This document shows positions 1 through 64,000 of a stretch of 64,000 nt of DNA, piece after piece. The position numbers and the translations under genes were made by a program. The stretch lies in contig NZ_KI928919.1 in the NCBI RefSeq assembly GCF_000521215.1, positions 806,104 to 870,103 of the forward strand, in the 5' to 3' direction. Source of the stretch: Labrenzia sp. DG1229 (GTDB taxonomy: Bacteria; Pseudomonadota; Alphaproteobacteria; Rhizobiales; Stappiaceae). The number at the start of each line of letters is the position of its first letter. Position 1 is the first letter of the stretch. Under the pieces are notes generated by a model. That model ran no database searches and had not been told where the DNA came from. It saw nothing but the letters and a program-made list of their open reading frames with translations.

Positions 1-341
1 TGCGCCGTCTTGCGCTCCGTCCAAGGCACCAGTTTAAGGGATTCCGGGATCGGCCAGCAGACGCCGTCCTTGTCGCCGGTCTCCAGGTGCATCCCGGTCG
101 ATTCCACTTCCCGCCCCCAGACATCGAGACCGAACAGCGAATAGGGGAAGGCAACGCCCTGTTCGAAAACCTTTTTCAGTGCCTTGCCCGGCAACCACTT
201 GCCGCGGAGCACACCGTTGGTGTCGGGCAGGACCACTTCAAGAGTATCGAGATCGGGATGCGTTTCAAGAAACGCTTCAAAATCCACCTTCCATCCGGGT
301 TCAGCCGGATGTTCCAGAATCTGGTGGGGAAGTTCGTTCAT
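1..341 (-). CDS. Glutamine synthetase family protein, N-terminal part (gamma-glutamylputrescine synthetase-like)
   Basis: The gene runs off the left edge, leaving about 113 codons from the ATG at 341. The visible part reads as the beta-grasp N-terminal domain of the GS/PuuA family: a short variable start, then a core with VVLPDTNGVLRGKWLP, where the NGVLRGK block is characteristic, followed by GVAFPYSLFGLDVWG. The family ligates glutamate to an amine; PuuA does this to putrescine. The catalytic C-terminal domain lies outside the window. It is transcribed divergently from the GntR-type regulator at 496, and a GTGATCAC palindrome lies between them. It is a diverged paralogue of the full-length gene at 1353, so the two may use different amines. 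Substrate is inferred from the neighbourhood only. Confidence 0.8.
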   Translation of the reverse strand, partial: MNELPHQILEHPAEPGWKVDFEAFLETHPDLDTLEVVLPDTNGVLRGKWLPGKALKKVFEQGVAFPYSLFGLDVWGREVESTGMHLETGDKDGVCWPIPESLKLVPWTERKTA

Positions 342-423
342 TAAACCCCTGCTTTCAGACCGAGTTGCCCGGACAGATACGACCTGCGGGCTCTCAGCTT
401 TCGTTTGCTTCATTTCCAAAAAT

Positions 424-431
424 GTGATCAC
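424..431. promoter_or_regulatory. Candidate GntR operator, copy 1 (GTGATCAC)
   Basis: The palindrome GTGATCAC, in the context AAATGTGATCACTTT, sits in the divergent intergenic region between the partial glutamine-synthetase-like gene and the GntR-type regulator. The same core recurs at 1235-1242 ahead of the second synthetase gene. Its position suggests control by the regulator encoded next to it. Confidence 0.5.
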
Positions 432-495
432 TTTCGTAATTGTCTGTCAAGGCAGATCACGCAAATTGAATAAATGTAATGATTGGGAGACCGCG

Positions 496-1200
496 TTGAC
501 CGACCGGCATTCCGCCCTGACATCACTTCCAGCGAATGACCGCAAAGGTGCCACCTCGTCCCGGGGCGCAACACGTGAGCAGGTTGATGCAGCGATCCGT
601 ACCGGGCTTTTGACAGGGCGTTTCATACCTGGAAAAGCCGTGACGATACGCGGGCTTGCCACTGACCTCGGCGTCAGCCCGATGCCGGTCCGGGAAGTCC
701 TGCAGCGGCTTGCCGCCGAAAATGCTCTTGAGGTCAAGAGCAACGGGCGCGTCCAGGTTCCTGACATGACGCCTGATCGCTTTGACGAAGTGCTGAAAGC
801 CAGGCTGTTGCTGGAGCCGGAACTGGCCGAACGCTCACTCGAAAAGCTTTCAAAACGCGATGTGAAAATGCTGACCGCGATTGATGACGAAATCGACCAG
901 TGCATCATCAGCGGCGACGCCGAGGCGTATATGCGCCTCAATCACGCGTTCCATTTTCACGTCTACCGGGCGTCCGGTTCAAAGGTTCTTCTGCCTCTGA
1001 TCGACAGTCTCTGGCTTCAGTTCGCGCCATTCATGCGCACTGTCTATGGCAGGGTCGGAACAGCGATTCTCGTCGACCAGCACAAGGAAGCGATCCGCGC
1101 GATCAAGCAGCGTGACCGGGATGCGCTCCGGGACGCCATCATGGGCGACATCACCGATGGCATGGGACTTATCGGCAAGGAAATTCTTGAAACGACATGA
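496..1200 (+). CDS. GntR family transcriptional regulator, FCD subfamily
   Basis: A 234-residue protein with an N-terminal winged helix-turn-helix at about residues 28-90 (GRFIPGKAVTIRGLATDLG, then SPMPVREVLQRLAAENAL), typical of the FadR branch of GntR. An all-helical FCD ligand-binding domain follows, with the usual RLLLEPELAE and histidine-rich NHAFHFHVYRASG segments. I chose the TTG at 496 because GGGAGA lies 6 bases upstream and it gives the usual family length; the open frame continues upstream without a family match. It lies between two glutamine-synthetase-like genes and an aminotransferase, so it probably controls polyamine or amine catabolism in response to a pathway metabolite. The repeated GTGATCAC palindromes are its likely operators. 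Confidence 0.85.
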   Translation: MTDRHSALTSLPANDRKGATSSRGATREQVDAAIRTGLLTGRFIPGKAVTIRGLATDLGVSPMPVREVLQRLAAENALEVKSNGRVQVPDMTPDRFDEVLKARLLLEPELAERSLEKLSKRDVKMLTAIDDEIDQCIISGDAEAYMRLNHAFHFHVYRASGSKVLLPLIDSLWLQFAPFMRTVYGRVGTAILVDQHKEAIRAIKQRDRDALRDAIMGDITDGMGLIGKEILETT

Positions 1201-1229
1201 GACGGTTGATCCGGATTAAAGACCGTGTC

Positions 1230-1247
1230 ATTTTGTGATCACAAAAT
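1230..1247. promoter_or_regulatory. Candidate GntR operator, copy 2 (18-bp perfect palindrome)
   Basis: ATTTTGTGATCACAAAAT is a perfect 18-bp palindrome, located between the end of the GntR regulator and the start of the synthetase gene. It contains the same GTGATCAC core as the site at 424-431, so the two promoters are probably co-regulated by the adjacent GntR protein. Confidence 0.6.
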
Positions 1248-1352
1248 TCACTTGTGCCCCTTGATCGCGATCTCCTGTTGATCGCAGGCAAACGGCAAAG
1301 AGAAACCAACACACTTCCGGCACCGGTGCGTGCCCAACCCCTGGAGCCCGTC

Positions 1353-2759
1353 GTGAGTGATGAAACGCCTGCCAAAAACAGTCTGAGTGCAACGGACAGT
1401 TTGCGTGGGGTTCCGGATGGCGACGCCGCGCTGGAATGGCTGCATTCACGCAACATCGAAGACATCGAGTGCATCGTTCCGGACCTTGCAGGTGTCGCGC
1501 GAGGCAAGATGATGCCGGTCGAGAAGTTCTTCTCCGGCCCGGTCATGACCATGCCGGCCTCGATTTTCGCGCAAACGATTTCCGGTGATTATCCTGACGA
1601 TGACGAGCGCTTCCAGCACAACCCAACCGATGGCGACCTCTATTTTCGTGCAGACTACAGCACGCTAACTTCGGTGCCCTGGGAAAGCGACCCGACCGCG
1701 CAACTCATTCACGATGCCTATACGCGCCAGGGAGCCCCGGTGGAAACAGCACCGCGCAACGTGCTGAAGCGCATCCTGAAACTCTACGAGGACAAGGGCT
1801 GGGAGCCCGTTGTTGCACCGGAAATTGAATTTTACCTGGTGAAGCCGAACACCGACCCGGACTATCCGCTGGAACCACCGACCGGCCGCTCGGGCCGTCC
1901 CGAGGTTGGTCGCCAATCCTACTCGATTTCAGCGCTGAACGAATTCGACGACCTGATCGATGATATCTACGACCTTTCAGAACACCAGGGACTTGAGATC
2001 GACACACTGATCCACGAGGAAGGCGCCGCGCAGATGGAAATCAATCTGCGCCACGGCAATCCGCTTGCCCTTGCCGACCAGGTGTTCCTGTTCAAGCGTA
2101 CGATCCGCGAAGCCGCGCTTCGGCACGACATGTACGCAACCTTCATGTCCAAGCCGATGTCGCATCAACCCGGTTCGGCAATGCATATCCACCAGTCGGT
2201 GATCGATATGGAAACCGGCCGGAACATCTTTGCTGGAGAAAATGGCGAGGAAACGCCCGCATTCCTCTCCTTCATTGCAGGACACCAGACATATCTGCCG
2301 AAAGTCACCTGCATCATGGCGCCTTTCGTCAATTCCTACCGACGCTTTTCGAAGACGTCGACGTCACCGGTCAACGTCTACTGGGGTTATGACAACAGGA
2401 CAGTCGGATTGCGCGTGCCCTACTCCAGCCCGGAGGCACGGAGGCTTGAGAACCGGATTCCCGGGTCCGACGCCAATCCCTATCTTTCGATCGCGGCAAG
2501 CCTTGCCTGCGGTTACCTGGGTATCGTGAACGAGTTGACGCCCGATGCGCCCAGGAGTGACGATTGCACCGAACTTGCCAAATCGCTGCCCCGCGGTTTG
2601 CCGGAAGCCGTCGCAAAATTCGAGAGTTCCGACGAGATGGTTGAAATCTTCGGCGAGACATTCGTCGCCACATATCGTGCGATCAAATACGAGGAATTCG
2701 AAACCTTCATGTCGGTGATCAGCGCCTGGGAGCGGGAATATCTCCTGCTCAACGTCTGA
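1353..2759 (+). CDS. puuA: Glutamine synthetase family protein, probable gamma-glutamylputrescine synthetase
   Basis: A 468-residue GS-fold ligase. PuuA uses ATP to join glutamate to putrescine, the first step of the gamma-glutamylated putrescine pathway. The N-terminal domain carries IVPDLAGVARGKMMP. The catalytic domain shows the metal-binding ExE at about residues 157-159 (APEIEFYL), EEGAAQMEIN, the conserved MHIHQS at about 277-282, the NSYRRF segment and the ENRIPGSDANPYL block near the C-terminus. I chose the GTG at 1353 because GGAG lies 6 bases upstream and the length then matches PuuA; an in-frame ATG at 1254 would add 33 residues of non-family sequence. The aminotransferase follows 31 bp downstream, so the two are likely one operon. 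Substrate specificity among PuuA-like enzymes cannot be read from sequence alone. Confidence 0.8.
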   Translation: MSDETPAKNSLSATDSLRGVPDGDAALEWLHSRNIEDIECIVPDLAGVARGKMMPVEKFFSGPVMTMPASIFAQTISGDYPDDDERFQHNPTDGDLYFRADYSTLTSVPWESDPTAQLIHDAYTRQGAPVETAPRNVLKRILKLYEDKGWEPVVAPEIEFYLVKPNTDPDYPLEPPTGRSGRPEVGRQSYSISALNEFDDLIDDIYDLSEHQGLEIDTLIHEEGAAQMEINLRHGNPLALADQVFLFKRTIREAALRHDMYATFMSKPMSHQPGSAMHIHQSVIDMETGRNIFAGENGEETPAFLSFIAGHQTYLPKVTCIMAPFVNSYRRFSKTSTSPVNVYWGYDNRTVGLRVPYSSPEARRLENRIPGSDANPYLSIAASLACGYLGIVNELTPDAPRSDDCTELAKSLPRGLPEAVAKFESSDEMVEIFGETFVATYRAIKYEEFETFMSVISAWEREYLLLNV

Positions 2760-2790
2760 TCAGCATCACTGTTCCTTTGGAGTTCACGCC

Positions 2791-4185
2791 ATGACGGCCC
2801 ATTCCAACATCTATCCGACCAAGGCCCTTCAGGAAATCGACGCGGCCCATCACTGGCATCCCTTCTCGGACATGAAATCACTCAATGAGGAAGGCAGCCG
2901 CATCGTGACGTCGGCTGACGGCGTCTGGATCTCGGATTCAGACGGCAAGAAAATCCTCGACGGCATGGCCGGGCTCTGGTGCGTTCAGGTTGGACACGGG
3001 CGCAAGGAGATTGCCGATGCCGTCAATCGCCAGATGAACGAACTCGCCTATTACAACACCTTCTTCAAGACAACACATCCACCCGCAATCGCGTTGTCTG
3101 AAAAGCTGGCCAAACTGGCGCCGGACCACATCAACACCGTCTTCTATTGCTCCTCGGGTTCGGAGGCCAACGACACGGTGTTCCGCATGGTGCGCACCTA
3201 CTGGGACAAGATGGGCAAGCCCGACAAGAAGGTGATAATCGGTCGCTGGAACGGCTATCACGGATCAACCCTTGCAGGCACCAGCCTGGGCGGCATGAAA
3301 GCCATGCATGCCCAGGGAGATCTGCCGGTGTCCGGTGTCCATCACATCGACCAGCCTTACTGGTTCGGTGAAGGCCAGGACATGAGCCCGGAAGAATTCG
3401 GGGTCCTTGCGGCACGGAAGCTGGAAGAGGCAATCGACGAAATAGGCGAGAACAAGATCGCAGCCTTCATCGCCGAACCGATCCAGGGTGCAGGCGGCGT
3501 CATCATTCCACCGGCAACCTATTGGCCCGAGATGCGCCGGATCCTTGCGGAACGCGATATCCTGTTCGTCTCCGATGAAGTTATCTGCGGCTTCGGACGC
3601 CTCGGCGAGTGGTTCGGCTCGACCCATTTCGGCGTGAAGCCGGATCTGATGCCGATCGCCAAGGGTTTGACCTCGGGGTATCTGCCGATGGGTGGCGTGC
3701 TTGTGTCCGACCGGGTCGCGGAAGGCCTGATGAATTCCGGAGAGGATTTCAATCATGGCTATACTTATTCCGGTCATCCGGTCTGTGCAGCAGCAGCACT
3801 TGCCAACCTGGAAATCATCGAACGCGAAGGCCTGGTTGACCGGGTCAAGAACGACATCGGACCCTATCTGCAAGAGCGCTGGCTGAGACTTGGCGATCAT
3901 CCGCTGGTCGGCGAAGCCCGCATGACCGGCCTGATGGGCGCTTTGGAGCTTGTTCCGGACAAAACCGATCTCAAGAAAGTCTTTCCTGACACCGGCACCG
4001 TTGGAACGATCTGCCGCGACATCTCCTTCCAGAACAGCATGGTGATGCGCGCTGTCCGCGACAGCATGATCATCTCTCCGCCGTTGGTCCTTAGCCACGA
4101 GGAAGCCGATTTCCTGGTCGAGAGTGCGGAAAAGACGCTGAACGACACCTATCAGACGCTCAAGAAGGATGGCTGGCTCTCTTGA
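2791..4185 (+). CDS. spuC: Class III PLP-dependent aminotransferase, probable putrescine/polyamine--pyruvate aminotransferase
   Basis: A 464-residue omega-aminotransferase of the SpuC/beta-alanine--pyruvate type, which moves the terminal amino group of putrescine or a similar amine to pyruvate. The N-terminal HHWHPFSDMKSL motif is typical of this subgroup. PLP-binding features are YCSSGSEAND near residue 130, the aspartate D262 in SDEVICGFGRLG, and the Schiff-base lysine K291 in PIAKGLTSGYLPMGG. The length matches the family. The start is supported by GGAG about 8 bases upstream. It follows the puuA-like gene in the same direction, so the pair looks like an amine-degradation operon. The gene converges on the HupE-like gene only 21 bp downstream. 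Confidence 0.85.
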   Translation: MTAHSNIYPTKALQEIDAAHHWHPFSDMKSLNEEGSRIVTSADGVWISDSDGKKILDGMAGLWCVQVGHGRKEIADAVNRQMNELAYYNTFFKTTHPPAIALSEKLAKLAPDHINTVFYCSSGSEANDTVFRMVRTYWDKMGKPDKKVIIGRWNGYHGSTLAGTSLGGMKAMHAQGDLPVSGVHHIDQPYWFGEGQDMSPEEFGVLAARKLEEAIDEIGENKIAAFIAEPIQGAGGVIIPPATYWPEMRRILAERDILFVSDEVICGFGRLGEWFGSTHFGVKPDLMPIAKGLTSGYLPMGGVLVSDRVAEGLMNSGEDFNHGYTYSGHPVCAAAALANLEIIEREGLVDRVKNDIGPYLQERWLRLGDHPLVGEARMTGLMGALELVPDKTDLKKVFPDTGTVGTICRDISFQNSMVMRAVRDSMIISPPLVLSHEEADFLVESAEKTLNDTYQTLKKDGWLS

Positions 4186-4206
4186 GCCGGCTGGGCAGCC
4201 ACAGGA

Positions 4207-5223
4207 TCAGGCGGTGCCGAAAGAGATGATCCGCTCGATCAGCCAGAAGCTGGAAAGACTGCCGATCGCGTAGGCCATGAACAGGCTGACAGGCCGGTAG
4301 GCCAGCAATGGCCCTTTCAGCAACAAACGGGAAATCACGGCCATCGCGGCGAGGGCTGCCACAACGAAGGCGAGTTGGCCTGCTTCCACGCCGACATTGA
4401 ATGCGAAGAGAGCAAGCGGGATGTCCGATTGTGGCAGTCCGATTTCCTTCAGGGCACCCGCAAACCCAAGGCCGTGCAAGAGCCCGAAAGCGAAGGTCAC
4501 AAGCCAGGGTGCCGATTGGGAAAGCCGCGCCCGGCCATCCCTGCTAAGCGCAATTTCGCTTGCAAGGAAGACGATCGAAAGTGCGATCACGGCTTCGACC
4601 GGCGCAGGTGGCAACGTAACCCAGCCGAGCGTCGCCGCCGCAAGTGTCAGGCTGTGAGCGACGGTGAACGCGGTCACCGCCCCCACCAAGCGCCAGAAGT
4701 CGCGGATTAGCACCAGCAGCGCGAACACGAACAACAAATGATCCCACCCCTCAAGGATGTGCTCGAATCCGAGACCGACATAAGCGGTAAAAACGTCAAG
4801 CGAATCCGGGTTTACAGGTACGATCGTGGAGGGTTTGGCGGCGGTCAGGCGAAGCGAGACCGTCGTGCCTTCCAGGGGAGAAATCCGGAGAAGCACATCC
4901 GTCTGGGTTTTCTCAAGCTCCAGGATAGACATGGTGCCGCCCGGGAGAGGTCCGTCGCAAACAGCGGTCCACGATGCCTCCCAGGCCCCTTCCCGTGCGG
5001 TCGGGAGAGGCCCCGTTTGCGGTGCACACCCGGCGGGAAGCGTCAGATCAATCGGCATGGGCCGTCCGGAGACATCCGGCTTGCGCCAGTAGACCTGCCA
5101 CGTGTTGGCTCCCGCCTGTTCCAACGACGCATAACCGGGTTGGAGCGCATGGCCATAAGCTGCATTGTGACCGCTGAAGGTGGCGCACAGCAGGACAATG
5201 CCCAGAAAGACTTGCCGGATCAC
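4207..5223 (-). CDS. HupE/UreJ-like membrane protein
   Basis: A 338-residue protein with a signal peptide, a periplasmic N-terminal half of about 140 residues and six to seven membrane segments after residue 145. The membrane half has the signature of the HupE/UreJ_2 family: GFEHILEGWDHLLF, FTVAHSLTLAAA, and FGLLHGLGFAGAL with conserved histidines and acidic residues, followed by FNVGVEAGQL. Relatives of HupE/UreJ are nickel or cobalt permeases or accessory proteins, but members with this long extracytoplasmic domain have no proven substrate. It overlaps the PPIase gene upstream by 4 bp (ATGA), so the two are translationally coupled. It is the last gene of the DUF3604 cluster, and no urease or hydrogenase genes are nearby. 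Confidence 0.8.
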   Translation of the reverse strand: MIRQVFLGIVLLCATFSGHNAAYGHALQPGYASLEQAGANTWQVYWRKPDVSGRPMPIDLTLPAGCAPQTGPLPTAREGAWEASWTAVCDGPLPGGTMSILELEKTQTDVLLRISPLEGTTVSLRLTAAKPSTIVPVNPDSLDVFTAYVGLGFEHILEGWDHLLFVFALLVLIRDFWRLVGAVTAFTVAHSLTLAAATLGWVTLPPAPVEAVIALSIVFLASEIALSRDGRARLSQSAPWLVTFAFGLLHGLGFAGALKEIGLPQSDIPLALFAFNVGVEAGQLAFVVAALAAMAVISRLLLKGPLLAYRPVSLFMAYAIGSLSSFWLIERIISFGTA

Positions 5224-6059
5224 TGCGTGGCCTCCGGCAGGACAATCCGGTACCGCTGCCGCATGGCTTCAAGCGCATCCGCCCTGATGTCCTGAGCTCG
5301 CTTCTGTGTCCAGTCGGTCACAACGTCTTCCCTGACAAGATCGAACGCGAGCACTTCCGAAGGCTGGTTCTCGGTCACACGAACCAGATGCGTCCCATAT
5401 CCGGATTTGACAGGGCCCTGCCACTCGTTCAGCGGCGACGCTTCCAGCTTTTCAAAAGTTCCTTCGCCGAAGATGCCCTCGATGCGCGCTTTTTCAGAAA
5501 GGCGCATCCGGAATGGCAAAAGTGTCCGTTTGCCCAGCTGTTCCGCATTCCCTCCCTTGCGAAGGCTCGCCAGTAGTTCTTCCACCAGTTCCTCATCCGC
5601 AGTCGGGCCGAGAAAAACCTGTTCAAAGGCGATCCGCCCGGGTCGACGGTAATAGGTCTCGTTCTCGGCGTAGAAGCCGGCAAGGTCCTGTTCCGTCGGT
5701 TGCTGCGACCGGGCAGCCGATGACGCCAGAAAGTCCATCTTCTGCGCGAGACGACGGCGGATGACCGTGTCTCCCTGGTTCAGTCCCAGGCGCAGCGCTT
5801 CGCGAACGAGAATTTCCTCACGCACATATCCGTCGATAAGCGCCTCGATTTCGTCCGGTCCCGGCGGGCGCTGCCATGTGGCACGGTATTCTTCGCTCAA
5901 CCGATCAAGCTGCTGCTGCGTCACAACGATGTCTTCACCCGGCTGTTCGGGCTCCGTCTCCGGGCCTGGTACAACAAGACCGTAAACGGCGAAAATGAGG
6001 GCGCCAAGCAGCAGAAAATGCAGCAGCGGCTGACTGAAAAACTGGCGAAAAGCAGACAT
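5220..6059 (-). CDS. Membrane-anchored peptidylprolyl cis-trans isomerase (parvulin/SurA-like)
   Basis: A 279-residue protein with one membrane helix (about residues 12-29) and then a periplasmic region. A helical SurA_N-like segment (about 45-115, with DGYVREEILVREALRLGL) precedes a parvulin-type domain (about 130-235, with RIAFEQVFLG and SGYGTHLVRV). Parvulins catalyse prolyl isomerisation and help fold exported proteins. It starts 28 bp after the end of the upstream frameshifted gene and overlaps the HupE-like gene by 4 bp. This suggests a chaperone dedicated to the exported or membrane proteins of the cluster, which is inference from gene order. Confidence 0.8.
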   Translation of the reverse strand: MSAFRQFFSQPLLHFLLLGALIFAVYGLVVPGPETEPEQPGEDIVVTQQQLDRLSEEYRATWQRPPGPDEIEALIDGYVREEILVREALRLGLNQGDTVIRRRLAQKMDFLASSAARSQQPTEQDLAGFYAENETYYRRPGRIAFEQVFLGPTADEELVEELLASLRKGGNAEQLGKRTLLPFRMRLSEKARIEGIFGEGTFEKLEASPLNEWQGPVKSGYGTHLVRVTENQPSEVLAFDLVREDVVTDWTQKRAQDIRADALEAMRQRYRIVLPEATQ

Positions 6060-6087
6060 TACTGAACTTTCAACACTTCGATCATTC

Positions 6088-7216
6088 TCATTGCACCGGC
6101 GGCTTCACCGGTTCCGCTTGTCTATGGTTCACGCGCGACTGCGCAACATAGGCTGCCAGGACCAGCTTGCCGCCAGATGACAGACTCCCGCTGTTCTCAA
6201 GCAGCGGCTCAAGGCTGGCACCGAGCGCCCAGTTTTGCCGTTGCGAAAACTGCCGCGCGATCAGAACAGAGCCGCCTGGACGATTTCCGGCGAATGCCGT
6301 CAGGACATTGAAGATCTTTTCCCGGATGGACGGCGAACCGACACCATGGTGTAATCGCAAGAGCTTCAACAATGGACTCCAGTTTTTCCAGCGGCTGCCC
6401 GGGTTCGGTCAGAAAAGCATCGAGCCTGGCGATCCCCTTTGCACCTTGCTGTTCTATCAGCGCCGTCGCAAACGGCCCCAGATGTTCCGCCCACTCCCAG
6501 TCCACCGCACGGTCGATATAGGTGTCGATCAGAGCCCGGGCTTCTGCTGATCTGTTCAACCCCAGGAGAAGAACAAGGATCGGACGATTGGCGTATGCGT
6601 CACGGGAGCGAAGCTTTCCCGCCAAGTAGCTGACCGGAACGTCTGACGTGAGCTGGCTCAGGAGCGCGTAGGGTGCCCGGTCGATCTCCTGCAATGCCAG
6701 CTTGCTCAACTCGGGGGCCGGATGTCCGAGATATTTCGAAAAACGCTCGATCCGTTCAGGATGGTAGTCTTCCGTGCGCCAGTCCGTTGCATTGGCGACA
6801 ACGTCCTCAAGCGCCTGACTGTAGTCGTCATTCACATAAGCGACCCTAACCCAGGAACCGTTTTCGCGCATGCCGAAGAGAACCGCGTCTTTCCGGTTTT
6901 GCACGAGCCGCGTGCGCGTGGCGCTGTCGATCAGGAATGGTGGCGGGTCCATCTGACCCTTGCCCCGCAAGACCTTCGTGATTGTGTAGGAAAAGCCGTT
7001 TTCAGGGTCGGGACGTGCAAGAACAGCGGATCGTCCGGTCAACACCCAGTCAACCGCCGTTCTGGCCGGCACGTAGTTGTGAAAGGAGCAGGCCTCGGAG
7101 CTGGAGATGAGCGCAGTGGAGGCAGACCCGACCGCTACGCAGCCGCTCAAAACGTTTTTTAGAAAAAATTTTTGCAACCGCCTAAGCGGGCAAGGTCGCG
7201 AGTTCGTGTCGCGCAT
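6088..7216 (-). pseudogene. Frameshifted gene for an exported protein of unknown function
   Basis: The reading frame from the ATG at 7216 (GAAGG 8 bases upstream) codes for a positively charged N-terminus and a hydrophobic segment ending near ISSSEAC, which looks like an export signal or lipobox. An alpha-helical, repeat-like region rich in Leu and Ala follows. Near 6345-6358 the protein-like sequence jumps to another frame, which continues as HHGVGSPSIREKIFNVL to a stop at 6088. Removing one base near GCGATTACACC would restore a continuous protein of about 375 residues. The unshifted frame ends in low-complexity arginine-rich sequence, as expected after a shift. I do not recognise a domain. 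It lies inside the DUF3604/PPIase/HupE cluster. It may be a true mutation or an assembly error. Confidence 0.6.
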
Positions 7217-7243
7217 GCAGGTCACCTTCGCGGGCAGGCTCTA

Positions 7244-7438
7244 TCACGGCCCCTTTTTCTTCACGCTGTCCAGAACCACCAGCGCCAGATTGAACACACC
7301 GAAAACGAGGATGGCACCGAACACCAGGACGCCGAGTTGCTTTGTGCCCATTCCAACCGGCAGATTGAACGCCATCACGATCATGCCGAACAGCGCAAGC
7401 AGCATTATCACCGGGAAAATCGTGTCTTTGAGTTTCAT
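7244..7438 (-). CDS. Small two-helix membrane protein
   Basis: A 64-residue peptide starting at the ATG at 7438, with AAGGGGC upstream. It has two hydrophobic helices, at about residues 8-27 and 35-55, joined by a short PVGMGTKQ turn, and ends in a lysine-rich tail (SVKKKG). It is not recognisable as a known family. It lies between the DUF3604 gene and the frameshifted exported-protein gene on the same strand, so it is probably part of that transcription unit. It could be an accessory or anchoring subunit for its neighbours. Confidence 0.6.
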   Translation of the reverse strand: MKLKDTIFPVIMLLALFGMIVMAFNLPVGMGTKQLGVLVFGAILVFGVFNLALVVLDSVKKKGP

Positions 7439-7565
7439 GCGGAGCCCCTTTTGTCCGTGGTCGGGAACGGCAAGGCGAGATCCACCCTGCCAGTCCCGTT
7501 AAAACCTGAGCAGAGCCTGCCGCGACGACTTGCCTCAAAGTGAGCCTGGCTGGCACCCCGCATGA

Positions 7566-9494
7566 TCAGCTTTCCGGCGTGTACCAGATCGGGGACGTAT
7601 AAGCTCGTTCCTGCTGGCTTGTCGGCGCGCCTTCGGGAATATCGACGCCATATCGGAATGCATCGTAGACGTACCAGGGCGGTGTAGGGATCTCCAGGAC
7701 GCGTGCGTAATAGAAGGCGCGCTGGCCTGGATCGAAATCGGGATCGGTCCAGACAGTTGCCAATTCCGACGCGCCAATCGAGTTTGTCCAACTGGCATTT
7801 TGCACGTCAACCGTATTGCCGACTGCCGGAACCTTGCCGTCCGTTCCCGGCTCGCGGCTGTCGGACCATGCAACGTCATAGACCTTTTCCTGAGTGTTGC
7901 CGTCTGCATCCATCCATCCCTTGACGATCTGGATCCGATCCAGATTGGCACCAACCGCGTCCCGCAGGGCATAAACCATGAATGCCGGTGCCTCGGCTTC
8001 CTCCGGTTTCGGCATCAGGTCTCCACCCATCGGGACACCCTTGCGATAGCCGAGCAGAGCCGGATTGCGCGTCTCCATGTCCTGGTCGGTAAACTCCCAG
8101 CCACCGAACAGCCTCACCATCATGCGTGGCCCCGTGGTGGCGTAAACCTCCTTGCGCTGCATGGCATCGAAAAGAGACTCGCGCGTGTTTTCACGTGCCC
8201 AGACACCCGTGACACCCGAGGAAACCATCTGCCAGGCAAAGAGTTCTCCATTCTCGGTTTTCACGAATGGATGGGTCAGACGATCGGGGGAAGGTTCGTA
8301 GCCGGTGTGCTTGCCGAAGAAATTTTCCTCTTCAAACGTCGCCAGGCCGGTGTGGCTGTCGGTGGCTCCTGAAAAGCCGAACTTGTAGGGGTTGGTGCCG
8401 AATTTTTCTTCCAGCAAAAACCCGTTCTTCAGGGCCTCGCGGGCATATTCGCCAGCGAGCATGTCGTCTGTCTTGGCCACGGACAGGTCCAGATTGCCGG
8501 CGTCCCAGTTGTAGTAGTCGGCAAATTCGTCATTCGGAGACAGAAAGGGATGTGCTTCGCCGTCGCCCTTGATCTGGGTAATTTCGTAAAGCGGCTCCCA
8601 TTTGGCACGCTGCTCGACATAGTCCTTGTCGATCGCCTTGCCGGTAAACTGTGTGTCGACCGGGAACATCACACCATTGGAGAGGTTTCCGTTGTGGGCA
8701 AGCGCCAGGACTGCACCGTTGGTCTTGTCCTCGTAGGCCTGCATCCACTTGTAGAGATCGAGCGGATCGGAACTTCCGAAAGGCGGGGTCATGGTGAAAG
8801 GAACCACCTGCCCGGCTCTTTCCGCCCCATCGCGGAAGATCACGTTGCGATGCAGATTGTTGCCTTTGTCCAGCGAAGTCCACTCGAAGCCGATCAGCGC
8901 CGTGAACCGGCCGGGCTCGTTGAAAGCGTCCGCAGTCTTGACATTGTCCGACCAGATCGACGCGAACCGGCGCGCGCCGGGCTGATACTGCGCAAAAAGG
9001 TCCGGGTCGACGTTGCCCTGGCTGAATTGCGTGATCAGGTCGATCGTGGCAGCGACGGCCTCCTGCCCACCGGCCCGATATCCTTCCGACCATTTGCGAC
9101 CCTGTTCGTATTTGGTCACGCCCGGCGACGCTTCGAGAATGTCGGTAATCAGCCCCATACCGTCGGAGTGTTCGGTGATCACAAGCCAATCAAGGGGCCG
9201 GTAGAGCCGGACAGGCTGGCCGGAAGACGCCGTGATCTCCTCGCCACGTGCGAAACGCCAGGCCTGTTCCTGCGTCAATCTTGCTCCGAACCCGCCTGCA
9301 TCCATTGACTGGCCGGTGTGCAGATGCGTGTCGCCCCACAAGGGATGTTCAGGAAAACTACGCCCTGCATAGGGCGAATATGCTTCCCCGGGATAAACAT
9401 CGAGGAGCTGACCCTCGTTGACGTCGAACTCTTGTGCAGGAAGCGTCGTAGTGACGGAAAAATATGCCAAAATAGCAACAGCGGCAGTACGCAT
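7566..9494 (-). CDS. Exported DUF3604 domain-containing protein
   Basis: A 642-residue protein with a signal peptide (hydrophobic segment followed by LPAQ). The start at 9494 is preceded by a strong GGGAGGG site, so it is preferred over the in-frame ATG at 9512. DUF3604 fills most of the chain. It resembles PHP-type metal-dependent hydrolases, with a [10 protein letters not shown] motif (H57 and H59) and a second histidine motif, VITEHSD, and further conserved residues in [10 protein letters not shown]. Such motifs usually bind two or three metal ions, which points to a periplasmic hydrolase, but the substrate of the family is not established. It is the first gene of the minus-strand cluster that continues with a small membrane peptide, a PPIase and a HupE-like protein. 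Confidence 0.85.
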
Positions 9495-9719
9495 GAGACC
9501 CTCCCACAACAAATATCACAATAAGTAATGCACATTCCCCAGCCCCGGAGAAGTTTGGGAAAATTACTCATGGACCGGTTTAGGCGCAGCTACGCAGTTT
9601 TTTCAGTGCCAGGTCCAAGTTTGATCCAGCTGGGGCAATTTTCTTCCCCGGACTTGTCGGATAAGCTCGCGCCCGGACGTTCCTCGGTCATCAATCCCGA
9701 GGACCCGGAGGAAAAGAAG

Positions 9720-10112
9720 ATGCTGTTTTCAGTTCTGATTTATGCCAGTGAAGATTTCATGGATGCTGTCTCACCGGAGGAGCATGACGAGATCATGCGC
9801 CACCACCGCGCCTTTCACGAACACACCAAGGGCAGCAAGACGTTCGCGTCTGCCATCAAGCTGATGTCCACGGGAACCGCGGTGACGGTCAACAAGGAAA
9901 GCGACGACTACCTGGTGACTGACGGTCCGTTCGCGGAAACCAAGGAACAGTTCATGGGCTTCTATCTCATTGACTGTCCTTCGCTGGAAGAAGCCATAGA
10001 TACCGTCAAACTTCTGCCGCTGGAGCACGGGCGCGTGGAAATCCGTCCGGTTGAATATTTCGAAGGAGCCGATTTCAAGAATGCCGAGCGCCTGGTTATC
10101 GACGCATCTTAG
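9720..10112 (+). CDS. YciI family protein with DGPF motif
   Basis: A 130-residue YCII/DGPF-domain protein with a ferredoxin-like fold. The motif VTDGPFAETKEQ, followed by GFYLIDCPSLEEAI, is diagnostic. I chose the ATG at 9720 because GGAGGAAAAG lies just upstream; the open frame before it does not match the family. Proteins of this type are regularly encoded next to ECF sigma factors of group ECF42, as here. Their biochemical role is unknown, although some relatives of the YciI fold are enzymes. Its end overlaps the sigma-factor start, which indicates translational coupling. Confidence 0.85.
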   Translation: MLFSVLIYASEDFMDAVSPEEHDEIMRHHRAFHEHTKGSKTFASAIKLMSTGTAVTVNKESDDYLVTDGPFAETKEQFMGFYLIDCPSLEEAIDTVKLLPLEHGRVEIRPVEYFEGADFKNAERLVIDAS

Positions 10113-11337
10113 GGCATCCCGTCCCCGTGTTCTGGCGGCCCTGAACCGCGCGTTCGGAGACATCGATGTCGCAGAAGATGCCTTTCAGGAAGCCTCACTC
10201 AAGGCGCTGAAAACATGGCAGCAGGATGATATTCCGAAAGATCCGGCTGCCTGGCTGATCGTTGCCGGACGCAACGCGGGTATTGATGCCTTCCGCAAGA
10301 AACGCCGCGAGACACTCACCGCTCCCGAAGATCTGGAGCCCGTCCATGACGGGGTGCATCCGGAAGAGGAACTGACACTCTCGCTCGACCGGTCCGTCTA
10401 CCGGGACGACGTGTTGCGTCTCCTGTTCACCTGTTGTCATCCGGTTTTGCGCCGCGATCAACAGATCGCACTTGCCCTGAAGATTGTTGCCGGACTTACA
10501 ATCGACGAAATCGCCCGTGCTTTTCTTGTTCAGCCCAAGACAATGGAACAACGGATTACCCGTGCCAAGAAACGTCTGCAGGCGGCCAGGCTCCGCTACG
10601 AGGACCCCGACGGCGCCGAGCGCTCGGCACGGTTCTCAGTAGTCGCAAACGCCATTTATCTCGTTTTCAATGAGGGCTACTCGGCGTCTCAAGGTTCGGA
10701 ACTCATTCGCGAAACACTTTGCGAGGAAGCAATTCGCCTCGCGCGCCTTCTTGTCCGCCTGTTTCCCGGAGAACCTGAGTTACGCGGACTTCTGGCACTC
10801 TGCCTCATCCAGCATTCCAGGCGGCGGGCACGCCTGTCAGCCGCGGGTCAGGCGGTCACGCTGGAACAACAGGACAGATTGCAGTGGGACCGCACATTGA
10901 TCGCCGAGGGCATCATCCTTCTCGAAGCGGCTCTCAGAAAAGCGACCCCCGGACCGCTGCAGATAGAAGCGGCCATCGCTGCCACACACACAAGGGCAGC
11001 GAGCTATGACGAAACTGATTGGGCGGAACTGGACCGGCTGTATCGTGCTCTGGAGATAATTCGCCCTTCTCCCGTCGTGTCCCTGAACCGGGCGGTTGTG
11101 ATCGCCAAATTGAAGGGCCCTGAGGAAGCACTCGGTCAACTGGAGCAACTGGCTGCCCCTCTTGAAAGATACGCCAGTTACCATGCAACCACCGCAGCTC
11201 TGCTGACTGAATTGAAACAGTTTTCAAAGGCGCGCAAAGCTTATGAAGCGGCCATCCAGCATGCAGGAACGGAGGTGGAGCGACAGCACATCTGTTCAAA
11301 GCTGGACGCGCTCAGATCACGCGTCCCCGGTCTCTAG
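10081..11337 (+). CDS. ECF42-type RNA polymerase sigma factor with C-terminal extension
   Basis: A 418-residue sigma-70 family protein. The sigma2 region is at about residues 15-80 (RAFGDIDVAEDAFQEAS) and the sigma4 HTH at about 115-175 (IVAGLTIDEIARAFLVQPKTMEQRI). A long C-terminal helical domain (about 185-410, resembling TPR/DUF6596) is present, which simple ECF factors lack. The ATG at 10081 is preceded by AAGGAG at 10062-10067; an alternative TTG lies at 10051. Either way it overlaps the DGPF gene. No anti-sigma factor gene is adjacent. In the ECF42 group, control is thought to involve the C-terminal extension and DGPF proteins rather than a membrane anti-sigma factor. Confidence 0.85.
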   Translation: MPSAWLSTHLRASRPRVLAALNRAFGDIDVAEDAFQEASLKALKTWQQDDIPKDPAAWLIVAGRNAGIDAFRKKRRETLTAPEDLEPVHDGVHPEEELTLSLDRSVYRDDVLRLLFTCCHPVLRRDQQIALALKIVAGLTIDEIARAFLVQPKTMEQRITRAKKRLQAARLRYEDPDGAERSARFSVVANAIYLVFNEGYSASQGSELIRETLCEEAIRLARLLVRLFPGEPELRGLLALCLIQHSRRRARLSAAGQAVTLEQQDRLQWDRTLIAEGIILLEAALRKATPGPLQIEAAIAATHTRAASYDETDWAELDRLYRALEIIRPSPVVSLNRAVVIAKLKGPEEALGQLEQLAAPLERYASYHATTAALLTELKQFSKARKAYEAAIQHAGTEVERQHICSKLDALRSRVPGL

Positions 11338-12041
11338 ACCGACCGGGTTATGCCACCGTCAACGCGAATATTCTGACCGGTTATGTAGCCCGCGCCTTCT
11401 GCAGCGAGAAACGCAACGACAGACGCAATCTCTTCGTAGGATCGGCCGTAGCGTTCCATCGGTATGCGCGCGCGGAATTCCTCCTTTTCGGGAAGACTGT
11501 CGATAAAGCCCGGAAGGACATTGTTCATGCGAATGTTTTCTGCGGCATACTTGTCAGCGAACAATTTGGTGTAGGCCGCCAATCCTGCGCGGAATACACC
11601 AGATGTCGGAAAGACGGGATCGGGTTCAAATGCCGCAAATGTGGAAATGTTTATGATTGCCCCTGATTTCTGCGCCTGCATGACCGGCACCACGAGCCGC
11701 GCCGCGCGCACGACATTCATAAAGTAGACATCCAAACCAGCGTGCCAGTCTTCGTCAGTGAGATCCAGGATCGGGGCGCGCGGACCATGACCTGCGCTGT
11801 TGACCAGGACATCGATCCTGCCCCACCGCTGCATGGCCAGTTCAACAAGATGTTTCAGATCCTCGTTGGACTGATTGGAACCGGAGATCCCGACGCCTCC
11901 CAGTTCGGCGGCCAAGGCCTCACCCTTTCCCGAAGAAGAGAGAATCGCGACTTTGTAACCGTCGTGTGCCAGTCTCCGCGCCGAATCCGCCCCCATGCCA
12001 CTGCCACCGGCCGTCACCATTGCCACCTTGTTCTCTGTCAT
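11334..12041 (-). CDS. Short-chain dehydrogenase/reductase family protein with altered catalytic residues
   Basis: A 235-residue classical SDR by fold: an N-terminal nucleotide-binding glycine motif (TAGGSGMG, residues 10-17), NSAG at 81-84, and a C-terminal block ending GYITGQNIRVDGG. However, the segment that normally holds the catalytic YxxxK reads SGVFR (residues 147-151) before AGLAAYTK. If RAG is aligned with the usual KAG, tyrosine is replaced by Ser147 and lysine by Arg151, and the usual serine 13 residues upstream is Thr134. It may be a non-catalytic or unusual-mechanism member. It is divergent from the LysR regulator at 12151 and overlaps the sigma-factor gene end by 4 bp on the opposite strand. 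Confidence 0.85.
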   Translation of the reverse strand: MTENKVAMVTAGGSGMGADSARRLAHDGYKVAILSSSGKGEALAAELGGVGISGSNQSNEDLKHLVELAMQRWGRIDVLVNSAGHGPRAPILDLTDEDWHAGLDVYFMNVVRAARLVVPVMQAQKSGAIINISTFAAFEPDPVFPTSGVFRAGLAAYTKLFADKYAAENIRMNNVLPGFIDSLPEKEEFRARIPMERYGRSYEEIASVVAFLAAEGAGYITGQNIRVDGGITRSV

Positions 12042-12150
12042 CTTCTCACCCTCGGCTCGTCAATCGATACGGAAAGGTATGGCCTTGAAGCGGTCTTGAC
12101 CAATCATAATCAACCGCACTAGACTGTAGAAAAACTACTGTCATAAAAAA

Positions 12151-13041
12151 ATGCGCACTCCAAAATTACAGCACTTAAAAATGTTTGATGCGGCGGCAAG
12201 ACATCTCAATTTCCGCCTTGCCGCTGAAGAAGTGAACCTCACTCAAGGTGCTGTTGCACAAGCAATAAGAGCACTTGAGGCGGACCTGGACGTTTCGTTG
12301 TTTCACAGGAACGCGCGTGGCCTGTCCTTCACTGATGTTGGGCAACGTTATCATTCCGATGTTTCCAGAGGATTGGCAATAATCGAAGAGGCTACAAAAA
12401 AATTGCAGCCTGAAAGCAACGCCGTCACTATCAGCGTTCCACCGTCTTTTGCGTCAAAGTGGCTGGTTCCGCGACTCCCGAAATTCATGGAGTTCAATCC
12501 GGATACAGAAGTCAGGATTGTTGCAAGTGAACACATCACCGATTTTCAAACGCAGGACGTGGACGCTGCGGTCCGGCAAGGCGGCAGACCAGCGAACCAG
12601 GATCTCGCCATTCACCGCCTGGCCGGGTTGGACCTGAAGGCGTATTGCAGCCCGAACGCCGATTTCTGTCCTGTCGAACCCTGCGGTTTGCGTGACCTGG
12701 CAGATTTGCCGTTGATCCAGGACGGGCACAGATTCTGGGAGAAACTGCTGCCGGAGCAGGGCCTTCCCTGTCCGAAAGCTTCGCTCCAGTTCAATCAAAC
12801 ATCGCTCGCGCTCGATGCGGCGGCCAATGGCCAGGGAATCGCCATAGCGCCACATCTCATTGCCTCTGGAGACGTGAATACCGGGCGACTGCGCGAAATC
12901 TGGCTGGAAGAGGCGGAGCCTGAACTCGGGTTCTGGCTCGTCCATCCGGTGAAACAAACCGCCAACCGAATTGCCTGCAAAGCGCTGATCGACTGGATCG
13001 CTGGCGAGTGCCGCCAGTTCGGACCAGTGCGCATCCAATGA
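12151..13041 (+). CDS. LysR family transcriptional regulator (GcvA-like)
   Basis: A 296-residue LysR protein. The N-terminal winged HTH is at about residues 1-62 (LKMFDAAARHLNFRLAAEEVNLTQGAVAQAIRALE), followed by the linker helix and a two-lobed periplasmic-binding-like effector domain. The wording of the HTH (LNFRLAAEEVNLTQGAV) and the C-terminal GFWLVHP segment place it near the GcvA/AmpR group. It is divergent from the SDR gene across a 109-bp AT-rich region, the usual arrangement of a LysR protein and its target. The effector is unknown. Confidence 0.85.
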   Translation: MRTPKLQHLKMFDAAARHLNFRLAAEEVNLTQGAVAQAIRALEADLDVSLFHRNARGLSFTDVGQRYHSDVSRGLAIIEEATKKLQPESNAVTISVPPSFASKWLVPRLPKFMEFNPDTEVRIVASEHITDFQTQDVDAAVRQGGRPANQDLAIHRLAGLDLKAYCSPNADFCPVEPCGLRDLADLPLIQDGHRFWEKLLPEQGLPCPKASLQFNQTSLALDAAANGQGIAIAPHLIASGDVNTGRLREIWLEEAEPELGFWLVHPVKQTANRIACKALIDWIAGECRQFGPVRIQ

Positions 13042-13159
13042 ATCTCTCCGCACATTTTTTCAAAGTATTTGCCCGTACATGTCGGATCTGACAATCCCGC
13101 TCCGTCCTCGGATCACCTGGGCCTTCCAGGCGGATCATCAAACCTTGAGGATGGAAGAC

Positions 13160-13543
13160 ATGACCAATCCGATGCAAACCCATGGCGCGTTCAGCTGGAT
13201 GGAGCTTCACAGTGGCGATGGCGCGAAAGCAAAAGAATTCTACACCGGCCTTCTTGGCTGGGGTCTTGAAGACATGGAAATGCCGGGCATGACCTATACG
13301 GTCATCACAAATGGTGAAGAGAAGATCGGTGGCTTTCCTCCAATGGCTGCGGAATCGCCGCGCTGGGTGCCTTATGTCACTGTCGATGACGTCGACGCGC
13401 GCATCGAAAAAGCCAGGTCGCTCGGTGCCACCATCGCCGGCGAACCCATGAGCGTGCCCGGTGTCGGACGCATGGCAACGCTCGTTGATCCGGTTGGCGG
13501 GGTCATTGCGCTGATCACCTATGAAGCCCCGGCTGACGCCTGA
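13160..13543 (+). CDS. VOC (glyoxalase/bleomycin-resistance fold) family protein
   Basis: A 127-residue VOC-superfamily protein with two beta-alpha-beta-beta-beta modules. The first contains GAFSWMELHSGDGAKAKEFYTGLLGW and the second VPYVTVDDVDARIEKARSLGA, ending with the typical ATLVDPVGGVIALI. VOC proteins bind a divalent metal for reactions such as isomerisation or ring cleavage, or act as binding proteins; the substrate cannot be assigned. I chose the ATG at 13160, with GAGG 9 bases upstream. It lies between the LysR gene and the MAPEG gene, both in the same direction. Confidence 0.8.
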   Translation: MTNPMQTHGAFSWMELHSGDGAKAKEFYTGLLGWGLEDMEMPGMTYTVITNGEEKIGGFPPMAAESPRWVPYVTVDDVDARIEKARSLGATIAGEPMSVPGVGRMATLVDPVGGVIALITYEAPADA

Positions 13544-13659
13544 TCCCTGATTGCACCGCTTATCCGGTTCCTGTGGTCTTTCGACCGGCCGGCAATTTCG
13601 TTCGTGTTCGTAGTTGCCGGCCGCCACGAAGGGCGTTTCGAAATTTGGAGGCCCCAGAA

Positions 13660-14067
13660 ATGGAAATCATTTCCGCACTGCCCGTCACAATAGTCTTTGT
13701 CGCCATCTTTGCCCTGATACAGATCCCGATGACTGTCGCGGTCGGACTTCGTCGCCTTCAGACCGATGTTCAGTTCATGGATGGTGGTGACAATATCCTG
13801 CTGCAGCGCATGCGCGCTCATGGCAATTTCACCGAAACCGTGCCGATTGCCCTGCTTGCGATGGCTGCCGCGGAGCTTGCGGGTGCACCGCAGATACTTC
13901 TCTTGGCAGGTGGAATTGCGCTGTTGCTCGGGCGCATGCTCCACTATGCAACGATTGTCACGACGGGTTTTGGCATTGGCCGCGCGATCGGCATGCTGCT
14001 GACGCTGTCTTCGCTCGTTCTGTTTCCGGGCTTTGTTCTCTTCAAGACCGCTGGCCTCGGTTTTTAA
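13660..14067 (+). CDS. MAPEG family membrane protein
   Basis: A 135-residue protein with four predicted membrane helices and the MAPEG signature LLQRMRAHGNFTETVPIALL (about residues 47-66). MAPEG proteins include glutathione-dependent transferases and peroxidases acting on lipophilic substrates, but bacterial members are mostly uncharacterised. The ATG at 13660 has GGAGG 9 bases upstream. A terminator-like hairpin with a T-run follows the gene at 14091-14139. The neighbouring VOC protein may be co-transcribed, but there is no evidence that they share a pathway. Confidence 0.85.
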   Translation: MEIISALPVTIVFVAIFALIQIPMTVAVGLRRLQTDVQFMDGGDNILLQRMRAHGNFTETVPIALLAMAAAELAGAPQILLLAGGIALLLGRMLHYATIVTTGFGIGRAIGMLLTLSSLVLFPGFVLFKTAGLGF

Positions 14068-14088
14068 AACACCCGCAGTTCAGGAAAC

Positions 14089-14139
14089 GCTGGCCGGCGC
14101 GATGCCAGGCATCAGGCATTCGGGGCCGGCCACTGTTTT
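14089..14139 (+). terminator. Rho-independent terminator after the MAPEG gene
   Basis: TGGCCGGC (14091-14098) pairs with GCCGGCCA (14125-14132), and a nested GATGCC/GGCATC hairpin lies inside. TTTTT follows at 14136-14140. It separates the MAPEG gene from the exosortase operon. Confidence 0.6.
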
Positions 14140-14216
14140 TCCAGTTTGGAGGAATTGCGCAAAAACTGCACAAGGCCTGACGAACGGCTGCAAGCGGAAC
14201 CGGCACAACAGGTGCC

Positions 14217-15704
14217 ATGACACGTTTCGCGCCATACTCACTCACCACGGCAAGCTTTGTACTTGCCTCACTCGTTCTTGCCTATGAACCCGTTCGCTGG
14301 CTCATCGGGACCTGGCTCGATCCGTCCTACCCCTCATCGGGTGCGCTCTACCTTGTGGTGATTCTGGCGCTTCTTGCCTGGTCGCTCGGCAGTGCAGTCA
14401 CAGGGCCAGAGACCCGGCACCGCCAAACAGCGATCATCCTCCTCCTGGTATCGGGGTTCATCCGTTTTCTCAGCCAGGTACTCGCGATCAATGTTATCGG
14501 CGGGCTTGCGCTTGCCCTCGATGTCTATGCACTTTCCGTCCTGCTCCGCACCGGGAGCCGCGCGCGACCGGTTTCCCCTTTCTGGCTGTCGATCCTGTTC
14601 CTGTTCACGCTTCCGGTGGAACGCATCATCCAGCGTATTGTCGGATATCCGCTGCAGGAAATTTCCGCAAATCTGACCTGCAGGGGCCTGGGGCTCATCT
14701 TCCCGGACGTTCAATGTTCCGGAATCAGGATCGAACTTGCCGGCAAGGATGTCCTCGTGGATCTGCCTTGCTCCGGCACATCCGGCCTGATGCTCGCCAT
14801 GGCGTTCATCGTGGTTTTGAACGCTCTGTTCCGGCCCGGAATTCTGGTTTCCGTTTTCTGGATCGCACTCACGATGTCCCTCAGTCTGCTTGCCAACGCT
14901 CTGCGGATCGGCGCGCTTGCCATCGGACTTTCTCATCCGGAACACGTTTTCGGCCTGAATGTCATGGCCCAGCCACTGCACGATATCATCGGCTATGTTG
15001 CACTTGGTCTGTCGTTGCTTCCCGTCCTTGTCTTTTACAAACCGCGCCGGGTAAACAGGTCCACCGGTTCCACCGGCTGGTTCGCCTGGTCACCGAGCAG
15101 GCCCGTTCAGCACTTGAGCGCGCTTGTCTTTCTTGCCTTGGCGCTGGTGATCGTCACCCTACCGCGAAATGCTCTTGATGTGTCAGCTGCGACACAGCCA
15201 CAGATCCTCCCCCTGTCGCTCAGCGGGGAATTTGGTGTTGATGAGGACCTGCTTCCGGTCGAACAACGCTATTTCAAGCAATACGGAGGGCACGCCCAGA
15301 AACGCCGTTACGGCGCGCTTGTCTTGACCCTCGTACAGACAACATCGCCTTTGCGGCACCTGCACGCTCCGGATGATTGTCTGCGCGGGCTCGGTTACGA
15401 CGTGGAATTCCTGGGAACACGATTCGCTCCGGTTCCGACTGCCCTCTACAGGGCACGCTCCGAAACCGGAGAAGAATGGCGTGTTGCCGTCACCTTCACT
15501 TCCAGCACCGGCGAAACAACCCACAATATCACGGAAGCCATCTGGCTGTGGCTGCAAAACCCAGGAGCCCGATGGACAAGCATCCAGAGAATTACACCCT
15601 GGAACCTTCCGGACAGTCATCTGGAAACCTTTGAAGCCGCAGCCATCGCCGCCCTTGATCTTCGCACAACAATTTCCAGCAAAACCATAAGCCGAGAAGG
15701 ATAG
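14217..15704 (+). CDS. xrtT: Exosortase T-like membrane transpeptidase with EpsI-like C-terminal domain
   Basis: A 495-residue protein. The first 300 residues form about eight membrane helices with the exosortase catalytic set: Cys185 in PCSGTSG, Arg230 in LANALRIG and His255 in PLHDIIGY. Exosortases cleave PEP-CTERM-type sorting signals, in a way analogous to sortases, and process exported proteins. The remaining 180 residues form an extracytoplasmic domain resembling EpsI/DUF3485, with the HAPDDCLRGLGYDVEFLGT segment. The next gene, starting 5 bp downstream, carries a C-terminal PEP-CTERM-like tail, and a two-component system follows. This is the layout of a dedicated one-target system. The XrtT assignment rests on this context and the fusion; the exosortase call itself rests on the catalytic motifs. 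Confidence 0.85.
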   Translation: MTRFAPYSLTTASFVLASLVLAYEPVRWLIGTWLDPSYPSSGALYLVVILALLAWSLGSAVTGPETRHRQTAIILLLVSGFIRFLSQVLAINVIGGLALALDVYALSVLLRTGSRARPVSPFWLSILFLFTLPVERIIQRIVGYPLQEISANLTCRGLGLIFPDVQCSGIRIELAGKDVLVDLPCSGTSGLMLAMAFIVVLNALFRPGILVSVFWIALTMSLSLLANALRIGALAIGLSHPEHVFGLNVMAQPLHDIIGYVALGLSLLPVLVFYKPRRVNRSTGSTGWFAWSPSRPVQHLSALVFLALALVIVTLPRNALDVSAATQPQILPLSLSGEFGVDEDLLPVEQRYFKQYGGHAQKRRYGALVLTLVQTTSPLRHLHAPDDCLRGLGYDVEFLGTRFAPVPTALYRARSETGEEWRVAVTFTSSTGETTHNITEAIWLWLQNPGARWTSIQRITPWNLPDSHLETFEAAAIAALDLRTTISSKTISREG

Positions 15705-15708
15705 TTCC

Positions 15709-17976
15709 ATGACTTTTCTGACGACATTTGCTGCACGGTTCACAACCGTTTTCGTGATCAGCGCCGCATTACCGGCACAGGCAGCCCTGCCCACACCCGA
15801 TGAAATGTCGGGCGTGGTTCTGGCGCAACATGGAGGCAGGGAATTCCAGCTTCCCTTGCTGAAATCAGATTACAAGATCGAAATCGACGGCGACATCGCA
15901 CATGTCGAACTGACGCAGACCTTCCTCAATTCCTCCAGCCACCCCGTCAACGCCACCTACCTGTTCCCGATGAACCAGAAGGCTGCCATTCACGCCATGC
16001 GCGTCGACCTCGACGGCGAGACGCTGATTGCCCGGATCAAGGAAAAAGACAAGGCCGAAGCTGCTTACGAAAAGGCGAAGGCGGAGGGCAAGGGCGCCGC
16101 TCTGCTGACGCAGCACCGGCCGAACATGTTCACTCAGGACGTTGCACACCTTATGCCGGGACGGCCAGTGAAAATCACGATTGAATATGTCCAGAACGTA
16201 TCGAAGGTCGATGGAGCCTACGAGCTGGTTGTTCCGATGGTGGTCGGGCCACGTTATGAGCGGCCGGGCTGGACAAGTCCGGCAAAGCTCGTGAGCTACA
16301 CCAAAGACGGAGAGATGGAGAGCCTGGCATCCGGTGACACATCCGTTGCCGAAGTTGCGCCAAGAACCGACGGCGTGTCCGGCTGGTCCATCGACAAACT
16401 TCCGTCTTATCCGCCTGTCATCGGACAGAACGCGCCGAAGACAATCGACCCGGGTCGCGTTGCACTCGATCTCACGCTCAATTCACCGATCCCGATCTCG
16501 CATCTTGAAAGTGATACGCACGCGGTGACAGTGGTCGGCGACGGATCGCAAAAGTCTGTTCGCTTCACCTCGGGACGAGAGATCGACAACAGGGATTTTG
16601 TCCTGCGGTATGAACTGAACTCGGAGAAGGAGATTGCGTCAGGTCTCACCTCCCACTTCGACGCCGAACAAGGAGGATACCTTTCACTGCTGATTGAACC
16701 TCCGAAAATTCCGCCGGAGGCGATGATCGGGAAACGCGAACTGGTCTTCGTTCTCGACACGTCCGGATCCATGAGAAACCAGCCGATGAATGCGAGCAAG
16801 GCATTCATGACAGCCGCCATCCGGTCTCTCAGGCCTGACGACCACTTCCGTATCATCAGTTTTTCCAGCAGCGCGTCCCATTTTTCGAACAACTCGACCA
16901 AAGCGACCGACAGGAACAAGCGCCTGGCAATCAGCCACGTCTCCAGTCTGCGCGCCGGTGGCGGGACGGAACTCAATCGCGCCCTGAATGCCGCTTTTGA
17001 CACGCGGCAACCTGCCAACACGACGCGCATCGTGGTCTTTCTCACAGATGGCTATATCGGCGATGAAAGGAATGTCATCCGGACAATCTCCGACCGCATC
17101 GGAAACGCCCGTATCTATTCCTTCGGTGTCGGAAATTCGGTCAATCGATTTCTGCTTGACGCGATGGCCCGGGAAGGACGCGGATACGCCCGCTACGTTC
17201 CGGCGGACGGGAATTATCGCGAGATCGCCGCAGACTTTGCAGCAAAACTGAAAACACCGCTTTTGACCGATATCTCTGTAGACTGGAACGGGCTGGTCGT
17301 CTCGGAACCGACGCCGGTAAAAATTCCGGATCTGTTCGAGGGTGGTACCGTTCGGGTTCTGGCCAGATACCCCCAGGGCGGCAAGCACAGGATCTATGTC
17401 AACGGCATCGTCAACGGCCACAAAGCGTCGTTGCCACTCGACGTCGATCTTGATGCGGATGAAAGCTTTGCGACCGCACGCGCGGCACAATCTGAAAAAA
17501 CCGTGCCGCTGATCTGGGCACGGGAACAGATATTCGACAAGAACCGGGCCTACACGATCGGCGGGAGCAGCAACGAAAGTCTCAAAAGGCAGATCACTCA
17601 ACTCGGCCTGACTTATTCCCTGCAATCCCGCTTTACGTCCTTTGTGGCGGTCTCGGAAAAGACGGTCAACAATGTCCCTGCTAGCGCTCAAGGCAGGAGT
17701 GTGCCGTTGCCGCAGGCCTCAGGCGTGCCGAAAAGCGCTTATCCGTCCTTGAACCTCAGCGGCAGTTCCGCGCCTGAACCGGAAGGTATTTTCGGCCTGA
17801 TGCTGGTCGTGCTGGCACTCGCCGCGCGTTTCCGCCGCGCCCTTGCCAAAGCGTTCGGGCGCTCCCTTTCAACCCTGAAACGCAATCATCCAAGGTCCAT
17901 GACCGCTGGCCCGCCTCGGACCGACATAGCCCTTCCCCGAAGCGTGCGCCGGGACGGCTGGTGGCTGGAAACATGA
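15709..17976 (+). CDS. VIT and VWA domain protein, predicted exosortase target with PEP-CTERM-like tail
   Basis: A 755-residue exported protein of the type named marine proteobacterial sortase target protein. After a signal peptide (to about residue 25) comes a VIT domain (about 30-170, with FLNSSSHPVNATYLFPM). A von Willebrand A domain (about 345-510) follows, with an intact MIDAS: DTSGS at 350-354, a threonine in GGGTELN, and D447 in FLTDG. Near the end lies APEPEG, then a hydrophobic stretch and RFRRA, which is the PEP-CTERM pattern of motif, membrane helix and basic cluster. Unusually, about 45 further residues follow the basic cluster. The gene overlaps the response-regulator start by 4 bp (ATGA). 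The role is probably surface adhesion or display, which is inference. Confidence 0.85.
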   Translation: MTFLTTFAARFTTVFVISAALPAQAALPTPDEMSGVVLAQHGGREFQLPLLKSDYKIEIDGDIAHVELTQTFLNSSSHPVNATYLFPMNQKAAIHAMRVDLDGETLIARIKEKDKAEAAYEKAKAEGKGAALLTQHRPNMFTQDVAHLMPGRPVKITIEYVQNVSKVDGAYELVVPMVVGPRYERPGWTSPAKLVSYTKDGEMESLASGDTSVAEVAPRTDGVSGWSIDKLPSYPPVIGQNAPKTIDPGRVALDLTLNSPIPISHLESDTHAVTVVGDGSQKSVRFTSGREIDNRDFVLRYELNSEKEIASGLTSHFDAEQGGYLSLLIEPPKIPPEAMIGKRELVFVLDTSGSMRNQPMNASKAFMTAAIRSLRPDDHFRIISFSSSASHFSNNSTKATDRNKRLAISHVSSLRAGGGTELNRALNAAFDTRQPANTTRIVVFLTDGYIGDERNVIRTISDRIGNARIYSFGVGNSVNRFLLDAMAREGRGYARYVPADGNYREIAADFAAKLKTPLLTDISVDWNGLVVSEPTPVKIPDLFEGGTVRVLARYPQGGKHRIYVNGIVNGHKASLPLDVDLDADESFATARAAQSEKTVPLIWAREQIFDKNRAYTIGGSSNESLKRQITQLGLTYSLQSRFTSFVAVSEKTVNNVPASAQGRSVPLPQASGVPKSAYPSLNLSGSSAPEPEGIFGLMLVVLALAARFRRALAKAFGRSLSTLKRNHPRSMTAGPPRTDIALPRSVRRDGWWLET

Positions 17977-18782
17977 AACTGCCTCGGTTATCTCTTAGTG
18001 AAATGCCGATTCAGACACCTCGAAATCAGCTCCCGCGAAGAAGGCGGGAGCCAATTGCCCGGACCAGCCCATTGCAGACCAAAACCATTCTCGTCGTCGA
18101 CGACGATCCGAACATCCGCGAAGTGATCTGTTTCGCCCTGCAGAAAGCATCCTACATTCACGAGGTTGCCACCAACGGCAAGGACGCGCTGGACAAGGCG
18201 GTGCTCTGCTCTCCCGCACTTGTCATCCTCGATATCGGGCTGCCGGAAATGGATGGCCTTGACGTGTGCCGGGAGCTGCGAAAAAAGTCTGAAGTCCCGA
18301 TCCTGTTCCTGTCCGCGCGGGACGATGAAATCGATCGCATCATCGGTCTGGAACTGGGCGCGGACGACTATGTCACCAAACCCTTCAGTCCACGCGAACT
18401 GATTGCGCGGGTCGGCGTCATTCTCAAGCGCTACGGAGCACCACAGTCCGGGGTAATCCCGGCTGAGGGTTCCAGCCTTGCACATGGTCTGCTGTGCCTG
18501 GAAACAGAAGAGCGTCAGGTCTCGATTGACGGCAACGACGTCACGCTTACTGCCATTGAATTCGATATCCTGACGGCCCTGATGAGCCGTCCCAAGATCG
18601 TCTTTACCCGCGAGCGCATACTTGAACGGGCCTACAAGGACAACATTCACGTCTCCGACCGGACCATTGACAGCCATATCCGCAACATTCGGGCAAAACT
18701 CGGAGCCGCGGGATGCAGCGATGCCATCGAAACCGTCCACGGTGTCGGCTTTCGGCTCGGCCCCTGCGAAAATGGAAGTTGA
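17973..18782 (+). CDS. OmpR-family response regulator of the exosortase cluster
   Basis: A 269-residue response regulator. It has an extra N-terminal segment of about 35 residues, then a receiver domain with the acidic pocket in VVDDDPN, the phospho-acceptor Asp87 (ILDIGLPEMDG) and the lysine in YVTKPFSP. A winged-helix DNA-binding domain follows, with FTRERILERAY and DRTIDSHIRNIRAKL. The ATG at 17973 overlaps the stop codon of the VIT/VWA gene (ATGA); an in-frame GTG at 17961 is an alternative. It matches the group known as proteobacterial dedicated sortase system response regulators, here beside an exosortase instead of a sortase. Confidence 0.85.
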   Translation: MKLPRLSLSEMPIQTPRNQLPRRRREPIARTSPLQTKTILVVDDDPNIREVICFALQKASYIHEVATNGKDALDKAVLCSPALVILDIGLPEMDGLDVCRELRKKSEVPILFLSARDDEIDRIIGLELGADDYVTKPFSPRELIARVGVILKRYGAPQSGVIPAEGSSLAHGLLCLETEERQVSIDGNDVTLTAIEFDILTALMSRPKIVFTRERILERAYKDNIHVSDRTIDSHIRNIRAKLGAAGCSDAIETVHGVGFRLGPCENGS

Positions 18783-18790
18783 GCCTGACG

Positions 18791-20416
18791 ATGCTGTTCT
18801 CGCGATCCTTCCGTGACCGCTGGCGACCGCCTCTCAGCCTGGTCATCGCGCTGGTGCTGGGGATCATGCTGCTTGTCCCGCTTGGCGGGATCGTCTTTTT
18901 CCGCGTCTATGAAAACCAGCTGATACAAACTACGGAAGGCGAACTGATCGCGCAGTCGGCAGCCATCGCAGCCATCACCGCGCAGCACCTGAGGCAATTC
19001 GGTGGTGAAGACCTTCCTCTCGGCACAAATGCCGTCGATCAGCCCATCCCCTATTCCATGGAACCGCTGATCTCCACGCTTCGCAGATCAAAGAGCCAGC
19101 CTGACGGCAACTGGGCCCCGCAACTGCCCATCCTCGATCTGAACAAGACGCCCGTTCTGCCTGCCCGCGCCGACCCGGTGGCCACGGATGTCCGGATTCA
19201 TCCGGCTTATCATGCGACCGGAAAGGCTATCGGCACGGTGCTGAGAGACACCCAGAGACTGACACTTGCCGGTTTCAGAATTCTCGATCCAAACGGGGTC
19301 ATTATCGCGGGCCGGGATGATACGGGCCTGTCTCTTGCACATGTCGAGGAAGTTCAGGCAGCGCTTGGCGGTCGCTATTCGAGCGCTCTGCGCGAGCGTA
19401 CAGTGCAGAACCCTCAACCGATCTATTCCATCAGCCGCGGTACCAGTGTCAGGGTCTTCGCTGCCCTTCCGATCGTCCTCGACGGCAAGGTCGCTGGTGT
19501 CGTCTATGCCTCGCGGACACCAAGCAACATCCTGCGTGAAATGTTCCTGAAGCGGGAAACAATGTTCTGGGTACTCGCCTTCGTGCTCAGCGCCACTTTT
19601 GTCGTCGGCGTCATCTTCGCCCGCGGGATCGCCGGACCGATCAAGGCGCTAACGGAACGTTCGCTGAAAATCGGTCGTGGAGATCGCGATGCGCTCAAGC
19701 CACTCGTCATCCACGGAAACCGGGAAATCCATGCCTTGTCCTCCAGCATGCTGGATACATCGCGCAAGCTGTTCGAGCGAAACGACTATATCAACACTTT
19801 CGCCAATCACGTGACCCACGAACTCAAGACACCGCTGACCGCCATCCAGGGCGCGACCGAACTGCTGCGCGATGGCGGAGATGAACTCAGCGACGCGGAG
19901 CGAGAAAAGTTTCTCGGAAACATCCTGGCCGATACGGAGCGAGCCTCACGATTGTTGAACCGCCTGCGCGAACTCGCCCGGGCCGATAGCGTGGAAATCG
20001 GCGGAAATTGTCAATTGTCGGAGGTGTTGCGTGACATCAGACGACGATTTCAAGGGATCACCATTGATGCAAGTGAAGACTGCATGTTGCCGCTTGCAGC
20101 CGAGAATGCCCGCATTGTCTTCGAAAACCTGATCGACAATTCCATCCGTCACGGAGCAGACCGGGTCTCGTTTTCTCCTGAGGCGACAGAAAACGGATTC
20201 ACTCTTGCCGTTGCCGATAACGGAGAAGGCATATCCGCCGGGAACCAGGACCAGATATTTGACCTGTTTTTCACCACGCGGCGCGCAAGCGGGGGCACCG
20301 GTATGGGCCTCGGGATAATCCAGGCACTGCTCAAGGCCCACCAGGCAACAATCCGGATGAGACCTCAGGATCGCGGCGCCTGCTTTGAAATCTGCTTTCC
20401 GCCCAGGAGAAGTTGA
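18791..20416 (+). CDS. Sensor histidine kinase of the exosortase cluster
   Basis: A 541-residue membrane kinase. Two membrane helices (about residues 15-37 and 255-280) flank a large extracytoplasmic sensor domain with a dCache-like GFRILDPNGVIIAGRDD segment. A HAMP-like linker follows, then the dimerisation domain with phospho-acceptor His343 (THELKTPLTAI) and an ATPase domain with VADNGEGIS and the GGTGMGLGI G2 box. I chose the ATG at 18791, 8 bp after the response-regulator stop. The outward-facing sensor suggests it monitors the envelope, possibly the VIT/VWA target or its ligand. With its partner it forms the two-component system dedicated to the exosortase locus. Confidence 0.85.
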   Translation: MLFSRSFRDRWRPPLSLVIALVLGIMLLVPLGGIVFFRVYENQLIQTTEGELIAQSAAIAAITAQHLRQFGGEDLPLGTNAVDQPIPYSMEPLISTLRRSKSQPDGNWAPQLPILDLNKTPVLPARADPVATDVRIHPAYHATGKAIGTVLRDTQRLTLAGFRILDPNGVIIAGRDDTGLSLAHVEEVQAALGGRYSSALRERTVQNPQPIYSISRGTSVRVFAALPIVLDGKVAGVVYASRTPSNILREMFLKRETMFWVLAFVLSATFVVGVIFARGIAGPIKALTERSLKIGRGDRDALKPLVIHGNREIHALSSSMLDTSRKLFERNDYINTFANHVTHELKTPLTAIQGATELLRDGGDELSDAEREKFLGNILADTERASRLLNRLRELARADSVEIGGNCQLSEVLRDIRRRFQGITIDASEDCMLPLAAENARIVFENLIDNSIRHGADRVSFSPEATENGFTLAVADNGEGISAGNQDQIFDLFFTTRRASGGTGMGLGIIQALLKAHQATIRMRPQDRGACFEICFPPRRS

Positions 20417-20516
20417 ACCTGGATGCTTCTGTTACCTTTATCTTAAGCACGTCTTTTATGCGTTGTTTAACACGCTCTACGTAGTCTCCCCTCAGGAAAC
20501 TTTGGGATTGGACACG

Positions 20517-22811
20517 ATGCAGCAGACGCGACAGCCGTCACTTTCGCCCGGAGAAAGCGGAAGCCTGGGTATTGCGATTCCGGTCCTGCAACTCTTTGCA
20601 GGAACCTTGTTCCTGAGCGCGTTTTTGCTGTTTTCAGTCCAGCCTTTCTTCTCAAAACTGGTTCTGCCGAAACTTGGAGGATCACCCGGCGTGTGGTCCG
20701 TCGCGATGGTTTTCTTCCAGAGCGTTCTGCTGCTGGGATATACCTATGCGCATATTCTGACACGATGCCTGCAAACGAAACGGGCAATACTTGTTCACGC
20801 GGTGGTCCTGTTGTCGGCGTGTGTTTTCCTGCCGTTGGGGATTGCGTCCGGCTGGGATACGCCTCCCGTGCAGCATCAGGAAATCTGGCTTCTTGGATTG
20901 TTTGCAGTCTCGGTCGGCCTACCGTTTTTTGCAGTATCGGCAAACGCCCCGCTGCTTCAGGCCTGGTTTACGCAGACCGGCCACAAACACGCGTCGGACC
21001 CGTACTTTCTCTATGGCGCGAGCAATATCGGCAGTTTCGCATCGCTGTATCTCTACATTCTCGTACTGGAACCAGCTCTTGCGCTTGGAACCCAGTCGCT
21101 GTTGTGGACAGCGGGCTACTTCATGCTGGTCATTGCGATCCTGCTGTGCGGTGCCTCCGTATTCAAGCGGTCGGACACTGTTGCAGAACACACCAATGGG
21201 TCTTCTGAAGCCAGCGATACCAAGACAGCCCGGTGTATCCCGGCAAAACAGATCCTTGTCTATCTTGGCCTCGCCGCCGTACCGTCGGCGCTGACGATCG
21301 CCCTCACCGCGCACATTGCCGTAGACATCGCCTCTGCACCGTTCATGTGGGTCGTTCCCCTTTCGCTCTTCCTGCTGACCTTCGTCATCGCGTTCAAGAG
21401 CAAGCCCCTGATTTCGGTCGACTTCCTGTCGAACCTCCTTCCCTGGACCGCCATCATTGCGGCCGCGGTTATTTTCCTTCCCAAACTTTTGCCGCTGACA
21501 TTCGGGCTCGGCGCCAATCTGCTGATCTATTTCATCACCGTGCTGTTCTGCCATGCGCGGCTTTATCAGCTTCGTCCGCATGCGAGCCAATTGACGGCCT
21601 TTTATCTCTGGATGTCGGTCGGCGGTGTCCTTGGCGGTATCTTTGCCGGTCTGATCGCGCCGAACATCTTCAATTGGGTTGCCGAATACCCGATGCTGAT
21701 GCTGAGCGCACTGTTCCTGCTACCACTCAAAGGCGGCGCCACCTCCAGATCCGTCTTCTGGACTATCGCCGTTGGCTTCGTTCTCGCATTTGCATTCTGG
21801 GTGGCCGCAACGCGTGGCCTGATCCCCGAATCTAAGGGACACGAGGTCGTCACGTTGTCGATCATCGGCCTGATTACGCTTGCAGCCATTGTGCAGCTCA
21901 AGTGGCAGGCCGTGTCCCATATCCTGCTGGTTCTGACCGTTCCATTTGCCCTGCTCTTGCAACTTCACCCGAGCGTCGTTCACTCGGAACGGTCATTTTT
22001 CGGTGTCATAAAAGTCAAGGACACCGACAACGGTTTGCATCGCAGGATGGTGCATGGCACGACAGTTCACGGCAGCATCTCCATGAACGCCTTCGAACCG
22101 GACGTTGGAACAGGCAATCCGGAACCGCTTGCCTACTATCATGAGACAGGTGAGATGGCCGACACGTTGAACGCCGCAAGAGTCGCAGCCGGTGGCACGT
22201 TGCGGCATGCCGGCATCGTCGGTCTTGGAACGGGGAGCTTTCTGTGCCACATGCAACCCGGTGAAGAATGGGCCGTCTACGAAATCGACAAGTCGGTCAT
22301 AGATGTTGCGTCGAACCCGGCCTACTTCCGCTTCATTTCAGACTGCGGCCCGCAGGCGAAAATGGTTCTTGGTGATGCGCGGCTGACACTAGAGGCAGAG
22401 CCGGACAGCAAATTCGACTATCTGCTCATCGATGCGTTCTCATCCGATTCCATACCGGTTCATCTGATGACGAGAGAGGCAATCGACCTCTTTTTTTCAA
22501 AACTCTCGAAGAACGGGTTGCTGGCGCTCCACATATCGAACCGGTATCTTGAACTGGCCAGCGTGCTGGCCGCCATCGCTGAAGTGGATGGATATGAACT
22601 GCGTTTTGCGAAGTTCAGCGCAGCTGAGGACAGGACCAAGCCCGATCAGGTTTTCGGAGCAAATGTCATTGTGCTTGCACGCGAAGAAGCCGATTTCGGC
22701 CCACTTCTGGAAAACCCAAGGTGGAACACCGTTTCGGCAGGAGACACGCGGCCCTGGACGGACGATTATTCGAACATTGTCGGCGCAATTGTCCGGCATG
22801 AGTTCAGGTAA
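20517..22811 (+). CDS. Fused MFS-like membrane protein with spermidine-synthase domain
   Basis: A 764-residue fusion. Residues 20-510 contain many hydrophobic helices of the MFS-like type seen in this family, starting with LFAGTLFLSAFLLFSVQPFF and SVAMVFFQSVLLLGYTYAH. The C-terminal 220 residues form a Rossmann methyltransferase-like spermidine-synthase domain with GIVGLGTGSFLCH, VYEIDKSVIDVA and DYLLIDAFSSDSIPVHLMT. Despite its name, no polyamine product has been shown for this fusion family. The ATG at 20517 fits the family start; the open frame extends upstream into the kinase gene without a family match. It follows the histidine kinase by 100 bp, so it may or may not be co-transcribed with the exosortase genes. 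Confidence 0.85.
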   Translation: MQQTRQPSLSPGESGSLGIAIPVLQLFAGTLFLSAFLLFSVQPFFSKLVLPKLGGSPGVWSVAMVFFQSVLLLGYTYAHILTRCLQTKRAILVHAVVLLSACVFLPLGIASGWDTPPVQHQEIWLLGLFAVSVGLPFFAVSANAPLLQAWFTQTGHKHASDPYFLYGASNIGSFASLYLYILVLEPALALGTQSLLWTAGYFMLVIAILLCGASVFKRSDTVAEHTNGSSEASDTKTARCIPAKQILVYLGLAAVPSALTIALTAHIAVDIASAPFMWVVPLSLFLLTFVIAFKSKPLISVDFLSNLLPWTAIIAAAVIFLPKLLPLTFGLGANLLIYFITVLFCHARLYQLRPHASQLTAFYLWMSVGGVLGGIFAGLIAPNIFNWVAEYPMLMLSALFLLPLKGGATSRSVFWTIAVGFVLAFAFWVAATRGLIPESKGHEVVTLSIIGLITLAAIVQLKWQAVSHILLVLTVPFALLLQLHPSVVHSERSFFGVIKVKDTDNGLHRRMVHGTTVHGSISMNAFEPDVGTGNPEPLAYYHETGEMADTLNAARVAAGGTLRHAGIVGLGTGSFLCHMQPGEEWAVYEIDKSVIDVASNPAYFRFISDCGPQAKMVLGDARLTLEAEPDSKFDYLLIDAFSSDSIPVHLMTREAIDLFFSKLSKNGLLALHISNRYLELASVLAAIAEVDGYELRFAKFSAAEDRTKPDQVFGANVIVLAREEADFGPLLENPRWNTVSAGDTRPWTDDYSNIVGAIVRHEFR

Positions 22812-22881
22812 AGGCAGTCGATACGAGTCCAACCCTGTTCGCAGCGGGCGCGTTTGACTGACGGCTATGCCCGTAGACAAC

Positions 22882-22918
22882 ATCACCCGGTCACAGGTCG
22901 CTGTGGCCGGGTGATTTC
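22882..22918. terminator. Bidirectional terminator hairpin
   Basis: A 15-bp stem (22882-22896 with 22901-22915, one G-T wobble) and a 4-base loop lie between two converging genes, the MFS/spermidine-synthase fusion and the DUF934 gene. A short TTT follows on the + strand. It probably stops transcription from both sides. Confidence 0.55.
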
Positions 22919-22976
22919 ATTCCTGGAATGATCGGCGAGACAAGACGGGACGCTTCGCTCTCGTCGCGCCGTATGC

Positions 22977-23510
22977 CTATTCGGCCGCGACAGCCACATC
23001 CCGGAAGGAACGGCGCGCCCAGGGGCGGGTTCCGAACGGAATTTCGTCGACCGTCCCCACCGGCTGCAGGTACTTGGTGACTTCCGGCCACTCACCCGCC
23101 TTGAGTGCTTTCAGCACTTCCGGCTTGGTAATCTCGAATGAGGAAACACCACACCGGCGCGCGAGCGGCACCTGGTCGAGAATGTACTTGCCGGCAGCCC
23201 GGATATCACCCTGAAAGCCGATCTGCTCACGCAGCACCCGGGCCGCGGAAAAACCGCGCCCGTCGGCAAAACTCGGGAAGTCGACAGCGACATAGGCCAG
23301 ATTATCGAGGTAAGGCTGTATCAGCTCGACATTGTCGCCTGCCTCAACAAGCACTGCTGTTTTTCCGTCGCGACCGAGATAGTCGTTCGCGGCCTCCAGA
23401 AACAGGGTCTGCGGTACCAGCGCATCGCCTTCAACGGCGCTACCTGTCTCGGCATCCACCCGGGTCCAGTTTTCTTCGACGAACTCGCCGTCCTTGTAAA
23501 TCGTTGCCAT
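22977..23510 (-). CDS. DUF934 domain-containing protein of the sulfite-reduction operon
   Basis: A 177-residue cytoplasmic protein of the DUF934 family, recognised by DNLAYVAVDFPSFADGRGFSAARVLRE (split here as the SFADGRGFS motif and flanks) and by its location. The family is found almost only next to siroheme sulfite or nitrite reductase genes in alphaproteobacteria, and its molecular role is unproven. Partner or electron-transfer functions have been suggested. It is the last gene of the operon cysG-DUF2849-cysI-cysH-DUF934, 33 bp after cysH, and is followed by a terminator hairpin. Confidence 0.85.
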   Translation of the reverse strand: MATIYKDGEFVEENWTRVDAETGSAVEGDALVPQTLFLEAANDYLGRDGKTAVLVEAGDNVELIQPYLDNLAYVAVDFPSFADGRGFSAARVLREQIGFQGDIRAAGKYILDQVPLARRCGVSSFEITKPEVLKALKAGEWPEVTKYLQPVGTVDEIPFGTRPWARRSFRDVAVAAE

Positions 23511-23543
23511 TTCGTGCGTCCTCGGTTTCAGTTGAGGCAGCGG

Positions 23544-24305
23544 TCAGATGCCGCTGCCGTCGATTTCCTTGCCATGGGTCGGCCAGTGAATTCCGCATTC
23601 AGTCTTGTCGTGGCCACGCCAGCGGCCTGCGCGCGGGTCTTCGCCCGGCGCAACCTTGCTGGTGCAGGGCAGGCAGCCGATCGAAGGATAGCCTTGCGAG
23701 ACCAGCGGATGTGGCGGCAGTCCGTGTGACCTTGCGTAGTCCAGGACCTCGGCTGCAGACCAGTCAGCCAGCGGATTGACCTTCACCCGACCCGCGTCGA
23801 CCTCAAAGTTCTCGAGGCTGTTGCGTGTTGCGCTCTGGTGTCGCTTCCGGCCTGAAATCCATGCTTCGAAACCATGAAGCGCCCGCTCCATCGGAACCAC
23901 CTTGCGGATGTGACAGCAAGCATCCGTGTCGGTCATCCAGAGCATGCCGGACGGGTCCTGTTCCTCCAGGTCCTCCCTGGTCGGCTTGAAGGTGCGCACA
24001 TCCGCAAGACCAAGCTTTTCGATCAGCTCGTCCCGATAAAGCAGGGTTGCCGGAAACAGCTTCACCGTGTCGATGAAAAGCACTGGTGTCGACGGATCAA
24101 TCTGGGCCACCATGTGCAGCAGGACGGCGGAGTCGGCACCGAAGCTGGAGACCATGGCAATGTCACCGGCAAACTGATGCCGGATCGCGCCCAACAGGAT
24201 CTCCTGTGCCGACATGTCCTCATACTGGGAATTCAGCGCGGCGACTTCCCCCTGCAATCCCAGCTCAGGATCAACCCCCAGACTGAAAGTTTCATGCAGC
24301 GCCAT
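23544..24305 (-). CDS. cysH: Assimilatory adenylyl-sulfate (APS) reductase
   Basis: A 253-residue CysH-family reductase, which reduces activated sulfate to sulfite with thioredoxin. The P-loop-like VSSFGADSAVLLHM and the KxxP region are present. The paired cysteines in ACCHIRK and in GCLPCTSK are all present; these bind a [4Fe-4S] cluster in enzymes that use APS rather than PAPS. The C-terminal catalytic cysteine is in ECGIH. The ATG at 24305 overlaps the end of cysI by 14 bp and matches the family start; the open frame upstream lies inside cysI. The cluster-type cysteines imply that no APS kinase step is needed for reduction, which follows from known family behaviour. Confidence 0.9.
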   Translation of the reverse strand: MALHETFSLGVDPELGLQGEVAALNSQYEDMSAQEILLGAIRHQFAGDIAMVSSFGADSAVLLHMVAQIDPSTPVLFIDTVKLFPATLLYRDELIEKLGLADVRTFKPTREDLEEQDPSGMLWMTDTDACCHIRKVVPMERALHGFEAWISGRKRHQSATRNSLENFEVDAGRVKVNPLADWSAAEVLDYARSHGLPPHPLVSQGYPSIGCLPCTSKVAPGEDPRAGRWRGHDKTECGIHWPTHGKEIDGSGI

Positions 24306-25950
24306 AAAGGGCCTCCTTGAAGGGTGCCTCCCCGACCCGGCGATATGCGTCCAGGAAGGTTTCTTCCTTGCCGGATCGAAGGTCGAGATAGGTATCGACC
24401 AGCTTTTCAATTGCATCGATGACTTCCTCGGAAGAAAAGCCGCGACCGACGATTTCACCGATGGAAGCATTCTCGTTGGCCGAACCACCGAGCGTTACCT
24501 GGTAGAATTCCTCGCCCTTTTTCTCCAGACCGAGAATGCCGATATGACCGACATGGTGGTGGCCACAGGCATTGATGCAGCCGGAGATCTTGATCTTGAG
24601 TTCGCCGATTTCCGCCTGGCGCTCTGCCGTGCCGAAGCGTTCGGAAATGCGCTGTGCCACCGGGATAGAGCGCGCCGTTGCCAGGGCACAATAGTCCATA
24701 CCCGGGCAGGCGATGATGTCGGTGATGAGACCGGCGTTGCCTTCGGCGATTTCGGCGGCAGCCAGCCGGTCGTAGATCGCAGGCACATCATCGAGCTTCA
24801 CATGCGGCAGGATTACGTTCTGCTCGTGGCTGATGCGGAGTTCGTCATGGCCGTATTGTTCGGCCAGGTCCGCGATCACTTCCATCTGTGCATCAGATGC
24901 ATCGCCCGGGATACCACCAATCGGCTTCATGGAAAGCGTCACGGAAGTATAGCCCGGCACCCGGTGCGGGTTCAGGTTGTGCGCCAGGAACTGGGCAAAG
25001 GCGGCATCGGCATTCCGGCGTGCTTCGACAGCCTCGGAGGCAGACGGGCCGACTTCAAGCGGGGGCGGTGCGAAATAGGCCTCGATGCGACGGACTTCCT
25101 CGTCCGGCAGGCGCAGCACGCCGTAGCGGATCTTTTCGAATTCCGCTTCGATATCCGCCTTCAGTTCCTCCAGGCCGGTTTCGTGCACGAGAATCTTGAT
25201 GCGCGCCTTGTATTTGTTGTCGCGGCGGCCATAGCGGTTATAGACGCGCAGGATCGCTTCCGAATAGGCCAGAAGATCTTCCTCCGGCAGGTAGTCGCGC
25301 ACCTTGCGACCAATCATCGGCGTGCGTCCAAGACCACCGCCGACATAGACAACAAAACCGATCTCGCCATCATCATTCCGGGTCAGCTGCAGGCCGATGT
25401 CATGCACCTGCACAGCGGCCCGGTCGTTGGGCGCGCCGGTGATCGCGATCTTGAACTTGCGCGGCAGGAACGAAAACTCCGGATGCAGAGACGACCACTG
25501 ACGCAGAATTTCCGCGTAGGGGCGCGGGTCTGCGATCTCGTCGGCGGCCGCGCCGGCAAAGTGGTCAGCCGTCACGTTTCGAATGCAGTTGCCGGATGTC
25601 TGAATGGCGTGCATTTCCACTTCCGCCAGTTCTTCCAGGATCTTCGGCGTGTCTTCCAGCTTTGGCCAGTTGAACTGAATGTTCTGGCGCGTCGTGAAGT
25701 GGCCGTACCCCTTGTCGTAGGTGCGCGCGATATGCGCGAGCTTGCGCATCTGGCGACCGTTCAAAGTGCCATAGGGAATGGCAACCCGCAGCATGTAGGC
25801 ATGCAGCTGGAGATAGAGACCGTTCATCAGGCGAAGAGGCTTGAACTCGTCTTCCGACAATTCGCCCGCAAGGCGGCGCCGGACCTGGTCCTTGAATTGC
25901 TCGGTGCGCTGATTGACAAAACTCGCGTCAAATTCGTCGTAGCGGTACAT
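24292..25950 (-). CDS. cysI: Nitrite/sulfite reductase hemoprotein (sulfite reductase)
   Basis: A 552-residue siroheme-[4Fe-4S] reductase that takes sulfite to sulfide with six electrons. Two ferredoxin-like half-domains and two catalytic domains are visible. Key motifs are TRQNIQFNW and SGNCIRNVTADHFAG in the first half. The cluster cysteines are in CPGMDYC (Cys-x5-Cys) and CINAC (Cys-x3-Cys). The length matches alphaproteobacterial CysI. No flavoprotein CysJ gene is present, so electrons probably come from ferredoxin or another donor. It is the third gene of the operon and overlaps cysH by 14 bp. Confidence 0.9.
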   Translation of the reverse strand: MYRYDEFDASFVNQRTEQFKDQVRRRLAGELSEDEFKPLRLMNGLYLQLHAYMLRVAIPYGTLNGRQMRKLAHIARTYDKGYGHFTTRQNIQFNWPKLEDTPKILEELAEVEMHAIQTSGNCIRNVTADHFAGAAADEIADPRPYAEILRQWSSLHPEFSFLPRKFKIAITGAPNDRAAVQVHDIGLQLTRNDDGEIGFVVYVGGGLGRTPMIGRKVRDYLPEEDLLAYSEAILRVYNRYGRRDNKYKARIKILVHETGLEELKADIEAEFEKIRYGVLRLPDEEVRRIEAYFAPPPLEVGPSASEAVEARRNADAAFAQFLAHNLNPHRVPGYTSVTLSMKPIGGIPGDASDAQMEVIADLAEQYGHDELRISHEQNVILPHVKLDDVPAIYDRLAAAEIAEGNAGLITDIIACPGMDYCALATARSIPVAQRISERFGTAERQAEIGELKIKISGCINACGHHHVGHIGILGLEKKGEEFYQVTLGGSANENASIGEIVGRGFSSEEVIDAIEKLVDTYLDLRSGKEETFLDAYRRVGEAPFKEALYGAA

Positions 25951-26018
25951 CTTGAACTCTCCTAGCAGGCGCTGCCGTTTTCGATTTTTCCGGCGCTGCC
26001 TTTCCCTGTTGTCTTTTT

Positions 26019-26318
26019 TCAGGCCGATACGGCCTGGGCCTGTTTACCGAACTGCGGGTGGGTGGTCGGACCGGCGGCCCGGATGCGCTCACGCAGGCGG
26101 ACCGGCACAATCACGCCGTCCTCCAGTGTCACGTCCATTTCGTAGACGCTGACGACTTCCTGGTTTTTCTCGGCCTCCTGGCCGATGGCCAGCCCTTCCG
26201 CGACCTGGTCCTTGCCGTCGAAAGTTCTGGCCAGCGTGATGCGCTCGACCCAGCTGCCGTTTTCGCCGAGCCAGACAACGTCGCCGTTCAGCAGGCGGTT
26301 GGCGGTGATGACTTTCAT
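26019..26318 (-). CDS. DUF2849 domain-containing protein
   Basis: A 99-residue protein of the DUF2849 family, recognised by its start (KVITANRLLNGDVVWLGENGSW) and by its place between cysG and cysI in alphaproteobacteria. It is a small, mostly beta soluble protein with no signal peptide. Its function has not been established, but the strict association with sulfite reductase genes suggests an accessory role. It lies 18 bp after the cysG C-terminal frame and 68 bp before cysI. The start at 26318 is preceded by GAGAG. Confidence 0.8.
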   Translation of the reverse strand: MKVITANRLLNGDVVWLGENGSWVERITLARTFDGKDQVAEGLAIGQEAEKNQEVVSVYEMDVTLEDGVIVPVRLRERIRAAGPTTHPQFGKQAQAVSA

Positions 26319-26336
26319 TGCGTCTACTCTCTTTCG

Positions 26337-27188
26337 TCAGGCAACTGCGGCGCGGGCCACGTCAAGCGGCACCAGCGTTTCGGCCTTGTGCAGGGCGGCG
26401 TGGCCAACGGCCTCGCCTATGACTATGAGGACCGGGCCTTCGATTTCCGCACGGTTCGACAAAACCGCGAGTTCGGAAAGCGTTCCGGCAAAAAGGCGTT
26501 CATCCGCATGAGCGGCATTTTCCACGACCGCGACCGGGGTTTGCGGCTTCAGGCCCGCGCCGATCATCTTGTCGGCAACCGCGGCTGCAACAGTGCGTCC
26601 CATGTAGACGGCGACGGTCGCGCCTTTCAGCGCAAGACCGGCCCAATCCGGCAGCGTCTCGGACTTGGCGTTGTGGCCGGTTGCAAAAACAAGGTTGGAG
26701 GCCACTCCCCGCAGGGTCAGAGGGATCTGGGCCGAGGCGGCCGCGGCAAAGGCTGCCGTGACGCCGGGGACGATCTCAAATCCGATCCCGCCTGCGCGTA
26801 GCGCCTCCATTTCCTCTGCGGCCCTGCCGAATATCATCGGATCGCCGGCCTTCAGGCGAACAACTTTCAAACCCTTCGTACCCAACTCCACGAGCAGATC
26901 GCAGATCTCGGTCTGCGCGACGGAATGGGCCCCCTTGCGCTTGCCGACGGAAATTCGCTCCGCGTCTCGGCGCCCCATGGAGACAACACCCGCCGGAACC
27001 AGGGCGTCATGAACGATCACATCTGCTTCCTGCAAAAGCCGTTGCGCCCTGAGGGTCAGGAGGTCTTCCGCGCCAGGGCCGGCTCCGGCCAGCCAGACAA
27101 AACCGGGCTCGTCGGCCATGCCGTTCAGCAGTCGTTGTGCATCGGCACGGGCTGCATCCGGCTTGCCGGCATAAAGATTTGTCGCCAC
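26337..27188 (-). CDS. cysG: CysG C-terminal part: uroporphyrinogen-III C-methyltransferase
   Basis: This frame encodes the SAM-dependent methyltransferase half of siroheme synthase, which converts uroporphyrinogen III to precorrin-2. Motifs are VWLAGAGPGAEDLLTLRA, VGKRKGAHS, RLKAGDPMIFGR and the PGVTAAFAAAA loop. The first residues (GTG at 27188, then ATNLYAGK) are the direct continuation of the CysG linker. The upstream frame at 27125-27799 encodes the N-terminal half, and the two overlap in different frames. One extra base at the AAAA run at 27199-27202 would join them. If the shift is real, this half could only be made by re-initiation or frameshifting. The 19-bp gap to DUF2849 keeps it in the operon. 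Confidence 0.85.
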   Translation of the reverse strand: MATNLYAGKPDAARADAQRLLNGMADEPGFVWLAGAGPGAEDLLTLRAQRLLQEADVIVHDALVPAGVVSMGRRDAERISVGKRKGAHSVAQTEICDLLVELGTKGLKVVRLKAGDPMIFGRAAEEMEALRAGGIGFEIVPGVTAAFAAAASAQIPLTLRGVASNLVFATGHNAKSETLPDWAGLALKGATVAVYMGRTVAAAVADKMIGAGLKPQTPVAVVENAAHADERLFAGTLSELAVLSNRAEIEGPVLIVIGEAVGHAALHKAETLVPLDVARAAVA

Positions 27189-27799
27189 GGAACCGGAGAA
27201 AACCGGGCCCAGAAATTGCGTCGCAGCCCGCCGTCGGTAATTACCTTGGAGGCTGCATCGCGAAAACTTTCAGCAAGACGCGCCAACTGCCCGGTTGCCC
27301 GCGGCAGCATCGCCTCGATGCGGGCGCGGAGGTGGCGGGACAGAACCGGGCCGACACCGGTGGAGGTAATTGCTACGGCGATCGGCGCCCGATTGACCAG
27401 GGCACCGGTGTAGAAGTCGCAGAGTTCCGGCTTGTCGACCGCATTCACGGGAACACCCATGATCCGGGCCGCGTCAACGACGGCCTTGTCGAGGTTCCAG
27501 TTTTCCTGGGCGGTAAACACCAGGGCCGCACCGTTCAAATGTGCAGGACGAAAACCTTCCGCGACGTGCTCGGCTTCGAAGAGGTCGATCGCCTCACGCA
27601 GGTCCTGCTCGACGGTGTTGGAGATCACGACAATCTTTGCGTTGGTTTCGCCCAGCAGCCGCACCTTGGCGGCGGCCTCGGCGCCATGGCCAACCACGAG
27701 CACCCGTCTGCCCGCGACCTTCATGAACGCGGGAAACACGTCGAGCCGGTCTTCCGGCTTTTTCAGCGTTTTGACTATGTCACCGCGACGACTGGCCAT
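27125..27799 (-). CDS. cysG: CysG N-terminal part: precorrin-2 dehydrogenase/sirohydrochlorin ferrochelatase
   Basis: This frame starts at the ATG at 27799 and encodes the NAD-binding half of siroheme synthase, which oxidises precorrin-2 and inserts iron. It contains RRVLVVGHGAEAAAKVRLL near the start, NAVDKPELCDFYTGALVNR, and the ITSTGVGPVLSRHLRARIE segment. After RRNFWARF the frame loses family similarity and stops at 27125, while the family sequence continues in the frame of the neighbouring entry. The break lies in a four-T run on the coding strand (27199-27202). It is the first gene of the sulfate-reduction operon. Siroheme made here would serve the sulfite reductase encoded downstream. 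Confidence 0.85.
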   Translation of the reverse strand: MASRRGDIVKTLKKPEDRLDVFPAFMKVAGRRVLVVGHGAEAAAKVRLLGETNAKIVVISNTVEQDLREAIDLFEAEHVAEGFRPAHLNGAALVFTAQENWNLDKAVVDAARIMGVPVNAVDKPELCDFYTGALVNRAPIAVAITSTGVGPVLSRHLRARIEAMLPRATGQLARLAESFRDAASKVITDGGLRRNFWARFSPVPWRQIFMPASRMQPVPMHNDC

Positions 27800-28059
27800 C
27801 TTCAAGGGTCTCCAATCCCAGATTGATGGCCTTAATGTAATTTGCCCCCTCCGGAAGTTCCGGGCACCGGTTTTCAAAGCTCGGCTCGGAAGAGGAATAG
27901 TTTTTTCAAGCTGAGCCGTTTGGCCGATTCCCGTTCCAGAACGCGCAGCCAAGACAGTGTTCCCGGAGACGCCAGCAGCTAAATCGTTCAGTTTTTCCAA
28001 GGAACTGGCCGAGCCCCGGTCGTCCGTGGCGCTGCTGCCACCCAGAGTCCGGGCCGTTG

Positions 28060-28288
28060 GTTCAGAGTGACCTGGACCGATCCCGGATCAAGTCCGGGAC
28101 GGCACAGTTTTCGTTGCGCATCCAAGATCCCGAATATCAGTGCGCGAACCTGTATGACGTCATCACGGACGCAGCGCAGCGGAGATCCGGGATCGAGACC
28201 GCACGGCACCGTGCGGATTGCTTCCAGCACAAACGGCCGCTTGCGGCTCCCCGGTCACGGCCCGCGCTTCGCGTCGCCGGATGACAGC
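28060..28288. repeat. Dispersed intergenic repeat, copy 1
   Basis: A palindrome-rich stretch, including TCCCGGA/TCCGGGA at 28081-28099. It ends with a segment (28213-28287) of GCTTCC-CAC-AAACGGCCGCTTG-GGCT-CCGGT-GCGCTTCGCGT-GCCGGATGAC pattern, repeated with roughly 80 percent identity at 28894-28967. Such GATC/ATGAC-type elements are non-coding repeats common in proteobacterial genomes. The 3' end of the neighbouring membrane-protein gene runs into it. Together with the sequence back to 27800 it fills the gap between cysG and that gene, and I see no gene there. Confidence 0.55.
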
Positions 28289-28761
28289 AAAATCATAAGA
28301 GCACTATCCCAAGACACAATGGAGACAAAAACGATCAGAGTGATCAGTCCTGTCAATCCTGACAGACCGATCGTCCACACGTCGAATAAAAGCATCGGTC
28401 GTCCGCTAAAGTAAGGGAATACCGCTGGTGAAGACGTGTAGGTCGCAACCCACGGAAGTGGGCCATCAACAACACGCTTGATGTCGGTTCTGATTGACCA
28501 TGCCGAATACACCAACCCGCCAACACTTATAAAAAGGAAAGCATAGAACCCGGTCCACACAGACAAAATTAGGCCCAAAAGCAGAGGACCAATCGCGCTA
28601 ATGAAATAATGAACGAAATCGACCAACTCTTCATTTGAAGGTAAAAATTTACTTTTCGGTTTTCTATAAAATGGCGGCCAACCCATACTGACTTGCCACG
28701 CCAAGCTCCAGTAAATGAAGGTAGAAACAGATATTCCAATGAAAAAAATCTTTATCATCAT
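28255..28761 (-). CDS. Hypothetical AT-rich membrane protein
   Basis: A 168-residue protein with about four hydrophobic helices (residues 3-22, 48-70, 73-90 and 128-155). It starts with MMIKIFFIGISVSTFIYWSL and has a cytoplasmic-like KPKSKFLPSNEE loop. No known family is recognised. The gene is clearly richer in A and T than its neighbours and lies between copies of intergenic repeats. Its last ten or so codons (SSGDAKRGP) are encoded by the repeat at 28213-28287, so the original C-terminus may have been replaced. It could be a recently acquired or decaying gene. Confidence 0.5.
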   Translation of the reverse strand: MMIKIFFIGISVSTFIYWSLAWQVSMGWPPFYRKPKSKFLPSNEELVDFVHYFISAIGPLLLGLILSVWTGFYAFLFISVGGLVYSAWSIRTDIKRVVDGPLPWVATYTSSPAVFPYFSGRPMLLFDVWTIGLSGLTGLITLIVFVSIVSWDSALMILLSSGDAKRGP

Positions 28762-28867
28762 CTGTTTCTAGCGACCAAAAGACACCCTCACAACACCGCA
28801 CAATAAACAGACTTAAAGTTGTTCGGCAGCAACCTTACCAGAGTCATCATGGCTAAGCGTAACGGAG

Positions 28868-28968
28868 ATACCGGATCGGCAAGGCACAGCGACTGGGTTG
28901 CTTCCCGCACAAAACGGCCGCTTGTGGCTCTCCGGTCCCGGCTAGCGCTTCGCGTGGCCGGATGACGG
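28868..28968. repeat. Dispersed intergenic repeat, copy 2
   Basis: A segment related to copy 1 at 28213-28287. The shared core is GCTTCC-GCACAAA-CGGCCGCTTG, then GCGCTTCGCGT, ending in GCCGGATGAC. It lies in the 415-bp gap between the AT-rich membrane-protein gene and the thiolase, which contains no gene I can support. Confidence 0.55.
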
Positions 28969-28999
28969 TGGATGTTTTTCGTCTCACGGCAATCCAGTT

Positions 29000-29115
29000 G
29001 TCATCCCTGCGCAGGCAGGGATCCAGTAATCACGGGGCTCAACTCAGTGCCAATTACCTCAAGTTACAGACTGCTGGTTCCCGGTCTTGCCGCTGGCGCG
29101 TCAAACCGAGATGAC
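29000..29115. repeat. GTCAT...ATGAC intergenic element, copy A
   Basis: An element of about 116 bp with inverted termini GTCAT and ATGAC. Near the left end is the hairpin ATCCCTGC-GCAG-GCAGGGAT (29003-29022) followed by CCAG, and near the right end TCCCGGTCTTGCCGC. A related element lies at 46294-46408. The GTCATCCCTGCGCAGGCAGGGATC motif type is a widespread bacterial intergenic repeat; no coding function is seen. Confidence 0.55.
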
Positions 29116-29176
29116 AACAGAGGCTCAGTCATAAAGCGCAAGGAAATCGCCAATATTGAACTTTGCAATCGGTTGC

Positions 29177-30343
29177 CTACCGCGTCGCCTGCATTATCGA
29201 GACGAAGTTGGCGACGGCTGCACCGCCCATGTTGAAGATGCCGCCGATTTCGGCGTTCTTCACCTGAATGTCGCCTGCTGTGCCGGTGAGTTGCATGGCG
29301 GTGAGGACATGCATGGAGACACCGGTTGCACCGATCGGATGACCCTTGGACTTCAGGCCGCCCGACGGGTTGACCGGCAGCTTGCCGCCCATTTCGGTCC
29401 AGCCCTCCAGAATTGCCCGTGCGCCCTCGCCTTCAGACGTCAGGCCCATGGCCTCATATTCAATCAATTCGGCAATGGTGAAGCAATCGTGGGTCTCGAC
29501 GAAGGAGAGATCCTCCAGTGCAAGATTGGCATCGCCCAGCGCTTCGCCCCAAGCTTTCGAACAGCCCTCGAACTTCAGAATATCGCGGCGGGACATCGGC
29601 AGGAAATCCTGGACATGGGCCATGCCGCGGAAGGCAACAGCCTTCTTCATGCCGAGCGCGGTTACCGGGTCAGTGAGGACGAGCGCGGCCGCACCGTCGG
29701 ACACCAGCGAGCAGTCCGTGCGTTTCAGGGGACCGGCAACAAATGGGTTCTTTTCACTTTCCGCGCGGCAGAAGTCGAAACCAAGATCCTTGCGCATCTG
29801 CGCATAAGGATTGCCAACGCCGTTCTTGTGGTTCTTGGCCGCAATTTTTGCCAACGCATCCGACTGGTCTCCGAATTTCTGGAAATACCCATCGGCGATC
29901 TTGCCGAAAACGCCGGCGAAACCGGCCGGCGTGTCGCCTTCTTCCTTCAGGTAGGAAGCCTTCAGAAGGTTCTTGCCAATTTCAGGGCCCGGTGTGGTGG
30001 TCATCTGTTCCACGCCGACCACAAGCACAATCCTTGCATCTCCGGAGGCAATCGCCCGCACACCCTGGTGCACGGCGGCAGACCCGGTCGCGCAGGCGTT
30101 TTCAACCCGCGTGGCTGGCTTGAAACGCAGTGCGGGATCAGCCTGCAGAACCAGGGAGGCGGTAAAGTCCTGAACGGAAAACCCGGCGTTGAAGTGACCG
30201 AGCAGGATCTCGTCGACGTCTTCTGGTGCAATCCCGGCATCGTGAATGGCATCAACCGCCACCTTGACGATCATGCTTTCAACGGTTTCTTCGGCGTGCT
30301 TGCCAAAGGGCATGTGCGCCCATCCCACCATCGCTGCCGTCAT
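29177..30343 (-). CDS. Acetyl-CoA acetyltransferase/SCP2-type thiolase
   Basis: A 388-residue thiolase-superfamily protein. The nucleophilic cysteine lies in VENACATGSAA (near residue 88), and the conserved histidine motifs are HDCFTIAEL and GGLKSKGHPIGATG. Sequence style and length match the SCP2-type thiolases that act on acyl-CoA chains, often in lipid or sterol degradation. The classical C-terminal CxG cysteine is not seen; the chain ends in NMGGAAVANFV. I chose the ATG at 30343, with GGAGG 8 bases upstream, over the longer frame at 30391. It is a single gene, flanked by repeats on one side and the AT-rich intergenic region on the other, so its pathway is not clear from context. Confidence 0.85.
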   Translation of the reverse strand: MTAAMVGWAHMPFGKHAEETVESMIVKVAVDAIHDAGIAPEDVDEILLGHFNAGFSVQDFTASLVLQADPALRFKPATRVENACATGSAAVHQGVRAIASGDARIVLVVGVEQMTTTPGPEIGKNLLKASYLKEEGDTPAGFAGVFGKIADGYFQKFGDQSDALAKIAAKNHKNGVGNPYAQMRKDLGFDFCRAESEKNPFVAGPLKRTDCSLVSDGAAALVLTDPVTALGMKKAVAFRGMAHVQDFLPMSRRDILKFEGCSKAWGEALGDANLALEDLSFVETHDCFTIAELIEYEAMGLTSEGEGARAILEGWTEMGGKLPVNPSGGLKSKGHPIGATGVSMHVLTAMQLTGTAGDIQVKNAEIGGIFNMGGAAVANFVSIMQATR

Positions 30344-30520
30344 GAGATTTCCTCCAAATGAGCCTGTTGAGCGGAAAGGGCATCCCGGCACGGGCCATCA
30401 GAAGCTGACCGGCCTGATGTCCACCTTACGGACACTTCGCTGTCCGGGACAGTCCCAGCTTCCATGCTGCTTTGCAAGAAGAAATTGACCTTTACGTCAT
30501 TAATTTCTTATTATCTCTTT

Positions 30521-30735
30521 TTTTTCAATTATTTATATATAGTCAAAAACTTGATTTCTCATCCGCCCAACCAATCACGGATCGTCGGCATTTAGAAAAA
30601 CGACGGCTGACGACGATCTGTTTCATAGCACTGTCACGTTTACCGGGTAACTGCATCCCCGTTGGAGAAAGACATTATTCTATCGCATTTTATCGCATCG
30701 CCGGTTCTGCCCAGCAGGACCGGCTTTTTACTTTT
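30521..30735 (+). ncRNA. Candidate small RNA
   Basis: A good sigma-70-like promoter, TTGACC (30485-30490), an 18-base spacer and TATTAT (30509-30514), would start transcription near 30521. About 180 bases later a strong terminator appears: an 11-bp stem (30700-30710 with 30714-30724, one wobble), a 3-base loop and TTTTT at the end. No + strand gene lies upstream for this terminator to serve. A transcript of about 210 bases is therefore plausible. No known RNA family is recognised, and the 5' end is a prediction. Confidence 0.4.
30700..30730 (+). terminator. Orphan rho-independent terminator
   Basis: GCCGGTTCTGC and GCAGGACCGGC form an 11-bp stem with a CCA loop, followed by TTTTTACTTTTTC. 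It points in the + direction inside an intergenic region without an upstream + strand gene. Confidence 0.7.
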
Positions 30736-30835
30736 TCAACATCGGTTTTCCATGAATTGCCGCGCCCTCTTACACACGTGCACACGATTTTCTGAACAAT
30801 GTAACTTGACCTCATGATCCGCGGCCTATAGCGAT

Positions 30836-30849
30836 TCAAAGCGCTTTGA
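30836..30849. promoter_or_regulatory. LacI-family type operator upstream of the GH13 gene
   Basis: TCAAAGCGCTTTGA is a perfect 14-bp palindrome with a central CG, the form typical of LacI-family operators of sugar genes. It lies about 40 bases before the GH13 start and just downstream of a possible promoter (TTGACC at 30806 and TATAGC at 30827, with a short 15-base spacer). A repressor binding here would block transcription until a sugar inducer is present. Confidence 0.6.
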
Positions 30850-30887
30850 GTTATCAATCCGCGCGCGACGCGGAATGGAGACCGGGA

Positions 30888-32558
30888 ATGTTTGAAGAAG
30901 CCGAAACGGGCCAGGAGGCCGTCATGCCTGATACGAGGATCATAGGTTCGGACTGGTGGCGCGGTGCGGTGATCTACCAGATTTATCCGCGGTCCTTCAA
31001 CGACAGCAATGGAGACGGTATCGGTGACCTCAACGGGGTGACCGAACGCATGGATTACATTGCCTCGCTCGGTGTTGACGCCATCTGGTTGTCGCCGTTC
31101 TTCACCTCTCCCATGGACGATTTCGGGTATGATGTTTCGGACTATGAGGATGTCGACCCGATGTTCGGGACGCTGGCCGATTTCGACCGCATGACGAAGG
31201 CAGCTCACGAGCGCGGTCTCAAGGTCATGATCGATCTGGTGATCTCGCACACGTCCGATCAGCATCCCTGGTTCAAGGAAAGCCGGTCCTCGAAGGACAA
31301 TTCCAAAGCGGACTGGTTTGTCTGGGCCGATGCCAAGCCGGACGGCACGCCCCCCAACAACTGGCTGTCGCTCTTTGGTGGTCCCGCCTGGGAGTGGGAC
31401 AGCCGGCGCTGCCAGTATTACATGCACAATTTCCTGGCGAGCCAGCCGGATCTCAATTTCCACAATGGAGATGTCCAGGATGCCGTTCTGGACGTGGCAA
31501 GGTTCTGGCTTGATCGCGGTGTCGACGGCTTCCGTCTGGACACGGTGAACTTCTACTTCCACGATGCGGATCTCAGGGACAATCCACCGCTCAGCGCCGG
31601 TGAAGCACCGTCAACGGTTGATCCGACCAACCCTTACGGTTTTCAGGATCATCTTTATGACAAGACCCGGCCGGAAAACCTCGTGTTCCTGGAAAGGTTC
31701 CGGGCGCTGCTGGACAAATATCCCGGATCGACCTCCGTGGGTGAAATCGGTGCGGACGGCCAGGCCGTCGAACTGACTGCCGCCTATACGGAAGCAGACA
31801 AGCGCATCCACATGGCCTACAGCTTCGATCTTCTCACGCCACAGCATTCGGCATCGTATGTCCGCCGTATCGTCGAGGACATGAACGCGGAAATAGGGTC
31901 GGGCTGGGCCAGCTGGGCCCTGTCGAACCATGATGTCAAACGGGTTGCGACACGCTGGGGAGAAGGCAAGGACGTCTCCAGGTTCGCGCCACTTGTTACC
32001 GCACTTTGCGCGTCATTGCGCGGAACACCTTGCCTCTACCAGGGAGAAGAACTCGGTCTGACACAGGCTGACGTCCCGTTCGAGAAACTTCAGGATCCCT
32101 ATGGCATTCGCTTCTGGCCGGAATACAAGGGCCGCGATGGTTGCCGCACTCCGATGCCATGGGTAAAGGACAATGCCAATGCGGGCTTTTCGGAGGTAGA
32201 GCCCTGGCTCCCCGTTGCCCCTGAACATCTTGCGCTTGCGGCATTCGAACAGGACAAGGACGAGGCGTCGACCCTTTGCAGGAACCGCGCTTTTTTCAAT
32301 TGGCGGCAGAACAAAACCGCTCTCAAGAAGGGTGACATGGTGTTCCTTGAAAGCAGCGACGAGACGCTTGTCTTCACCCGGAGTTACAGAAACGAGATGA
32401 TCCTCTGCGCCTTCAATCTGGCCGACGAGAAGGTGACGATAACCCTTGACGGTCTCGATCTGGAAAATCTCAACGCACCGGGCTTTGCAGGTACGATCCA
32501 GGGCAATGAGATTGCACTCGGTGGCCTCGATGCAGCCTTTGCCAGAATAATTTCCTGA
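30888..32558 (+). CDS. GH13 alpha-glucosidase (oligo-1,6-glucosidase/alpha-glucosidase type)
   Basis: A 556-residue GH13 TIM-barrel hydrolase without a signal peptide, so it acts in the cytoplasm on imported alpha-glucosides. The four conserved regions are visible: DLVISHTSDQHPWF, GFRLDTVNF with the nucleophile Asp218, SVGEIG with the acid/base Glu286, and LSNHDVKR with Asp349. The early YQIYPRSFNDSNGDGIGDL motif is characteristic of alpha-glucosidases and oligo-1,6-glucosidases. I used the ATG at 30888 (GGAG upstream); a second good start with AGGAGG is at 30924. The LacI-type operator upstream suggests sugar-dependent repression, but no sugar transporter genes are adjacent. Confidence 0.85.
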   Translation: MFEEAETGQEAVMPDTRIIGSDWWRGAVIYQIYPRSFNDSNGDGIGDLNGVTERMDYIASLGVDAIWLSPFFTSPMDDFGYDVSDYEDVDPMFGTLADFDRMTKAAHERGLKVMIDLVISHTSDQHPWFKESRSSKDNSKADWFVWADAKPDGTPPNNWLSLFGGPAWEWDSRRCQYYMHNFLASQPDLNFHNGDVQDAVLDVARFWLDRGVDGFRLDTVNFYFHDADLRDNPPLSAGEAPSTVDPTNPYGFQDHLYDKTRPENLVFLERFRALLDKYPGSTSVGEIGADGQAVELTAAYTEADKRIHMAYSFDLLTPQHSASYVRRIVEDMNAEIGSGWASWALSNHDVKRVATRWGEGKDVSRFAPLVTALCASLRGTPCLYQGEELGLTQADVPFEKLQDPYGIRFWPEYKGRDGCRTPMPWVKDNANAGFSEVEPWLPVAPEHLALAAFEQDKDEASTLCRNRAFFNWRQNKTALKKGDMVFLESSDETLVFTRSYRNEMILCAFNLADEKVTITLDGLDLENLNAPGFAGTIQGNEIALGGLDAAFARIIS

Positions 32559-32645
32559 TTTACATGCTTCAAAAGAACTCCCGGCGCGGCTAAAACAGGC
32601 GCGCCGGTCTGTCTCCGGTACCTTTGACAACCTGCCGGACCCTGA

Positions 32646-33431
32646 ATGACCGACCGCCTGCCCCTGTCTGCCTTTATCATTGCCAGGAACGAAGCCGACC
32701 GCATTTCCCGGCCGATCCGAAGCGTGATCGACTGGGTGGACGAGGTAATCGTTGTCGACAGCGGATCGACAGATGACACGATCGCGGTTGCCGAGAAGCT
32801 CGGCGCCAGGATCGTCCACAAGGACTGGCAGGGCTACGGACCGCAAAAGCGGTGCGGGGAAGACCAGTGCCGCAACGACTGGCTGTTGAACCTTGATGCC
32901 GATGAAGAGGTTACCGAAGACCTCGCAGCTGAAATCCGTGCAAAGTTTTCCGACAACAGCTATGGCGATGCCGATGGCTGGCGCATCATGATCCGGGACA
33001 TGTATGCCCACGAAACGGAACCGGCGCCATGGGCTTACGGGTATCACCAGATCCGGCTATACGACCGGCGCAAGGGCCGGTTTTCAGATTCAAGCGTCCA
33101 TGACACGGTACGCCCGGTGAACGGTGCGACGATCGCAAATCTTTCCGGCATCATGGCCCACCGCTCGATCCGCTCGCTCGACTTTCAGGTGGGCAAATAC
33201 AACCGGTATTCCGGCATGCAGGTCGAGGACATGCGCACGCGCGGCCGCAAACTGCCCCGTTCCCGTTTGCTTACCGAATTTCCAGTCAGCTTTTTCAAGG
33301 CCTATTTCGTCCGCAAGTACCGCAAGTACGGCTGGTGGGGCCTCATTTTGTCCATGAACTATGCCCATGCGCGTTTCCTGCGTGTGGCGAAGGCCTATGA
33401 GGCAGAACTGCTTGCCGGGAAACAACGATAG
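32646..33431 (+). CDS. Glycosyltransferase family 2 protein (LPS core-type)
   Basis: A 261-residue GT-A glycosyltransferase. The start LSAFIIARNEADRI, then DEVIVVDSGSTDDT and NLDADEEVTEDL (the DxD-type metal site), is the pattern of the WaaE/LgtF beta-1,4-glucosyltransferase-like group that adds sugars to lipopolysaccharide core. The C-terminal half is basic (FVRKYRKYGWWG), suggesting peripheral membrane contact. It starts 87 bp after the glucosidase in the same direction and converges on the response-regulator-like gene 19 bp downstream. The donor sugar is not predictable. Confidence 0.85.
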   Translation: MTDRLPLSAFIIARNEADRISRPIRSVIDWVDEVIVVDSGSTDDTIAVAEKLGARIVHKDWQGYGPQKRCGEDQCRNDWLLNLDADEEVTEDLAAEIRAKFSDNSYGDADGWRIMIRDMYAHETEPAPWAYGYHQIRLYDRRKGRFSDSSVHDTVRPVNGATIANLSGIMAHRSIRSLDFQVGKYNRYSGMQVEDMRTRGRKLPRSRLLTEFPVSFFKAYFVRKYRKYGWWGLILSMNYAHARFLRVAKAYEAELLAGKQR

Positions 33432-33450
33432 CGGCCGTTTCCCGGTCTTC

Positions 33451-34644
33451 CTAACCCGACGCTTTCACAGGCTCCTCCGGCACCGCGTGCCGTTCCACGC
33501 GGATCGGCTGACGAACACCGGTCGTGTGATGGAAATGCTCAAGGCGCCGTATCGTGGTCGGCGTCAGCGTGTGATCGCGCGACAGCACCAGTTCGTGACT
33601 GTTTTCCGCCAGAACGTCTTCGACGAGAATGTCACCGGGCCGGAGAGAACGGATGTAGCATTCAGAAATCTGTCCCTTCCTGTCTTCCGCCACATCGTCC
33701 AGAAGAACTTTTCTGGCGGCCTCCAGGAGTTCGGGATCGTATTTGCTCTTCTTGATCATCAACGCTTCGAACGCCGCGGCATCCGGCCCGCGTTCCGGAC
33801 TGGCGTACCACAGATCGGTCAGGAGCTTGAGAATGCGGGATATCTTCGGAATCTCGGTGCCGGTGGGGCCGTCCTTGGGAAATCCGGACCCGTCAAATCC
33901 GCGAGCGGACAGGAACAACAGTTCGGACACCTTTTCCAGCTGCGGAATATTCTGCAGGAGGTCGCGCGTCTGACCCGGCGACCGGTCAAGCACGTCTCTT
34001 TCCTGCTCTGTCAGGCTGCGCGCGGCCCGGTAGCGCGCAAGGATCTGCTTGGGCAGCAAAGCTTCACCAAGCGGTGACAGCATAACCGCCATTTCCAGTT
34101 CCCAGGTTTTCCTGATGCCGATTTCCTTCGCCAATCTCAGAGCCTGTTTGCGTACGGTCGCAGTGCGCCGAAACGCCTCGGGATGAAAAAGCCCGAGCAT
34201 ATCGATCAGCAATTTGACCGAGCCCGCGAGCGTCCGCTCCAGCATCGCCCGGTCCTTGGCCTGTTGCCGGTGATATGCAAGCGCGGTTTCAAGAGCATTT
34301 GCAAGATCTTCGGGGCGACACGGCTTTTCGAGAAACATGAAGGCACGGCCTTCGTTCAGTGTCTTCTTGACAGCCTCGGCGGATGTTTCGCGGGTCAGCA
34401 TAAGCCTTGCAGCCTGGGGCACGATCATTTCCGACGCCCTCAGGAATGCCGTTCCACCCCGACCGGGCAGATTGAAACACGAAAAGATCACCGCAGTGTT
34501 TGTGTTCTGTTTGAGAAATTGCAGGGCTTCTTCAGAGTCGGAAAAGCAATTTACCTTGTAGTGGTCGCCGAACAGACGTTGAAACGCTTTCCGCACAGCA
34601 ATGTCCGGGTCAACGACGACGATAGGGTCAGTTGCTGTTTCCAT
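33451..34644 (-). CDS. Degenerate receiver/HD-GYP domain protein
   Basis: A 397-residue protein built like an RpfG-type response regulator: receiver (residues 8-120), helical linker and HD-GYP-like domain (about 140-345). Key residues are missing. The position of the phospho-acceptor aspartate reads Cys56 (FSCFNLPG), although Asp12, Thr84 and Lys107 are kept. In the phosphodiesterase domain the HD pair reads Ser190-Pro191 (AVMLSPLGEALLP), and the GYP motif reads GFP (DGSGFPKDG). It therefore probably does not accept phosphate or degrade c-di-GMP, and may act as a binding or scaffold protein. No histidine kinase lies next to it. It is divergent from the flavoprotein gene. Confidence 0.8.
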   Translation of the reverse strand: METATDPIVVVDPDIAVRKAFQRLFGDHYKVNCFSDSEEALQFLKQNTNTAVIFSCFNLPGRGGTAFLRASEMIVPQAARLMLTRETSAEAVKKTLNEGRAFMFLEKPCRPEDLANALETALAYHRQQAKDRAMLERTLAGSVKLLIDMLGLFHPEAFRRTATVRKQALRLAKEIGIRKTWELEMAVMLSPLGEALLPKQILARYRAARSLTEQERDVLDRSPGQTRDLLQNIPQLEKVSELLFLSARGFDGSGFPKDGPTGTEIPKISRILKLLTDLWYASPERGPDAAAFEALMIKKSKYDPELLEAARKVLLDDVAEDRKGQISECYIRSLRPGDILVEDVLAENSHELVLSRDHTLTPTTIRRLEHFHHTTGVRQPIRVERHAVPEEPVKASG

Positions 34645-34846
34645 GAATCGTGCCTCATGCCAAAGACCGACCTGAACTTGTGCTTTCGTCAGCCGTATCT
34701 TCCGCGCAGGATCTCATGTGACGGATAACAAATACTTGCGAAACTCGGCATCTACTGTCAGCACTTTTCGCGGGGGTGGGTAATGTTCCCAGAAGTTTGT
34801 GTGTTGCACGGTAGCCTTTTACGCGCAAGTCGACCTATAAGGCCCC

Positions 34847-36070
34847 ATGATTGATGTGCTTGTTATCGGTGCCGGCCCGGCTGGTCTATTTGCTGCTGAT
34901 CATCTGTCCACGCGAGGACACTCGGTCACAATTATCGACCAGATGGCGTCGCCGGCCCGCAAATTTCTCATGGCTGGTCGGGGCGGTCTCAATCTCACGC
35001 ACAGTGAAGACCTGCCGATTTTCCTGTCCCGCTATCGGGAGGCGGAGCATTTTCTTGCCCCCATGATAAAGGCCTTCCCGCCACAGGCGCTGACAGACTG
35101 GTGCCACGATCTGGGTCAGGAAACCTTCGTTGGATCCAGCGGGAGAGTTTTTCCGAAGACCATGAAAGCATCACCGCTGCTGCGTGCGCTGTTGCTCAGA
35201 CTGCAAGCCAACGGGGTTCAACTCCGGGTGCGGCACAGGTTTACCGGCCTGGACGACAACGGTTCAGTACTGATCGAGACCGGGAACGGAGATTCGGAGA
35301 CCCTGTCCGCACGCACGGTTCTGCTTGCGCTCGGCGGGGCGAGTTGGCCCAAACTCGGCGCCACGGCAACCTGGAGTCCCGTGCTCGAGGAACGTGGCAT
35401 AACAGTGACACCATTTCAGCCCGCCAATTGCGGGTTCCTGGTGTCCTGGAGCCCCTTTCTGACTGAAAGATTTTCCGGATCTCCCTTGAAGCGAATTGGA
35501 ATAAGTGTCGGCGACCGGTCCATACTTGGAGAAGCCATCCTCTCGGCAAGGGGATTGGAAGGCGGTGCGATTTACGCGCTTTCGGCGGACATCCGGGAGA
35601 TCATCAACCGGGAAGGATCGGCAAGCCTGCTGCTGGATCTCCGTCCGGCGATGAGTGCATCGGACCTTGCCGCGAAAATGTCGCGACCACGCGGAAAACA
35701 GTCACAATCCACTTTCTTGAAGAAGACGCTCAAACTGAATGCAGTGGAACTGGCTCTTCTTCGAGAATCGGGTCCATTGCCGGGCGACACGGATCTTCTT
35801 GCTGAACGGATCAAGTCGATACCCGTCACTTGTCTTTCGCCCTATCCAATGGATCGGGCGATCTCGTCTGCCGGTGGCATCGCCCTTGAAGAACTCAACC
35901 CGGACCTGATGCTCAGGAAAATGCCCGGTGTCTTTGCGGCCGGAGAAATGCTGGACTGGGAAGCACCGACGGGCGGATACCTGTTGCAAGCCTGTTTCGC
36001 CACCGGCCACCGTGCGGCAGAAGGTATCGTGCGCTATCTGGACAACATGACAAAAGGAGAAGCCGGATGA
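34847..36070 (+). CDS. HI0933/BaiN-like flavoprotein (TIGR03862-type)
   Basis: A 407-residue FAD-binding protein. The dinucleotide motif VIGAGPAGLFAADHLSTRG is at the N-terminus and the family motif MAGRGGLNLTHSED follows near residue 40. The C-terminal GAGE-like segment reads FAAGEMLDWEAPTGGYLLQACFATG. The group is related to the HI0933/YhiN flavoproteins; some relatives reduce bile-acid intermediates, but the role of this subgroup is unknown. It overlaps the YaiI-like gene by 4 bp (ATGA) and so forms a small operon with it. A second HI0933-family protein of a different subgroup is encoded at 48778-49956. Confidence 0.85.
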   Translation: MIDVLVIGAGPAGLFAADHLSTRGHSVTIIDQMASPARKFLMAGRGGLNLTHSEDLPIFLSRYREAEHFLAPMIKAFPPQALTDWCHDLGQETFVGSSGRVFPKTMKASPLLRALLLRLQANGVQLRVRHRFTGLDDNGSVLIETGNGDSETLSARTVLLALGGASWPKLGATATWSPVLEERGITVTPFQPANCGFLVSWSPFLTERFSGSPLKRIGISVGDRSILGEAILSARGLEGGAIYALSADIREIINREGSASLLLDLRPAMSASDLAAKMSRPRGKQSQSTFLKKTLKLNAVELALLRESGPLPGDTDLLAERIKSIPVTCLSPYPMDRAISSAGGIALEELNPDLMLRKMPGVFAAGEMLDWEAPTGGYLLQACFATGHRAAEGIVRYLDNMTKGEAG

Positions 36071-36525
36071 CGGTCCTGTATGTGGATGCGGACGCCTGTC
36101 CGGTGAAAAACGAAGCAGTCCGCGTCGGCGAACGTCACGAGGTCGCAATCAAGTTCGTTTCCAACAGCTGGATGCGCCTGCCCGAGGGAGACCTGATCGA
36201 GCGAGTGGTGGTTCCCGAAGGGCCGGACGAGGCCGACAACTGGATTGCGGAACGGGCCCAGCCCGGCGATGTCGTCGTGACAGCAGACGTGCCACTTGCT
36301 GCCCGTTGCGTGAAGGCCGGAGCGCTTGTCATCGGACCATCAGGAAAACCTTTCCGCGAGGATGGCATCGGCATGCGCCTGGCCATGCGGGATCTGAATA
36401 CACACTTGCGGGAATCCGGTGAAATCAGGGAAGGCGGACCGGCATTTACAAAGGCCGACCGGTCCCGGTTTCTCAATCAACTTGAAACGACCATGCGTGC
36501 GGCGAAGAGAATTTCGACAGGTTAG
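36067..36525 (+). CDS. YaiI/YqxD family protein (DUF188)
   Basis: A 152-residue DUF188 protein with the PIN-like pattern VDADACPVKNE at the start, a DxxIAERAQPGDVVVTADVPLA central block and FTKADRSRFLNQLE at the end. The conserved aspartates suggest a nuclease-like metal site, but no activity is established for this family. It overlaps the preceding flavoprotein gene by 4 bp, so both are probably translated together. The chain length is normal for the family. Confidence 0.85.
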   Translation: MTVLYVDADACPVKNEAVRVGERHEVAIKFVSNSWMRLPEGDLIERVVVPEGPDEADNWIAERAQPGDVVVTADVPLAARCVKAGALVIGPSGKPFREDGIGMRLAMRDLNTHLRESGEIREGGPAFTKADRSRFLNQLETTMRAAKRISTG

Positions 36526-36584
36526 CCGGTTCAATTGACGACGGCGGCAATCTCCACCCCGGACGGTCTGGAACTACAATTCAA

Positions 36585-36626
36585 ACAAAAACTCCCTGCA
36601 AGGCTGGGAGGAAACCTTGCAGGGAG
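36585..36626 (-). terminator. Rho-independent terminator of the BA14K gene
   Basis: A perfect 12-bp stem (36592-36603 with 36615-36626) is followed on the minus strand by TTTTTGTTTG. It lies 100 bp after the BA14K stop codon and faces that gene. It may also help to stop the converging YaiI transcript. Confidence 0.75.
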
Positions 36627-36726
36627 ACGCCGGAGACACTCGCAAGTGTCGTATATAGACCGGCTTGTTATTGCATTGTCTTTTGATCTGCCGGGACCGC
36701 TGACCGGTCCCGGTAAACTGAAAGCC

Positions 36727-37083
36727 TTAGCGGCAGAACTTGTACTGACCGGAATAGGCCAGGAAATAGCCGGTGTTCGGATTGAAGGACCGGTACTTGG
36801 CACGGCAGTAGTTGAACCAGGCCGGTGACCAGGGAGCCGCGCGGTAGGTGACAACGGGAGCCGGTGCCGGGTAGTAGGCCGGAGGCGGTGCATAGTAGCG
36901 TGGTGCCGCGTAGCGACGCTGTGACAGCGCGGAGCCGATGATTGCGCCCGCAGCAAGGCCACCTGCGATCCCTGCGCCGACACGCCAGCCATTTCCGGCT
37001 TCAGCGGTTGTTGACTGCGAGGTCAGCATGACACCTGCGACAAGAGCGAGGGCGGTGGTGGTGGTTGCGATCTTCCTGAACAT
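36727..37083 (-). CDS. BA14K family exported protein
   Basis: A 118-residue protein with a signal peptide (cleavage after about AEA, residue 29). A short glycine-rich hydrophobic stretch (GAGIAGGLAAGAIIGSAL), a proline- and tyrosine-rich linker (YYAPPPAYYPAPAP) and the C-terminal BA14K motif follow: WFNYCRAKYRSFNPNTGYF with two further features, the YSGQYKFCR end. The family is named after a Brucella immunoreactive, lectin-like protein. It is envelope-located and typical of Hyphomicrobiales. The gene ends in a strong terminator, and a GTGACC inverted repeat lies upstream at 37171-37186. Confidence 0.85.
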   Translation of the reverse strand: MFRKIATTTTALALVAGVMLTSQSTTAEAGNGWRVGAGIAGGLAAGAIIGSALSQRRYAAPRYYAPPPAYYPAPAPVVTYRAAPWSPAWFNYCRAKYRSFNPNTGYFLAYSGQYKFCR

Positions 37084-37460
37084 TTCGGTGTCCCTTCCTG
37101 TTTACGAGGCACTCGTTGTCTCTCCGCCTCAACTCATGAAAGGACACTAGACCAGCACTGTCCGGGGCTCTGTGACCGGGGTCACAAGGATTCCGTTTGT
37201 TGAAAATCGGCATTTTCGACCGTGAATTCATCTCTCACACTAGTTTCACTTGCCTAAGAGCCACCTCAGACATACATTGACCCTCATCGGCGCGCGTTGC
37301 GTCGTACGGGACATGACGAAAGACCCGGTTAGACTGACTTCGGCAGAGCTCTTTGGAGTGCTGCTCTGAAAACCCAAGCTTTCCGTTTCTTATTGACTTC
37401 TCGTTTATCCGCGCCTTGCCGGAAACGGGAATGCGCACAAATCAACGGAAAGGTTTCTCC
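37084..37460. other. Divergent promoter region between the BA14K and cold-shock genes
   Basis: There are 377 bases without a supported gene. They include an inverted repeat at 37171-37186 and, near the cold-shock gene, a TTGACT at 37393. A long untranslated leader before the cold-shock start is likely, as is usual for these genes, but I cannot fix its 5' end. Confidence 0.5.
37171..37186. promoter_or_regulatory. Inverted repeat TGTGACC-GG-GGTCACA
   Basis: Two 7-base arms separated by 2 bases lie about 90 bp upstream of the BA14K start. The size and symmetry fit a site for a dimeric regulator; no regulator gene is adjacent. Function is inferred from structure only. Confidence 0.4.
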
Positions 37461-37673
37461 ATGCGTGAGAACGGCACCATCAAGTTTTTCAATCACGACC
37501 GCGGCTTCGGTTTCATCACACCGGACAATGGCGGCAAGGACGTATTCGTCCACGTGACTGCATTCGAGCAGGCCGGAATCGGTGCACCGGTCGAAGGCGC
37601 AAAGATTTCATTCGTCGCTGAAGACGATCGCCGTGGCCGCGGCAAGCAGGCAGCTCAACTCGAAATGCTCTGA
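37461..37673 (+). CDS. Cold-shock family protein
   Basis: A 70-residue CSD-fold nucleic-acid-binding protein with both RNA-binding motifs: GTIKFFNHDRGFGFITPD (RNP1) and DVFVHVTAF (RNP2). The C-terminal part is basic (DDRRGRGKQAAQL), as in alphaproteobacterial Csp proteins. Such proteins bind single-stranded RNA and melt secondary structure. The ATG at 37461 has GGAAAGG upstream and matches the family start. The gene is monocistronic, with a clear terminator 50 bp downstream. Confidence 0.9.
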   Translation: MRENGTIKFFNHDRGFGFITPDNGGKDVFVHVTAFEQAGIGAPVEGAKISFVAEDDRRGRGKQAAQLEML

Positions 37674-37721
37674 GTTTCAGGTCTGCGGACCAATTCTGAG
37701 CCGCTCGAGACGAGCAAAACG

Positions 37722-37748
37722 AAAACGGGGCCCAGCGGCCCCGTTTTT
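37722..37748 (+). terminator. Rho-independent terminator of the cold-shock gene
   Basis: AAAACGGGGCC (37722-37732) and GGCCCCGTTTT (37737-37747) form an 11-bp perfect stem with a CAGC loop. The T-rich arm extends as TTTTTGTTTC. Confidence 0.85.
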
Positions 37749-37932
37749 GTTTCCCAGACAAATGACCTGCAGGTACAAAGACGGCGTTGACGAAAAAGTC
37801 GACCTCTACGTATCGTGCCCGGGACGCTTTCATCGGCAACCCAAACGCACTGTTTCGTCGCCCCGCCTGCACCGGGATGAAAGGTGCGCGATCCTTTTGA
37901 GCGAAGCTATGGAATTTTGATTGCACTCACCG

Positions 37933-38979
37933 TCACTTGAGCATGCAGTCGAGCAATTCGTTTTCGCCTATCACTCCGACGATAGCACCGTCCTTTTGAA
38001 CCACAACGGGCTCGGAACTGGACTTCTTCAGCTTTGCGACCTCACGGACCGGTGTGGCGCTTTCGCAGGTCAGGCCGCTGGCGAGGGAACCCGGCAGGCT
38101 TCCCGGAGGCACCATGATGTCCCGGGCGCGGAGCACATTGAGCGGATTCATGTGACTGACGAAATCGGCGACATAGTCATCGGCTGGATTCTTGACGATC
38201 TCCTGGGGCGTGCCGAGCTGAATGATGCGGCCACCTTCCATGATTGCGATGCGTGAACCGATCTTGGCTGCCTCGTCGAGATCGTGGCTGACAAAGATGA
38301 TTGTCCGGTTCAGTTCTTTCTGAAGATCGAGCAACTCGTCCTGCAGCTTGTCGCGGATCAGCGGGTCGAGAGCCGAAAACGGCTCGTCCATCAGCAAGAT
38401 CGGTGCATCGGTGGCAAAGGCACGGGCGAGGCCGACACGCTGTTGCATGCCACCGGAAAGTTCATGGACGTACTTTTCGCCCCAGCCGGCCAGACCGACA
38501 AGTTTCAGCTGTGCGTCCACCTTCGAGATGCGTTCCTTGGGTGACATGCCTGAAAGCTCGAGGCCGAACCCGACGTTCTCGGACACTGTGCGCCAGGGCA
38601 GCAGGCCAAATTGCTGAAACACCATGGCGATGCGGTGCCTTCGCAGTTCACGCAGATCATTTGCCGAGCAGGTTTCCGGATTTACATACTGATTGCTGTC
38701 ATGCACCTGCACCTCGCCGCGGATGACCGGGTTGAGGCCATTGACCGCGCGCAGCAGTGTGGACTTGCCGGAGCCCGACAGGCCCATCAGCACCAGCACT
38801 TCTCCCTCGTAAATGTCCAGGCTGGCTCCGGCTACGCCCAGGATCTGACCCGTTTCGGCCTGGATCTCCTGCCTGGTCTTGCGCGCATCGATCAGCGGCA
38901 ATGCGGAGTTGGGATTTTCACCGAAGACGATGTCGACATCCCTGAAGGTAACAATGGGTGCTCCGGATGTATCGGTCAT
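37933..38979 (-). CDS. choV: Choline ABC transporter ATP-binding protein
   Basis: A 348-residue ABC ATPase of the glycine-betaine/choline (ProV/OpuA) type. It has Walker A GLSGSGKST, the signature LSGGMQQRVGLARA, Walker B ILLMDEPFSALD and the H-loop FVSHDLDEA. A C-terminal CBS-like region (from about residue 270) is typical of osmolyte transporters. It overlaps the permease gene by 4 bp. I chose the ATG at 38979 (AGGAGGCAAGCG upstream) over the longer frame to 39042. It energises choline uptake for the betaine pathway encoded by the divergent bet genes. Confidence 0.9.
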   Translation of the reverse strand: MTDTSGAPIVTFRDVDIVFGENPNSALPLIDARKTRQEIQAETGQILGVAGASLDIYEGEVLVLMGLSGSGKSTLLRAVNGLNPVIRGEVQVHDSNQYVNPETCSANDLRELRRHRIAMVFQQFGLLPWRTVSENVGFGLELSGMSPKERISKVDAQLKLVGLAGWGEKYVHELSGGMQQRVGLARAFATDAPILLMDEPFSALDPLIRDKLQDELLDLQKELNRTIIFVSHDLDEAAKIGSRIAIMEGGRIIQLGTPQEIVKNPADDYVADFVSHMNPLNVLRARDIMVPPGSLPGSLASGLTCESATPVREVAKLKKSSSEPVVVQKDGAIVGVIGENELLDCMLK

Positions 38980-39818
38980 CGCTTGCCTCCTTCTGAGCTC
39001 CGGAAAAAACGATCCAGCACAATCGCAATAAGGACAATGCAAAGTCCTGATTCAAACCCAAGGGCAATGTTCGCGGTATTGAGCGCGCGCAGCACAGGTC
39101 CACCAAGCCCGTCTGCTGCAACCAGGGCCGCGATGACCACCATTGAAAGCGACAACATGATCGTCTGGGTCAAGCCCGCCTTGATTTGTGGCAACGCGTA
39201 AGGCAATTCGACTTTCCAGAGAAGCTGGGACTTGGTCGCCCCGAATGCTTCACCCGCTTCCAACAAGGCACTAGGTGTGGAGGAAACACCGAGTTGTGTC
39301 AGTCGGATCGGAGCAGGAATTGCAAAGATGACTGTCGCAACAAGACCAGGAACCATACCAAGTCCGAAAAGAATTAGGGCGGGGATCAGATAGACAAAGG
39401 TTGGAAGGGTTTGCATCAGGTCGAGCACTGGACGCAAAAAAGCATAAAACCGCGGATTATGTGCAGCCATAACCCCCACCGGTACGCCTACTGCCATGCA
39501 GACAACAGACGATGAAACCACAAGTGCCAGTGTTTCGGTCGTCTCCTCCCAATATCCCTGATTGATTATCAAAAGAAGAGACAAGGCCACAAAAACAGCA
39601 AATGCGATCGTGCGGTGGACCAGATAAGCCAAGGCAACAATGATCGCGACCATCAGCAGAGGATGGGGAGCCTGCAGAACCCAGAGAATTCCATCAATCA
39701 TTGCGATAAGAAATGCGGAAATTCCATCAAACACCCAATCGGCGTTCTCTGTCAGCCAATCGACTGCATGTTTTGCCGATCGTCCGATTGGCAATTTGTT
39801 CTCCGTGAGCCAGTCCAA
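38976..39818 (-). CDS. choW: Choline ABC transporter permease
   Basis: A 280-residue inner-membrane permease of the ProW/OpuAB type, with about six membrane helices and the cytoplasmic EAA-like loop (EAGEAFGATKSQLLWKVELPYALPQI). I chose the TTG at 39818 because AAGGGG lies just upstream and the N-terminus (LDWLTENKLPIG) then aligns with known ChoW proteins. The alternative ATG at 39860 lies inside a hairpin at 39848-39875 and adds 14 unrelated residues. It is translationally coupled to choV. Together with ChoX and ChoV it imports choline. Confidence 0.85.
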   Translation of the reverse strand: MDWLTENKLPIGRSAKHAVDWLTENADWVFDGISAFLIAMIDGILWVLQAPHPLLMVAIIVALAYLVHRTIAFAVFVALSLLLIINQGYWEETTETLALVVSSSVVCMAVGVPVGVMAAHNPRFYAFLRPVLDLMQTLPTFVYLIPALILFGLGMVPGLVATVIFAIPAPIRLTQLGVSSTPSALLEAGEAFGATKSQLLWKVELPYALPQIKAGLTQTIMLSLSMVVIAALVAADGLGGPVLRALNTANIALGFESGLCIVLIAIVLDRFFRSSEGGKR

Positions 39819-39847
39819 CCTGTCGCCCCTTTTATATTCTTGAAACA

Positions 39848-39875
39848 AAGACGCCGGCATTTGCGCCGGCGTCTT
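39848..39875 (-). terminator. Intercistronic hairpin between choX and choW
   Basis: AAGACGCCGGC (39848-39858) and GCCGGCGTCTT (39865-39875) form an 11-bp stem, followed on the minus strand by TTTGTTTC. It sits between the binding-protein gene and the permease gene. Such hairpins act as partial terminators or stabilise the upstream message, giving more binding protein than permease. Confidence 0.65.
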
Positions 39876-39891
39876 CTAGATTCTTACCAAC

Positions 39892-40836
39892 TCAAAGGCC
39901 GAGAGCGCCTTTCACGGCAGCGAAACTATCGCCGCCATCGAACGTCTTCACGCCTACCAGCCAGCTTTCAAACGTCGCCGGATGCTCTTTCAACCAGGCA
40001 GCCGCGGCCTTGTTCGGATCTTCGCCGTCGACCAGGATCGCGCCCATGATCTCGTTTTCCATCGGGAGCGAGAATTCGAGGTTTTCCAGAAGTTTTCCGA
40101 CGTTTGGGCATTCCTTGGTATAGCCAGCGCGAACGTTGGTGAATACGGTCGCCCCACCGTAATTCGGGCCAAATATTTCATCACCGCCATCGAGATAGGC
40201 CATCTCGAAATTGGCATTCATCGGATGCGGTTCCCAACCGAGGAACACGATGTCGTTATCGCGCTTTCCAGCCCGTGCAACCTGGGCCAGCATGCCCTGT
40301 TCGGAGGATTCGACAACCTCGAAGCCCTCCAGACCATAAAGGTTCTGGTCGATCATGCCGATGATCAGGCGGTTGCCATCATTGCCGGGCTCAATGCCGT
40401 AGATCTTGCCGTCCAGATCATCGCGGAACTTGGCAATGTCCTGGAAGCTCTTCAGACCCTTGTCATAGGTGTATTTCGGAACGGCCAGAGTATATTTGGC
40501 ACCTTCCAGATTGGCCCGTACGGTTTCGACTGAACCATCTTCCCGATAGGCCTTGATATCGCCTTCCATCGTCGGCATCCAGTTGCCGAGGAAAATGTCG
40601 ATGTCCTTGTTCTTCAAAGAAACATAGGTGACCGGGACCGACAAAAGTTTGACGTCCGGCTCGTATCCGAGCGCTTTCAGAACCACGGAGGTTGCCGCAG
40701 TAGTCGCAGTGATGTCCGTCCAACCGACATCAGACAAGCGAACTGTCTTGCAGGCTTCCGGCTCGCTTGCAAGCGCTGTTCCGGACAGCATCAGGCCAAG
40801 TGTAAGACCTCCAGCGAGTGTCGCTGCGATTTTCAT
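39892..40836 (-). CDS. choX: Choline ABC transporter substrate-binding protein
   Basis: A 314-residue periplasmic binding protein with a signal peptide (cleavage near ALA-SEPEA). It matches the ChoX/OpuAC type that binds quaternary amines through aromatic residues: SDVGWTDITATT, FLGNWMPTMEGDI and FLGWEPHPMN supply candidate tryptophans, and cysteines are at CKTV and KECPNV. The ATG at 40836 has TAGGAGG upstream; the longer frame to 40878 is not supported. It is the first gene of the choXWV operon and is divergent from betI. Confidence 0.9.
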   Translation of the reverse strand: MKIAATLAGGLTLGLMLSGTALASEPEACKTVRLSDVGWTDITATTAATSVVLKALGYEPDVKLLSVPVTYVSLKNKDIDIFLGNWMPTMEGDIKAYREDGSVETVRANLEGAKYTLAVPKYTYDKGLKSFQDIAKFRDDLDGKIYGIEPGNDGNRLIIGMIDQNLYGLEGFEVVESSEQGMLAQVARAGKRDNDIVFLGWEPHPMNANFEMAYLDGGDEIFGPNYGGATVFTNVRAGYTKECPNVGKLLENLEFSLPMENEIMGAILVDGEDPNKAAAAWLKEHPATFESWLVGVKTFDGGDSFAAVKGALGL

Positions 40837-40989
40837 GAGTATACCTCCTATGGAATGTGAAATTTTTGTTTGGGCCATTTTGAATAACTGGAAGCGAATT
40901 CACGCTCAGGCTTAAGTGCCCCCGATTTAATCTCCAATAGCCTGCTCCTGACCAATCCAAACATCCACGGAAAAATTTTGCAAGTTTTC

Positions 40990-41007
40990 ATTGATTGACT
41001 GATCAAT
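40990..41007. promoter_or_regulatory. Candidate BetI operator
   Basis: ATTGAT-TGACTG-ATCAAT is an inverted repeat with 6-base arms and a 6-base spacer, located 33 bases before the betI start in the divergent choX/betI region. BetI represses its own operon until choline is present, and its sites are AT-rich palindromes of this general form. The site could control both directions. Confidence 0.55.
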
Positions 41008-41040
41008 TAAAAATAAGAAAAAAGAAACTCGGAGATCACG

Positions 41041-41643
41041 ATGCCCAAGGTCGGAATGGAAGCGGAACGACGGCGCAGTCTCATTGACGCAACCGTCGAT
41101 GCGATCCACGAGCGTGGATACAGTGACATTACCATGGCTCAGATCGCCAAACGGGCGGGTGTTTCCGGTGGTCTGGTACATCACTATTTTGGTTCGAAAG
41201 ATCAATTGCTTGCAGCAACCATGCGGCATCTTCTGACCGAACTCGGCCGTGCCATTCGTGACAAGCTGGCGAAGGCCGAAACACCGCGAGAACGGATCTC
41301 CGCCATTATCGCCGGCAACTTCGCAATCGACCAGTTTCAACCAGCCGTCATAGCGGCGTGGCTGGCCTTTTATGTCCAGTCCAGAACCACCGACAGCAAC
41401 AATCGTCTCTTGCGAATCTACGCCGCCCGGCTTGCATCCAACCTCACTCACAACCTCAGGTCATTCATGCCACAGGAAGAAGCCCGCCGGATCGCCGAGG
41501 GAACAGCCTCCATGATCGACGGTGTGTGGATCCGGCAGGCTCTGAGCGGTGCCCGATCCGACCATCAAGCCGCTATCGCGATGGTCGAAGACTACGTCGA
41601 AACCCAGATTGCCACCCTCGCGGGTCGCACCAACGGCTGCTGA
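41041..41643 (+). CDS. betI: Transcriptional repressor BetI (TetR family)
   Basis: A 200-residue TetR-type regulator. The N-terminal HTH is visible in [47 protein letters not shown] (key part [18 protein letters not shown]). The C-terminal ligand domain resembles BetI ([12 protein letters not shown]). BetI senses choline and represses betaine synthesis genes. It is followed by betA and betB in the same direction and faces the choline transporter genes. It starts at the ATG at 41041 with GGAG upstream. Confidence 0.9.
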
Positions 41644-41657
41644 GCCGGAGCTTTTTC

Positions 41658-43316
41658 ATGCCTGACCAGTTTGATTTCATCATCGTGGGTGCCGGATCAG
41701 CCGGCTGCGCGATGGCCAGCCGCCTCTCCGAAGACCCCAACAACAAGGTCCTGGTGCTGGAATTCGGCGGAACGGATATCGGCCCGCTGATCCAGATGCC
41801 GGCCGCCCTCTCCTATCCGATGAACATGCCGTTTTATGATTGGGGATATGAAAGCGAGCCTGAACCGCATCTTGGAGGGCGCCGCCTGGCGACACCGCGA
41901 GGCAAGGTAATCGGTGGCTCGTCCTCCATCAACGGCATGGTTTATGTGCGCGGTCATGCGTGTGATTTCGATAACTGGGAAGACATGGGTGCAAGCGGCT
42001 GGGGCTATCGGCATGTGCTGCCTTACTACAAGCGCATGGAGCAGAATCCGCAGGGTCAGGAAGGTTGGCGCGGCACCAATGGTCCGCTGCATGTTCAGCG
42101 GGGCACCAAATGGAACCCGCTGTTTCACGCTTTTCGCGACGCCGGCCGGCAGGCCGGCTACGGCGTCACTGAAGACTATAACGGCGAAAAACAGGAAGGC
42201 TTCGGCGACATGGAGATGACGGTCCACAAGGGCCGACGCTGGTCAGCTGCCAATGCCTATCTGAAGCCCGCCCTCAAGCGCGGCAACCTTGAGCTCATCA
42301 AGGGTGCCCTTGTTCGCAAGGTGCTCATCGAGAACAACCGGGCCGTTGGCGTGGAATTTGAAACCGGCGGGGAGATACGCGTCGCAAACGCGCAACGGGA
42401 AGTCATTCTGTCAGCCTCGTCCGTTAACTCACCCAAGATCCTGATGCTGTCAGGGATCGGCCCCGCAGACCAGCTCTCGGATCTCGGCATAGATGTGGTC
42501 TCCGACCGACAAGGTGTCGGTGCCAACCTGCAGGATCACCTGGAACTCTATATTCAGCAGGCCTGCACGCAACCGATCACGCTCTACAAACACTGGAACC
42601 TTTTTTCCAAGGCACTGATAGGCGCACAATGGCTGTTTTTCAAAAATGGTCTGGGTGCGTCGAACCAGTTCGAGAGCTGCGCCTTCATTCGCACGAAAGC
42701 AGGGGTGCAATATCCCGATATCCAGTATCATTTCCTACCCTTTGCCGTGCGTTACGATGGTCAGGCAGCGGCGGAAGGTCATGGTTTCCAGGCGCATGTC
42801 GGTCCGATGCGGTCGAAATCACGCGGCCGGGTGAAACTGTCGTCGAACGACCCGAAAGACAAACCGTCCATCCTCTTCAACTACATGTCTCACGAAGAGG
42901 ACTGGGAGGACTTCAGGACCTGCATTCGTCTGACACGGGAAATATTCAGCCAGGCAGCTTTTGCCCCCTATCGCGGCAAGGAGATCCAGCCGGGTGACAG
43001 TGTGCAGAGCGATGAAGCACTCGATGATTTTATCCGCGAGCACGCTGAAAGCGCTTATCATCCGTGCGGCACATGCAAGATGGGTGCTGCAGACGACCCG
43101 ATGGCGGTCGTAGATCCCGAGTGCCGTGTCATCGGTGTCGAGGGCCTGCGTGTGGCGGACAGTTCGATCTTTCCGCAAATCACCAATGGCAACCTCAACG
43201 GACCGTCCATTATGGTAGGCGAGAAGGCAGCCGATCATATCCTTGGCAAGGATCCGCTGCCGCCTTCGAACCAGCAACCGTGGATCCATCCGGACTGGGA
43301 AAACAGTCAACGTTAA
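41658..43316 (+). CDS. betA: Choline dehydrogenase
   Basis: A 552-residue GMC flavoenzyme that oxidises choline to betaine aldehyde at the membrane. It has FAD-binding [14 protein letters not shown] near the start, the [19 protein letters not shown] signature, the active-site histidine in [10 protein letters not shown] and the C-terminal [17 protein letters not shown]. The ATG at 41658, 14 bp after betI, gives the usual length; the open frame upstream overlaps betI. Together with BetB it makes the osmoprotectant glycine betaine from the choline brought in by ChoXWV. Confidence 0.92.
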
Positions 43317-43362
43317 AGAATTGCCGGACAGCCGGTTTCAAGACACAAGCAGGAGCAATCCA

Positions 43363-44826
43363 ATGCGCGCCCAACCGAAAGCTTCGCACTATGTCGGCGG
43401 GTCCTACCTGGAAAGCCAGACAGGCACACCTTTCGATTCGTTCTACCCGGCAACCGGTGAAGTGATTGCCCGGATCCATACCGCCGATGATGCGGTCATC
43501 GAAGCTGCAATTTCCGCGGCCCGCACCGGCCAGAAAGTCTGGGCGGCCATGCCACCAGCCGAACGCGGCCGGATATTGCGCAAGGCTGCAGACATCCTGC
43601 GGGAAAACAACCACGAACTTTCAGTTCTGGAAACGCTGGACACGGGCAAGCCGCTGCAGGAAACCCTGGTTGCGGATGCAGCATCCGGTGCCGATTGCCT
43701 GGAGTATTACGGTGGTCTGGCAGCGACACTTACCGGTGAGCATATCGATCTCGGCGGTTCCTTTGCCTACACAAAGCGGGAACCGCTCGGCATCTGCTTC
43801 GGGATCGGTGCGTGGAACTATCCGATCCAGATTGCCTGCTGGAAAGCAGCTCCGGCTCTTGTCTGCGGCAATGCGATGATTTTCAAGCCGTCGGAAGTCA
43901 CCCCCTTGAGTGCGTTGAAGCTCGCCGAAGCGCTGACCGAAGCAGGTCTGCCGGACGGTGTGTACAACGTCATCCAGGGCTTTGGCGATGTCGGCGCAAA
44001 GATGGTGGCACATGCTGAAATCGCAAAAGTTTCCCTGACCGGGTCCGTTCCGACCGGGGCGAAAGTCGCCTCCCTGGCTGGAGAACACCTCAAGAAGACA
44101 ACGCTTGAACTTGGCGGCAAGTCGCCCCTCATCGTCTTCGACGATGCCGATGTTGAAAATGCGATTTCAGCGGCGATCAATGCAAATTTCTATTCCACCG
44201 GCCAGATCTGTTCCAACGGCACACGCGTCTTCGTGCACGAAGCGATCAAGGAACAATTCCTTTCCCGCCTTGCAGAACGAACATCCAGTGCCGTGCTCGG
44301 CGATCCGCTGGATGAAGCGACAAATATCGGCCCGCTGGTTTCCAGGCAGCAATTCGACAAGGTGCTGTCCTACATGCAGATAGGCCAGGACGAAGGCGCC
44401 CGCCTGGTCTGTGGTGGCGGGTCTGCACAGGTCGACAGTTTTCCTGAAGGCTATTTCGTCCAACCGACGGTCTTTGCGGACGTTCGGGACAACATGCGTA
44501 TTGCGCGGGAAGAGATTTTCGGTCCAGTGCTCAGCGTTCTCGACTTCGGAGATGAAGACGAGGTCGTTGCGCGTGCCAATGACACGGAATTCGGACTTGC
44601 AGCCGGCGTGTTCACGAAGGACATCCAGCGGGCGCATCGTGTGATCGGCAAACTGGAGGCAGGCACCTGCTGGATCAATACCTATAACCTGACCCCGATT
44701 GAAATGCCGTTCGGCGGTTACAAGAAATCCGGCATCGGCCGGGAGAACGGTCACGCTGCGATCGAGTATTACAGCCAGATCAAAAGCATCTATGTTGAAA
44801 TGGATGGGGTAGAAGCGGCGTTCTAG
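43363..44826 (+). CDS. betB: Betaine-aldehyde dehydrogenase
   Basis: A 487-residue aldehyde dehydrogenase. It has the glutamate in [16 protein letters not shown], the catalytic cysteine in [13 protein letters not shown], and the conserved IFGPVLSV and [25 protein letters not shown] segments. It oxidises betaine aldehyde to glycine betaine with NAD. I chose the ATG at 43363 (AGGAGC upstream), 46 bp after betA; the longer frame overlaps betA. A strong terminator closes the betIAB operon. Confidence 0.92.
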
Positions 44827-44848
44827 AGGTGTCCCCGTATCAGACAAG

Positions 44849-44888
44849 GGCGGTTTCCGGGAACGTGACCCGGAAACCGCCTTTTTTG
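44849..44888 (+). terminator. Rho-independent terminator of the bet operon
   Basis: GGCGGTTTCCGGG (44849-44861) and CCCGGAAACCGCC (44869-44881) form a 13-bp stem with a 7-base loop and TTTTTTG after it. It lies directly after betB. Confidence 0.9.
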
Positions 44889-44971
44889 TTTCCGCGCGTT
44901 TTTTCACATTGAAGTTTATCGTGCGACAGCCAGATTAGAAGGCAACCCATTCAACTCCGACTGGAGATCGC

Positions 44972-46255
44972 ATGAACCGGCAAGTGCTAGACCCTGCACC
45001 GAGAAGCTACGTACAGCATATCTATCTGCTTGCTCGCTCCAACAGGGGCGCGGCCTGTGCGCCAAAGACACAAAACCTGCAAGATGTGCATGACTGGTTG
45101 CTGCATGATGCGACCCGGATCGACAATGTCATGCTGATGTTCGAGGAATTCATGTGGCGTTGCAGAGCGGCCAACCTTGGCATCGACAGATGTACGCTGC
45201 ATATCGGTACGCTCCACCCCAGGGTCGTCGGATTTTCCTGGGTCTGGAACAGCACGGATCAGCTGTGCGATGAAATCGCGGCAGATGCCAACGCAGTCAA
45301 CAATGTCGCCTTCACAAAGAACCCGCTCTACCGGGTGATGCGGGAGGGCGAGATCATCAAGGTGGATCTTGAGACCGAGGAAGGTGTCAATTCCGGTTCG
45401 CTCATGCAGGATCTCGCCGAACAGGGATACACGGCTTACGTCGCGCTTCCCCTGAGCACGGCGGGCGACATGCACAACGCCATGACGTTCGCGACGAAAC
45501 AGCCTGGAGGATTTCCGCCCGTCGACAAGGAACGCATTCGCGGATTGATTGACCTCCTGGCACTGCATGTTGAACGGCACATCGTGCAGCGGATCGCACG
45601 CAATGTTGCCGATACCTACCTCGGACCGATTGCCGGGCGCCGCGTCCTTGATGGCGAAATCCGGCGCGGCGATGGCGAAGCGATCAATGCAGTGGTGTTC
45701 ATGTCGGACATGCGCGGCTTCACGCAGCTCGCGGACCGCCTCAGCGGGCCCGAAGTCACCTGCATCCTGAACGCGTATTTCGACCGTGTTTCCGACGCCG
45801 TTCTGAACCATGGCGGCGATATTCTGAAATTCATGGGGGACGGTATTCTTGCCGTCTTCGATCAGGAAGTCCTCGGGGAAAAGGCTGCAGCAGAAGCAGC
45901 GGTGAAGACATCCAGGGAGGCACTTTCGGCCATCGACGAACTCAACGATACGCCGCCCGAAAACCTGCCTGATCCCGACCTGTGGCAACCGCTCAAGATC
46001 GGCATCGGATTGCATCGTGGCGAGGTCTTTTTCGGCAATGTCGGCGGGGAAGACAGACTGGACTTCACCGTCATCGGCCGTGCAGTGAACGAGACCAGCC
46101 GTGTGGAATCCCTGTGCAAGCCTCTCGGGCAGGAACTGTTGATGACCGCGCCCGTCAAGGAAGCACTTTCAGGTGACCTGCAGACCGGTCTCAATGAAAT
46201 GGGGGAACACGCCTTGCGCGGCGTTGGCAAGCCGGTCGCCATTTTTGCTGCCTGA
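44972..46255 (+). CDS. Adenylate/guanylate cyclase domain protein
   Basis: A 427-residue protein. The N-terminal half (about 1-210) is an uncharacterised soluble sensor, possibly GAF-like. The C-terminal half is a class III nucleotidyl cyclase. Metal-binding aspartates are seen in FMSDMRGFTQLADRL and in ILKFMGDGILAVF, and the VFFGNVGGEDRLDFTVIG segment holds the transition-state region. It has no membrane helix, so it acts in the cytoplasm and probably makes cAMP. The family assignment is firm, but the substrate and signal are unknown. It stands alone after the bet terminator. Confidence 0.85.
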   Translation: MNRQVLDPAPRSYVQHIYLLARSNRGAACAPKTQNLQDVHDWLLHDATRIDNVMLMFEEFMWRCRAANLGIDRCTLHIGTLHPRVVGFSWVWNSTDQLCDEIAADANAVNNVAFTKNPLYRVMREGEIIKVDLETEEGVNSGSLMQDLAEQGYTAYVALPLSTAGDMHNAMTFATKQPGGFPPVDKERIRGLIDLLALHVERHIVQRIARNVADTYLGPIAGRRVLDGEIRRGDGEAINAVVFMSDMRGFTQLADRLSGPEVTCILNAYFDRVSDAVLNHGGDILKFMGDGILAVFDQEVLGEKAAAEAAVKTSREALSAIDELNDTPPENLPDPDLWQPLKIGIGLHRGEVFFGNVGGEDRLDFTVIGRAVNETSRVESLCKPLGQELLMTAPVKEALSGDLQTGLNEMGEHALRGVGKPVAIFAA

Positions 46256-46293
46256 AGGGAGAATGCAGCCAGTAAATTGCCGAAGCTGCAGGT

Positions 46294-46408
46294 GTCATAC
46301 CCTTGCCGGCAAGGATCCAGCAGACACTGAACAGGGCGGTGTTCCACAACCAGACGGAGTGGAACACCGGATCCCGGTCTCGCCGCCAACGCGGCAAACC
46401 GGGATGAC
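46294..46408. repeat. GTCAT...ATGAC intergenic element, copy B
   Basis: An element of 115 bp with inverted GTCAT and ATGAC termini. AAGGATCCAG lies near the left end and ATCCCGGTCTCGCCGC near the right end, as in the copy at 29000-29115. Its centre contains a 10-bp hairpin, GGTGTTCCAC/GTGGAACACC (46338-46347 with 46359-46368). It fills the gap between the cyclase gene and hemP. Confidence 0.6.
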
Positions 46409-46428
46409 ACTGCAGAGGGTTCGGTAGA

Positions 46429-46644
46429 TCACTTCGTCAGAATCAATTTGCCCTGTTTCGTAATCGACAGGCGATATGTGTCTTCATTGTGCAGGATCTG
46501 GATCTGGCGCAGACCGCTGAAGAGGTCGCGCGAATCAAATTCTGTTTTTGCCTGTGGTGGCAGCTTTCCTGCCAAGACGTGAGGGGAGCTGCCCGAGGAA
46601 GTAATTGAGAGGCGGCGCTTTTGGCTGTTGGCGGTGAGTGTCAT
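46429..46644 (-). CDS. hemP: Hemin uptake protein HemP
   Basis: A 71-residue protein (84 if the GTG at 46683 is used) with the HemP signature at its C-terminus: a SRDLFSGLRQIQILHNEDTYRL stretch (core LRQIQILHNE) and the ending LSITKQGKLILTK. HemP is a small cytoplasmic factor required for, or induced with, heme uptake; in rhizobia it acts as an activator of heme-receptor expression. Two TGA-N9-TCA boxes lie upstream, and the iron regulator RirA is encoded nearby, so iron control is likely. No heme-receptor genes are in view. Confidence 0.8.
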   Translation of the reverse strand: MTLTANSQKRRLSITSSGSSPHVLAGKLPPQAKTEFDSRDLFSGLRQIQILHNEDTYRLSITKQGKLILTK

Positions 46645-46726
46645 ACGCGCAATCGGTCCCTGGCCTTTGCTTTTGCGCTCCACGAATGGGTTTCCACGGA
46701 GCGTCCAGATAAGAACAATTAAAAGG

Positions 46727-46741
46727 TGAGTTTCTTACTCA
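46727..46741 (-). promoter_or_regulatory. Iron-responsive (RirA/IRO) box 1 upstream of hemP
   Basis: TGA-N9-TCA (TGAGTTTCTTACTCA), the form described for RirA-bound iron-responsive operators in rhizobia. It lies 83 bases upstream of the hemP ATG and 25 bases from a second copy. Confidence 0.6.
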
Positions 46742-46751
46742 ACTTTATACT

Positions 46752-46766
46752 TGACACTCATACTCA
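46752..46766 (-). promoter_or_regulatory. Iron-responsive (RirA/IRO) box 2 upstream of hemP
   Basis: A second TGA-N9-TCA site (TGACACTCATACTCA) at a 25-base distance from the first. Between them lies a TATAAA on the minus strand that could be part of the promoter. Confidence 0.6.
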
Positions 46767-47044
46767 AGTTTTCCTATCAAGGCAATGCCTGATCGAAACG
46801 GAACTGGAAATCGCGTCCTCCGGTTTTGAAAGAGACAGGGTCTTCGGTTCACCGGAGACGAAAAATGCCAGGCCAGCCAACCGCCCTCTCCTCTCCCTCA
46901 GCGGCTAGCCAGCCCGGCCTTTTCTTCAAGCGCCGACCGGCGCGCGATTGTCTTCAGTGTTTTGCGAATGAACTCGTTTGCATCAACACAGGACAATACA
47001 TTGCTCACGCAGCAAGCGGTGCGAGGTATCAGGATGGCAGTCAC

Positions 47045-47073
47045 GAAAAAAGCGCCGACCTGACGGTGGCGCC
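47045..47073 (-). terminator. Rho-independent terminator of rirA
   Basis: GCGCCGACC (47052-47060) pairs with GGTGGCGC (47065-47072) with one bulged base; TTTTTT follows on the minus strand at 47051-47046. It is 26 bp after the rirA stop codon. Confidence 0.7.
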
Positions 47074-47098
47074 TTTCAAATCACAAAGACGACGGCTT

Positions 47099-47566
47099 CT
47101 ATGCGTTGGCAGCGATCGGTGTTTCGCCGACATCGATCTTCAAGAGATCGCGCATGCCGAACCGGTCCTCAGACAGATCCGCAATCGACTTGGTGTCCAG
47201 AACATCCATAAAGGCTTCAAGAGCTTCATGCAGCAATCCGTTGAAGCCGCAGGACATGATCAGCGGGCAATCCTTGCGGCCGGAGTCGAAACACTCTGCC
47301 AGAAGAAAGCTTTCCTCGGCAGCCCGAACAACTTCTCCGACAGTTATCTCTTCGGCCGGGCGGGCCAGCATGACACCGCCGTTTCGGCCTCGGATCGTTC
47401 TGATCAGATTTGCGTCGACCAGCACTTTCATGATCTTGAACAGGTGGGTTTCAGACATGTCGAAGCTAGCTGCGATGTCGGCAACCTTGCTCGGCTTGTC
47501 CGGGTTGACGGCGCAATACATAAGTGCGCGCACGGCATAATTGGTCTGTTGTGTCAATCGCATCAC
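47099..47566 (-). CDS. rirA: Rrf2 family iron-responsive regulator (RirA)
   Basis: A 155-residue Rrf2 protein. The winged HTH (MRLTQQTNYAVRALMYCA, and DMSETHLFKIMKVL) and the wing RTIRGRNGGVMLARP are clear. Three conserved cysteines that ligate an iron-sulfur cluster are seen in AECFDSGRKDCPLIMSCGF. The pattern fits RirA, the rhizobial iron repressor; NsrR is a close relative and cannot be fully excluded. The ending differs from other RirA proteins. It lies near hemP, whose promoter has two RirA-like boxes. The start could be either of the first two methionines. Confidence 0.85.
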   Translation of the reverse strand: MMRLTQQTNYAVRALMYCAVNPDKPSKVADIAASFDMSETHLFKIMKVLVDANLIRTIRGRNGGVMLARPAEEITVGEVVRAAEESFLLAECFDSGRKDCPLIMSCGFNGLLHEALEAFMDVLDTKSIADLSEDRFGMRDLLKIDVGETPIAANA

Positions 47567-47644
47567 GTAGATATGCGTCGCGCTGCCTCAAACGTCAATG
47601 CAAAATTTGAATGTACGAGTGTACTTTTAGAAATCCGGCCCAGT

Positions 47645-48682
47645 TCAGGACAGCTCTGGCAGGTTGTCCCTGATAAAAACATCAATGCCGATCCGTTCCT
47701 GTCCCTCGATGATAGGCACCCCGTCGCAGAGCGCTTTCAACACCCGTATCGCGCTGCGGATCTCATGACCCGGGTCCTGGGCGATCACCGCATCCATCAC
47801 GCCGGAATTCAAGGCACCTCGCGTATAGGGCGTCAGTTCATGCCCTACAAAAACAAGATTGCCTGCTTGCGTGGGGGCGTTCAGTGCGGAAATGATTCCG
47901 CGATTTCCTGCGCCAATATTGTAGAGACCCGCAAGGTCGGCGTGTTCTTCCAGAAGTTTCCTGACAAGGTCGGCATTCCTTTTGTTGTCGTCCCGGCCTT
48001 CGCGAACCTTCAACATTTTGAGATGAGGGAAGCTGGAAGCAATGACCTCCTCGCAACCCGCGTAGCGTTCGGCATGGTCGCGCAATCCCAATGACCCTGC
48101 AATCAATCCGATCTTACCGGGACTTTCAGGGAGAAAGCGGCCGATCAACCGGCCGGCAGTACGACCTGCGGCCATGTTGTCGATGCCGACGAAGTGCTGG
48201 CGAGACGAAGCCGGATGGTCGGAAACAAGGGTCACCACCGGAACGCCACGATCCTGAAGCCGGTCGATCGCCGCCCTGACTTCGGGAAAGGCCGGAGCGA
48301 CGACCGCCACACCGTCACATACGGACCTGTCGAGGATCGCAAGCGTCCCGGCGACCCGATGGCCGTCGAATGCGTCGATCGGTTCAACATGCACCTGCAT
48401 GCGATCACCGCTCATGGTTTGAGCATGGGACGCTGCCTCACTGGTCAGGTCTTCCATGAATGCGTTGGGTCCGTTGGGGATGAGAAAGTGCAGCCGGTAC
48501 ACCCGTTTCTTGGCAAGACCGGCAGCAAAGACGTCAGGTTTGTAATTCAGACTTTCAACCGCTTGTTCCACGCGCTCGATCGTCGCCTTGCGCACCCCCG
48601 GCCGGCCATTGAGTACCCTGTCAACCGTTGCCAGGCTGACACCGGCGGCATCCGCCACATCATGGATCGTCACGCGTTTCAT
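47645..48682 (-). CDS. LacI family transcriptional regulator
   Basis: A 345-residue LacI protein. The HTH is at residues 1-45 (VTIHDVADAAGVSLATVDRVLNGRPGVR), and a sugar-binding periplasmic-type domain follows (NMAAGRTAGRLIGRFLP, VFVGHELTPYTRGAL). The LATVDRVLNGR hinge wording is seen in regulators that respond to sugar or polyol ligands. I chose the ATG at 48682, with GAGAGGACC upstream. No obvious target operon is adjacent; a sugar system may lie elsewhere. It is unlikely to serve the GH13 operator 18 kb away, although that cannot be ruled out. Confidence 0.85.
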   Translation of the reverse strand: MKRVTIHDVADAAGVSLATVDRVLNGRPGVRKATIERVEQAVESLNYKPDVFAAGLAKKRVYRLHFLIPNGPNAFMEDLTSEAASHAQTMSGDRMQVHVEPIDAFDGHRVAGTLAILDRSVCDGVAVVAPAFPEVRAAIDRLQDRGVPVVTLVSDHPASSRQHFVGIDNMAAGRTAGRLIGRFLPESPGKIGLIAGSLGLRDHAERYAGCEEVIASSFPHLKMLKVREGRDDNKRNADLVRKLLEEHADLAGLYNIGAGNRGIISALNAPTQAGNLVFVGHELTPYTRGALNSGVMDAVIAQDPGHEIRSAIRVLKALCDGVPIIEGQERIGIDVFIRDNLPELS

Positions 48683-48777
48683 TCGGTCCTCTCGCATTCA
48701 AGGCGAGTATACAAGCGAATGAGGAACGGTCATCAAAAAATGCTGCAACGCACTAACTCAAGGCGAAAGTGCATTTT

Positions 48778-49956
48778 TCATACAAACTGGCCGGCTGCAT
48801 GACCGGACGACCAGGCCCATTGAAAATTGAAGCCACCCAGATGTCCCGTGACATCAACAACCTCGCCAATGAAAAAAAGCCCGGATACGCTGACACATTC
48901 AAATGTCCTGGATGAAAGCTCCTTCGTATCCAATCCGCCAAGCGTCACCTCAGCCGTGCGATACCCTTCCGTGCCAACCGGTGTCAGTTGCCAGCGATTG
49001 AGCTGCTCTGACGCGCGGCGCAACACCTTGTCGGACTGGTCAGCCAGACGTCCCTTCAATGAAAACGCGCTGGACAGTTCGTCGGCGAGCCGATTGGGAA
49101 GCCATTGGCCAAGCGCTGTCTTGAGATCCTGTTTCGGGCTGTTTTGTCGGGCAGCACGAAGCAATTCGAAGACATCGGATTGCGGAAGCAGGTTGATCGA
49201 AATTGGCTTGCCCTCCTCCCAGAAAGATGAAATCTGAAGGATCGAGGGCCCGGAAAGACCGCGATGGGTGAACAACAGTCCTTCGCGGAACATCGTCTGC
49301 CGGCAGGAAACCGCAGCGTCGAGCGAAACTCCTGCCAGACGGCCGCAAAGCTCCTTGTTGACGTCCGAGAATGTCAATGGAACCAGGGCAGCCCGAGGCG
49401 GAACAATATTCAATCCGAACTGTTTCGCAATGTCGTATCCGAAACCCGTCGCTCCCATTTTCGGGATCGACGGCCCTCCTGTGGCGACGACAAGGGATTG
49501 CGACCTTAGCGGCCCTTTCGACGTTGCAACGGAAAACCGTTCGTCCGGTTTCTCAACCGCCTTGATATCCGTTTCAAGCTGCAGGGTTCCACCCGCGGCT
49601 TCCAGTTCGGTGAGCAGCATCCGGATGATGTCTTTCGCACTGTCATCGCAAAAGAGCTGGCCGAGCGTCTTTTCGTGCCAGGGGATGCGGTGCCTTTCGA
49701 CAAGACCCAGAAAGTCGTGTTGTGTGTAGCGTTTCAGAGCCGAGACACAGAAGCGCGGGTTCTGCGACAGGAAATTTGCGGACGTACAGTGCAGATTGGT
49801 GAAATTGCAGCGTCCACCCCCGGAAATACGGATTTTCTCTGCCGGCCGTCTGGCATGGTCGATGACCAGAACCTTGCGCCCGCGCTTTGCCGCCTCTATC
49901 GCACACATCAAACCGGCGGCGCCGCCACCGAGCACAAGAACATCCAGATCACGCAT
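48778..49956 (-). CDS. HI0933/YhiN family FAD-dependent oxidoreductase
   Basis: A 392-residue flavoprotein of the HI0933 family. It has an FAD motif, VLGGGAAGLMCAIEAAKRG, then KIRISGGGRCNFTNLH, and the C-terminal GEVVDVTGHLGGFNFQWAWSSG block. The chain has the normal length for the family, whose physiological reaction is not well defined. It is a different subgroup from the TIGR03862-type protein at 34847. It stands alone, divergent from the alpha/beta hydrolase gene. Confidence 0.85.
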   Translation of the reverse strand: MRDLDVLVLGGGAAGLMCAIEAAKRGRKVLVIDHARRPAEKIRISGGGRCNFTNLHCTSANFLSQNPRFCVSALKRYTQHDFLGLVERHRIPWHEKTLGQLFCDDSAKDIIRMLLTELEAAGGTLQLETDIKAVEKPDERFSVATSKGPLRSQSLVVATGGPSIPKMGATGFGYDIAKQFGLNIVPPRAALVPLTFSDVNKELCGRLAGVSLDAAVSCRQTMFREGLLFTHRGLSGPSILQISSFWEEGKPISINLLPQSDVFELLRAARQNSPKQDLKTALGQWLPNRLADELSSAFSLKGRLADQSDKVLRRASEQLNRWQLTPVGTEGYRTAEVTLGGLDTKELSSRTFECVSVSGLFFIGEVVDVTGHLGGFNFQWAWSSGHAAGQFV

Positions 49957-50098
49957 GGGCGCGCTTATAGCGAGAAATGCCGCTCGTGGTAAAGAAAGAC
50001 CTCATGATTGAAGTGACCCTGAAGTTCGTGCGAAGAGACAGGATGCATCGTCATTGAATTGGAGGACGGCAACCAGCCAATAACTAAGGGTCTAATTC

Positions 50099-50821
50099 AT
50101 GAAGATTGTCATCTTACCCGGACTGGATGGGACGGGGTACCTGCTGGAAACTTTCGCACAAACACTTTCTGGTTCTCATGGTGTCGAGGTCGTCTCCTAC
50201 CCGACAGAAAAAGCTTCCTACGCAGACCTTAAAACCTGGCTCGCGGAACGCCTGCCACAAGACCCGTATGTGATAATTGCGGAATCCTTTTCCGGCCCGC
50301 TGGCCATTGAACTCGCGACCAAGAATTCACTTGCACTCAGGGGAGTGGTTTTTGTCGCAAGTTTCGCCCGCTCTCCCAGACCTGTTGCCCCCTGGATGAT
50401 TTCATTCCTGAAATTGTTCCCTCACCAACCGAAGCTGCTTGCCAGACTCAGCAAACCCTTTGTCATCGGGCGGGCAGGCACGGACCATTTCAACAAGCAA
50501 TACGCCGCCGCGCTTCGTTCCGTTTCGTTGCTCACACTAATAAATCGACTGCAAGAAGTGCTTGCAACGGATTTGCGCTCCTCGCTTCTGCGCCTGTCTT
50601 TGCCGTGCCTGTATCTCCGCGCGCATGGCGACCTGCTCGTTCCGGCATCCGTTTCGATGGGTTTCGAAATGTGCTCCGCAGAATATCAAATTGTGAAAGG
50701 GCCGCACTTCCTATTGCAGGCAGAACCGGAGTTAACCGCCTCACTGGTTTTGGACTTCATCGAGGACTTGCTCCGAAGGCAAAATCCCGGAAGTTCCGGC
50801 ATCACCAATCCATCTGGTTGA
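50099..50821 (+). CDS. Alpha/beta hydrolase family protein
   Basis: A 240-residue alpha/beta hydrolase. The oxyanion region is LPGLDGTG at the start. The nucleophile lies in AESFSGPLAIELA (Ser in ESFSG), the acid is probably the aspartate in AHGDLLVP, and the histidine is in KGPHFLLQAEP. It has no signal peptide. The substrate is unknown. It ends over the start of a minus-strand hypothetical gene by 20 bp in a convergent arrangement. Confidence 0.75.
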   Translation: MKIVILPGLDGTGYLLETFAQTLSGSHGVEVVSYPTEKASYADLKTWLAERLPQDPYVIIAESFSGPLAIELATKNSLALRGVVFVASFARSPRPVAPWMISFLKLFPHQPKLLARLSKPFVIGRAGTDHFNKQYAAALRSVSLLTLINRLQEVLATDLRSSLLRLSLPCLYLRAHGDLLVPASVSMGFEMCSAEYQIVKGPHFLLQAEPELTASLVLDFIEDLLRRQNPGSSGITNPSG

Positions 50822-51122
50822 ATTCCGTGATCCGCATCTCGAAAAGCGCAAGGTCTTTCGGCCATCTTGAAGCGCGAATTCTGGAGAAATAGAGACTACT
50901 GTTCGCGATCTCGACAATGCCGCAGCCATAGCTTTTCTCGATCGGCAGGCATTCCAGATCTTTGAGGCCATCAAACTCGATTGTCAGAGCACCAGTCCCG
51001 TCCACTCGCGTCAGGTGCCAGATTTCGGAAATGTAAAAGTCATCTCCAGGCATACGTCGATCGACAATCCAGTGGTTTCGCGCAAAGACAGCTTCAAGAA
51101 TTTCGAGGTGTTCGACAGTCAT
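50802..51122 (-). CDS. Hypothetical protein
   Basis: A 106-residue soluble protein with a mixed alpha-beta composition; the central part reads LTRVDGTGALTIEFDGLKDLECLP and a CGIVEI stretch follows. No family is recognised. There is no signal peptide or membrane helix. The coding pattern looks real, but the start is not strongly supported by a ribosome-binding site. It may be a small stand-alone gene; the neighbours are an alpha/beta hydrolase and a branched-chain amino-acid binding protein. Confidence 0.45.
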   Translation of the reverse strand: MTVEHLEILEAVFARNHWIVDRRMPGDDFYISEIWHLTRVDGTGALTIEFDGLKDLECLPIEKSYGCGIVEIANSSLYFSRIRASRWPKDLALFEMRITEFNQMDW

Positions 51123-51303
51123 TTCAATTGCCGAGAAAGATGCAGAGGGAACGTCAGGAACGCTTGCAGAAATGTGACGAATTTTGAGGGCCGTAGTAAT
51201 TTGCCAAACTCAAGAATAGCAATTTCATCCAAAGAGCAACGGGCGGCCTAACCAAATTTGCCGACCCTGCCTTGAGCCGGGACAGCAACGTTGAGTTCGC
51301 CCC

Positions 51304-51337
51304 ACAAAAAACCGGCGGTCCTTTCGAACCGCCGGCT
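51304..51337 (-). terminator. Rho-independent terminator of the liv operon
   Basis: CCGGCGGT (51312-51319) and ACCGCCGG (51328-51335) form an 8-bp stem; on the minus strand TTTTTT follows. It sits 30 bp after the binding-protein gene and closes the operon. Confidence 0.75.
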
Positions 51338-51366
51338 TGGAAAAACTCTTCCAGAAAAGAAGAAGC

Positions 51367-52572
51367 TTATTGCATTTCGGTCACGACCTCAAAGCCGTTG
51401 GAGCCGACTTCGAACAGGGCGTAGGTGCCCGGAACGTCGCCCTTGGCGTCGAAGTTGTGCTCACCTGCAGCGCCCTTGTAGTCAATGGCCTTGCCGGCTG
51501 CGATCAGTTCCTTCGCCTTCTTCCATTCACCTGGAAGGATGGCCTCACCTTCGCCGTTGGAGACTTCCGTGACGGCTGCAGCAACATCTTCCTTCTTGCC
51601 GCCGGCCTTTTCCACGGCCAGAGCCAGCAGGAAGGCTGCGTCATAGGAGGTGTTTGCGAAGATCGCATCCGGATCACCACCGACGCCCTTGAAAGCTTCG
51701 TTGAACTTGTCGAGGGATTCGGACTGTTCGCCGACCGGAGAAGACGACACGAAGTTGGACAGGTTTTCCGCGCCCAGTTCGTTGATCACGGCGTCGGACT
51801 TCATGCCGTCACCACCAACGAACTTGTCGAAGAAACCGTTCTCCAACGCCTGGCGCAGGATCGTCAGACCGGTTCCGTCACCATAGTCGAAGATGACCAG
51901 AGTGTCGGCGCCGCCCTTGGCGAGCTCTGCGAGGTTGGAACGGTAGGAAGCCTTGCCTTCTTCGTGCGCTGCAAACTGGGTGATATCACCACCGAGCTCG
52001 TCGACATATTCGGCCTTGAACGCATTGGCGAGACCGGTGCCGTAGTCGTTGTTCAGATAGGCAACCGCGACCTTTCCGTATCCCATTTCCTTCATCGTAC
52101 GCGCCAGGGCGCGGCCCTGGAAGTCGTCCGACGGGACGGTGCGGAACACGGTGCCCTTGTCTTCCAGTCCGGAGATTTCCGGAGACGTTCCGGACGGCGT
52201 GATCAACGTGATACCTGCCGGGATGGTCACGGAACCGGCCGCTGCCAGAACAGCACCGGAACAATGCGGACCGACAAGACCGACAACACCTTCGATGTTG
52301 ACTGCCTTGGTCGCGGCATCCGTACCGCCTTGCGGGTTGCAGGCACTGTCGCCGACAACGCCAACCAGTTTTTCGCCGTCGCCGATACCGCCCTGCTCAT
52401 TGACCTGTTGAACGGCCAGCTGGGCCGCATCGATCATGGCAGGAGCCATGGCAGCGATCGGTCCGGAAACGCCGCCGATCAGGCCGATCTTGACGTCGGC
52501 CTGTGCGGGAACGGACGCCAGTGCAGTTGCAGCCATCATGCCTGCAGCAAGTGCAAAAAGTTTGGTTTTCAT
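51367..52572 (-). CDS. livJ: Branched-chain amino-acid ABC transporter substrate-binding protein
   Basis: A 401-residue periplasmic binding protein with a signal peptide (cleavage near AQA-DVKIG). The fold is the type I LivJ class: VKIGLIGGVSGPIAAMAP, VVGLVGPHCSGAVLAAAG and ITPSGTSPEIS line the ligand site. Ligands of this class include leucine, isoleucine, valine and related amino acids; the exact one is not known. It is the last gene of the operon, 93 bp after livM and followed by a terminator. The start has GGAGGTACTCCT-type purines upstream. Confidence 0.9.
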   Translation of the reverse strand: MKTKLFALAAGMMAATALASVPAQADVKIGLIGGVSGPIAAMAPAMIDAAQLAVQQVNEQGGIGDGEKLVGVVGDSACNPQGGTDAATKAVNIEGVVGLVGPHCSGAVLAAAGSVTIPAGITLITPSGTSPEISGLEDKGTVFRTVPSDDFQGRALARTMKEMGYGKVAVAYLNNDYGTGLANAFKAEYVDELGGDITQFAAHEEGKASYRSNLAELAKGGADTLVIFDYGDGTGLTILRQALENGFFDKFVGGDGMKSDAVINELGAENLSNFVSSSPVGEQSESLDKFNEAFKGVGGDPDAIFANTSYDAAFLLALAVEKAGGKKEDVAAAVTEVSNGEGEAILPGEWKKAKELIAAGKAIDYKGAAGEHNFDAKGDVPGTYALFEVGSNGFEVVTEMQ

Positions 52573-52665
52573 AGGAGTACCTCCTCAATTATCCGGTCTT
52601 CGCCGGGTCTTTAGGAATTTCGGCTCCCACGCTTTGTAAAGACGCGTGGACCCCGGGGAGCGGGC

Positions 52666-53631
52666 CTAATGCCGGTCCGCCCCGGATTTCGTCGACCGCT
52701 GGTCTCCCCTCAAAGGCTCGGGGAGCAGTCCTTCGGGTCTGAACCGCAGCACAAGCTGCAGCATGAGACCAATCAGGAACAAGCGGAGGTATTTTGCCTG
52801 AACCGCATATTCATGCGGAAGACGGTCGGTTGCAATCTCTGAAACGGACCAAATGATCCAAACAACAGCAGCTCCGAGAATCGCGCCGCGATTGTTGCCC
52901 GATCCGCCAAGGATGAGCATGATCCAGATCAGGAACGTTGCCACCATCGGATCGATCGCTTCAGGCGTGATCGATCTGTTGAAATGGGCGAACATCGCAC
53001 CGCCAAGGCCCATCAGTGCGGCACCGAAAATGAATGCTTCCAGCCGCCGGAACTCCACGTTCTTGCCCATGGCCCTGGCGGCATCCTCATCATCGCGGAT
53101 CGCACGCATCATGCGGCCCCATGGAGCGTTGAACTGACGCTCCACGACGACATAAGCAACAATCAACACCGCCAGGACGATGATCAGATAGGCGATTTGC
53201 GACTCCATGTAGCCCAGATCGCCAGCAGGCCGGGGAATGTTGGATATGCCGCGCGCTCCATTGGTGAGCACAGGCTCGGACTTGATCACCAGCCGGATAA
53301 TCTCGGCAATCCCGATGGTGGCGATCGCAAGGTAGTCGGATCGGAAACGCAGGCAGATCTTTCCGATCGGCCAGGCAACAAGCCCAGCCGCCAGCATTGC
53401 TCCGATCCAGCCGATGACAAAATGCAGGTCGAAGCCACCAATGCGACCGTCGGCGGGCGCCGTTGATATGATCGCGGACGTATATGCGCCAACTGCGAAG
53501 AAACCGGCAATACCCGCGTTGAACAGCCCGGCAAAGCCCCACTGGATGTTGAGCCCAAGCGCCAGCAACGCATAGATACAGATGAAGATCGCCATGAAGA
53601 GGGCGTAGTTGACAAGACCCACAAATTCCAT
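52666..53631 (-). CDS. livM: Branched-chain amino-acid ABC transporter permease (LivM)
   Basis: A 321-residue membrane protein with about nine hydrophobic helices. The LivM pattern YALLALGLNIQWGFAGLFNAGIAGFFAVGAYTSAI is at the N-terminus and the conserved GRMMRAIRDDEDAARAMGKN loop contacts the ATPase. It follows livH by 15 bp. It forms the channel with LivH. The length is normal. Confidence 0.9.
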   Translation of the reverse strand: MEFVGLVNYALFMAIFICIYALLALGLNIQWGFAGLFNAGIAGFFAVGAYTSAIISTAPADGRIGGFDLHFVIGWIGAMLAAGLVAWPIGKICLRFRSDYLAIATIGIAEIIRLVIKSEPVLTNGARGISNIPRPAGDLGYMESQIAYLIIVLAVLIVAYVVVERQFNAPWGRMMRAIRDDEDAARAMGKNVEFRRLEAFIFGAALMGLGGAMFAHFNRSITPEAIDPMVATFLIWIMLILGGSGNNRGAILGAAVVWIIWSVSEIATDRLPHEYAVQAKYLRLFLIGLMLQLVLRFRPEGLLPEPLRGDQRSTKSGADRH

Positions 53632-53646
53632 CTTGCATCCCTCCCC

Positions 53647-54528
53647 TTACAGAACCTTGCCCTTGAGCAGCCCGGTCGGGCGCACAAGCAGCATGAACAG
53701 CAAAATGGCGAACGCCATCGCGGCCTTGTATTCACTCGGGATGACAAGAACCGAGAGTTCTTCCGCGATCCCGACGATCAGACCGCCGAGTACGGCCCCC
53801 TCAACCCTGCCGACGCCGCCAAGAATGGCAGCGGCGAACATCGGCAGCAGCATGTGCCAACCCATCATGGCTTTCAGTTCCGTATTGATGCCAAGAAAGA
53901 AACCGGACGCAGCACAGAGACCGCCTGCGATCACCCATGTCAGCATGACAACCTTCTTGTTGTCGATACCGGAAAGCAGCGCCAGGTTCGGATTGTCGGA
54001 CATGGCCCGCATCGCCTTGCCCCATTTGGATCGCGTCAGAAACAGCTGCAAAACGCCAACCAGAACCACCATCGCCAGGAGCGTATAGATCTCGCGGTCA
54101 CGAATGCGGATGCCGAAATAGTCCTCCGGACGGACAATGCCACGCGAGTAGGTCTGGGTGTCGACACCCCAAACGACCTGGACCACCGCCCGGATCATCA
54201 GCGCGATACCAAGCGAAGCCATCACGGTCACGATCTTGGGACGCTCGCGCAAGTGCTCGTAAAAGACCTTGTCGATGCCGACCGCGACGGCTGCAGTGCC
54301 GAGAACGGCGATCGGAAGCGCAACATAGGGCGAGACGCCCATGCCGGTGACGGCTGCCAGCGCGATAAAGGCACCAAGGGTCGCCAGATCACCATGCGCC
54401 AGATGTGCGTAGCGCAGGATTGCGAAAATCAGCGTGATGCCGACGGCACCGAGCGCATAGATCGAACCGAGAACAATGCCCGGCACAACGTAGAAATTGA
54501 CAAGTTCGAACAGGTCCATACCGATCAC
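53647..54528 (-). CDS. livH: Branched-chain amino-acid ABC transporter permease (LivH)
   Basis: A 293-residue membrane protein with about eight helices. Family signatures are GIVLGSIYALGAVGITLIFAILRYAHLAHGD, and the ATPase-contact loop SKWGKAMRAMSDNPNLA. The GTG at 54528 overlaps the livF stop codon by 4 bp (GTGA), which supports coupling; the ATG at 54519 is the alternative. It pairs with LivM to form the transport pore. Confidence 0.9.
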   Translation of the reverse strand: MIGMDLFELVNFYVVPGIVLGSIYALGAVGITLIFAILRYAHLAHGDLATLGAFIALAAVTGMGVSPYVALPIAVLGTAAVAVGIDKVFYEHLRERPKIVTVMASLGIALMIRAVVQVVWGVDTQTYSRGIVRPEDYFGIRIRDREIYTLLAMVVLVGVLQLFLTRSKWGKAMRAMSDNPNLALLSGIDNKKVVMLTWVIAGGLCAASGFFLGINTELKAMMGWHMLLPMFAAAILGGVGRVEGAVLGGLIVGIAEELSVLVIPSEYKAAMAFAILLFMLLVRPTGLLKGKVL

Positions 54529-55232
54529 CCACCCAGAAACATTTCGGCGACTTCACGGTCAGCCAGAAGGTCCGCACCAGTGCCTTCGTGGCGGTTCTTG
54601 CCTGCCGCCAGCACATACCCTCTGTCAGCAAAGGCCAGCGCCTGTTTGGCATGTTGTTCGACAAGAAGAATGGCAACGCCCGTGTCGCGCACATCACGGC
54701 AGATCTGGAAAATCTGTTCCATGTATTTTGGCGACAGGCCGGCTGTCGGTTCGTCCAGCAGGAGAAGCTTGGGATCGAGCATCAATGCCCGTCCCATGGC
54801 GACCATCTGGCGCTGTCCGCCGGACAGACTGCCTGCCATGGTCCTGCGACGTTCCTTGAGATCCGGAAACAGAGTGTAGACCCGGTCATAGGCTGCCGAC
54901 AAATCGCCTGTCTTCAGGAAACCACCCATTTCGAGGTTCTCGTGAATAGACATTTCCCGGAAGATATTGTCGACCTGAGGCACGTAACAAATCCCGCGCT
55001 GAACAATACGGTTCGGTGCCCAGCCCGTGATGTCGTCCTCGTCAAACAGCATCTTGCCGCCGCGGATTGTAAGCAGACCGAACACCGACTTCATCGCCGT
55101 CGATTTCCCGGCACCATTCGGGCCGACGATCACGACAATCTCCTCCTGTGCCACGGTCAACGACACATTCTGCAGAATGTCGGCTTCGCCATATCCACCC
55201 GTCAGGTTCTCCATCGAAAGAAGCGCACTCAT
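54525..55232 (-). CDS. livF: Branched-chain amino-acid ABC transporter ATP-binding protein (LivF)
   Basis: A 235-residue ABC ATPase. Walker A is GPNGAGKST, the signature is LSGGQRQMVAMGRALM and Walker B is LLLLDEPTAGLSP. LivF-type wording (GYGEADILQNVSLTV at the start) separates it from LivG. It overlaps livG by 4 bp and livH by 4 bp, a tightly coupled arrangement. It hydrolyses ATP to drive uptake. Confidence 0.9.
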   Translation of the reverse strand: MSALLSMENLTGGYGEADILQNVSLTVAQEEIVVIVGPNGAGKSTAMKSVFGLLTIRGGKMLFDEDDITGWAPNRIVQRGICYVPQVDNIFREMSIHENLEMGGFLKTGDLSAAYDRVYTLFPDLKERRRTMAGSLSGGQRQMVAMGRALMLDPKLLLLDEPTAGLSPKYMEQIFQICRDVRDTGVAILLVEQHAKQALAFADRGYVLAAGKNRHEGTGADLLADREVAEMFLGG

Positions 55233-55999
55233 GCTGCATCTCCCGTTGTCTCGCCGAGATAGGCTTCAAGCACCTGCGGATCGGAGCGGACTGTCTGGAA
55301 ATCGCCTTCGATCAGCACCTTGCCTTCCGCCATGCACACGACCGGGTCGCAGAGCTTTTCGATCATCTCCATGTCGTGTTCGATCAAAACAAAGGTGTAG
55401 CCACGTTCCTTGTTGAGAATCTCGATCTTGGTTTCGAGTTTTCGCAACAATGTCCGGTTCACGCCGGCGGCCGGTTCGTCCAGCAGGACCAGCCTGGCGT
55501 CGGTCATCATCGTCCGGCCGAGCTCGAGAAGCTTCTTCTGACCTCCGGAGAGATTACCGGCGCGCTCGTGGGCGACATGTGTCAATTCCAGAAACTCGAG
55601 CGTCTCGTACGCCTTGCTCTCCACGTCTCTTTCCGTGGACCTGACGCGACTCCAGGCAACCCAGTTGGCAAACAGATTTTCACCTGGTTGCGAGGGCGGC
55701 ACCATCATCAGGTTTTCCAGCGCGGTCAGCTTGTGAAACTCGTGCGGGATCTGGAACGTACGAACGAGACCCTTGTGAAACAGCTGATGACTGGCAAGGC
55801 CCGTCACGTCCTCACCCAGAAAACGAATAGCACCGCTCGTTGGCGTCAAAGCCCCTGCAATCAGGTTGAAGAGCGTTGTTTTCCCTGCCCCGTTGGGCCC
55901 AATCAGTCCAGTTGTACTGTTTTCTTCGACGCGGAACGTGCAGCCGTTGACTGCCCGGAACCCCCCAAAATCCATTTCGAGCTGATCAAGCTCAAGCAT
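55229..55999 (-). CDS. livG: Branched-chain amino-acid ABC transporter ATP-binding protein (LivG)
   Basis: A 256-residue ABC ATPase. Walker A is GPNGAGKTTLFN, the signature is LSGGQKKLLELGR, Walker B is LVLLDEPAAGVN and the H-loop is VLIEHDM. The LivG-specific FGGFRAVNGCTF start is present. It is the first gene of the liv operon (G-F-H-M-J), so the promoter must lie upstream in the 56000-56623 region. Unlike many operons of this type, the binding-protein gene comes last. Confidence 0.9.
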   Translation of the reverse strand: MLELDQLEMDFGGFRAVNGCTFRVEENSTTGLIGPNGAGKTTLFNLIAGALTPTSGAIRFLGEDVTGLASHQLFHKGLVRTFQIPHEFHKLTALENLMMVPPSQPGENLFANWVAWSRVRSTERDVESKAYETLEFLELTHVAHERAGNLSGGQKKLLELGRTMMTDARLVLLDEPAAGVNRTLLRKLETKIEILNKERGYTFVLIEHDMEMIEKLCDPVVCMAEGKVLIEGDFQTVRSDPQVLEAYLGETTGDAA

Positions 56000-56623
56000 T
56001 CATGCTCCTCGCCGCCCCCCAAGCGGTCTTTCTTATTGCGTTTTGGCCGTGCCCCGTCTTTTTAGACTTGTAGAAGCAGACTTTTGATGTCTGTCCCTCA
56101 CGGCATCCTGACCTTCTAACTTTATTGGCAGCGCAATCAACCGATAATCACCCGCTTCCACCGCAGAAAGGGCAAGATTTTCCAGATTTTGCCCATCATG
56201 GAAACATCCAGTTCGCGACATAGGCAATTTTCCTAATGAATTGCTGCTGCAAAGGCCTGCGGTGAGCGCAAGTTTTCTGCGGAAAGCACCAGGCAATGTG
56301 CAGAGCATGAGAGAATCTTGACGGTGTTGGTCGCGTTTAGTTGAAAGGCCTGTCGAATGACTTGAAGTCGACAGCAACATCTCCGTATAAATTACAATAC
56401 ACCTTTCACTTATCCTCAAAGAATTCAATTTGAAACAATATAATAAATACCGCCGCAGGAATTCTTGACTAGAGTTCGGGGATATCGGCCGTGTTGCACC
56501 GGCTCCTGGCGCGCGACAAAAACCGATCGCAAGCCTGCCGACATCAGAGCCTGGCAAAGGCCGTGACTAAACTTGGAGGGAAAACTGTCGAGCCGATCAG
56601 AATTGTCATTGGAAATCGACGAC
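56000..56623. other. Intergenic region between the liv operon and the GGDEF-EAL gene
   Basis: There are 624 bases with no gene I can support. A minus-strand open frame (56033-56557) looks like random translation. The region must contain the liv promoter reading left and the GGDEF-EAL promoter reading right. The part near 56400-56460 is AT-rich. Confidence 0.5.
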
Positions 56624-58663
56624 ATGACATTCCTCGGCCCTGTCAACGTGGCCGACGGCAGTGTCGACGCGAACCTCATCCTGCAGCTTTATGACAGACT
56701 CGATACGGCAGTCTGGATATTTGATTTCGATCACAAGAGATACTTGTGGGCCAATCGCAAGACCCTGGAAATCACTGAAGCAGACAGTCTGGAAGAACTG
56801 CAATCACGGGATCTTGGCGCCGATATGTCACCGGCAGTGGAGCAACGCCTGCGTCAGTACCAACAGGATTTCTGCAAAGGTGATGTCAGCTTTTCGGAAA
56901 TCTGGACACTCTATCCAAAGGGCAAGCCCAAGGTCCTGCAAATCGAAATGAGTGGTGTGCGGTTGCGCGACGGCCGTATGGCATTGCTGTGCGAAGGCCG
57001 CGAGCACCACGAACAGCAGCCCGAAACACTGCGAAGTGCGGAAGCCCTGTTGCACACGACGGTGATGATCGCGCTTTTTTCCAAGGACGGAAGCCCGCTT
57101 TACCGGAATACCGCCTCCCGTGCGTCCTGCATCACCCTTGAAACCCGGTTTCCCGACCAGTTTGTCCGCAAGGAGGACGTGAGGGACATATTTGATCTGG
57201 TTGAGCAGGAGCGAACGCTGAAATTCGTCGCACATGTGAAAACGAGTTTGGGCTTCAAATGGCACGAACTCACCATTCGCGCATGCCATGACGCGGTTTC
57301 AGGACAGCCGGCCTATCTCGTCAGCGAGATCGACGTCACCGAATTGCATGAAACCAAGGAGCGGGCACAATATCTCGCGAGCCATGACACGCTGACCGGT
57401 CTGTCCAACCGGACCTTCCTGCAGGAACGGCTGTCCCACATTCTGAAAACGGCGGATACGAAAAACCAGACTGCAACGCTTTACCTGTTCGATCTGGACG
57501 ATTTCAAGCTTGTGAACGATTCACTTGGCCACGCGGCAGGCGACGTCCTGTTGCAGCTGGTTGCCGAAGAATTGAAAGCGATCGCCGGCCCGGAGGATGT
57601 CGTTGCACGGCTCGGCGGCGACGAGTTTCTGATTTGCCACCTCGAAAAACCGGGCTCGGAGGATCCGGACTGGTTCGGCCGTTCACTTCTGCGCTCCTTT
57701 GCCAAACCCCAGGTTCTTGAGGGCAAACGAAGACAGGTCGGCCTCAGTATCGGTTACGCACATTATCCTGATGATGGACGCGACATAGACCAGCTCATGC
57801 GGCACGCGGATCTTGCCCTTTACCAGGCGAAATCAGATCCTTCCGCGAAGTGTATCAGGTTTCGCGACCGTATGCGCCGTTTGCGCGATGAACACCGCGC
57901 CATCAAGAAGGACCTTGAACGGGCGCTGCAAAAGAACGAATTCATCCTCTACTATCAGCCAATTGCGTGCACCCGCACCGACAAGGTGGTGTCCGGAGAA
58001 GCCCTTCTGCGCTGGCAACACCCGGAACGTGGCATGGTCGGACCGGACGACTTCATAAAAATTGCCGAAGACGCCGGGCTTATCGATGAAATCGGAACCT
58101 GGGTTGCCGAACAGGTCGCGCATCTGCAGCACCGCCTTCACAATCTGCAATATGCCGTTCCGCTCGCTTTGAATGTGTCACCGCGGCAACTCTCCGATTC
58201 CTCATTCCTGAGCCTGATGCAATCGCTGCCCCTAGCAACGGGCTGTGACCCGTCCGACATTTCGCTGGAAATTACGGAATCGGTGATTTTGGGAGATATT
58301 CCGAACGCGCGCGAAACGCTGACAGCGCTCAAGCATTGCGGATATCAAATCGTCATCGATGACTTCGGCACCGGTTACTCCAACCTTGCCTACCTCCACA
58401 ACTACCCGATCGACGGCATCAAGATCGACCGGATGTTCATGGAAGACATCAGCACGGGCGGGGAAATCGTCAAACTGATCCTGTCGCTGGCAAATGCACT
58501 CGGCGCAGGCGTCGTTGCCGAAGGTGTTGAGACGATCGAGCAACGATCCTGGCTGTCGCAAAACGGCTGCAACCGCTATCAGGGCTATCTCTATTCAAGG
58601 CCTGTCCCCGAAGAACGTTTCCTGTCCATGCTGGAAACGCAGACGCAGATCGCTGCTATGTGA
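56624..58663 (+). CDS. PAS-GGDEF-EAL c-di-GMP signalling protein
   Basis: A 679-residue cytoplasmic protein. It has a PAS-like region (about 15-110) and a second one (about 140-260), a GGDEF domain (about 270-425) with an intact RLGGDEFLI, and an EAL domain (about 435-675) with intact GEALLRW, LEITESVIL and IDDFGTGYSNLAYL. Both enzyme motifs are complete, so it may make or degrade c-di-GMP; the I-site RxxD is not seen before GGDEF. I chose the ATG at 56624 because the upstream in-frame TTG at 56573 lies on top of the GGAGGG purine run. It ends 8 bp inside the kynureninase gene end. Confidence 0.85.
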   Translation: MTFLGPVNVADGSVDANLILQLYDRLDTAVWIFDFDHKRYLWANRKTLEITEADSLEELQSRDLGADMSPAVEQRLRQYQQDFCKGDVSFSEIWTLYPKGKPKVLQIEMSGVRLRDGRMALLCEGREHHEQQPETLRSAEALLHTTVMIALFSKDGSPLYRNTASRASCITLETRFPDQFVRKEDVRDIFDLVEQERTLKFVAHVKTSLGFKWHELTIRACHDAVSGQPAYLVSEIDVTELHETKERAQYLASHDTLTGLSNRTFLQERLSHILKTADTKNQTATLYLFDLDDFKLVNDSLGHAAGDVLLQLVAEELKAIAGPEDVVARLGGDEFLICHLEKPGSEDPDWFGRSLLRSFAKPQVLEGKRRQVGLSIGYAHYPDDGRDIDQLMRHADLALYQAKSDPSAKCIRFRDRMRRLRDEHRAIKKDLERALQKNEFILYYQPIACTRTDKVVSGEALLRWQHPERGMVGPDDFIKIAEDAGLIDEIGTWVAEQVAHLQHRLHNLQYAVPLALNVSPRQLSDSSFLSLMQSLPLATGCDPSDISLEITESVILGDIPNARETLTALKHCGYQIVIDDFGTGYSNLAYLHNYPIDGIKIDRMFMEDISTGGEIVKLILSLANALGAGVVAEGVETIEQRSWLSQNGCNRYQGYLYSRPVPEERFLSMLETQTQIAAM

Positions 58664-59876
58664 CCTTGGCGCGCGTCTTGAACTCAGGCCGGTCCCAGCT
58701 GCCCGTATCAAGAATGTCCGCAAGAATTGCGACCGCGTCGACAATATCATGATGTGACAGATAGAGCGGAGTGAACCCGAAGCGCATGACATCCGGCGCC
58801 CGGAAATCGCCGATGACACCTCGTGCAATCAAGGCCTGCATGACCGCATAACCCTCACCAAACCGGAATGAAACCTGGCTGCCGCGTTCCGACGGGTTAC
58901 GGGGGCTTGCAAGTGTCAGCTGCGGGCATCTGACCTCGACTTCCGCGATGAAAAGTTCGCTGAGGGAAATCGATTTGGCGCGTATGTCTGCCATGTCGAC
59001 ATCCTCAAAGATGTCCAGAGCAGCGTGGAGACTTGAAAGTGCCAGAATGGCGGGCGTGCCGACGGTCATGCGCGCGATGCCGGACACCGGGCGATAATCG
59101 AGGTCGAAAGCGAACGGGGCTTCGTGCCCCATCCAGCCTGTCAGCGGAGACGAAACCCTGTCCAGATGGTCCGGCGAAACGTAAAGAAAGGCAGGTGCGC
59201 CAGGGCCGCCGTTCAGATACTTGTAACCACATCCGATTGCGAAATCCGCCTTGGCTCCCAACAGGTCAACTTCAATCGCACCGGCCGAATGTGCCAGGTC
59301 CCAAATAGCAATGGCGCCAGCGTCATGGGCCTTCCGGGTCAGGTCTTTCATGTCGTGCACCCGTCCGGTCCGGTAGTCGACCTGGGTCAGCATCATCGCA
59401 GCAACCCGGTCGTCCAGCATCGCTTCGACCTCCTCCGGTGCGACGATTTTCAGCTCATGTCCTTTTGCAAGGAGATCCTTGAGTCCTGCAGCAACATAGA
59501 GATCGGTCGGGAAGTTTCCGCTGTCCGACAGGATGACTTTCCGTTCCGGACGAAGTGACAGTGCCGCGGAGAGGACCTTGAAGACATTGACCGATGTGCT
59601 GTCGCAGGCGACGACGGTGCCATTCGGCGCGCCGATCAGCCGACCAATCCGGTCACCCGTGCGCAAAGGAAGATCGAACCAGCCATGACTGTTCCATGCC
59701 CTGATCAGACTGGTACCCCATTGCTCCGTCACCACGTCGGCAACGCGTCCCGGGACATGTTTCGGCAGAACCCCGAGTGAATTGCCGTCTAGATAGATGA
59801 CGCCCTCGGGAAGATGAAATGCATCTTTCTTGTGTCTCAACTTGTCGTTCTGATCGGACGGGTGCTTCGAAGTCAT
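58656..59876 (-). CDS. kynU: Kynureninase
   Basis: A 406-residue PLP enzyme that cleaves kynurenine to anthranilate and alanine. It shows YLDGNSLG at the start, the phosphate-binding ACDSTSVNVFKVL, the aspartate in AIWDLAHSAGAI and the PLP lysine in GCGYKYLNGGPGAPAF. The C-terminal RGVIGDFRAPDVMRFGFTPLY is typical of bacterial KynU. No other tryptophan-degradation genes are next to it. It is divergent from sdaA across 257 bp that include a 14-bp tandem duplication. Confidence 0.9.
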   Translation of the reverse strand: MTSKHPSDQNDKLRHKKDAFHLPEGVIYLDGNSLGVLPKHVPGRVADVVTEQWGTSLIRAWNSHGWFDLPLRTGDRIGRLIGAPNGTVVACDSTSVNVFKVLSAALSLRPERKVILSDSGNFPTDLYVAAGLKDLLAKGHELKIVAPEEVEAMLDDRVAAMMLTQVDYRTGRVHDMKDLTRKAHDAGAIAIWDLAHSAGAIEVDLLGAKADFAIGCGYKYLNGGPGAPAFLYVSPDHLDRVSSPLTGWMGHEAPFAFDLDYRPVSGIARMTVGTPAILALSSLHAALDIFEDVDMADIRAKSISLSELFIAEVEVRCPQLTLASPRNPSERGSQVSFRFGEGYAVMQALIARGVIGDFRAPDVMRFGFTPLYLSHHDIVDAVAILADILDTGSWDRPEFKTRAKVT

Positions 59877-59891
59877 TGAATGCTCGTTATT

Positions 59892-59919
59892 GGCTGGCCT
59901 GCGGGGGCTGGCCTGCGGG
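59892..59919. repeat. Perfect 14-bp tandem duplication
   Basis: GGCTGGCCTGCGGG occurs twice without a gap (59892-59905 and 59906-59919), 16 bases upstream of the kynU start. It is probably a recent slippage event and could change promoter or leader spacing for kynU. Confidence 0.6.
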
Positions 59920-60133
59920 AAAGAGGCCGCACGCTATCAAAGGCCAATCCCGCAAACAACTATATCTGTATTCCGTTTCCTGGCATCGGCGATCTGTTGG
60001 CCGACAGCGATAGCCGCGATGTCGCAATCAGCACACAATTGCCCGTTTGGGCGCCGGAGCGCATCGTGCCGTCTGTTAGCTTTGCTTCAAGTCCAATCCG
60101 GTCAGCAACCCTTGGAAATGCGGTCCAAATCAG

Positions 60134-61528
60134 ATGTTCATCAGTGTCTTCGACATATTCAAGATCGGAATCGGTCCTTCAAGCTCGCACACCGTCGGCC
60201 CCATGGTCGCAGTTCACCGGTACCTTGACAGGATACGCGGACTTGCCGGCGCGGAACAAAACGCTGTTCGCATTGCCATCACACTGCACGGTTCGCTTGC
60301 CTTTACCGGCAAAGGTCACGCAACCGACAAGGCAGTGTGCCTCAGTCTTCTGGGAGCGAAACCGGACACGCTCGACCCCGACCGGGTAGAACCGATGCTG
60401 GTAACCCTACAGACTGAGAAAAAGCTCAAAATCCCTGGACTTCCGGAGATGGCATTCAACCCGGACGAGGACGTCGTATTCGACTACGGGCCGCCGCTTG
60501 CGCTGCATGCCAATGGCATGACCTTTCAACTTCTCGATGCGGGTGGATCACTGATCGACACGATCATCTACTATTCAATCGGTGGTGGTTTCGTTGTCAG
60601 CGAGGCGGAACTGCGCAAGACCGCCAACGAGCCCGTCAATGAACTGACCACGCAAAACGTCCCCTTTCCGTTTTCTTCCGCCAAACAGATGCTTGAAATG
60701 GGAGCTGATGCAGCTCTTTCCATCGCCGAAATGAAGCTTGAGAACGAGTGTTGCGACAGATCACGGGAGGACGTGGAAACAGGCATCGACACACTCTGGT
60801 CGGCGATGGATTCCTGCATCAACCGGGGCATCACCCATGCCGGCATCCTGCCCGGCGGACTAAAGGTCAAGCGCCGAGCCGCGGACATTTACCAGCAGCT
60901 CATTCGCGAAGGCCGCAGCAATCCGCTGTTTGAACACAATGTCGTTGACTGGCTTGGCGTCTATGCGATGGCCGTCAACGAAGAGAATGCCGCCGGTGGC
61001 CGGGTTGTCACAGCCCCGACGAATGGCGCGGCAGGCGTCATACCCGCGGTGACCCGCTATTATCTAGACCACTGCGCCGGAGCAGATCAGGCGGGAGTTC
61101 GCATCTTTCTTCTGACTGCTGCTGCCGTCGGCGGCATCATCAAGGCAAACGCCTCGATTTCGGGCGCAGAAGTCGGTTGTCAGGGGGAAGTCGGCTCCGC
61201 TTCCGCTATGGCAGCCGCCGGTTTCTGCGCCGCGCTCGGCGGCACGAACGAACAGATCGAAAATGCGGCAGAAATCGCGCTGGAGCATCATCTCGGCATG
61301 ACGTGCGATCCGATCGCCGGACTTGTTCAGGTTCCGTGCATCGAACGCAATGCGCTTGGCGCAGTGAAGGCGGTAACCGCCGCGTCCCTGGCCCTTCGCG
61401 GCGACGGGTCTCATTTCGTGCCTCTCGACGGATGCATCGAAACCATGCGCCAGACCGGCATGGATATGATGGAGCAGTACAAGGAAACCTCGCAAGGTGG
61501 ACTCGCTGTCAATGTTGTTGAATGCTAA
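60134..61528 (+). CDS. sdaA: L-serine ammonia-lyase
   Basis: A 464-residue iron-sulfur serine deaminase, which converts serine to pyruvate and ammonia. The start [21 protein letters not shown] is diagnostic. The catalytic-domain blocks [38 protein letters not shown] and [22 protein letters not shown] hold the cluster cysteines. Length is normal. The start at 60134 fits the family but has only a weak ribosome-binding site. It precedes the aspT-aspD genes by 115 bp; all handle C3/C4 amino acids, but a shared operon is uncertain because an AT-rich gap lies between. Confidence 0.92.
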
Positions 61529-61642
61529 CGTATTGATAAAATTTACACATTTTGAAAATAGATTGCCTGATCGTAAAAAAGAGACAATAGTCGTCTCCCA
61601 GGTTGCCGCAGCTGTCCATTGCGTCGATCGCGGGAGGACAAG

Positions 61643-63352
61643 ATGGAACTCTTGAAATGGCTGGCGACACAGTCGTCGCTGGTGTTTTTGTTCGTTGCCG
61701 TTGCTCTAGGCTATTTCGCCGGTAAGCTGAAAATCGGAAACTTCGTTCTGGGCGGCATCGCCGGAACGCTCATCATGGGTGTTATCCTGGGTCAGGTAGG
61801 TGTCACGATCGATACTGCGGTCAAGGATATCTTCTTCGCGCTCTTCATCTACGCAGTCGGCTACCAGGGCGGACCCCAGTTCTTCCGCGCCCTTTCACTC
61901 AAGTCGCTCAATCAGCTGCTATCGGCAGCCGTCATGTGTATTCTCGGGCTGTTCACAGTGCTCGTCTTTGCCTGGGGTTTCGGTCTGGACCGCGGAACGG
62001 CCGCGGGTCTTGCCGCAGGCGCCCTGACACAGTCTGCAATCATAGGCACGGCTGGCGAGACCATACAGAAACTCAGTGTCTCTGCGGACCTGAAGCAGAT
62101 CATGGAGACCAACATCGCGGTCGGATATGCAGTCTGCTACATCTTCGGGTCGATCGGGCCGATCATCATGGTCACGTGGTTCTTCCCAACCGTCATGCGC
62201 TGGGATATCCGGAAGGAGGCGCTCAGGCTTGCTGAAAAGATGTCCGGCGGCTCGGCCGAGCTCGAACCGGGCCAGTTCAACGCGGCGCGCCGCATCGATA
62301 CACGCTTTTATCAGTTGAGCGACGGAAGTGAATGGCTCGGTAAATCAGCCAGAAACCTGGACGCCTCCATCGATGACGTCGCGGTCGAGGCCGTTCTGCG
62401 TGCAGGCAGGGAAATTGACCTTGATACCGCGGGGGTTCTTCAATCGGGCGATGTTGTCGCGGTGACCGGCCTGGTCTCGTCGCTCGACAGCGCAGCCATG
62501 AACCGGGTGTCTGAGACGCAGGCACCGGACGGATACCGTCTTGTGTTGGAGAACCGGCACATTGTCCTGACCAACCCGGACTATGCCGGCAACAAGCTGC
62601 GGGGCATCCATGATCACACCAGATCCAATGCCCTTCGAGATGTTTTTGTTACCGGTGTCAACCGGATGGGCAGGGAGTTGCCGTTGCTGCCGGATCTCGA
62701 GATCCACAAGGGCGATGAACTGCAATTGACCGGCAGTCCGCGCGACCTGAACGTGGTCCAGAAATCCATCGGCTATCCGATCAGCGCGGCAGCGGTCACA
62801 GACTTTATCTTCTTTGGCCTCGGCATGACGCTCGGCCTGCTTCTGGGTCTGATCGAATTCAGGATAGGCGGCGTTCCTGTCTCTGTCGGCAGCGGCGGCG
62901 GGTGCCTGCTGTCCGGTCTCCTGTTCGGCTGGCTGAGGAGCACTCATCCACGTTTTGCCGCGTTGCCGGCAGGCGCCGTCAATTTCCTGAGAGATTTCGG
63001 TCTTGCCGTTTTTGTCGGAGTTGTCGGGATCAGTGCAGGTCCGCAGGTTCTGACAACACTGCAGGAACAGGGCATCAGCCTGTTCCTGTTCGGAATCGGT
63101 GTTACGCTCATTCCCCAGTTTTTCGGGTTCTTCTTTTCCTACTACGTCCTGCGGATCCAGAACCCGATCGAAGCACTTGCCTGTGTTGCCGGCGGTCGTA
63201 GCGCCAATCCGGCCTTTGCGGCTCTTCTGGGCAAGGCTGAAAACGCGACGCCGGTGGTCACATTCACCGTGACATATGCGGTCGCCAACGTTTTGCTGAC
63301 CCTTTGGGGGCCGCTGATTGTCGGTCTCGTCACGACAAATCCGGCTCAATGA
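61643..63352 (+). CDS. aspT: Aspartate:alanine antiporter
   Basis: A 569-residue AspT-family exchanger. Two hydrophobic halves, each with several helices (about 1-165 and 380-565), flank a cytoplasmic TrkA_C-like region (about 205-370). Family motifs are VALGYFAGKLKIG at the start, ALTQSAIIGTAGETIQ in the first half and GGRSANPAFAALLGKAENATPVV in the second. AspT exchanges aspartate for alanine; since the decarboxylation inside the cell consumes a proton, the cycle yields proton motive force. It lies 19 bp before the aspartate decarboxylase gene. The ATG at 61643 has GGGAGG upstream. Confidence 0.9.
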   Translation: MELLKWLATQSSLVFLFVAVALGYFAGKLKIGNFVLGGIAGTLIMGVILGQVGVTIDTAVKDIFFALFIYAVGYQGGPQFFRALSLKSLNQLLSAAVMCILGLFTVLVFAWGFGLDRGTAAGLAAGALTQSAIIGTAGETIQKLSVSADLKQIMETNIAVGYAVCYIFGSIGPIIMVTWFFPTVMRWDIRKEALRLAEKMSGGSAELEPGQFNAARRIDTRFYQLSDGSEWLGKSARNLDASIDDVAVEAVLRAGREIDLDTAGVLQSGDVVAVTGLVSSLDSAAMNRVSETQAPDGYRLVLENRHIVLTNPDYAGNKLRGIHDHTRSNALRDVFVTGVNRMGRELPLLPDLEIHKGDELQLTGSPRDLNVVQKSIGYPISAAAVTDFIFFGLGMTLGLLLGLIEFRIGGVPVSVGSGGGCLLSGLLFGWLRSTHPRFAALPAGAVNFLRDFGLAVFVGVVGISAGPQVLTTLQEQGISLFLFGIGVTLIPQFFGFFFSYYVLRIQNPIEALACVAGGRSANPAFAALLGKAENATPVVTFTVTYAVANVLLTLWGPLIVGLVTTNPAQ

Positions 63353-63371
63353 ACGCCCCGGGAGATTTCAG

Positions 63372-64000
63372 ATGAGTACTCAAGACTATACGAAGTTCCA
63401 GGAACTCAGCCCGTTCGAGCTGAAGGACAAGCTTATTGATATCGCTGCCTCGGCGTCGGAGCGGATGATGCTGAATGCGGGGCGCGGCAATCCCAACTTC
63501 CTGGCAACGCACCCGCGCCGTGCCTTTCTGCGTCTCGGCGACTTTTCGGTCGAGGAAGCCGAGCGGTCCTATTCCTATCTCGACAGCGGTTTCGGCGGAC
63601 TTCCCGACAAGGAAGGAATGCTGTTGCGTTTCGAAAATTTCATTCACCGCCACGAAGACCGCGAAGGCACCACCTTTCTGAGAGCGGCTCTTTCCTATGC
63701 CAAGGACCAACTCGGTATTCACAGGCATGAGCTGCTGCATGAAATGGTGGCAGGGTTTCTCGGCTGCAATTACCCGGTGCCGCCGCGGATGCTGACGCAC
63801 GCTGAAAAAATCGTCGGCGCCTATCTCGGCAAGGAGATGTTCGGCGGCGAGCCGCAACAAGGCCCGTTTTCCGTCTTTGCGACGGAAGGCGGCACGGCGG
63901 CGATGACCTATATCTTCCAGACCCTGAAAGCCAACGGACTGGTCAAGCAGGGGGACAAGGTGGCACTCGGCACGCCAATCTTCTCACCCTATCTGGAAAT
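63372..64000 (+). CDS. aspD: Aspartate 4-decarboxylase (bifunctional aspartate transaminase), N-terminal part
   Basis: The first 209 codons are visible; the gene runs off the right edge. The start ELSPFELKDKLIDIA, then NAGRGNPNFLATHPRRAF and TEGGTAAMTYIFQTLKANGLV, match the PLP-dependent L-aspartate beta-decarboxylase AspD, a large type I aminotransferase-fold enzyme. It removes the beta-carboxyl of aspartate to give alanine and CO2. The PLP lysine lies outside the window. The ATG at 63372 has GGGAGA upstream. It is coupled to aspT. Confidence 0.9.
   Translation, partial: MSTQDYTKFQELSPFELKDKLIDIAASASERMMLNAGRGNPNFLATHPRRAFLRLGDFSVEEAERSYSYLDSGFGGLPDKEGMLLRFENFIHRHEDREGTTFLRAALSYAKDQLGIHRHELLHEMVAGFLGCNYPVPPRMLTHAEKIVGAYLGKEMFGGEPQQGPFSVFATEGGTAAMTYIFQTLKANGLVKQGDKVALGTPIFSPYLE

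What the first reader, a model, noticed from the sequence alone, without database searches (positions are those of the whole stretch)
14217..20416. Self-contained exosortase system: enzyme, one target and dedicated two-component system
Exosortase T-like protein, VIT/VWA target with PEP-CTERM-like tail, response regulator and histidine kinase are consecutive and tightly spaced (5 bp, a 4-bp overlap, 8 bp). The target and the kinase/regulator pair resemble those found with a sortase in other marine proteobacteria, but here the processing enzyme is an exosortase fused to an EpsI-like domain. Two unrelated transpeptidase types thus seem to serve the same kind of target. The purpose, possibly regulated display of an adhesin, is not known.
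Basis: partly seen in the sequence, partly recalled or inferred. Interest (0 to 1): 0.8.

Follow-up and report, generated by a model that had tools for sequence, protein, structure and literature searches.

The report
Self-regulated exosortase and its single target
A marine bacterium carries a compact gene set that makes a membrane cutting enzyme, the one surface protein it probably cuts, and its own sensor and switch; similar sets, mostly with the same kind of DNA switch site in front, recur in distant bacteria.

Summary
The four genes are real. The enzyme is a clear exosortase T (XrtT, 705 bits, cut-off 250), a family NCBI already names. In 80 named relatives a VIT/VWA gene follows XrtT directly in 77, and a matching regulator/kinase pair lies in the held flank in 56.

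Targets are homologous, but XrtT, sortase-type and GlyGly targets form separate groups, and LPXTG, GlyGly and PEP tails on this family were published in 2011 (PMC3237569). The kinase/regulator pair is not the sortase one.

Not seen in print in my searches: (1) a tandem CTGCACA-N4-CTGCACA box upstream of XrtT, 12/14 or better in 48 of 81 loci, all in XrtT's orientation, phased at 11/22/33 bp, with one exact copy per genome in 17 of 17 genomes chosen for having it; (2) a motif, LPxSLRxDGWWLE, on the target's end, XrtT, a DUF4153 protein or a small ORF; (3) this genome also has a GlyGly-tailed VIT/VWA gene overlapping a rhombosortase gene. Processing and regulation are inferred, not shown.

The parts
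14155..14194 (+). Tandem box upstream of XrtT: four half-sites TTGCGCA, CTGCACA, CTGACGA, CTGCAAG starting at 14155, 14166, 14177, 14188 (11-bp phase)
   Evidence: read; scan score 12/14 at -62, p 0.015; TGCGCAAAAACTGCACA is the only exact match of its pattern in the own genome, one more with 1 mismatch and four with 2
14217..15704 (+). Exosortase T (XrtT) with C-terminal EpsI-like region (about residues 296-495)
   Evidence: NF033770 705 bits over cut-off 250; PF09721 77 bits; Cys185, Arg230, His255 invariant in 52; EpsI-like by hhalign, weak
15709..17976 (+). VIT/VWA surface protein, presumed XrtT target
   Evidence: PF08487 103 bits, PF13768 77 bits, PF00092 66 bits; TIGR03788 424 bits, under its cut-off 552
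17773..17844 (+). PEP-CTERM-like tail: PEP (residues 689-691) then hydrophobic stretch to about residue 712
   Evidence: PEP in 70 of 72 complete relatives; hydropathy
17932..17970 (+). LPRSVRRDGWWLE motif at the extreme C-terminus, after the basic cluster
   Evidence: similar motif in XrtT, a DUF4153 protein or a small ORF of other genomes
17973..18782 (+). OmpR-family response regulator (start uncertain: ATG 17973 or TTG 18072)
   Evidence: PF00072, PF00486; best NCBIfam CreB 233 bits, under its cut-off 273; tree; N-termini
18791..20416 (+). Sensor histidine kinase with extracytoplasmic sensor (about residues 38-255)
   Evidence: PF00512, PF02518; model mean pLDDT 87; kinase core matches solved kinases

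Best explanation
This is a dedicated, self-regulated exosortase module. Shown from sequence: XrtT, its VIT/VWA partner and, in most loci, a regulator/kinase pair of a lineage of their own travel together, and a tandem direct-repeat box lies in front of the XrtT operon in most of them. Inferred: the kinase senses something outside the inner membrane through its extracytoplasmic domain and phosphorylates the regulator; the regulator binds the phased CTGCACA repeats and switches on the operon; the target is exported by its signal peptide and held by its C-terminal helix; XrtT (Cys185, Arg230, His255) cuts near the PEP motif and transfers the protein to an unknown acceptor for release to, or display on, the surface, where the VWA domain could bind a ligand. 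The cut leaves a helix with a cytoplasmic tail ending in LPRSVRRDGWWLE; the wandering of that motif among system proteins suggests that it is a docking site for a shared partner.
For: XrtT 705 bits with an invariant triad. Target directly downstream in 77 of 80 loci; of the other three, L095 and L105 have it 1.4 kb and 5.5 kb downstream and L111's contig ends. Pair in the held flank in 56 of 80: 38 downstream, 6 upstream, 12 divergent. Box score 12/14 or more in 48 of 81 XrtT upstream regions against 10 of 520 other ORFs, 7 of those 10 being the same site seen from a divergent neighbour. 31 of 62 loci not used to form the consensus also reach 12, and 60 of 62 best hits are on XrtT's strand. 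Loci by spacing (7-33 bp tried): 11 bp 48, 22 bp 27, 33 bp 21, 28 bp 14, every other 5 or fewer. The box goes with the regulator: score 11 or more in 51 of 57 loci with it and 10 of 24 without. In Pseudovibrio, whose XrtT locus lacks the pair, a 14/14 box precedes a DUF4153-regulator-kinase operon on another contig. Upstream of the target in sortase loci 0 of 20 reach 12, one of them without usable sequence.
Against: No processing, binding or expression was measured. 24 of 81 loci have no such regulator in the held flank and 10 of these still score 11 or more; many of the 24 are cut short by contig ends, but Hyphomicrobium (L087) and Thiotrichales (L104) have room and neither box nor regulator. 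The box is not universal: Stappia sediminis (L037), a near relative with the pair, scores 10 (p 0.308), Pseudovibrio L045 11 (p 0.085), and Competibacteraceae often 10. The window's own p is 0.015. The consensus was formed by eye from 19 loci, so per-locus p values there are circular. A spacing of 28 bp (14 loci) is not explained by helical phasing. The target carries 45 residues after the basic cluster, unusual for a PEP-CTERM tail.
Confidence: 0.7

Rival explanations
1. It is the marine proteobacterial sortase cassette in which only the enzyme and tail were exchanged, so the kinase/regulator pair is orthologous to the sortase pair.
For: Targets are homologous over most of their length (424 bits to TIGR03788); both systems can sit near an OmpR-type regulator and kinase; 7 of the 20 sortase loci fetched have both near the target.
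Against: The 8 sortase regulators form their own clade (100*) apart from 57 XrtT regulators. The 7 sortase kinases score 95-140 against the XrtT kinase profile, six E. coli paralogues 132-189, 27 members 535-691. Upstream of the target in sortase loci 0 of 20 carry the box.
Confidence: 0.1
2. XrtT is not specific: other proteins are its substrates too, or the genome's second exosortase (XrtD) processes the VIT/VWA protein.
For: The genome has a second exosortase, an XrtD of 567 bits. A genome-wide list of PEP-CTERM proteins could not be made.
Against: XrtT and this target are adjacent in distant phyla. XrtD is expected to read VPLPA-type signals (NCBI's model name).
Confidence: 0.2
3. The CTGCACA box is read by an unrelated regulator or is a promoter element, and the adjacent pair controls other genes.
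For: 10 of 24 loci without the pair in the flank score 11 or more. What an OmpR-family regulator binds cannot be read from its sequence here.
Against: Direct repeats at 11 bp are a known form for this family: the CreB tag TTCACnnnnnnTTCAC (passages of PMC3660660) has the same period. Box and regulator co-occur, Fisher p 1.6e-5 without correction for kinship. The one exact copy per genome is at XrtT in 17 of 17 genomes chosen for having it there. A box also precedes the regulator operon in Pseudovibrio.
Confidence: 0.15

Closest known systems
Exosortase T (NCBIfam NF033770), exosortase/PEP-CTERM systems (Haft 2006, PMC1569441, passages read)
   Same: 705 bits, full length; Cys/Arg/His motifs; PEP tail on a secreted partner
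   Different: the PEP-CTERM/EpsH systems described there are correlated with exopolysaccharide genes and, in some genomes, a sigma-54 site with PrsK/PrsR; here an adjacent target, an OmpR-type pair and a CTGCACA box. What NCBI's own notes say of XrtT was not available to me
Marine proteobacterial dedicated sortase system (TIGR03784, 03785, 03787, 03788)
   Same: VIT/VWA target with a C-terminal sorting tail, kinase and regulator nearby in some genomes
   Different: unrelated enzyme; target, regulator and kinase all under the models' cut-offs; separate groups; no sortase in this genome
GlyGly-CTERM/rhombosortase (PMC3237569, section 12 and passages; PMC6219818, abstract only)
   Same: same target family; this genome has such a pair too (L114; TIGR03902 121 bits)
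   Different: rhomboid serine protease; GlyGly tail; target in a separate group, two sequences only
XrtN system VIT domain protein (TIGR04477)
   Same: by NCBI's model names, an exosortase with a VIT-domain partner
   Different: the window's target has no TIGR04477 hit at E 0.001
CreBC
   Same: best NCBIfam match of regulator and kinase; 11-bp direct-repeat site
   Different: under the equivalog cut-offs (233 of 273; 143 of 356); different repeat; E. coli CreB did not group with XrtT regulators in a quick tree with long branches, and PhoB, BaeR, CpxR and OmpR score higher than CreB against the XrtT regulator profile

Membership tests
Exosortase T (NF033770) | model score over curated cut-off | tested here: met
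   705.1 bits, cut-off 250
Exosortase T (NF033770) | invariant Cys, Arg, His motifs of exosortases | tested here: met
   C185, N227xxR230, H255xxxG259 invariant in 52 sequences; motifs as stated in PMC1569441
Exosortase T (NF033770) | at least eight membrane helices | tested here: inconclusive
   hydropathy scan only, merged peaks; the structure job was never accepted
Exosortase T (NF033770) | proteolysis/transpeptidation of the target | not testable with these tools
   needs protein work
EpsI domain (TIGR02914, PF11984) | model match | tested here: not met
   no hit listed at E 10 for the C-terminal 199 residues, while the own XrtD scores 138 and 183 bits
EpsI domain (TIGR02914, PF11984) | profile similarity and HxPxxC motif | tested here: inconclusive
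   hhalign probability 73, E 3.1e-5, against the 8 of 24 other exosortases in which the HxPxxC pattern was found
PEP-CTERM tail | PEP motif, hydrophobic helix, basic cluster | tested here: met
   PEP in 70 of 72 complete relatives
PEP-CTERM tail | located at the extreme C-terminus | tested here: not met
   64 residues follow PEP in the window's protein, 61-72 in the other motif-bearing targets, 21-51 in 60 targets outside the clade
PEP-CTERM tail | TIGR02595 match | tested here: inconclusive
   nothing rang in the genome or any control
Marine sortase target (TIGR03788) | score over cut-off | tested here: not met
   423.6 of 551.65
Marine sortase system regulator/kinase (TIGR03787, 03785) | score over cut-off | tested here: not met
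   148.6 of 335.7; 71 of 612.2
Marine sortase system | sortase TIGR03784 in the genome | tested here: not met
   0 matches in the own genome
CreBC | equivalog cut-offs | tested here: not met
   CreB 232.7 of 273; CreC 143.2 of 356
CreBC | creD neighbour | not tested
   no CreD search was made
Dedicated (one enzyme, one target) system | target adjacent and alone in the genome | tested here: inconclusive
   adjacent in 77 of 80; the rest of the genome could not be screened for PEP tails

The most novel reading that the evidence does not exclude
LPxSLRxDGWWLE is a transferable cytoplasmic docking tag of a previously undescribed five-part XrtT module. It sits alternatively on the substrate's tail, in the enzyme's linker, on a DUF4153 membrane protein or on a small separate protein, and recruits a common partner. 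In the Stappiaceae-type version the tag stays on the membrane stub left after cleavage and could report processing to the kinase or other machinery, closing a feedback loop on the CTGCACA-controlled operon.
Probability: 0.25. Interest if true: 0.8.

Novelty: new variant of a known kind. Interest (0 to 1): 0.6.

Why it matters
What exosortases attach their substrates to, and how such systems are regulated, is largely open (my judgement; the passages seen give little). A 2024 study found that deleting xrtF and its neighbour in Flavobacterium johnsoniae affects surface colonisation, and called itself the first empirical evidence of such a role (PMC10936215, passages). A module with one enzyme, one adjacent substrate, its own sensor and a defined promoter box is a small, testable unit: the box gives a reporter for the signal, and single-gene deletions give a readout of processing. 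Three groups of one target family, each tied to its own unrelated enzyme, two of them in this genome, would allow three sorting chemistries to be compared on related cargo.

Tried and rejected
Sortase-type two-component pair: rejected. Gene after the kinase: the fused MFS/spermidine-synthase gene at 20385-22811 has relatives only in L033 and L034 among the 80 loci, so it is not part of the module. Clustering of ORFs in the 80 loci (groups in 6 or more loci listed) gave mostly shadow ORFs and scattered transporter genes; DUF4153 was the only added family at a fixed place, in 7 of 80 loci, with short fragments also in L050, L052 and L053. The own genome has no DUF4153 match. A box-like site of the own genome with one mismatch (C25:446806) lies inside a LysR-type gene and was set aside; four sites with two mismatches were not looked at. 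Motif in the own genome: two DNA matches, the target's tail and an 81-codon open frame opposite an ABC ATPase gene, taken as chance. A longer motif pattern hit 3 of 385 alphaproteobacterial genomes: one XrtT, one 64-codon open frame without known role, one protein that looks like a YdcF type (name recalled); that pattern does not match the window's own tail, which has V for L. The kinase sensor has no significant match in solved structures by sequence (two at E 0.7 and 0.96), only sub-threshold GAF/Cache hits, and the fold comparison was filled by the kinase core, so its fold is open. PADLOC gave one weak hit, SduA to the regulator (26 bits), none to the other three. Literature listings: 'XrtT' 9, unrelated by title; 'exosortase T' 2; exosortase with VIT, sortase and histidine kinase 2; TIGR03788 none; DUF4153 2; others. 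I saw no report of this box or motif in these listings and in the passages read; that is not a full reading, and subscription papers, including Haft 2012, were not held. Not done: an XrtT model, a model of the kinase sensor alone, and a whole-genome search for the regulator in genomes whose XrtT locus lacks it.
Full report
What is there. Four same-strand genes lie at 14217-20416. The first is exosortase T: NF033770, 705 bits against a cut-off of 250. The Cys, Arg and His motifs given for exosortases (PMC1569441, passages) are Cys185, Arg230 and His255 and are invariant in 52 aligned sequences, the window's and 51 chosen from the 80 loci. The second is a VIT/VWA protein with a PEP motif, a hydrophobic stretch and a basic cluster. 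The third and fourth are an OmpR-type regulator and a histidine kinase. Gaps are 4 bp, a 4-bp overlap if the regulator starts at 17973, and 8 bp; relatives suggest a later regulator start at TTG 18072.

The C-terminal part of XrtT. It was called EpsI-like. Neither EpsI model hits it, whereas the genome's other exosortase, an XrtD, carries a clear EpsI domain. A profile comparison with the 8 of 24 other exosortases that show the HxPxxC pattern gives probability 73, E 3e-5. I call it EpsI-like with reserve.

Conservation. A scan with an alignment of four XrtT proteins returned 80 named loci, the best 80 of 95, from Alpha- and Gammaproteobacteria, Nitrospinota, a bin labelled Chloroflexota and one unclassified bin. 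The closest is Roseibium album (98%). The target follows directly in 77 of 80; L095 and L105 have it further downstream and L111's contig ends. The regulator/kinase pair is in the held flank in 56 of 80: 38 downstream, 6 upstream on the same strand, 12 divergent, some of these several kb away. In 24 it is not in the flank, often because the contig ends. XrtT over cut-off is rare: 4 of 385 sampled genomes of the class, the own genome included.

Relation to sortase and rhombosortase systems. The target scores 424 bits to the marine sortase target model, under its cut-off; the three other XrtT targets in the class sample score 457-463, also under it. In a tree of 84 target cores, 37 XrtT (picked from 80 loci and the window), 45 sortase-type and 2 GlyGly proteins are each one group (99*, 99*, 100*; quick method). 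Of the 45, 19 come from loci fetched around a sortase; 26 were taken by TIGR03788 score alone and their neighbours were not checked. Five rows (L158, L185, L190, L192, L209; near-copies or incomplete) were dropped before the tree. That one VIT/VWA family carries LPXTG, GlyGly-CTERM and PEP-CTERM tails was reported in 2011 (PMC3237569, section 12 read, with Verrucomicrobium as the PEP case). The same genome also holds a VIT/VWA protein with a GlyGly tail whose gene overlaps a rhombosortase gene by 4 bp (L114), and Litoreibacter roseus (L074) holds a PEP and a GlyGly type on one contig.

The two-component pair. Best NCBIfam models are CreB (233 bits) and CreC (143), both under cut-off; the sortase-system models give 149 and 71. 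In the regulator tree (78 of 88 rows kept; short matches dropped) the 57 XrtT regulators lie apart from the 8 sortase regulators (100*), though they need two changes on the tree, not one, and several long branches make the placement of the E. coli rows unsure; against the XrtT regulator profile E. coli PhoB, BaeR, CpxR and OmpR score higher than CreB, so the CreB link is no more than a best model name. In the kinase-core tree 27 XrtT kinases are one group with modest support (72/75), 7 sortase kinases another (100/100). So each system has its own pair.

The promoter box. Aligning upstream DNA of 6 Roseibium/Stappia loci (window included) and 13 Rhodobacteraceae loci showed CTGCACA repeats. Scanned at an 11-bp period, 48 of 81 XrtT upstream regions (window included) score 12/14 or more, against 10 of 520 other ORFs in the same loci; of these ten, seven are the same site seen from a divergent neighbour, one lies upstream of what is probably the true start of the regulator in L076 (inference), and two are one site in L112. 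All 45 hits with p under 0.01 are on XrtT's strand. By spacing, loci with a pair: 48 at 11 bp, 27 at 22, 21 at 33, 14 at 28, 5 or fewer at the others from 7 to 33, almost none on the other strand. Of 62 loci not used to form the consensus, 31 reach 12 and 60 have their best hit on XrtT's strand. Score 11 or more: 51 of 57 with the regulator in the flank, 10 of 24 without; Fisher p 1.6e-5, uncorrected for kinship. Against it: L037, a near relative with the pair, scores 10, and many Competibacteraceae 10. In 17 genomes chosen for a perfect box at XrtT, that is the only perfect copy, 17 of 17 (positions checked by hand); by a rough estimate about half a chance copy would be expected in all of them together, so this shows no second perfect site rather than depletion. 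Upstream of the target in sortase loci 0 of 20 reach 12, one having no usable sequence; other promoters of those loci were not scanned. In the window four half-sites run in phase at 14155-14194.

A fifth, optional part. A DUF4153 membrane protein follows the target in 7 of 80 loci (three of the seven were run against Pfam). In Pseudovibrio ascidiaceicola, whose XrtT locus lacks the pair, another contig has a 14/14 box, then DUF4153, then an XrtT-type regulator (316 bits) and kinase (600 bits). In the Afifella bin a 13/14 box precedes a small ORF and a DUF4153 gene that overlap by 4 bp. The DUF4153 gene of Stappia sediminis had no box of 12 or more in the stretch fetched. Of 30 XrtT genomes searched, 8 have DUF4153 over cut-off; the own genome has none.

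The wandering motif. The last residues of the window's target, LPRSVRRDGWWLE, recur with small changes at the end of 9 related targets (L033-L037, L040, L041, L045, L048); L039 of the same clade lacks it and L038, L042 and L111 are incomplete. A like motif lies in the linker between the two halves of XrtT in 6 loci (L043, L044, L046, L066, L068, L073), at the start of the DUF4153 protein in L079 and in the small ORF of Afifella. Among 8344 ORFs a pattern drawn from them hits 17, all XrtT-system proteins (the pattern was made from these, so only its specificity counts). In the stretches held no locus has it on two of these proteins. In targets that bear it 61-72 residues follow PEP, against 21-51 in 60 targets outside the clade. 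The positions, after the basic cluster of the target and in the linker of XrtT, suggest the cytoplasmic side; that is inference.

Mechanism, shown and inferred. Shown: gene content, conservation, box, motif. Inferred: export, cleavage by XrtT at PEP, surface display, sensing by the kinase, binding of the box by the regulator, docking by the motif. The kinase model (mean pLDDT 87) has a sensor of helices and strands between two hydrophobic stretches; its fold was not identified. The VWA domain has DTSGSM, the start of a metal-binding motif (recalled), which fits ligand binding; D[TV]SGSM is found in 54 of 76 targets, so it is not universal in that form.

Verdict. The enzyme family and the idea of several enzymes for one target family are known. 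Not seen in print in the searches listed in Tried and rejected are the system-specific box, the distinct two-component lineage, the DUF4153 link and the motif.

Noticed in passing
own genome C7:143799-145583 (L114): Second VIT/VWA protein with a GlyGly tail, its gene overlapping a rhombosortase gene (TIGR03902, 121 bits).
   Followed up: partly
own genome C21:64704-65465 (L001): A second exosortase, XrtD (VPLPA-CTERM type, 567 bits) with a clear EpsI domain; next to it open frames that look like a glycosyltransferase and a nucleotide-sugar dehydrogenase (by eye).
   Followed up: no
window 20385-22811: Fused MFS/spermidine-synthase-type gene right after the kinase; of the 80 loci only L033 and L034 have a relative.
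   Followed up: partly
L074 19216-21399: Litoreibacter roseus carries a GlyGly-tailed VIT/VWA gene about 3.5 kb beyond the kinase gene of its XrtT cassette.
   Followed up: no
L057 13687-14268: An M23-type peptidase gene (86 bits) sits between target and regulator in Methyloglobulus.
   Followed up: no
L043 13807-14241, L044 9370-9810, L046 13870-14322: A 144-150 aa, hydrophobic-looking protein between target and regulator in three alphaproteobacterial bins; the L043 copy has no Pfam match over cut-off.
   Followed up: no
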